Shown piece after piece: positions 1-20,493 of a stretch of 20,493 bases of DNA; the first letter of the stretch is position 1, and each line of letters starts with the position of its first letter. The DNA comes from a virus. A model generated the notes under the pieces. It made no database searches. It worked only from the letters and a program-made list of their open reading frames with translations, and was not told the origin of the DNA. The DNA lies in the IMG/VR virus record IMGVR_UViG_3300048592_001409, positions 1 through 20,493 of that record; one strand, written 5' to 3'. A program made the position numbers and the translations under genes.

Positions 1-1029
1 TCAAGCGATCGCACCTTCGACGGTGATCAAGAACTTCCCCGTCCCGAACGCCGCCGGCGCCTGCCCGACACCGACGCCGATGGTGTCGAGCTGCGGCGTG
101 CCCCACACGGTCTCCCCGGGGGCATTGAGATCCCAGCCGGAGCTGCCGCCGCGGGAGATGACAGCGACGCGGTTGGTTGTCGTGGCGGTACCCGAGGCGT
201 TGACGGTCGCGAGCAGATAGGTCTTGCCGGCCTCGAGCAGCACGGCCGCGGCGAACGGAAAGCGGTAGCCCTTCAGCTCCAGCGAGCTGCTGGCGACCGT
301 TGCACTGGTGCCGAGCACAGCCGTGACCGTGTCCGCTGCCGTGATGCCCGAGACCTCGGCGATCTGGGCGTAGTGGTCCTCGCCGTTGCTGGCGGCGTCG
401 ATATTGGCACGAATGTGGCTTACCAGGAGCGCCTGGTCGGGCACGAAGAGCAGGCCCTTGGTGGCGTAGGCAGAGGTCGAGCCGGAGCCGAAGGTGCCGG
501 TGGCACCAGCGACAAAGCCGCTGCTGCTGCCGCCACCGCCGCCAGTGACCGGCAGCGTGGCGAGGCTGGTGATCCGCCCCTGGGCGTCGACGGTGATTCG
601 AGGCACGTTGCCGCCGTCGCCGTAGCTGCCGGGGGTGACGCCCGTGGCGCCCAGCGCCGCTTCGATCGGCAGGACGTCGATTCCGGTGGCATAGACGAGC
701 AGCTTCTGGCCGGCGCCCACAGGCACCGTGGCACCGCCGCCGGGACCGCTGACGGTCACCGCCTCGCCGGTCGTGTTCTGCAGGTAAAGAAACTTGCGGA
801 CGGCCGGCAGCTGCAGGGTGACGGGCGACGCCGGCGTGCCCGTCAGCACCACCGCCGCATGCCGGCGCATGTCACTGTCGCCCATGGTAATCGTTCCACC
901 GGCCGTGACGTCGATCTCGAGCGCCGCGGTTATCGCGAGATCGAGCGCGTCGATGGCGTCGTTGATCGTCACCTCCTTCTGATTCTGGGCGGCAGCAATA
1001 TGTGTGATGGCGAGATTGGGGCTGGGCAT
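1..1029 (-). CDS. Phage tail fibre-like protein, last gene of the visible tail module
   Basis: This 342-aa protein is encoded directly downstream of the large tip protein; its ATG overlaps that gene's TGA by one base, which supports the start and co-expression. The sequence is low in charge and rich in Gly, Ala, Thr and Ser. Around residues 129-160 it carries the pattern 'GVTPGSYGDGG ... TVDAQGRITS', which recurs in many phage tail fibre and receptor-binding proteins. A Gly/Ser linker (GGGGGSSSGF, about residues 163-172) separates an N-terminal part from a C-terminal beta-rich part of about 170 residues. From family knowledge and position I infer a distal tail appendage, possibly host-binding. 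No enzymatic motif or chaperone domain is seen. The stop codon is at the extreme left edge of the window, so the gene is complete, but anything downstream is not visible. Confidence 0.75.
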   Translation of the reverse strand: MPSPNLAITHIAAAQNQKEVTINDAIDALDLAITAALEIDVTAGGTITMGDSDMRRHAAVVLTGTPASPVTLQLPAVRKFLYLQNTTGEAVTVSGPGGGATVPVGAGQKLLVYATGIDVLPIEAALGATGVTPGSYGDGGNVPRITVDAQGRITSLATLPVTGGGGGSSSGFVAGATGTFGSGSTSAYATKGLLFVPDQALLVSHIRANIDAASNGEDHYAQIAEVSGITAADTVTAVLGTSATVASSSLELKGYRFPFAAAVLLEAGKTYLLATVNASGTATTTNRVAVISRGGSSGWDLNAPGETVWGTPQLDTIGVGVGQAPAAFGTGKFLITVEGAIA

Positions 1030-4000
1030 CAGATGATCTCCAGGGTGACGGTGCGCGGGAAGCCACGGCCCACGGTTGCGCTGAGCTGATAGACGGCAAT
1101 AGAGAGCATCTCCGGCACGGCGCCGAAGTCGGCGAGGATGCCGGCATTGGCGTAGATGACATTGGGCGTGGAACTGGAGAGCGTGCGCCTTACCGCACCA
1201 CCGGGACCGTCGAGAATGTCGACCTCGTAGGCTTCGCTCGCCTCGCCGAGCGGCACCGTACCGGTGCCGTCCTTGAGCTCCCCGCCGATCCGGGTTCGGC
1301 GCACCCAGGACAGGCTGATGGCGGCTGGGCTTCCGGTCAGCGTGGCCTGCACATTCCAGGGCGCATAGGGCTTCAGATCCCGGCCGATGCGGCTCTGGGT
1401 CAGGGTCTCGGCATCCTCGAACAGCGTGCCGAAGCCGATGGCCCGCCAGGAGCGAGCGAGGCCTAGCTCACCGAGCGGCACCAGCAGCGTCTCGACCGTG
1501 TCGGCATCGAGCAGGACGAACAGCTCGCCGGACTGGTGGCCGTCGACGAAGACGTCGGTGCCGCGCCGGCCCCTGAGCAGGCCCTGAAGCGTGTATGAGC
1601 CGTCTGGGTTGAGGGTGACATCCCGGAACTGGATAATCTCGGGCTCGCCATTGGCCTTGAGGACCAGCGCCGCGTTGGCGCCGTCGAGCATGGCCTCCTG
1701 GGTGACGCTCTCCAGCCGCTCGCCACCGGTCGTCATGAACACCGAGAGGCTGTTCACCTCGTCGGTGGCGAAGGGCGATGTCGGGCTGCCGAGGGCGTTG
1801 GCCGTGGCACCCCAGGCCGCCTCGCTCAAGCCGCGTCCGACCTGGGACCAGGCGGTGCCATCGGCGCTGCGGTAGAGGGCGGCACCTGGCCAGCCAGGTC
1901 CGCCGAAGCCGCCCATCAGGTAGTAGAGCCGCGTTCCCGTACCGCCGGCATCGTCGGTGTCGCGCAGCAGCGGCAGGTCGGCGAGGATCAGCCGTGTCGC
2001 TGCGAGCGCGGCGATGACCTGCACCGGCTTGCCCGAGCCCCCGTCCGCCTCGACCGAGGAGAAGTAGGTGGCGGCCGTCTCCGACACCCCCTTCAGCGCC
2101 AGCGAGAAATCCGCGCCGACGTCCAGGCGCGTGATCCGCGTGCGGAACGTCGAGCCGGTGGGGAACACCACGTCCACGACATCGGTCGGGTCGAGGCGCA
2201 GCCAGTCGGGCGGCAGTGCTGCCTCATAGGCGCTGCGCTCGACCCAGGCGCTGTAGAGCGTCTTGGCGGCGATGCGCTTGGCCGTGGTGGCGTCGATGGC
2301 GAGCGCCAGCTCGAGGCTCGTCTGCTGGCGCGAGTGCATGGTCGGAAGTGGCAGTGAGGCGCGCTTCGCGCTCTGCGTGCCCTGCTGGTAGTCGGCGTTC
2401 CGATCCATGTAGACGGTGCTGACCCGCTCGGGCAGCTCGACCTCCTGCGTGCGGCGCTCGCGCCAGGCCTCACCCGTCCGCTCGTCCAACGGAATCAGCG
2501 ACTGCGCATCGATGGTCGCCACGGGCGCCCTGCCCCGCGCGCGAAAGCGCAACACGTCGTCGCTCTCGGCGGCGTCGAAGAAGTAGGCCCGGGCGAGCAA
2601 CTCGACAGCACCGCGAACGGTGCTCTGCCGGCCGATGACGTAGCCCGGCACGGCGGGCGTCAGATCGGCGACGTCGATATCCGCGAGGCCGAGACCGGCG
2701 CGGGCGCAGAGATCGGCGACGATCCCCGACAACGCCTCGCCTTCGCCGCCACCACGATTGAGGAAGAGCTTCGCCCAGCCACTGCTGCCATGAACCAGGT
2801 GCGTGTCGGTGACGGCGTCGTAGACCTGCGCCCCGGTCTCATTGACGCCGCCCAGCCACGCCTCGTCGAGGACCAGCTCGCCTGTGGCGGTGTCGAGCTG
2901 GACGACCCGCGTGCCCCGCATCAAGGTCCAGCGCTGGCCGAGCAGGCGGCTCTGCCCGACATACGGGCCTTCATAGTTGATCTGGAACGGCACCACGGTC
3001 TGCCAGACGATGCCGGCATCGGCGCGCCACTTCAGCGTGTAGACGCTGCCAGCAATACCGGCGTTCGAGAGCGTCACCTGAAAGACGACGCTGTCGTCGG
3101 TGGCGTCGTAGGTGAGCCCACCGGCGTCACGGTAGAAGCCGGCGGCACCGCTCTCGATGTCCGCCGGCGCGAAAGTCGCGACCTTCTCGAAGGTGACGCC
3201 TAGAGACTGGCCAGTGACGTCATCGTAGCGAGCGGTGGGCGCGACCCTGAGGCGATAGAGGCCGAGGCTGCCGTGGCTCGTGCTGGTGCCGCTGCCGAGC
3301 AGCCAGCCCTCGCCGAAGCCTTGGCCGGCTGCCCCGCCGACGACCCCACGCACCCGGGGCTCCGTCACCGTCTGGTTGGCGCCCCAGACGTAGCTCATCG
3401 TGTCGGCGCGCAGGAGACCGACATCGTCGAAGATCGACCCCGTGAGCAGGAAATCCACTCGACCGGTAGAGCCGTAGGCCGACACCATGCCGAGCCAGCC
3501 GAGCAGCACCGAACTGGTCGTGGTGTTGCTGAGCCAGGAGCTCGGTTCCCCGAACCGGGCCACCTCCTTCAGCGCGTTCGGCTCGATGCGCAGGATGGGA
3601 CGCGAATTGCCTTGCCCCGCGTTCAGGTAGAGATGACCGTCATCGCCGCAGAAGAGGCTGCCTGGGTAGTTGTTCGGCCAAACGCTGGTGATGTCGCTCA
3701 TCCGCGCCTGACGATCCTCCTGCATGGTGCGCAGGTCGAAGCGGCGGATGCCACCTTTAGCGGGATCGGCGTCACTGCGGCGGAAGTAGCCGTAGCCACG
3801 GTGCCAATCGACGGCCAGGTCGTCGAACTGGTAGCTGCTGAAATACCCGCCCTCATCCGTCGTGATGAGATCGAGCAGCTGGTAGGGCTGCTGCGTCGCG
3901 CGGTGGAAGGTGATCTCGGCGGTGATGTTCGGGACCCGGTTGCCGAAGTCGGCGAGCGGCAGGTCCTCGAAGACCAGATAGCAGAGCCCGCGATGCGCCG

Positions 4001-4532
4001 GTGCTCGCCCCTCGCCGACATGCGCCTCGATCAGCGGATCGGCGAGCTGGGTCTCGGAGCCCGGGTGGAAGCGGAACCTGAGGTTCGGTCTGGCGACGTC
4101 GGGGCTGGTCCCGGTCTTGTCGTAGATCAGCTTGCCGTCGGCCCAGAGCTTGAGCACGTCCTCGGCGGGCCCCTCGGCAAATGCGATGGCGAAGGAAGCG
4201 GTGTAGGCATAGCTCACCGCGGTCTGGCTCGCTCCACCGCCACCCTTGCCGCCGGCACTGCTGCGCGCCACGTTGCGCTGCTCGGTGATCCCCGACGACC
4301 AGATCATGTTGCCGGCGAGGCGCAGCGTGCCGTAGGCGATGGCGATCGGCGCACCATAGGCCGAGGAGGTGACGGTGAGATCGCCGAGCCTGGGCCCCTC
4401 GGTCTGGGTGTCAGAGCCATCGCTCGGAAAGAGCACAGCCCCGAGCGCCGACCCAGCCAACCAGCCCACGCCTGGGCCCACACCAATAGCCGTGCCCAGC
4501 GCGGCACCGCCGGCGGCAACCAATATCGCCAT
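1029..4532 (-). CDS. Large phage tail tip / baseplate hub protein (gpJ-like, GTA 'megatron'-like)
   Basis: This 1167-aa protein resembles the large tip proteins that follow NlpC/P60 genes in alphaproteobacterial siphophages and gene transfer agents (putative phage tail protein family). Residues 1-37 are a hydrophobic Gly/Ala-rich segment typical of these proteins. They are followed by the conserved-looking stretch 'YGAPIAIAYGTLRLAGN' near residue 60 and a 'LKLWADGKLIYD' segment near 125. The region around residues 590-850 looks like the tail_3-type hub domain, and a fibronectin-like or beta-rich tail end follows. The middle (about residues 215-590) is a long beta-rich insertion with repeated W/Y-G segments and may be a propeller-like or receptor-contact module; that is inference. 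It probably forms the tail tip that contacts the host. It lies 23 bases after the peptidase gene and overlaps the fibre gene by one base. Confidence 0.85.
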   Translation of the reverse strand: MAILVAAGGAALGTAIGVGPGVGWLAGSALGAVLFPSDGSDTQTEGPRLGDLTVTSSAYGAPIAIAYGTLRLAGNMIWSSGITEQRNVARSSAGGKGGGGASQTAVSYAYTASFAIAFAEGPAEDVLKLWADGKLIYDKTGTSPDVARPNLRFRFHPGSETQLADPLIEAHVGEGRAPAHRGLCYLVFEDLPLADFGNRVPNITAEITFHRATQQPYQLLDLITTDEGGYFSSYQFDDLAVDWHRGYGYFRRSDADPAKGGIRRFDLRTMQEDRQARMSDITSVWPNNYPGSLFCGDDGHLYLNAGQGNSRPILRIEPNALKEVARFGEPSSWLSNTTTSSVLLGWLGMVSAYGSTGRVDFLLTGSIFDDVGLLRADTMSYVWGANQTVTEPRVRGVVGGAAGQGFGEGWLLGSGTSTSHGSLGLYRLRVAPTARYDDVTGQSLGVTFEKVATFAPADIESGAAGFYRDAGGLTYDATDDSVVFQVTLSNAGIAGSVYTLKWRADAGIVWQTVVPFQINYEGPYVGQSRLLGQRWTLMRGTRVVQLDTATGELVLDEAWLGGVNETGAQVYDAVTDTHLVHGSSGWAKLFLNRGGGEGEALSGIVADLCARAGLGLADIDVADLTPAVPGYVIGRQSTVRGAVELLARAYFFDAAESDDVLRFRARGRAPVATIDAQSLIPLDERTGEAWRERRTQEVELPERVSTVYMDRNADYQQGTQSAKRASLPLPTMHSRQQTSLELALAIDATTAKRIAAKTLYSAWVERSAYEAALPPDWLRLDPTDVVDVVFPTGSTFRTRITRLDVGADFSLALKGVSETAATYFSSVEADGGSGKPVQVIAALAATRLILADLPLLRDTDDAGGTGTRLYYLMGGFGGPGWPGAALYRSADGTAWSQVGRGLSEAAWGATANALGSPTSPFATDEVNSLSVFMTTGGERLESVTQEAMLDGANAALVLKANGEPEIIQFRDVTLNPDGSYTLQGLLRGRRGTDVFVDGHQSGELFVLLDADTVETLLVPLGELGLARSWRAIGFGTLFEDAETLTQSRIGRDLKPYAPWNVQATLTGSPAAISLSWVRRTRIGGELKDGTGTVPLGEASEAYEVDILDGPGGAVRRTLSSSTPNVIYANAGILADFGAVPEMLSIAVYQLSATVGRGFPRTVTLEII

Positions 4533-4555
4533 CGCAAGATCTCAGGTGCTGGAAG

Positions 4556-4972
4556 TCAGGAACGGAAGCGGAAGGCGAACTTGACCCTGGCCGGCCACTC
4601 GCCGGCATACGGCTCCTCGATCACCTTACGGCGCAGCGCATGGGCGTGGAGCAGATGCGGCTGCTCGTGCTTGATGGTGAGAAAGCCGCAATGGCAGGGA
4701 TAGGCGGCATCGGCGAAGACCAGGACGTCGCCGGCCACCGCCTCGAGCAGCGGGATGGGGTTCATGCAGGCGCGGAAGTGCTGGACGAAGCCCTGGCCTT
4801 GCGGTCGGCGACTGTAGGCGGTCGTATCGTAGTCGCTTAGGCCCAGAGCACGGCCGACCAGCACGACCAGCCCGGCGCAGTCGATGCCCCGGCGGGTGCG
4901 GCCTTGATGCCGCCAGGGCACGCCGAGCCAGGAGCGCGCAGCTACAACGATTTGCTCGGCCTCAACGCGCAT
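4556..4972 (-). CDS. NlpC/P60 family cell-wall peptidase of the tail tip
   Basis: This is a 138-aa cysteine peptidase of the NlpC/P60 fold. The nucleophile is expected to be Cys32 in 'GIDCAGLV' and the catalytic His is His94 in 'PCHCGF'. His109 or His111 in 'LLHAHALRR' probably completes the triad. The segment 'AVAGDVLVF' before the His is also typical of the family. In phages and gene transfer agents of this type it sits in the tail tip and cuts peptidoglycan cross-links during DNA entry. The gene overlaps the end of the DUF2163 gene by 11 bases and is followed after 23 bases by the tip protein gene, the standard order. Length agrees with the family (about 140 aa). There is no signal peptide, consistent with delivery as part of the particle. 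Confidence 0.92.
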   Translation of the reverse strand: MRVEAEQIVVAARSWLGVPWRHQGRTRRGIDCAGLVVLVGRALGLSDYDTTAYSRRPQGQGFVQHFRACMNPIPLLEAVAGDVLVFADAAYPCHCGFLTIKHEQPHLLHAHALRRKVIEEPYAGEWPARVKFAFRFRS

Positions 4973-6572
4973 CAGGGTAGCTCATCAACGCGTCCTGGCC
5001 CGGCACGTAGGGCTCGCCCCTGAAGTTCAGGACGTTGGCGAAGCGGTCGATGCAGGTGGCGAGGCGCTTGTCGCAGCCGGGATGGATGCGAAAGGCATCA
5101 CCGATCTCTATGGCGTAGCCCATCGGCAGGAAGAGCTCGATCAGGCTCGTCGCCTGCGTCCAGGCCTTGACCTCGATCGAACGGCCTGTGTTGGCACCGG
5201 TCTCCCAGGTAAGCACGCCACCGGCGAACCAGCTGTCGACGGCGCGCGGCTCGTCGATCGCGGCGGTGAAGCTGGTCCGGTCGACGACGCCAACGACACT
5301 ACCCGTTCGACTCCAGGCCTCCAGCGCCTCGAACACGGCAGTGCCATCCATGGTCTGCTGGTCGACGGTGGTGTCGTAGGCGGGCTGAACGGGGGCGGTC
5401 GTCCCAGCGACAACACAGCGATAGATGCGGTTCTCGAAGCCCGCCGCGGTCGGCAGCGATGCCGTCGTGTCGGTAACGACGGTCGAGATGGCATCGAACG
5501 CGGCGTTTGACTGGCTGCCGGTGACGAGCTGATGCAGCAACCGAATGCGCAAGACCCGCGTGTCCGAGGGAAACTGGGCCTGCGAGACGCCGCGTTGCAC
5601 CCAGCTGTCCTCCGGCACGATGACCTCGAAGCCGGTATCGAGGATGATGGACAGAACGTTGGTCGAGGCGTCCAGGGCCTCGACGACGACGCGCCCCAGA
5701 TCGTCAGGGAAAGAGTTCGCCCGGCTCAGCGTCAGGTCCAGCCGATAGGCGTCGGCATCGATCTGTGCGGGATCGAGACCACTCGAGACAAGGTCGATCG
5801 ACTGCGCCAGTTCGCCCGATGCCGAGCTGCCGCCTTCGAGGTAGAAGCCACCGGCCACCGGCGACAGCGCGCCGTTGCTCGCGTCATGCACATCCCAGTC
5901 GCCGGAGACCAAGGTCCAGCCGGTCGGCGTGAAGCCGGAACCGTCACCAGCACCATCAGCTTCGAACCCGCCGTTGCCGATCGGCAAGGGGAAGCTGGTC
6001 AGCGTGCCGGTCGTCCGCACCCGAACGATTTCTCCCAAACCATAGGCCGTCGCTCGCGCGATCTCGGGCGGCTGGATCGGCACCCGGCAGCGCTGGTCGC
6101 CGAGATCGGCGCGGCATTCCGGGCTATAGAGCTCGCCGATCCGCTGCTGCAGCACCTGGGTCAGGCCACGAAGCTCGGTACGGAACACGCCCTGTTCGGT
6201 CAGCACCACCTCGCCAAACCAGCCGCGGCGCAGCCGCAGGACACCCATCGAGGGATCGGCCCAGTTGACCAGGAAGATCCGCACCTCGGCCTGGTCGAAG
6301 AGCCCGGCCCTTAGCTCTTCCTCGGTGACGGCCGCGCTGTCGAACACGCCCTCGACGTCGAGATTGTCGACGCCCATGCCGGCATCGTTGGCAATGGCAG
6401 TGCGCGAGTAGGCGCCGCTCGCCTGGTAGATCTTGCCGTCGACCGCGAGATCCCGGTCGTGATCGGTGAAGCGGAACACCGTGCCGTCCGTCCGGGTGAT
6501 CCGCCAGCAGGTGGCGAGCGTGGTCACCTCGCCGGCGACATGGGTCGCGAGTGCCGTCGAGACCGCCTTCAC
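4962..6572 (-). CDS. DUF2163-type phage tail hub protein with an inserted carbohydrate-binding-like domain
   Basis: I place the start at a GTG whose bases overlap the TGA of the DUF2460 gene (GTGA), giving 536 aa. The longer open frame upstream is only the shadow of DUF2460. Residues 1-195 match the N-terminal part of DUF2163 ('CWRITRTDGTVFRFTDHDRDL', a segment near residues 21-41), and residues 376-536 match the C-terminal part ('HPGCDKRLATC', 'NVLNFRGEPYVPGQD'). Relatives are usually near 290 aa. The extra length is a block at about residues 200-368 that begins 'NGGFEADG ... GWTLVSGDW', a layout like galactose-binding or CBM4/9-like jelly-roll modules. In gene transfer agents the DUF2163 protein is part of the hub that joins tail and tip. 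The added module may contact host surface glycan; that is inference. Confidence 0.88.
   Translation of the reverse strand: MKAVSTALATHVAGEVTTLATCWRITRTDGTVFRFTDHDRDLAVDGKIYQASGAYSRTAIANDAGMGVDNLDVEGVFDSAAVTEEELRAGLFDQAEVRIFLVNWADPSMGVLRLRRGWFGEVVLTEQGVFRTELRGLTQVLQQRIGELYSPECRADLGDQRCRVPIQPPEIARATAYGLGEIVRVRTTGTLTSFPLPIGNGGFEADGAGDGSGFTPTGWTLVSGDWDVHDASNGALSPVAGGFYLEGGSSASGELAQSIDLVSSGLDPAQIDADAYRLDLTLSRANSFPDDLGRVVVEALDASTNVLSIILDTGFEVIVPEDSWVQRGVSQAQFPSDTRVLRIRLLHQLVTGSQSNAAFDAISTVVTDTTASLPTAAGFENRIYRCVVAGTTAPVQPAYDTTVDQQTMDGTAVFEALEAWSRTGSVVGVVDRTSFTAAIDEPRAVDSWFAGGVLTWETGANTGRSIEVKAWTQATSLIELFLPMGYAIEIGDAFRIHPGCDKRLATCIDRFANVLNFRGEPYVPGQDALMSYPDAR
5469..5975 (-). other. Inserted jelly-roll / carbohydrate-binding-like domain within the DUF2163 protein
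   Basis: This segment (about residues 200-368) is absent from a typical DUF2163 protein of about 290 aa. It starts with 'NGGFE' and contains 'GWTLVSGDWDVHD', 'GGFYLEGG' and 'ELAQSIDL', which is the usual start, tryptophan strand and strand pattern of CBM4/9-like or discoidin-like beta-sandwich modules. It ends before 'FENRIYRC', where the core resumes. The exact boundaries are estimated by eye. Confidence 0.55.
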
Positions 6573-7171
6573 GGTCGGATCTCCACCACCGGGATCTGCC
6601 CCCAGGTGCCGAGCTGGTAGGTCTCGATGGTGACGTCCATCTGGTCGCTGTCGAAGCGCACCGGGACGTCGAAGCCGAAGTCGGCGGTGACCTGGACGCC
6701 TGCGGCCGGGGCGATGCCGAAGGTAACGAGACCCGTGGTCGTGTCGACGCTCCAGCCCGATGTCGCCTCGACGCCGTCGCGATAGACCTTCACCGTGCCG
6801 GCAACGGGCTTGGTGATCTCCCGGCTCTCGACCACCCCGCCGCTCGGGTAGTGCTTGACCAGCTGGAAGGTCTTGGCGCTGCCGTCGCCCACCCCGAGGC
6901 TCTGTGCCAGGGCCTGATGGTCGTTCCAATCCTTGAAGCGGAAGCCGTAGGCACGGCCGCGGCGCGCCCGGAAGAAGGCGATCAGCTCGGCTACCTGCTC
7001 CCGCTTCTTCAGCCCGTGCGCCACGTTCCAGCGCCCGCGTGCCATCGCCCAGTTGGCATTGCGCCGCTCGTGGCCCGAGACGGTCGTCACCACCGTGGTC
7101 GAGTAGCCGGGGCCACCCGAGGCGCCGTAGGAGATGTCGGGCGGGAACTGCACCTCGTGAAAGCCGGTCAT
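6569..7171 (-). CDS. DUF2460 phage tail protein (GTA distal-tail type)
   Basis: This 200-aa protein belongs to the DUF2460 family of phage and gene-transfer-agent tail proteins, usually about 205-210 aa, which form part of the distal tail/baseplate. Typical family features are the start 'TGFHEVQFP', 'RRNANWAMARGRWNVAHGL', 'FFRARRGRAYGFRFKDW' and the ending 'LGTWGQIPVVEIRP'. I chose ATG at 7171 because AGGA lies just upstream and the family normally begins near 'FHEV'. A GTG at 7183 would add four residues. Its stop overlaps the DUF2163 start (GTGA). Its usual upstream neighbour, the tape measure gene, is separated from it here by about 1.5 kb of plus-strand cargo. Confidence 0.92.
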   Translation of the reverse strand: MTGFHEVQFPPDISYGASGGPGYSTTVVTTVSGHERRNANWAMARGRWNVAHGLKKREQVAELIAFFRARRGRAYGFRFKDWNDHQALAQSLGVGDGSAKTFQLVKHYPSGGVVESREITKPVAGTVKVYRDGVEATSGWSVDTTTGLVTFGIAPAAGVQVTADFGFDVPVRFDSDQMDVTIETYQLGTWGQIPVVEIRP

Positions 7172-7243
7172 CGCGTCCTGCACTGATTGCCGAGGGTGAG
7201 CGCGAACCGACGCCTTGCCGCCGTCAGGGCGATGCCGGGTCGC

Positions 7244-7271
7244 TTGTTCTTTTTATGTTCTCGTCTAGTCT
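7244..7271 (+). promoter_or_regulatory. Putative sigma70-type promoter of the 66-codon cargo gene
   Basis: A -35-like TTGTTC (7244-7249) and a -10-like TAGTCT (7266-7271) are separated by 16 bases in an AT-rich patch within very GC-rich surroundings. The predicted transcription start, about seven bases past the -10, falls on the A of the ATG at 7278, so the transcript could be leaderless. No Shine-Dalgarno sequence is seen in the six bases between the -10 box and the ATG. Confidence 0.55.
7246..7260 (+). promoter_or_regulatory. LexA (SOS) box of the alphaproteobacterial type
   Basis: GTTCTTTTTATGTTC is a perfect GTTC-N7-GTTC direct repeat, the known LexA recognition site of alphaproteobacteria. 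It covers the -35 element and part of the spacer of the predicted promoter, the position expected for repression. This predicts that the downstream 66-codon gene is induced by DNA damage. Confidence 0.7.
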
Positions 7272-7277
7272 CGGGCC

Positions 7278-7478
7278 ATGCGACCCTGGACGAAAGACGA
7301 TGAGCTACGCTTCGCCATCGCCTATGCGCTGCGCCGAATGCGGCCGCTGCTGCGGCGCATCGTGCTCGAGACGCATCCGGACGAGCACACCGATCCGGCC
7401 AACGCGGCGGCCGACAAGATCATCGAGCATCTGCGGCTGTGCGGCTATCGGGTGAGCCGCGACAAGGACGAGCGATAG
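7278..7478 (+). CDS. Small hypothetical protein (66 aa) behind an SOS-type promoter
   Basis: I do not recognise this protein. It is 66 aa, highly charged, basic in the middle ('ALRRMRPLLRRIV') and acidic/basic mixed at the end ('SRDKDER'). It is probably mostly alpha-helical, with one cysteine and no signal peptide or membrane segment. It starts directly downstream of a -10-like box and LexA box, with no ribosome binding site, so translation from a leaderless mRNA is likely. It lies on the opposite strand from the phage late genes, as cargo genes often do. A coding role is supported by the well-placed promoter, a plausible amino-acid composition and the opposite orientation. There is no long phage frame on the other strand here. 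Function is unknown; a regulator or SOS-expressed effector would fit the size and charge, but this is only a guess. Confidence 0.65.
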   Translation: MRPWTKDDELRFAIAYALRRMRPLLRRIVLETHPDEHTDPANAAADKIIEHLRLCGYRVSRDKDER

Positions 7479-7493
7479 CACCAGGCTGGCGGC

Positions 7494-7517
7494 GCCGATC
7501 GGAAACTTGGGATCGGC
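7494..7517 (+). other. Hairpin between the small cargo gene and the monooxygenase gene
   Basis: GCCGATC (7494-7500) and GATCGGC (7511-7517) form a perfect 7-bp inverted repeat around a 10-base loop, 16 bases after the stop of the 66-codon gene. There is no T tract, so it is at best a weak terminator or an mRNA-end structure. It could also be a protein-binding dyad. Confidence 0.35.
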
Positions 7518-7586
7518 CCGGTGCCACCCACATACTTCATGCCGGCCGGCGCGTCGCCGGGCAGGACACACTATCCAAGGACGCCG

Positions 7587-8633
7587 ATGATCCCCTACTC
7601 GGTTCTCGACCTCGCACCTATTCCGGAAGGCGGATCGGCGGGTGACGCGCTGCGCAACACGGCCGATCTGGCCCGGCATGCGGAGCGCTGGGGCTACCAT
7701 CGCTTCTGGCTCGCCGAGCACCACAACATGCCCGGAATCGCCAGTGCCGCCACCGCCATCCTGATCGGTCATGTGGCCGCGCAAACGTCGCGCCTTCGGG
7801 TCGGCGCCGGCGGCATCATGCTGCCGAACCACGCGCCACTCGTGATCGCCGAGCAGTTCGGCACGCTGGCGACGCTCTTTCCCGGGCGGATCGATCTCGG
7901 GCTCGGTCGGGCACCGGGGACGGACATGACGACCGCCCGAGCACTCCGCCACCACCTCGATGCCGGCGACAGCTTCCCGAACGACGTGCTCGAGCTGATC
8001 GGCTTTCTCGGCGACCCACAACCGGGCCAGACGGTTCGGGCCATTCCAGGGACCGGGACACGAGTGCCGGTCTGGATCCTCGGCTCTAGCCTCTATGGCG
8101 CGCAACTCGCGGCACATCTCGGCCTGCCTTACGCCTTCGCCTCGCACTTCGCGCCCGCAGCGCTCGATCAGGCGATTGCGGTCTACCGCCAGACGTTCCA
8201 GCCCTCGGCACAGCTCGATCGGCCGCACTTCATGCTGGCCATCAACGTCTTTGCGGCGGCCACCGACGCCGAGGGAGCTTATCTTCGCACTTCGATGCTG
8301 CAGGCCTTCGCCAATCTCAGGAGCGGACGGCCCGGCCCATTGCCGCGGCCGGTGGCTGACCTGGAGCACCATGTCGACCCGATGGCTTTGGCTTCGGCCG
8401 AGCAGGCGCTCACCGTCTCGCTAACGGGCTCTCCCGAGACCGTGCGCCAGGACCTCATGCGCCTCCTCAGCCGATACGAGCCAGATGAGGTCATCCTGAC
8501 CGGACAGATCCACGACCACGCTGCCCGCCTGCGATCGTTCGAGATCGCGGCCGAAATCCTCGGCTCGCTGGAGCACGACGCCGCTGCCATGCCGTCCCGA
8601 ACCTCTTCGACAATGGCGTCGCATCACCACTGA
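7587..8633 (+). CDS. LLM-class flavin-dependent oxidoreductase (luciferase-family group 1)
   Basis: This 348-aa protein is a bacterial luciferase-like TIM-barrel monooxygenase of the group often annotated 'luciferase family oxidoreductase, group 1' (YhbW-like). Diagnostic segments are '[11 protein letters not shown]' at residues 5-15, '[23 protein letters not shown]' across residues 28-50, '[14 protein letters not shown]' at 72-85 and '[16 protein letters not shown]' at 98-113. Such enzymes use reduced FMN and O2; the substrate here cannot be told. I chose ATG 7587 because family members begin just before 'VLDLAP' and AAGGA lies five bases upstream; the frame is open for 22 more codons upstream. 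It stands opposite to the phage genes, converges on the tape measure gene (14 bases between stops), and probably is cargo with no role in the particle. Confidence 0.9.
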
Positions 8634-8647
8634 CCGTTCTGGTCTCG

Positions 8648-11164
8648 TCACAGATTCCTTCGCGCCCGCTCTATCGCCCGGGCGGCATCGGCAGCGATCT
8701 GCCCTTGGCTCTGCCGGAAGCCGTTCGTATCCGGCGTCGTGATGTTCATCACCACCGTGACCGGCGGTCGTGTCTCGCGGGCCGAGCCGATTCCGGCGAC
8801 CTGGGCGCGGGAGAGGACCAGCTCGCCGCGCTGCAGGATGGCCGGCACCTCGTCGGGGCGGAGCCCGGCCATGCCACCGGCATGGAGACGTGGGGCGTCG
8901 GCGAAGGCCATGGCCGGCACCAGCCGTTGCGGGGCTGGGGCACCGACGAGCCCGCCGGCATGGAAGACGCCCGAGAGCATGCCGGCCTCGCCGCCACCGC
9001 CGAACAGGCCGCCGAAGAGCCCGCCGCCGGCCCCCATGCCACCGAGCGCGCCGGCGATCGGCCCGAGGATCGCCGAGCGGATGGCGATCCGGGTCAGGTC
9101 GGCCATGATGCTGTCGGCCAGGCCCTGGAAGTCGAGCTTGCCGCCGGCCACGAAGCCGGCGAGCGCGTCCTCGGCGCTGCGGAAGGCGCCGCCGAGCGCG
9201 GCGCCGAGCCCCTGGCCCCAGTTGACCGCGTCGTCGGCATAGCGGGCAAGCTCGTCGCGGACGGCGGCCCAGCCGGCCGCCGCCTGATCGGCCGCGTCCG
9301 CGATCGACCGGCCGGCCGTGCCCGCCGCCGCCGCGGCACCGGCCGCCGATCCTGCCGAGCCCTCGGCCGCACCTCCAGTGCCACCGCCGCCTGCGCCGGC
9401 GCCTGAACCACCGACAGCCGCGAAGGCCTCGTCCAGGCGTTCCGCCGCCACGGCAGCGTTGTCGATCTCGGTGGATGCCCCCGCCATCGCCGCGCGCAGC
9501 GCCGCCACCGAGGCGAGCGGTGCCCCAGCCAGCGCGCTCGTCGTCTCTGCCGTAGTCCGGGCATTCTCGGCAGCCCGGCGCGCCTGGTCCGCGAAGGCTC
9601 TGAAGCTGAGATCGGGGGCCCTGAACGCATCCGTCGCGAAGGCGGCAGCGAAGGCCTCCCGTGCCGAGGCACCGGCGCGGTCCGCCGCCCCGGCGAGCTG
9701 GTTCTCGACCCGGCCGAGATCGATCTCGGGCACGAGCGTGATCGTCCGCTCGAGGCCGATCGCCGCCAGACCGGCATTGACGCCGTCGAGCAGCCGGTTC
9801 AGGCCACCCACGGCACCGTTGAGCATCGCCTCGAGCCCGGCGATCAGCGCATTCGCCGCCTGGATCGTCAGATCGCCGATCGCCGTCGGCAGTACTCCCC
9901 AGATCGCCAGCATGGCGTCGAAGGCGCCCTGGAAGGTGTTGATCGCCTCGTTGCCGAAGCCGACGACGGCCTCGAGGCTGGCCTGCAACGCATCGGTGAC
10001 GCTCGCCTGGATGCCGAGCCAGGCAGCGGCGAGCCGGTCCTTCAGCACCTCGGCCATAAGGCCGATTCGCTCCCAGACCTCGCGGGCAACATTGCCGAGC
10101 AGCGTCAGCGCCGCGCCGAAGCCACCGGTGGCCTGCACCAGGCTGCCCAACTGGTAGATCAGCTCGCCAGCCGCAACCGCCAGCGCCCCGATCCCGGTGC
10201 GGATCAGGGCACCGCGCAGCAGGACAAGGGCAGTCGCGAGCCCGCGCACGGAGGCCGCGGCCACCACCATGCCGGCGACCCAGCGGCCGGCGATGAAGGC
10301 AGCGAAGGCGGCAGCGGTCGACGCAAGCCGACCGATGTTGTCGAAGAGCAGCTGGATGGCCCGGCCGAGCGGTCCGGTCCGGCGCGAGACCACGGCGAGC
10401 GCATCGGCGACGGCCTCCAGCGCCGGGGCGGCAGCCACGGCCAGCTGGTTCGAGAGACCTCGCCAGACGAGGCCCAGCCGGGAGATCGCATCGTTGGTGC
10501 GCTCGATCTGGTCGGCATCCTGCTCCGAGACCAACACACCGAAGTCGCGGACGTCCTGCGTCGCCCGCCGCAGCGTGGTGGTGTCGATCCGCGAGATGGC
10601 GATGCTGCCCTCCTCGCCGAACAGCTGGCCGGCGACGGCAGCGCGCTCGGCCGCGGGCACGAAGTCGAGGATCGCCCGGTTGATCCGTCCCACCCGCTCG
10701 TCCAGCGGCAGTTCGAGCAGCGCCGTGGCCGAGAGGCCGAGCCGCTCGAGGGCGGCCACGGCCGGCCCGGTCCCGGCAGCCGCCTGGCTGAGTCGGCGGG
10801 TGAGGTCTTTGGTCGCCTGCTCGATGCCCGACATCGACACACCGGCGAGATCACCCGCCCGCTCCAGCACCTGGACGCTCGCGACCGTGGTGCCCAGCGA
10901 CTGGGCGAGCTTGGCCTGGGCATCGACCACCTGGAGGCCCGAGCGGACCATCGCCGCGGCCCCGGCGGCAAAGGCCGTGGCAGCAGCAGCGGCGGCGAGC
11001 TGCACCCGCCGATAGAAGGCTGCGACCCGGGTGTTGGCGGCCTCCATCTCGCGCGACAGGCGGCGCATGCCCTGCTCGCCGGCCTCGCCGATACCCTGCA
11101 GCTCAGCCCGCACCTCGCGGCCGCCGACGACCGCCAGGCGTACGGACACTCTTTTCTCAGCCAT
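8648..11164 (-). CDS. Tail tape measure protein
   Basis: This 838-aa protein sets tail length and is ejected ahead of the DNA in siphophages. It starts with a charged, helical region ('LQGIGEAGEQGMRRLSREMEA' region, residues 22-43) and contains long Ala-rich helices. A hydrophobic stretch lies at about residues 278-345, and Ala/Gly-rich low-complexity sequence at about 590-630. The C-terminal signature of lambda-type tape measures is clear: 'FHAGGLVGAPAPQRLVPAMAF', then 'LHAGGMAGLRPDEVPAILQRGE' and a final domain 'TVVMNITTPDTNGFRQSQGQ'. These are quoted in pieces from residues 730-825. The ATG overlaps the end of the frameshifted chaperone reading frame by eight bases, as between lambda GT and H. 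At roughly 1.5 angstrom per residue the tail would be near 125 nm; this is a rule-of-thumb estimate. Confidence 0.93.
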   Translation of the reverse strand: MAEKRVSVRLAVVGGREVRAELQGIGEAGEQGMRRLSREMEAANTRVAAFYRRVQLAAAAAATAFAAGAAAMVRSGLQVVDAQAKLAQSLGTTVASVQVLERAGDLAGVSMSGIEQATKDLTRRLSQAAAGTGPAVAALERLGLSATALLELPLDERVGRINRAILDFVPAAERAAVAGQLFGEEGSIAISRIDTTTLRRATQDVRDFGVLVSEQDADQIERTNDAISRLGLVWRGLSNQLAVAAAPALEAVADALAVVSRRTGPLGRAIQLLFDNIGRLASTAAAFAAFIAGRWVAGMVVAAASVRGLATALVLLRGALIRTGIGALAVAAGELIYQLGSLVQATGGFGAALTLLGNVAREVWERIGLMAEVLKDRLAAAWLGIQASVTDALQASLEAVVGFGNEAINTFQGAFDAMLAIWGVLPTAIGDLTIQAANALIAGLEAMLNGAVGGLNRLLDGVNAGLAAIGLERTITLVPEIDLGRVENQLAGAADRAGASAREAFAAAFATDAFRAPDLSFRAFADQARRAAENARTTAETTSALAGAPLASVAALRAAMAGASTEIDNAAVAAERLDEAFAAVGGSGAGAGGGGTGGAAEGSAGSAAGAAAAAGTAGRSIADAADQAAAGWAAVRDELARYADDAVNWGQGLGAALGGAFRSAEDALAGFVAGGKLDFQGLADSIMADLTRIAIRSAILGPIAGALGGMGAGGGLFGGLFGGGGEAGMLSGVFHAGGLVGAPAPQRLVPAMAFADAPRLHAGGMAGLRPDEVPAILQRGELVLSRAQVAGIGSARETRPPVTVVMNITTPDTNGFRQSQGQIAADAARAIERARRNL

Positions 11165-11824
11165 CGCGTTCGGCCCCGATCCGGGCGTTCAGCCCACGCA
11201 CCATCATGGCCTCGATCTCCGGCAAGAGCTCGGCAGCGACGAGCGTGTCGACCCCCAGGGCCTGGGCCATGGCAAGCGCAGCGGTCATGTCGAGCCCCAG
11301 CACCGCACCCGGGACGACCCGCAGCTGCCCCGTGAGCCGCTGCGCCAGGTCCCACACCTGCCAGCCCTCGACGGTCAGCGGCCGGTTCAGGAGGGCGGGG
11401 CACTCGGCGCAGACGCCGGGGCAGGATCGGCAGTACTGCTCGCCGCCGCTGAAGTGCCAGTCGGCGAGAGAGCGGAGGCGTTTTTTTCCTCTTCCAGCAG
11501 CAGACCCTTGGAGACGTAGCGCAGCTGGAAGGCCTCGAAGAGCGGCAGGATGTCGAGGAGGGCCTCGATCCCATCCGGCGTGACCGGCACCGGGTTGCCG
11601 TCGGCGTCGCCGACGCCCTCCCAGTCCAGCACCACGAGCCGGGCCAGCGCCTTGGCCATGGCGACGGCGATGGTCTCGTTCGAGGCGCCGTCGGGCAGAG
11701 CGGTGACGGCGGGATCGCTGCGCGCCGCCGCCATGAGCGATGTCGTCAGCGGCCCGACGCGCAGGCGCACGCCGTGGCCGAGGTCGAGCCAGCGCGGCTC
11801 GCGGGAGAGGTCGAGACGAATCAT
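11157..11824 (-). CDS. Tail assembly chaperone GT (made by -1 frameshift, 222 aa)
   Basis: The longer chaperone product shares the first 115 codons with G (11824 to 11480), slips back one base on A AAA AAC, and continues in the -1 frame from 11480 to the TGA at 11157. I translated the -1 frame through the whole stretch and it is open, adding 107 residues. The extension begins 'RLRSLADWHFSGGEQYC' and contains 'CRSCPGVCAEC', a four-cysteine cluster suited to metal binding. It continues 'LTVEGWQVWDLAQRL' and ends 'GLNARIGAERDG'. In lambda and many siphophages GT binds the tape measure and the tube protein and is absent from the finished tail. The neighbours here are exactly tube upstream and tape measure downstream. 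A 66-codon frame starting with GTG at 11357 is only the end of this region. Confidence 0.85.
11387..11824 (-). CDS. Tail assembly chaperone G (zero-frame product, 145 aa)
   Basis: This protein lies between the tube and tape measure genes, the fixed position of the tail assembly chaperone. The N-terminal part 'MIRLDLSREPRWLDLGHGVRL' (residues 1-21) and the helix-rich middle are typical of small chaperones that coat the tape measure during tail assembly. The last about 30 residues, after the slippery codons, are Ala/Ser/Pro-rich ('SAAASSTADPAPASAP') and look like a passive tail, which fits a frame that mostly serves the shared N-terminal domain. The start is nine bases after the tube gene's stop. 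Its main feature is the slippery sequence at codons 113-115. Confidence 0.85.
   Translation of the reverse strand: MIRLDLSREPRWLDLGHGVRLRVGPLTTSLMAAARSDPAVTALPDGASNETIAVAMAKALARLVVLDWEGVGDADGNPVPVTPDGIEALLDILPLFEAFQLRYVSKGLLLEEEKNASALSPTGTSAAASSTADPAPASAPSAPPS
11480..11486 (-). other. Slippery heptamer A AAA AAC for programmed -1 frameshifting
   Basis: On the minus strand the zero-frame codons are GAA AAA AAC, giving the canonical X XXY YYZ heptamer A AAA AAC. A shift of -1 enters the open frame that runs to 11157. About 11 bases downstream, CTCGCCG (11468-11462) can pair with CGGCGAG (11445-11439) around a 16-base loop, a possible stimulatory hairpin. The run of seven A on this strand stands out in very GC-rich DNA. 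Confidence 0.85.
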
Positions 11825-11832
11825 GGTTGGCC

Positions 11833-13104
11833 TCAGGCGTAGGAGGGAACGTCGTTCAGGAGGTGGACGCGGAGCATGGTGCCCTCGGCGTCGTCGAAGG
11901 CGGCACGCCAGTCGAAGCTGGCCTCGACCCCGCCGGGGCCGGTCACCGAGTACTTGGGCTTGGGCAGGAAGACGCGGGGCAGCTCGAAGCGCAGGCTGTA
12001 GCCGTCCACGAAGCTGAAGCCGTATTCCAGGCTGACCGGATCACCGTTGGCGGCTTCGGCCACCAAGGTCGCCCCATCGAAGCGCACGGACATCGAGCCC
12101 TCGGCCGAGGCGAAGGTGGGATCGGCCGCCTCGATCCGGCCGTCCTCGCGGATGACCCGGACCCGCTCCAGGTTGTTCGAGAAGGTCAGGCTGCCGCCGG
12201 TGACGCCGGCAAGCGCAGAGCCGCCGCGACGGATGAAGCCGCGCCCCTGGCTGAAGCGACGCAGCGAGAAGGCATCGGGGCTCGCGTCGACCGTGGCGGC
12301 GAACCGCTCCTCGCCCTGCGCCACCAGTTGCAGCCGGGCATTGGCCGGCCCCTCTTGGCCCATCTCGAAGGTCAGGCTCTCCATCACCGTGCCGAGATGG
12401 CGGAAGAACACCGGTGTGGTGAGCCTGGGATGGCCGATCTCGATGGTGTAGCTCGGGATGTCGTCGGCCCCGCTCTCCCAGACATGGGCATGGCCGCCGC
12501 CGGTCAACGTCGGGGCGGAGACGCTCGCCGCCGAGGCCGCGAGGGTGAAGCTATTGCCGGTCGGCCCCGCCGTGTCGAAGGTGATCGCCAGGGTCTCGGT
12601 GCCTGTCGGCCGCGCGTACGTGCACTTGGCGATCTCGACATCGGCCGAGCCGTTGAGGTCGTCGACCAGCGCGTCGAGGGTCTGGATCAGCGTACCCTGG
12701 ATCTCGGTCTCGTTGCCGGAGGCCGTGCCCGCGACGAAGGTCCACGCCGTGCCGCCCAGCGTGATCGCGTCACCGGGCGACGGGTTCACGGCGAAGGCGA
12801 TCGAGCCCGTGGCCGCGACGGCCGTGGTCACCGGATCGCCGAACAGGCCGGTGAGCCAGAACCCGGTCCCGCGCAGGTCGAGCGGGATCTCGAGCTGGCC
12901 CTCGTCGGTGACGAGGCCGCGATAGGGATCCTGGGCGTTGCGGCCACGGCCGAGAAGCGGGTCGTCGCCCAGCGGCTGGGCCGAGGACAGGTCCGTCGAC
13001 TTGAAGTCGAGGCTCCGGTAGCCGGTAAGCGGCGGCACGCCATAGCTCGCCTCGCGGCAAGCCTTCAGCGTGGCGTCGGCGCCGTAGGCGCGCACCTTGG
13101 GCAT
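11833..13104 (-). CDS. Major tail tube protein with an inserted extra domain
   Basis: This 423-aa protein resembles the large tail tube proteins of alphaproteobacterial siphophages. Its N-terminus 'YGADATLKACREASYGVPPLTGY' region (residues 7-29) has the motif A-x-G-A...E-x-x-Y-G-x-P-P-x-x-G, and 'DLSSAQPLGDDPLLGRGRN' follows. A block at about residues 100-203 ('GDAITLGGTAWTFVAG ... TFDTAGPTGNSFTL') is a known type of beta-rich domain that recurs as an insertion in phage structural proteins. The tube core resumes at 'IPSYTIEIGHPRL'. The gene is followed after nine bases by the chaperone gene, as in the lambda V-G order. Length is well above lambda gpV (246 aa), partly because of the insertion. 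Start ATG 13104 is the only reasonable one. Confidence 0.85.
   Translation of the reverse strand: MPKVRAYGADATLKACREASYGVPPLTGYRSLDFKSTDLSSAQPLGDDPLLGRGRNAQDPYRGLVTDEGQLEIPLDLRGTGFWLTGLFGDPVTTAVAATGSIAFAVNPSPGDAITLGGTAWTFVAGTASGNETEIQGTLIQTLDALVDDLNGSADVEIAKCTYARPTGTETLAITFDTAGPTGNSFTLAASAASVSAPTLTGGGHAHVWESGADDIPSYTIEIGHPRLTTPVFFRHLGTVMESLTFEMGQEGPANARLQLVAQGEERFAATVDASPDAFSLRRFSQGRGFIRRGGSALAGVTGGSLTFSNNLERVRVIREDGRIEAADPTFASAEGSMSVRFDGATLVAEAANGDPVSLEYGFSFVDGYSLRFELPRVFLPKPKYSVTGPGGVEASFDWRAAFDDAEGTMLRVHLLNDVPSYA
12496..12807 (-). other. Inserted beta-rich domain in the tail tube protein
   Basis: Residues about 100-203 of the tube protein contain 'GDAITLGGTAWTFVAGTA', a helical piece 'LIQTLDALVDDLNGS' and 'TLAITFDTAGPTGNSFTL'. 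This pattern is familiar from insertions in unrelated phage sheath, tube and fibre proteins. It would probably decorate the outer surface of the tail. Boundaries are by eye. Confidence 0.5.
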
Positions 13105-13126
13105 GAGATACTCCTTGTGGGAAGCG

Positions 13127-13558
13127 TCAGGCGGTGAGCGGGTCGCTCACCAGGTATTCGACCGTGACGACGAGCCGGGCCGTGAGGATCGGCGCTGCAC
13201 CCTCGATGGCGAGGGCACCAATCTCGGGCGCCGACGGCGTCAGGTTCTCGGCGAGGCCACCGAGCGAAGGGTCGATCCTGAGCGCCGTGCCGATGCCCCC
13301 GAGCAGCGCATCGAGCGCCGCCTCGCCGCTGCCGTCCGCATCCCGCGCCATGTAAGCCTCAATCTCGACCCGGTGGCTGTAGAACTCGGTGCGCGGGTTG
13401 AGCGTCACGTCCGGCTCGCCGGGGTCACCGTCGCGGAGGATCACGAGGCCGAGTGCGGGGACTTTCTCGGGCAGCACCTCGTTGCGGCGAACCCTTGCCG
13501 TGAGAGCGATGTCGAGCATCGCAACGAGCGCCGCCAGAATGTCTTCACGCCGGGACAT
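13127..13558 (-). CDS. Tail terminator-like protein (gpU-like), copy 2
   Basis: This 143-aa protein sits immediately upstream of the tube gene, the position of the tail terminator (lambda U, 131 aa), which caps the finished tube and joins it to the head. I assign the role mainly by position and size; sequence similarity to gpU is not obvious. The core 'NEVLPEKVPALGLVILRDGDPG', residues 26-47, and the ends 'VEYLVSDPLTA' are closely matched by the second gene at 13709-14125, so the two are paralogues. GGGGAG lies eight to nine bases before the ATG and supports the start. A 22-base gap precedes the tube start. Confidence 0.75.
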   Translation of the reverse strand: MSRREDILAALVAMLDIALTARVRRNEVLPEKVPALGLVILRDGDPGEPDVTLNPRTEFYSHRVEIEAYMARDADGSGEAALDALLGGIGTALRIDPSLGGLAENLTPSAPEIGALAIEGAAPILTARLVVTVEYLVSDPLTA

Positions 13559-13570
13559 CAGCGGCTCCCC

Positions 13571-13684
13571 TCATTCAGGCACCGCGAAGGATGACCGCCA
13601 GGTGAACCCGCTCTCGGGCGGCGTTCCACAGGTCGTCTCGAACGCAAGCGCAGTCAGCGCCCGCGCCCCCTGGGCTCGTGCCAT
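13571..13684 (-). pseudogene. Remnant of a second tail tube gene (37 codons)
   Basis: A short minus-strand frame begins ATG at 13684, encodes 'MARAQGARALTALAF' and continues 'ETTCGTPPESGFTW', then stops at 13571. It aligns with the start of the intact tube protein in the pattern A-x-G-A...E-x-x-(Y/C)-G-x-P-P-x-x-G-(F/Y). The opening 'MARAQGARA' resembles the start I associate with other alphaproteobacterial phage tube proteins. It is located directly behind the first terminator-like gene, just as the intact tube gene is located behind the second. I read it as what is left after most of a tube gene was lost. A short functional peptide cannot be excluded. Confidence 0.65.
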
Positions 13685-13708
13685 GGTGTTCTCATCGGGT
13701 TGTCGGGA

Positions 13709-14125
13709 TCAGCCGAGCGGATCGGCCGTGGAATATTGCAGCACCACCGGGATCACGGCGGCCTTCAGGCTCGCAGCGTCCTCGACCGGCAGATCGACCG
13801 GCCGCGGCGCCTCTGCCTCGACCCAGTCGCAGAGCCCGCCAGGCGTGCGGTCGGCGGCAAGTGCCGCCCCGATGCTGGCGCAGAGCGTGTCGAAGGCGAC
13901 GTCACGGGTCGCGCCCTGCACGACGACCTCGATCTCCGCGCGGTGCCGGTAGTGATAGCGTACGGGCGAGAGCGTGACCTCGGGCTTCCCGGGCTCGCCG
14001 TCACGCAGGATCAGCAGGCCCTCGGATGGGACACGCTCGGGCAGCACCTCGCCGCGCAGGGCGGTGGCGGGCAGCGCCGAGAGCCGCGCATGCAGCACGG
14101 TGAGGATGGTTTCGCGGGGTGTCAT
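13709..14125 (-). CDS. Tail terminator-like protein, copy 1
   Basis: This 138-aa protein is a paralogue of the gene at 13127-13558. Shared segments include 'GEVLPERVP', 'LLILRDGEPGKPEVTLSP' and 'YHYRHRAEIE', and both end in Y-x-x-x-DPL. The start ATG at 14125 overlaps the TGA of merR (ATGA) and matches the start of its paralogue ('MTPRETIL' against 'MSRREDIL'); the frame upstream is only the antisense of merR. There is no good Shine-Dalgarno sequence before it, so in the present arrangement translation may depend on ribosomes finishing merR. As the remaining tube stub follows it, this is probably the older or displaced half of a terminator-tube pair. Whether both copies are used is unknown. 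Confidence 0.75.
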   Translation of the reverse strand: MTPRETILTVLHARLSALPATALRGEVLPERVPSEGLLILRDGEPGKPEVTLSPVRYHYRHRAEIEVVVQGATRDVAFDTLCASIGAALAADRTPGGLCDWVEAEAPRPVDLPVEDAASLKAAVIPVVLQYSTADPLG

Positions 14126-14547
14126 GGATCCGCCGAGTTGGAGATTGCGTCGAGCACCGGACAGTCCGGAACCTCGGCGCCCGAACACCTGGATGCGGTT
14201 GCAGCGAGGACGGCTTCGATGCGCCGAAGATCCGCGATCCTCGCGCGGACATCGGCGAGGTGACGCTTCGTCCGCTCCTTGACCTCGGCGCAGGTCGGTG
14301 CGGCGCCGTCTTCGAGCCCCATCAGCCCGCGGATGCCCTCCATCGAGAACCCGAGTTCGCGGGCGCGCAGGATGAAGCGCAGGCGCGTGGCGTGAGCGGC
14401 GGAATAGTTGCGGTAGCCTGCGCTCGTCCGGGGCGGGTCGGGCAGAAGGCCGGTCTTCTCGTAATAGCGGATCGTCTCGATGTTGCAGCCGGTCGCCCGG
14501 GCCAGATCTCCCCGCGTGAAGCCGCTCTCGCGGTCGTGATCTGACAT
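14122..14547 (-). CDS. merR: MerR-family metal-responsive regulator of the mer operon
   Basis: This 141-aa protein has the MerR winged-helix at residues 8-50 ('FTRGDLARATGCNIETIRYYE', 'AGYRNYS'), then a dimerisation helix and a metal loop. Cysteines likely to bind metal are Cys86 ('APTCAEVKE'), Cys121 and Cys129 ('CSGAEVPDC'). The 35-residue distance from Cys86 to Cys121 equals that of Tn501 MerR, but the last pair is C-X7-C, one shorter than the C-X8-C of classical MerR and like CueR. By context it senses Hg(II) and switches the divergent merTPFA promoter from repressed to active. AAGGA four bases before the ATG at 14547 fixes the start; the frame extends further upstream without support. 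Its stop overlaps the start of the next phage gene. Confidence 0.9.
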   Translation of the reverse strand: MSDHDRESGFTRGDLARATGCNIETIRYYEKTGLLPDPPRTSAGYRNYSAAHATRLRFILRARELGFSMEGIRGLMGLEDGAAPTCAEVKERTKRHLADVRARIADLRRIEAVLAATASRCSGAEVPDCPVLDAISNSADP

Positions 14548-14560
14548 GCGATCCTTCCTG

Positions 14561-14591
14561 TTGAGCCTGTAGTTGCTACAGACCCTACACC
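14561..14591 (+). promoter_or_regulatory. mer operator-promoter (MerR-type, long spacer)
   Basis: TTGAGC (14561-14566) and TACACC (14586-14591) are -35- and -10-like hexamers separated by 19 bases, longer than the usual 17, the mark of MerR-activated promoters. The dyad CTGTAG-TTG-CTACAG (14567-14581), perfect over 6 bp per arm, lies inside the spacer. It is placed between merR and merT and is expected to control both. Confidence 0.85.
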
Positions 14592-14622
14592 CACTGTCAC
14601 CCATAGACGAGAGGTGCGCGAC

Positions 14623-15012
14623 ATGGCGCTGACAGGCGACGGAACGGACAGCGAGGGCGCGGATCACCCGGCCCGAAAGGGTTGGGTGGCGGCGGGCGGG
14701 GTGCTGGGTGCCATTCTTGCCTCAGCCTGCTGCGTGGGGCCGCTGGTTCTGCTGACCCTCGGCATCTCCGGCGCTTGGATCGGCAATCTGACGGCGCTGG
14801 AGCCTTACAAGCCAATCTTCGCCGTGATCGCGCTTGGCTTCATCGGTTCCGGATTTCGGCAGGTGTATTTCCGCAAGGCGGTAGTCTGCGAGCCCGGTTC
14901 CTACTGCGCAAGGCCAGCATCGGCGCGCATCACCAAGACCGCGCTCTGGGCCTCCCTCGTCCTCGTTGTCGCAGCACTCACCATCGACTGGTGGGCCCCG
15001 TTTCTCTACTGA
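14623..15012 (+). CDS. merT: Mercuric ion transport protein MerT
   Basis: MerT is an inner-membrane protein that takes Hg(II) from MerP and passes it to the cytoplasm for MerA. This copy has 129 aa and three hydrophobic helices. The first contains the vicinal pair Cys36-Cys37 ('SACCVGPLVL'). The cytoplasmic loop has the second pair Cys89 and Cys95 ('CEPGSYC'), matching the family pattern. The N-terminal about 20 residues ('GDGTDSEGADH') are longer and more acidic than in Tn501 MerT (116 aa). ATG 14623 is preceded by GAGAGG at a suitable distance; a GTG three codons earlier is less likely. It is the first gene of the plus-strand mer transcript. Confidence 0.95.
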   Translation: MALTGDGTDSEGADHPARKGWVAAGGVLGAILASACCVGPLVLLTLGISGAWIGNLTALEPYKPIFAVIALGFIGSGFRQVYFRKAVVCEPGSYCARPASARITKTALWASLVLVVAALTIDWWAPFLY

Positions 15013-15030
15013 CCCCGAAAGGATATCCCC

Positions 15031-15336
15031 ATGAAGAAGATCCTTGCACTTGCCCTGTTCGGCCTGACAGCCGTCGCCCCGATGACCGCCAGTCCTGCCG
15101 TCGCGCAGTCCGTCGTCGCGGAGCAGACTGTCACCTTCGCGGTCGATAACATGACCTGCGCGCTATGCCCCGTGACGGTGAAGCGCGCGATGGAAGGCGT
15201 CGCGGGCGTCCGCGCCGTCGAGATCGACTTCGAGGCGCACACCGCCACGGTCGTCTTCGATACTGCCGCGACCAGCGCTGACGCCATCGCGACCGCGTCG
15301 GCCAATGCAGGCTACCCGGCGCGCGTCTCGGGCTGA
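15031..15336 (+). CDS. merP: Periplasmic mercury-binding protein MerP
   Basis: MerP is a small periplasmic Hg(II) carrier with the heavy-metal-associated fold. The 101-aa precursor has a signal peptide with likely cleavage after 'SPAVA' near residue 25. The binding motif is M-T-C-A-L-C at Cys43 and Cys46 (GMTCxxC type; here Asn replaces the usual first Gly). 'AMEGVAGV' and 'ANAGYPARV' are standard family segments. AAAGGA lies upstream of the ATG, 18 bases after the merT stop, consistent with co-expression. It is predicted to hand mercury to MerT or MerF. Confidence 0.95.
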   Translation: MKKILALALFGLTAVAPMTASPAVAQSVVAEQTVTFAVDNMTCALCPVTVKRAMEGVAGVRAVEIDFEAHTATVVFDTAATSADAIATASANAGYPARVSG

Positions 15337-15340
15337 CGGT

Positions 15341-15574
15341 ATGACCAAGCAGACCGACCGCAAGCTGATCGCGACAGGAATTGTCGGCACCGTCATCGCA
15401 GCGCTCTGCTGCTTCACGCCGGTGCTGGTAGTGCTTCTCGGCGCCGTGGGTCTGTCAGCTTGGCTTGGCTGGCTCGACTATGTGCTGCTGCCCGCGCTCG
15501 CCTTCTTCGCAGCACTCACCGTCTATGCCGTATGGCGGCGGCAGCGGCGGCTGAACATTCGAACGGATGGATGA
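15341..15574 (+). CDS. merF: Mercury transporter MerF
   Basis: MerF is a second small inner-membrane Hg(II) transporter with two membrane helices. The 77-aa protein has helices at about residues 10-36 and 43-64, with the vicinal pair Cys23-Cys24 in 'ALCCFTPVLV'. The described MerF has a second Cys pair near its C-terminus; here the C-terminus is 'WRRQRRLNIRTDG' with no cysteine. The ATG at 15341 fits the family start and lies four bases after merP. Its TGA is overlapped by the merA start, so it is translationally coupled to merA. The protein is likely active, but the missing second pair is unusual. Confidence 0.88.
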   Translation: MTKQTDRKLIATGIVGTVIAALCCFTPVLVVLLGAVGLSAWLGWLDYVLLPALAFFAALTVYAVWRRQRRLNIRTDG

Positions 15575-17003
15575 CCTTATGAAGGACGCTTGCTGCGCGC
15601 CCGGGAGTGACTTCGACCTTGCCGTGATCGGCGCCGGATCGGCCGGGTTCTCGGCCGCGATCACCGCCGCCGAAGGTGGCAAGCGCGTCGCGCTCATCGG
15701 CCATGGCACCATCGGCGGCACCTGCGTGAACGTGGGCTGCGTGCCCTCCAAGACGATGATCCGCGCCGCCGAGGCAGTGCACGGCGCGCGGGCGGCATCC
15801 CGGTTTCCGGGCCTCAACGGCGAGGCGCAGGTCGCAGACTGGGCGGCGTTGGTCGCGGCCAAGGACGATCTCGTCTCGACGCTCAGACAAAAGAAATATG
15901 CCGATCTGCTGCCGGGCTACGAGGGCGTGAGTTATATCGACGAGGGTTCCGCGCGGCTCGTCCGCGGCGGTGTCGAGATCGGCGGGCGCAAGATCACGGC
16001 TCCCAAGGTGATCGTCGCCACCGGCGGGCGCCCCGCCGTTCCCGATATCCCCGGCATCCCGGACGTCCCGACGCTCGACAGCACATCGCTTCTGGAGCTG
16101 GACCAGTTGCCCGAGAGCCTGATCTTCCTCGGCGGCGGCTACATCGGCGTTGAGTTGGCGCAGATGATGGCGCGGATGGGCACCCGCGTCACCATCGTGT
16201 GCCGTTCGCGCCTTTTGCCGCGTACCGAACCGGAGGTGTCCGCCGCGCTCACCAAGGTCTTGCGCGCGGAGGGTGTCACGGTTCTCGATGGCGTGATTTA
16301 CGATGGCGCGCGGCGCGACGGAGACCATGCCGTCCTTGCCGTGACGGTGGGCGGCACCGCGCGCGATCTGACGGCTGACCACCTCGTCCTGACCACGGGA
16401 CGCGCGTCCAATACCGAGGGGCTGGGCCTGGCCGATATCGGCGTCGAGACTGATGCGCGCGGCGCGATCCGCGTCGGCGACGACATGCAGACCACGAAGC
16501 CCGGCATCTTTGCGGCGGGCGACGTGACCGACCGCGACCAGTTCGTCTACATGGCCGCCTACGGCGCCAAGCTCGCGGCACGCAATGCAGTGCTGGGCGG
16601 GGCCGAACGCTACGCCAACGGCGCGATGCCGTGGGTGGTCTTCACCGATCCGCAGGTCGCCGGTGTCGGCCTGGCCGAGGCGCAAGCGCGGGCGGCGGGT
16701 CATGATGTCAAGATCAGCGTGCTGACCCTCGACAACGTGCCCCGCGCGCTGGCCGCCCGCGACACGCGCGGGCTGATCAAGCTGGTGGCCGATGCGCAAA
16801 CCGACCGCTTGCTGGGCGGGGTGATCATGGCGCCGGAGGGGGCCGATAGTGTCCAGACGCTCGTCATCGCGCTGAAAGCCGGCATGACCACCAAGGCGCT
16901 CGGCGAGACTATCTTCCCCTATCTCACCACCGCTGAGGGCCTGAAACTCGCCGCGCAGACCTTCGACAAGGATGTCGCGAAGCTGTCCTGCTGTGCCGGT
17001 TGA
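15567..17003 (+). CDS. merA: Mercuric reductase MerA (short form, no N-terminal metal domain)
   Basis: MerA is a cytoplasmic FAD/NADPH disulfide oxidoreductase that reduces Hg(II) to Hg(0). This 478-aa form lacks the N-terminal NmerA domain found in Tn501 MerA (561 aa). FAD-binding 'GAGSAG' is at residues 22-27; the redox pair is Cys53/Cys58 in 'GTCVNVGCVPSK'. NADPH-binding 'GGGYIGVELAQ' lies at about 190, the second FAD motif 'GIFAAGDVTD' follows, and the C-terminal Hg-binding pair is in 'LSCCAG'. 'FPYLTTAEGLKLAAQTF' holds the conserved tyrosine. A short N-terminal 'DACCAPG' (Cys9, Cys10) is present. The ATG at 15567 overlaps merF by eight bases; an ATG four codons later (15579) is possible. 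The gene ends 49 bases from the stop of the oppositely oriented DUF6441 gene. Confidence 0.96.
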   Translation: MDDLMKDACCAPGSDFDLAVIGAGSAGFSAAITAAEGGKRVALIGHGTIGGTCVNVGCVPSKTMIRAAEAVHGARAASRFPGLNGEAQVADWAALVAAKDDLVSTLRQKKYADLLPGYEGVSYIDEGSARLVRGGVEIGGRKITAPKVIVATGGRPAVPDIPGIPDVPTLDSTSLLELDQLPESLIFLGGGYIGVELAQMMARMGTRVTIVCRSRLLPRTEPEVSAALTKVLRAEGVTVLDGVIYDGARRDGDHAVLAVTVGGTARDLTADHLVLTTGRASNTEGLGLADIGVETDARGAIRVGDDMQTTKPGIFAAGDVTDRDQFVYMAAYGAKLAARNAVLGGAERYANGAMPWVVFTDPQVAGVGLAEAQARAAGHDVKISVLTLDNVPRALAARDTRGLIKLVADAQTDRLLGGVIMAPEGADSVQTLVIALKAGMTTKALGETIFPYLTTAEGLKLAAQTFDKDVAKLSCCAG

Positions 17004-17011
17004 GCCGATAC

Positions 17012-17028
17012 GGCGGTCTCGGACCGCC
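17012..17028 (+). terminator. Possible terminator hairpin after merA
   Basis: GGCGGTC (17012-17018) and GACCGCC (17022-17028) form a 7-bp GC-rich stem with a three-base loop, nine bases after the merA stop. The T tract after it is poor (TGCGGCGTTTGG), so termination would be partial at best. It lies between two convergent genes, where a bidirectional terminator would be useful; the fold works on both strands. Confidence 0.45.
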
Positions 17029-17052
17029 TGCGGCGTTTGGCGAACCGACAGA

Positions 17053-17682
17053 TCAAATCCGCCCCTCCGCCCAGTTAGCTACGACCAACCCCGGCACCGC
17101 CTCATGCGCCCGCATCGCATCCCGTGCCAGATCCAGCCGCTTGGGCAGCTTGACCTGCGGCACGAGCAGGAAGATCGGCACGGTGGCGACCCCACGCCCG
17201 GTCTTCGAGCGCGAGCGAACGGCTCGGTCCCTGGTGTTCAGCCGCCCCTCGGCGACGAGCAGACTGGGCCCCGAGCGGCGGTAGACGAAGCGCAGGCGCA
17301 GACCGTTGCGGCGCTCCCATTCGCCAGGGGTGATGCGGCCGCCACGCAGCGACTTGCCGGCAGCTGGTGTCGGGATTGCCAGCCAGAAGCCGTCCCTCGC
17401 GCGGATCAGCGGGCCAGTGTCGTGGGCACCGACGATCACCGGCGCCTTCGACCAGACGACGACCGCGGCATTGAGGCTCTGGCCGGACTTCGGATAGGTC
17501 TGACTCTGGATCGTCTTGGCCAGCCGCGCCCCGAGCCCGGCACCGACGATCTGCGCCCGCCAGTCGCCCTTGAGCCGGTCGCCGGCCTGACGCACGGCGG
17601 CGGTCGCTGCCTTTTCGCCGGCCTTCACCTCCTCGGCCATGAGCTGCCCGAGGCTGCCGACGATGCTGGCGGTGAGCCTCAT
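17053..17682 (-). CDS. DUF6441 family phage head/tail junction protein
   Basis: This 209-aa protein matches the DUF6441 family, common in alphaproteobacterial phages between head-tail joining and tail terminator genes. Its place equals lambda Z, a tail-completion protein, so a role in the connector or tail top is likely, but not proven. Family-like segments are 'MAEEVKAGEKA' at residues 15-25, 'DWRAQIVGAGLGARLA' at 40-55, 'GKSLRGGRITPGEWERR' at 109-125, 'LLVAEGRLNT' and 'RSKTGRGVATVPIFLLVPQV'. The ATG overlaps the upstream gene (ATGA). The C-terminus 'GLVVANWAEGRI' appears intact although the mer module begins right behind it. Confidence 0.85.
   Translation of the reverse strand: MRLTASIVGSLGQLMAEEVKAGEKAATAAVRQAGDRLKGDWRAQIVGAGLGARLAKTIQSQTYPKSGQSLNAAVVVWSKAPVIVGAHDTGPLIRARDGFWLAIPTPAAGKSLRGGRITPGEWERRNGLRLRFVYRRSGPSLLVAEGRLNTRDRAVRSRSKTGRGVATVPIFLLVPQVKLPKRLDLARDAMRAHEAVPGLVVANWAEGRI
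17062..17068 (-). promoter_or_regulatory. Orphaned Shine-Dalgarno-like GGAGGGG at the end of the DUF6441 gene
   Basis: The minus strand reads GGAGGGG just before the DUF6441 stop. In the uninterrupted operon a Shine-Dalgarno sequence here would serve the next phage gene. That gene now begins 2.9 kb away and itself has no good ribosome binding site. This supports the mer module being an insertion at this junction. Confidence 0.4.
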
Positions 17683-17993
17683 GCCGGCCGCAGCTCCGCC
17701 GTCCAGACCAGCCGCTCACTGTCGCGCACGGGCTCGCCTTGGACCTGGTAGAGGTCGCCATCGACCTCGACAGTGTCCCCGGCGGCGAGGACCGGCACCT
17801 CGACCGTGCGGACCTCGACCACGGTGGTGTCGGCGAGCAGCCGCGTCTCGCCGAAACCGCCGATGCGGTCGGGCTGGCGCAGGACGATCCGGACGGTCAC
17901 AGGCTCGCCCGTGCCGCCTGCCCGCCAGGCGGCATCGCGCGCCAAATGCGGGTCGGCGAAGAGTTCGTCGAGTGCCTCGGCGAAGATGCTCAT
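17679..17993 (-). CDS. Head-tail joining protein (lambda FII-like)
   Basis: This 104-aa protein lies directly after the capsid gene, where lambda FII (117 aa) lies. It begins 'MSIFAEALDELFADPHLARDA', as the helical start of the FII family does, and follows with a beta-rich domain of alternating V-E-V segments ('TVVEVRTVEVPVLAAGDTVEV', residues 57-77) and 'DGDLYQVQGEPV'. The ATG at 17993 is two bases before the capsid stop region and its stop overlaps the DUF6441 ATG. FII attaches to the filled head at the portal and forms the tail binding site. The open frame continues far upstream but that is a shadow of the capsid gene. Confidence 0.85.
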   Translation of the reverse strand: MSIFAEALDELFADPHLARDAAWRAGGTGEPVTVRIVLRQPDRIGGFGETRLLADTTVVEVRTVEVPVLAAGDTVEVDGDLYQVQGEPVRDSERLVWTAELRPA

Positions 17994-17995
17994 CC

Positions 17996-19018
17996 TCAGT
18001 TGCTCGAGTAGATGCGGACCGCGAGCCGCGGCCGCTTGTTGACCGGCAGGATCGAGGCCTCGGTCTTGACCTCGATGGCGCTGCCGTCGGGGCGAGCGAT
18101 CTGCCGGGCATAGGTCGGCAGGCCCATGGTGTTGACCGTCTCGATCAGGTTCGCCGGAGCACCGTAGGTGACGAAGGTGTCGAGCGTGCCGAGCGGGAAG
18201 GCGATGCCCTCGCCGGCCGGGATCAGCGTCTCGGTGCCACCGGTCGAGAGGGTGACGGTGGCGTTGTACTCCTCGAAGACGATGCCGCCGAAGGGGAAGC
18301 GCCGGCGGGTGTCCTCGCGCAGCGGCTGGGCACCGGTCGAGGTATAATACTTGTAGGCCTCCTCGACCTTGGCGTGAGCGATCAGCTTGTCGAAGAACCC
18401 GGGCGAGACGAGGGCCAGCAAGCCCGTCATGGCCTCGCCCTTGAGCTCGGTCTCGACCTTCCTGAGCACGTCGCGGATCTTGGCCTGGACCTGGGTCCCG
18501 GCGGTGCCGAGCACGAAGTCGGTATCGAGCTGGGCGAGCCCGAACTCGGCGAAGTAGTTGTAGAGCGTGCTGCCGGCGCCGTCCTTGACGATACCCCTGA
18601 GCGCGTTGACCTCCATGTACTCGCGGGTCTGGGCGTGCTTGACCCGCATCCGGGTGAGCTTGCGCTCCATCACGGTGGCCAGCGGGTCGGCCGCGTCGGC
18701 GACAGCGAAGCCGCGCACGCCCTGGATGTCCTGCGGCGTGATGACGTCGTCGTGCGGGATCCACGGCACGGTGAAGGAGCGCATCGAGCGCGTGTCGCGG
18801 TTGGCGACGGTGGCGGGACCGCCGAGCGGCACCGTCGGCAGGAGGTTCAGCACGCCCTCCGCCTGCTCGATGATGACGGAGCGCTGGGTGACGCCCTCGA
18901 AGCGGAACAGGCCCATCTGCCCGAGCCGGGTGTAGACGTTGGGCAGGATGTTGATGGCCTGGGTCATCTCGGCGAGCGCGTAGCCGCCCACGTCGAAGGG
19001 ATTGATCATGGCGACCAT
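17996..19018 (-). CDS. Major capsid protein E
   Basis: This 340-aa protein matches phage major capsid protein E; lambda gpE has 341 aa. Typical segments are 'INPFDVGGYALAEMTQAIN' at residues 5-23, 'PNVYTRLGQMGLF', 'SFTVPWIPHDDVITPQDIQGVR' (residues about 81-102) and 'KLTRMRVKHAQTREYMEVNALRG' in residues 119-141. The sequence ends 'RPRLAVRIYSSN'. It forms the icosahedral shell and is decorated by the D protein encoded just upstream (40 bases). AGGAG lies ten bases before the ATG at 19018; an ATG three codons downstream is an alternative. Confidence 0.95.
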   Translation of the reverse strand: MVAMINPFDVGGYALAEMTQAINILPNVYTRLGQMGLFRFEGVTQRSVIIEQAEGVLNLLPTVPLGGPATVANRDTRSMRSFTVPWIPHDDVITPQDIQGVRGFAVADAADPLATVMERKLTRMRVKHAQTREYMEVNALRGIVKDGAGSTLYNYFAEFGLAQLDTDFVLGTAGTQVQAKIRDVLRKVETELKGEAMTGLLALVSPGFFDKLIAHAKVEEAYKYYTSTGAQPLREDTRRRFPFGGIVFEEYNATVTLSTGGTETLIPAGEGIAFPLGTLDTFVTYGAPANLIETVNTMGLPTYARQIARPDGSAIEVKTEASILPVNKRPRLAVRIYSSN

Positions 19019-19057
19019 GGGATGGAGTCTCCTGGGGGTGAGATGTGGGGCCGGGGA

Positions 19058-19447
19058 TCAGGCGGTGTCGCGGGGGACGATGCCGGCGGCAGCCAGCTCG
19101 GCGTGCTTGGCGGCGATCTCGGCCGGCTGGTCGACCGAGGCGTCGAGGACGAGCGCCGCCTTGGAGACGATCACCGGCCCGCGGGCGACCACGAGACCGG
19201 TCCTATCGCCGGCGGTGGCATCGACCGCCTCGATCAGCACGGCGACGGCGAGCTCGGCCCCCTCGTCACCAGTGACCTCGGCGGCCGGCGAGAGGCGGTG
19301 CTTGCCCGAGGCAGTGATCCGGCCGAGCACGGCGCCGAGGGCGTAGCTCGTGCCGGCCTCGAGCGTCACGACCTCGCGGCAGTAGCTGCTGTTGAGCTCA
19401 TACTTGAGAAGATCGCCCAGGGTGGGCGACTTGGTCAGAACAGGCAT
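19058..19447 (-). CDS. Head decoration protein D
   Basis: This 129-aa protein is of the lambda gpD family (110 aa), trimers of which bind the expanded capsid and stabilise it. It starts 'MPVLTKSPTLGDLLKYE' and contains 'REVVTLEAGTSYALGAVLG' and 'AVLIEAVDATAGD', followed by 'VVARGPVIVSKAALVLD', all typical of the family. It lies between the protease and capsid genes, as in lambda, with an 11-base gap from the protease stop. Confidence 0.93.
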   Translation of the reverse strand: MPVLTKSPTLGDLLKYELNSSYCREVVTLEAGTSYALGAVLGRITASGKHRLSPAAEVTGDEGAELAVAVLIEAVDATAGDRTGLVVARGPVIVSKAALVLDASVDQPAEIAAKHAELAAAGIVPRDTA

Positions 19448-19458
19448 CGATCAGCTCC

Positions 19459-19884
19459 TCATGCCTTGGCGTTGGTGGTGGCCGCACGCTCGCGCGCACG
19501 GCGGACGATCGGGCTATCGCCGGCGGTGGGGGCCGGCGGTGCCGCCGCGACCACGGCACTGGCCTCGGCCCGCTGGCTGAGCGCGTCGAGCACCGAGCGG
19601 CGCAGCGCCTCGGGCTTCAGGCCCCTGGCCATGGCGTCCGCCGCATCGATGGCGATGCCGAGCCGGCCCGCCTGAGCGGCGACGGCGGCGATCTCGGCGT
19701 ACTCGGCGCGCAGCCGCTCGGCGGTGTCGCCGGGCGACGGCTCGGGTGCCGCCGGCTGGACGGGTGCCACTGGCGGCGCGGTGCTTGCCGGCTTCCCTCC
19801 CGCGGTGTCGCTGGGCTCCGTGGCGGGTGCTTTCGGCTCGGTGGGGACGATGTCCTCGACGAAGGTATCGGTGTCGCTGGTCAT
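19459..19884 (-). CDS. Probable nested scaffold protein (Nu3-like), same frame as the protease
   Basis: An in-frame ATG at 19884 ('MTSDTDTFVEDIVPTEP') has GAGGAG about ten bases upstream. It would give a 141-aa product equal to the protease C-terminal domain, as lambda Nu3 is made from inside gene C. The product is acidic and proline-rich at first, helical later ('LRAEYAEIAAVAAQAGRL'), and ends in basic residues, as scaffold proteins often do. There is no separate scaffold gene between the protease and the decoration gene, which also supports this. Protein-level evidence is absent. Confidence 0.55.
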   Translation of the reverse strand: MTSDTDTFVEDIVPTEPKAPATEPSDTAGGKPASTAPPVAPVQPAAPEPSPGDTAERLRAEYAEIAAVAAQAGRLGIAIDAADAMARGLKPEALRRSVLDALSQRAEASAVVAAAPPAPTAGDSPIVRRARERAATTNAKA

Positions 19885-20493
19885 GGAGGGGGTTCTCCTC
19901 GATGGCTGAAGGACAAGGGTGCGTGAAGCGGTAGTGACGGTAGCCGGCCTCGGGTTCGGCCGCGGCGACGCCGCCGGTCGGTCGAGCATGGCGGTGAGAT
20001 CGACGAGCGCCTGGTCCAGGCTGCCGAGCTGGTCGGCGAAGCCGGCATCGATGCCGCGCCGGCCGCGATAGACGGCGGCCTCCGTCGCCCGGACGGCGTC
20101 CGGGCTCAGGCCGCGGTTGCGGGCGACGAGCGCCACGAGCTCGTCGTGAAGGGCGTCCACATCGGCCTGGATGTCGGCGACGGCTTCGGTCGAGAGGGGG
20201 CTGTGCGGATTGCCCTCGACCTTCTTCCGCCCGGCATGGATCAGCGTCCAGGCATGACCGGCCATGGCATCGGCGCCGCTCTCGTCGACATGGACGGCGA
20301 CGATGCCGACCGAGCCCACCTCGGCGGTGCGGCTCAGGTAGAGCCGGTCGGCGGCGCTGGCGATGGCGAAGCCGGCCGAGAGGGCAGACTCGCTCGCCAC
20401 CGCCCAGAGCGGCTTGCCGCTCTCAGCCCGCAAGGCCGTGAGGCGCTCGACCAGATCGAGCAGGCCGCCGACCTCGCCGCCGGGCGAGTCGAG
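19459..20493 (-). CDS. S49-family prohead protease / minor capsid protein C (5' end outside the window)
   Basis: 344 residues are visible and the frame is open to the right edge, starting 'LDSPGGEVGG', the oxyanion-hole motif of ClpP/SppA-type folds. The catalytic serine is expected in 'SALSAGFAIASAADRL' (the Ser before AGF, visible residue 39) and the lysine in 'AGRKKVEGNP' (visible residue about 91), as in lambda C-type proteases. 'AEVGSVGIVAVHVD' is also conserved. After about visible residue 175 the protein becomes Pro/Ala/Thr-rich and then helical ('DTAERLRAEYAEIAAVAAQ'), which fits a scaffold-like C-terminal part. It would process head proteins during assembly. An apparent TTG start at 20433 is not the true start. 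Confidence 0.9.
   Translation of the reverse strand, partial: LDSPGGEVGGLLDLVERLTALRAESGKPLWAVASESALSAGFAIASAADRLYLSRTAEVGSVGIVAVHVDESGADAMAGHAWTLIHAGRKKVEGNPHSPLSTEAVADIQADVDALHDELVALVARNRGLSPDAVRATEAAVYRGRRGIDAGFADQLGSLDQALVDLTAMLDRPAASPRPNPRPATVTTASRTLVLQPSRRTPSMTSDTDTFVEDIVPTEPKAPATEPSDTAGGKPASTAPPVAPVQPAAPEPSPGDTAERLRAEYAEIAAVAAQAGRLGIAIDAADAMARGLKPEALRRSVLDALSQRAEASAVVAAAPPAPTAGDSPIVRRARERAATTNAKA

Follow-up and report, generated by a model that had tools for sequence, protein, structure and literature searches.

A tail assembly chaperone gene of the lambda G/GT type in an alphaproteobacterial prophage family, with a probable −1 ribosomal frameshift and a conserved downstream hairpin

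In phage lambda, a −1 slip near the end of gene G yields a short and an extended tail assembly chaperone, G and GT (Levin 1993; Xu 2004, 2013, 2014, as cited in PMC5009743). The window analysed here, a 20,493-nucleotide stretch of viral DNA (IMG/VR record IMGVR_UViG_3300048592_001409), has a chaperone gene at the same gene position, and an open −1 frame continues beyond it. This raises the question of whether the two frames are joined by the ribosome. Comparison with relatives indicates that this prophage gene very likely encodes a lambda-type G/GT chaperone made by −1 ribosomal frameshifting.

Slip site and reading frames of the G/T locus

The zero-frame product G, a tail assembly chaperone of 145 aa, is encoded by an ORF at positions 11387..11824 on the minus strand and matches phrog_313 (E 7.5e-23). 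The tail tube protein gene lies upstream (11833..13104, minus strand; Phage_tube_2, E 9e-46) and the tape measure protein gene downstream (8648..11164, minus strand; phrog_8462, E 8e-156, and Tape_meas_lam_C), and the locus is thereby placed as in lambda-type G/GT. The heptamer A AAA AAC reported by the first-pass annotation is located exactly at 11480..11486 on the minus strand, in the codon context GAA AAA AAC of G. Because its first base is codon position 3, the frame is right for a tandem −1 slip; site and frame are read directly from the window. AAAAAAC occurs only once on both strands of the 20 kb window, where dinucleotide shuffles expect 0.02 occurrences. The −1 extension T (11157..11480, minus strand) consists of 107 codons followed by a TGA stop at 11159-11157, giving a shifted product GT of 222 aa. 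The same annotation had the −1 frame open up to the tape measure start, and this is correct: the T stop overlaps the start ATG (11164), reaching eight bases inside the tape measure gene. The window therefore carries two marks of a G/GT gene, an X XXY YYZ heptamer in the zero frame close to the 3′ end of G, and a −1 frame that is open, conserved and finished by the tape measure start.

In 47 of 58 relatives, the distance from the heptamer to the stop codon of G (11387-11389 in the window) is exactly 30 codons. This stop sits inside the CTGAAC coding for a conserved Leu-Asn of T, so that the T code appears to set the G stop.

Two scans of viral contigs and one of genomes yielded the relatives, which lie in prophages, mostly from Rhodobacterales and other members of the alphaproteobacteria. 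Only identical sequences were removed from the resulting 201 distinct G-T regions, which are related by descent and partly metagenomic. Of these, 191 carry a correctly phased slippery heptamer followed by T in the −1 frame. The heptamer reads A AAA AAC in 188 regions, G GGA AAC in two Rhodobacter capsulatus phages and A AAA AAA in a single Synechococcus phage. Among the exceptions, L102 has a run of six As and L027 is without one base. More distant homologues were gathered with the DUF7697 model described below and by further scans with single proteins as queries, and an in-frame heptamer is found in all 78 scorable loci (74 AAAAAAC, 4 GGGAAAC). In the overlap, T is the frame under constraint, with an identity of 0.73, compared with 0.60 in the zero frame and 0.63 in the third frame. 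Such directly observed conservation, together with joined CDSs in GenBank records of relatives, strongly supports the −1 frameshift reading of the first-pass annotation.

These joined CDSs belong to the R. capsulatus phages RcKemmy (MW677517) and RcFrancesLouise (MW677512), whose homologous G and GT have the same gene order, a −1 frame T with four cysteines and a downstream hairpin. The joined CDS is already annotated as a tail assembly chaperone there, and the authors of these phages call the frameshift usual (PMC8601537), so both mechanism and system are already known. Their proteins share 42-46% identity with those of the window, and their heptamer is G GGA AAC whereas that of the window is A AAA AAC. 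The expectation that standard gene calling would miss GT is thus only partly borne out: a mechanical ORF caller does yield a 66-aa GTG fragment at 11357-11157, and Pfam and PHROGs hold a fragment of unknown function, but the R. capsulatus phage records join T.

Other genes of the window depart from the tail module. A mercury resistance operon is located inside this module at 13601-17003, with MerR on the minus strand and MerT, MerP, MerF and MerA on the plus strand. MerR terminates where a second tail terminator gene (13709-14125) starts; there is one terminator per locus in 95 of 96 loci of relatives. The block 13601-15242 is found at the same place in two relatives (L153 and L158) with 87% DNA identity, and MerR-MerT-MerP with the same terminator is also found in L138, L154, L157, L164 and L165. 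Together these relatives comprise seven genera, and several of them agree with one another at 99.9% identity. The window thus has the look of a recombinant of this mer phage, although the near identity across genera could also reflect contamination. In addition, a luciferase-like monooxygenase gene of the MsnO8 family (7521-8633, plus strand; TIGR03558, E 1e-133) lies between the tape measure and DUF2460 genes, opposite in strand to the tail genes, and was not seen in the flanks of the relatives.

Hairpin downstream of the heptamer

In 58 sequences less than 90% alike, the folding energy is exceptional only just 3′ of the heptamer, with a mean z of −3.2 at 0-50 nt and about 0 elsewhere. Fold comparison places there a family hairpin with a 12-bp stem, an 8-nt loop and a 7-nt spacer after the heptamer, in which 94.9% of cells are paired. 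Such a spacer falls within the 5-9 nt or so at which a stable stimulatory stem is looked for. At the corresponding position in the window (11441..11472, minus strand; stem 11472-11461 with 11452-11441), 9 of the 12 pairs are formed, with three mismatches, compared with 11 pairs in the nearest relatives. The fold predicted for the window involves different pairings and is of unexceptional stability (z −1.36), which suggests that the stimulator may be weak or re-registered in the window. This minimum-energy fold, when transferred to the family, leaves 81% of cells paired, and its pair 16-37 fails in 55 of 57 relatives.

The first-pass annotation had proposed a hairpin 11 nt downstream of the heptamer. 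Its 7-bp stem, CUCGCCG/CGGCGAG, does exist in the sequence (11439..11468, minus strand), but it is specific to the window and is not the predicted minimum-energy fold there. Among 57 relatives, 46-50 lack its end pairs. The conserved stem is the 12-bp one, in a different register and with the shorter spacer.

The frameshift could be real and the hairpin a mere by-product of GC-rich coding for conserved protein sequence that does nothing to stimulate slippage. The stem arms indeed code for conserved residues, a weakened stem is tolerated in the window, and there is no covariation in excess of shuffles: the 57-sequence alignment contains one double change, the same as the shuffles, because almost every change in the stem replaces C by U opposite a G. 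RNAalifold gave a weak partial stem on this alignment, and the pairs of the named stem were therefore counted instead; Rfam has no match at the frameshift site. However, the natural sequences are far more stable than recodings synonymous in T, having a mean energy of −25.6 against −17.6 kcal/mol and 11.3 against 8.4 pairs (mean z −2.4; 53 of 58 below −1.5), and this excess stability is a direct observation. Sliding the pairing register lowers the paired cells from 95% to 41-61%. In distant groups, too, a stem persists at roughly this spacing, built from other bases and in another register, and these groups give z values of −3.6 and −2.1 in the recoding test. A second encoded protein accounts poorly for this region as well, since conservation in the zero-frame tail does not exceed that in the third frame. 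A by-product is therefore unlikely, although it is the strongest of the rival explanations.

Judged from these comparisons, the hairpin of the relatives probably slows the ribosome and thereby raises slippage. A AAA AAC is less slippery than A AAA AAG in E. coli (PMC5009743), and so a stimulator would be useful.

Alternative origins of the T product

Five of the 201 relatives (L002, from Roseisalinus antarcticus CECT 7023, L003, L090, L175 and L004) have A8 instead of A7, and their G and T form one uninterrupted ORF. L004 has several other frameshifts nearby; in the other four, the tail genes look intact where visible. All five contigs retain the hairpin, and the old G frame reaches a stop at the usual distance of 30-36 codons, indicating that the change is either recent or a sequencing error. 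These relatives might instead be viable with a reversed logic, in which full-length GT is the default and slippage on A8 gives rise to a short, G-like product, but this is improbable. L003 also has about 650 bp between T and the tape measure gene (4678-5334), genes that overlap in other relatives.

Slippage of RNA polymerase rather than of the ribosome on the A7 run would also produce a GT message. The run is exactly seven As long in the window and at all 191 counted A AAA AAC sites, many of them from isolates, and the A8 variants add to this picture. However, G GGA AAC contains no long run, and some relatives, distant homologues among them, have only six As (L087, L265, L266 and L268). This variety of heptamers fits tandem ribosomal slippage and not transcriptional slippage, and the slip site is followed at a constant distance by a structured element, so that there is very little to be said for a transcriptional origin. 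Equally slight is the chance that T is translated independently from an internal start such as the GTG at 11357, from which the 66-aa ORF can be called and which would account for the 52-55-aa fragments in databases. There is no conserved start and no evident Shine-Dalgarno sequence; in 7 of 53 relatives the stretch ahead of the GLD/GWD motif lacks any start codon, and conservation of the −1 frame extends across the cysteine region as far as the heptamer. That the frameshift is a sequencing error in a single A8 ORF, as the five uninterrupted relatives might suggest, is hardly credible given the constant A7, the other heptamers at the same position, and the A8 contigs that keep both hairpin and usual G stop distance, one of them with further frameshifts.

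The T domain and the G/GT system

Programmed ribosomal frameshifting, the preferred reading, would join to G a domain with distinctive features. The segment CRSCPGVCAEC, to which the first-pass annotation had drawn attention, is present at 11400..11432 on the minus strand. Alignment of T regions finds its four-cysteine pattern in 180 of 184 sequences, and the cysteines are invariant in one alignment. Among the four that lack the pattern, L205 and L086 retain four cysteines but space them differently, L177 carries an indel, and L074 is short of one cysteine. Because the cysteines are arranged as two CxxC pairs, a putative zinc site is a reasonable guess; a literature search on zinc in tail chaperones returned nothing relevant, and a sequence search of the PDB found neither a relative nor a metal-bearing structure.

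The portion of T at 11166..11318 (minus strand) matches PF24752 (DUF7697) and phrog_11212. T scores 83.2 bits against the curated cut-off of 27, and the model matches all 47 of 47 T sequences. DUF7697 and PHROG 11212, filed under unknown function, are the C-terminal half of the T domain. PF08809 (DUF1799) scores 18.5 bits over 57 residues, below its cut-off of 26, and is perhaps distantly related to T. Databases carry T as fragments of 52-55 aa, and NCBIfam has no family for GT. The DUF7697 model also rings in the Caulobacter vibrioides control genome, which suggests that a related prophage tail module may be present there.

An AlphaFold2 model of the GT of the naturally fused relative L003 was built from 110 aligned rows, with rows from GenBank phage records left out, and has a mean pLDDT of 88. 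Its matches in BFVD are phage tail chaperones (E 1e-6); Foldseek gave no significant match in the PDB. In a second-look alignment the HK97 chaperone 2ob9 came first, over residues 5-107 of the G part, with a weak Z of 4.3 at which a tie with unrelated rows is possible, and no sequence similarity to it was found. The measured shift in a chaperone cluster related to that of HK97 is 6-7% (PMC3711429). Acinetobacter phage Loki gp12/gp13, for which an AAAAAAC shift has been proposed, is among the structural matches in BFVD; the relevant passages of PMC5313236 describe no hairpin and no four-cysteine pattern in T. Lambda gave no sequence match, and the T with four cysteines and DUF7697 and the conserved hairpin are features of the window family.

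By analogy with these systems, most ribosomes would translate G through to its stop, and a minority would shift into the −1 frame at A AAA AAC, where the tRNAs in the P and A sites would re-pair with AAA AAA, to yield GT. Tails of this type need both proteins, in a balanced ratio. The hairpin 7 nt past the heptamer in relatives would promote this slip. In lambda, both chaperones attach to the tape measure protein, and T brings in the tail tube protein (PMC5009743). By homology, G and the G part of GT may coat the tape measure protein while T recruits tail tube subunits, the product of the upstream tail tube gene being the likely partner of T. The four T cysteines would probably coordinate a single structural zinc.

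To the known system, the present analysis adds the conserved hairpin of the relatives, the near-invariant cysteines of T, and the placement of DUF7697 and PHROG 11212 in T. It gives a role to families filed as unknown, and illustrates that fragments of frameshifted proteins turn into orphan families. The alphaproteobacterial family is a set of natural variants, with three heptamers, intact and weakened hairpins, and A8 fusions, through which the tuning of the G:GT ratio by phages of GC-rich hosts can be explored.
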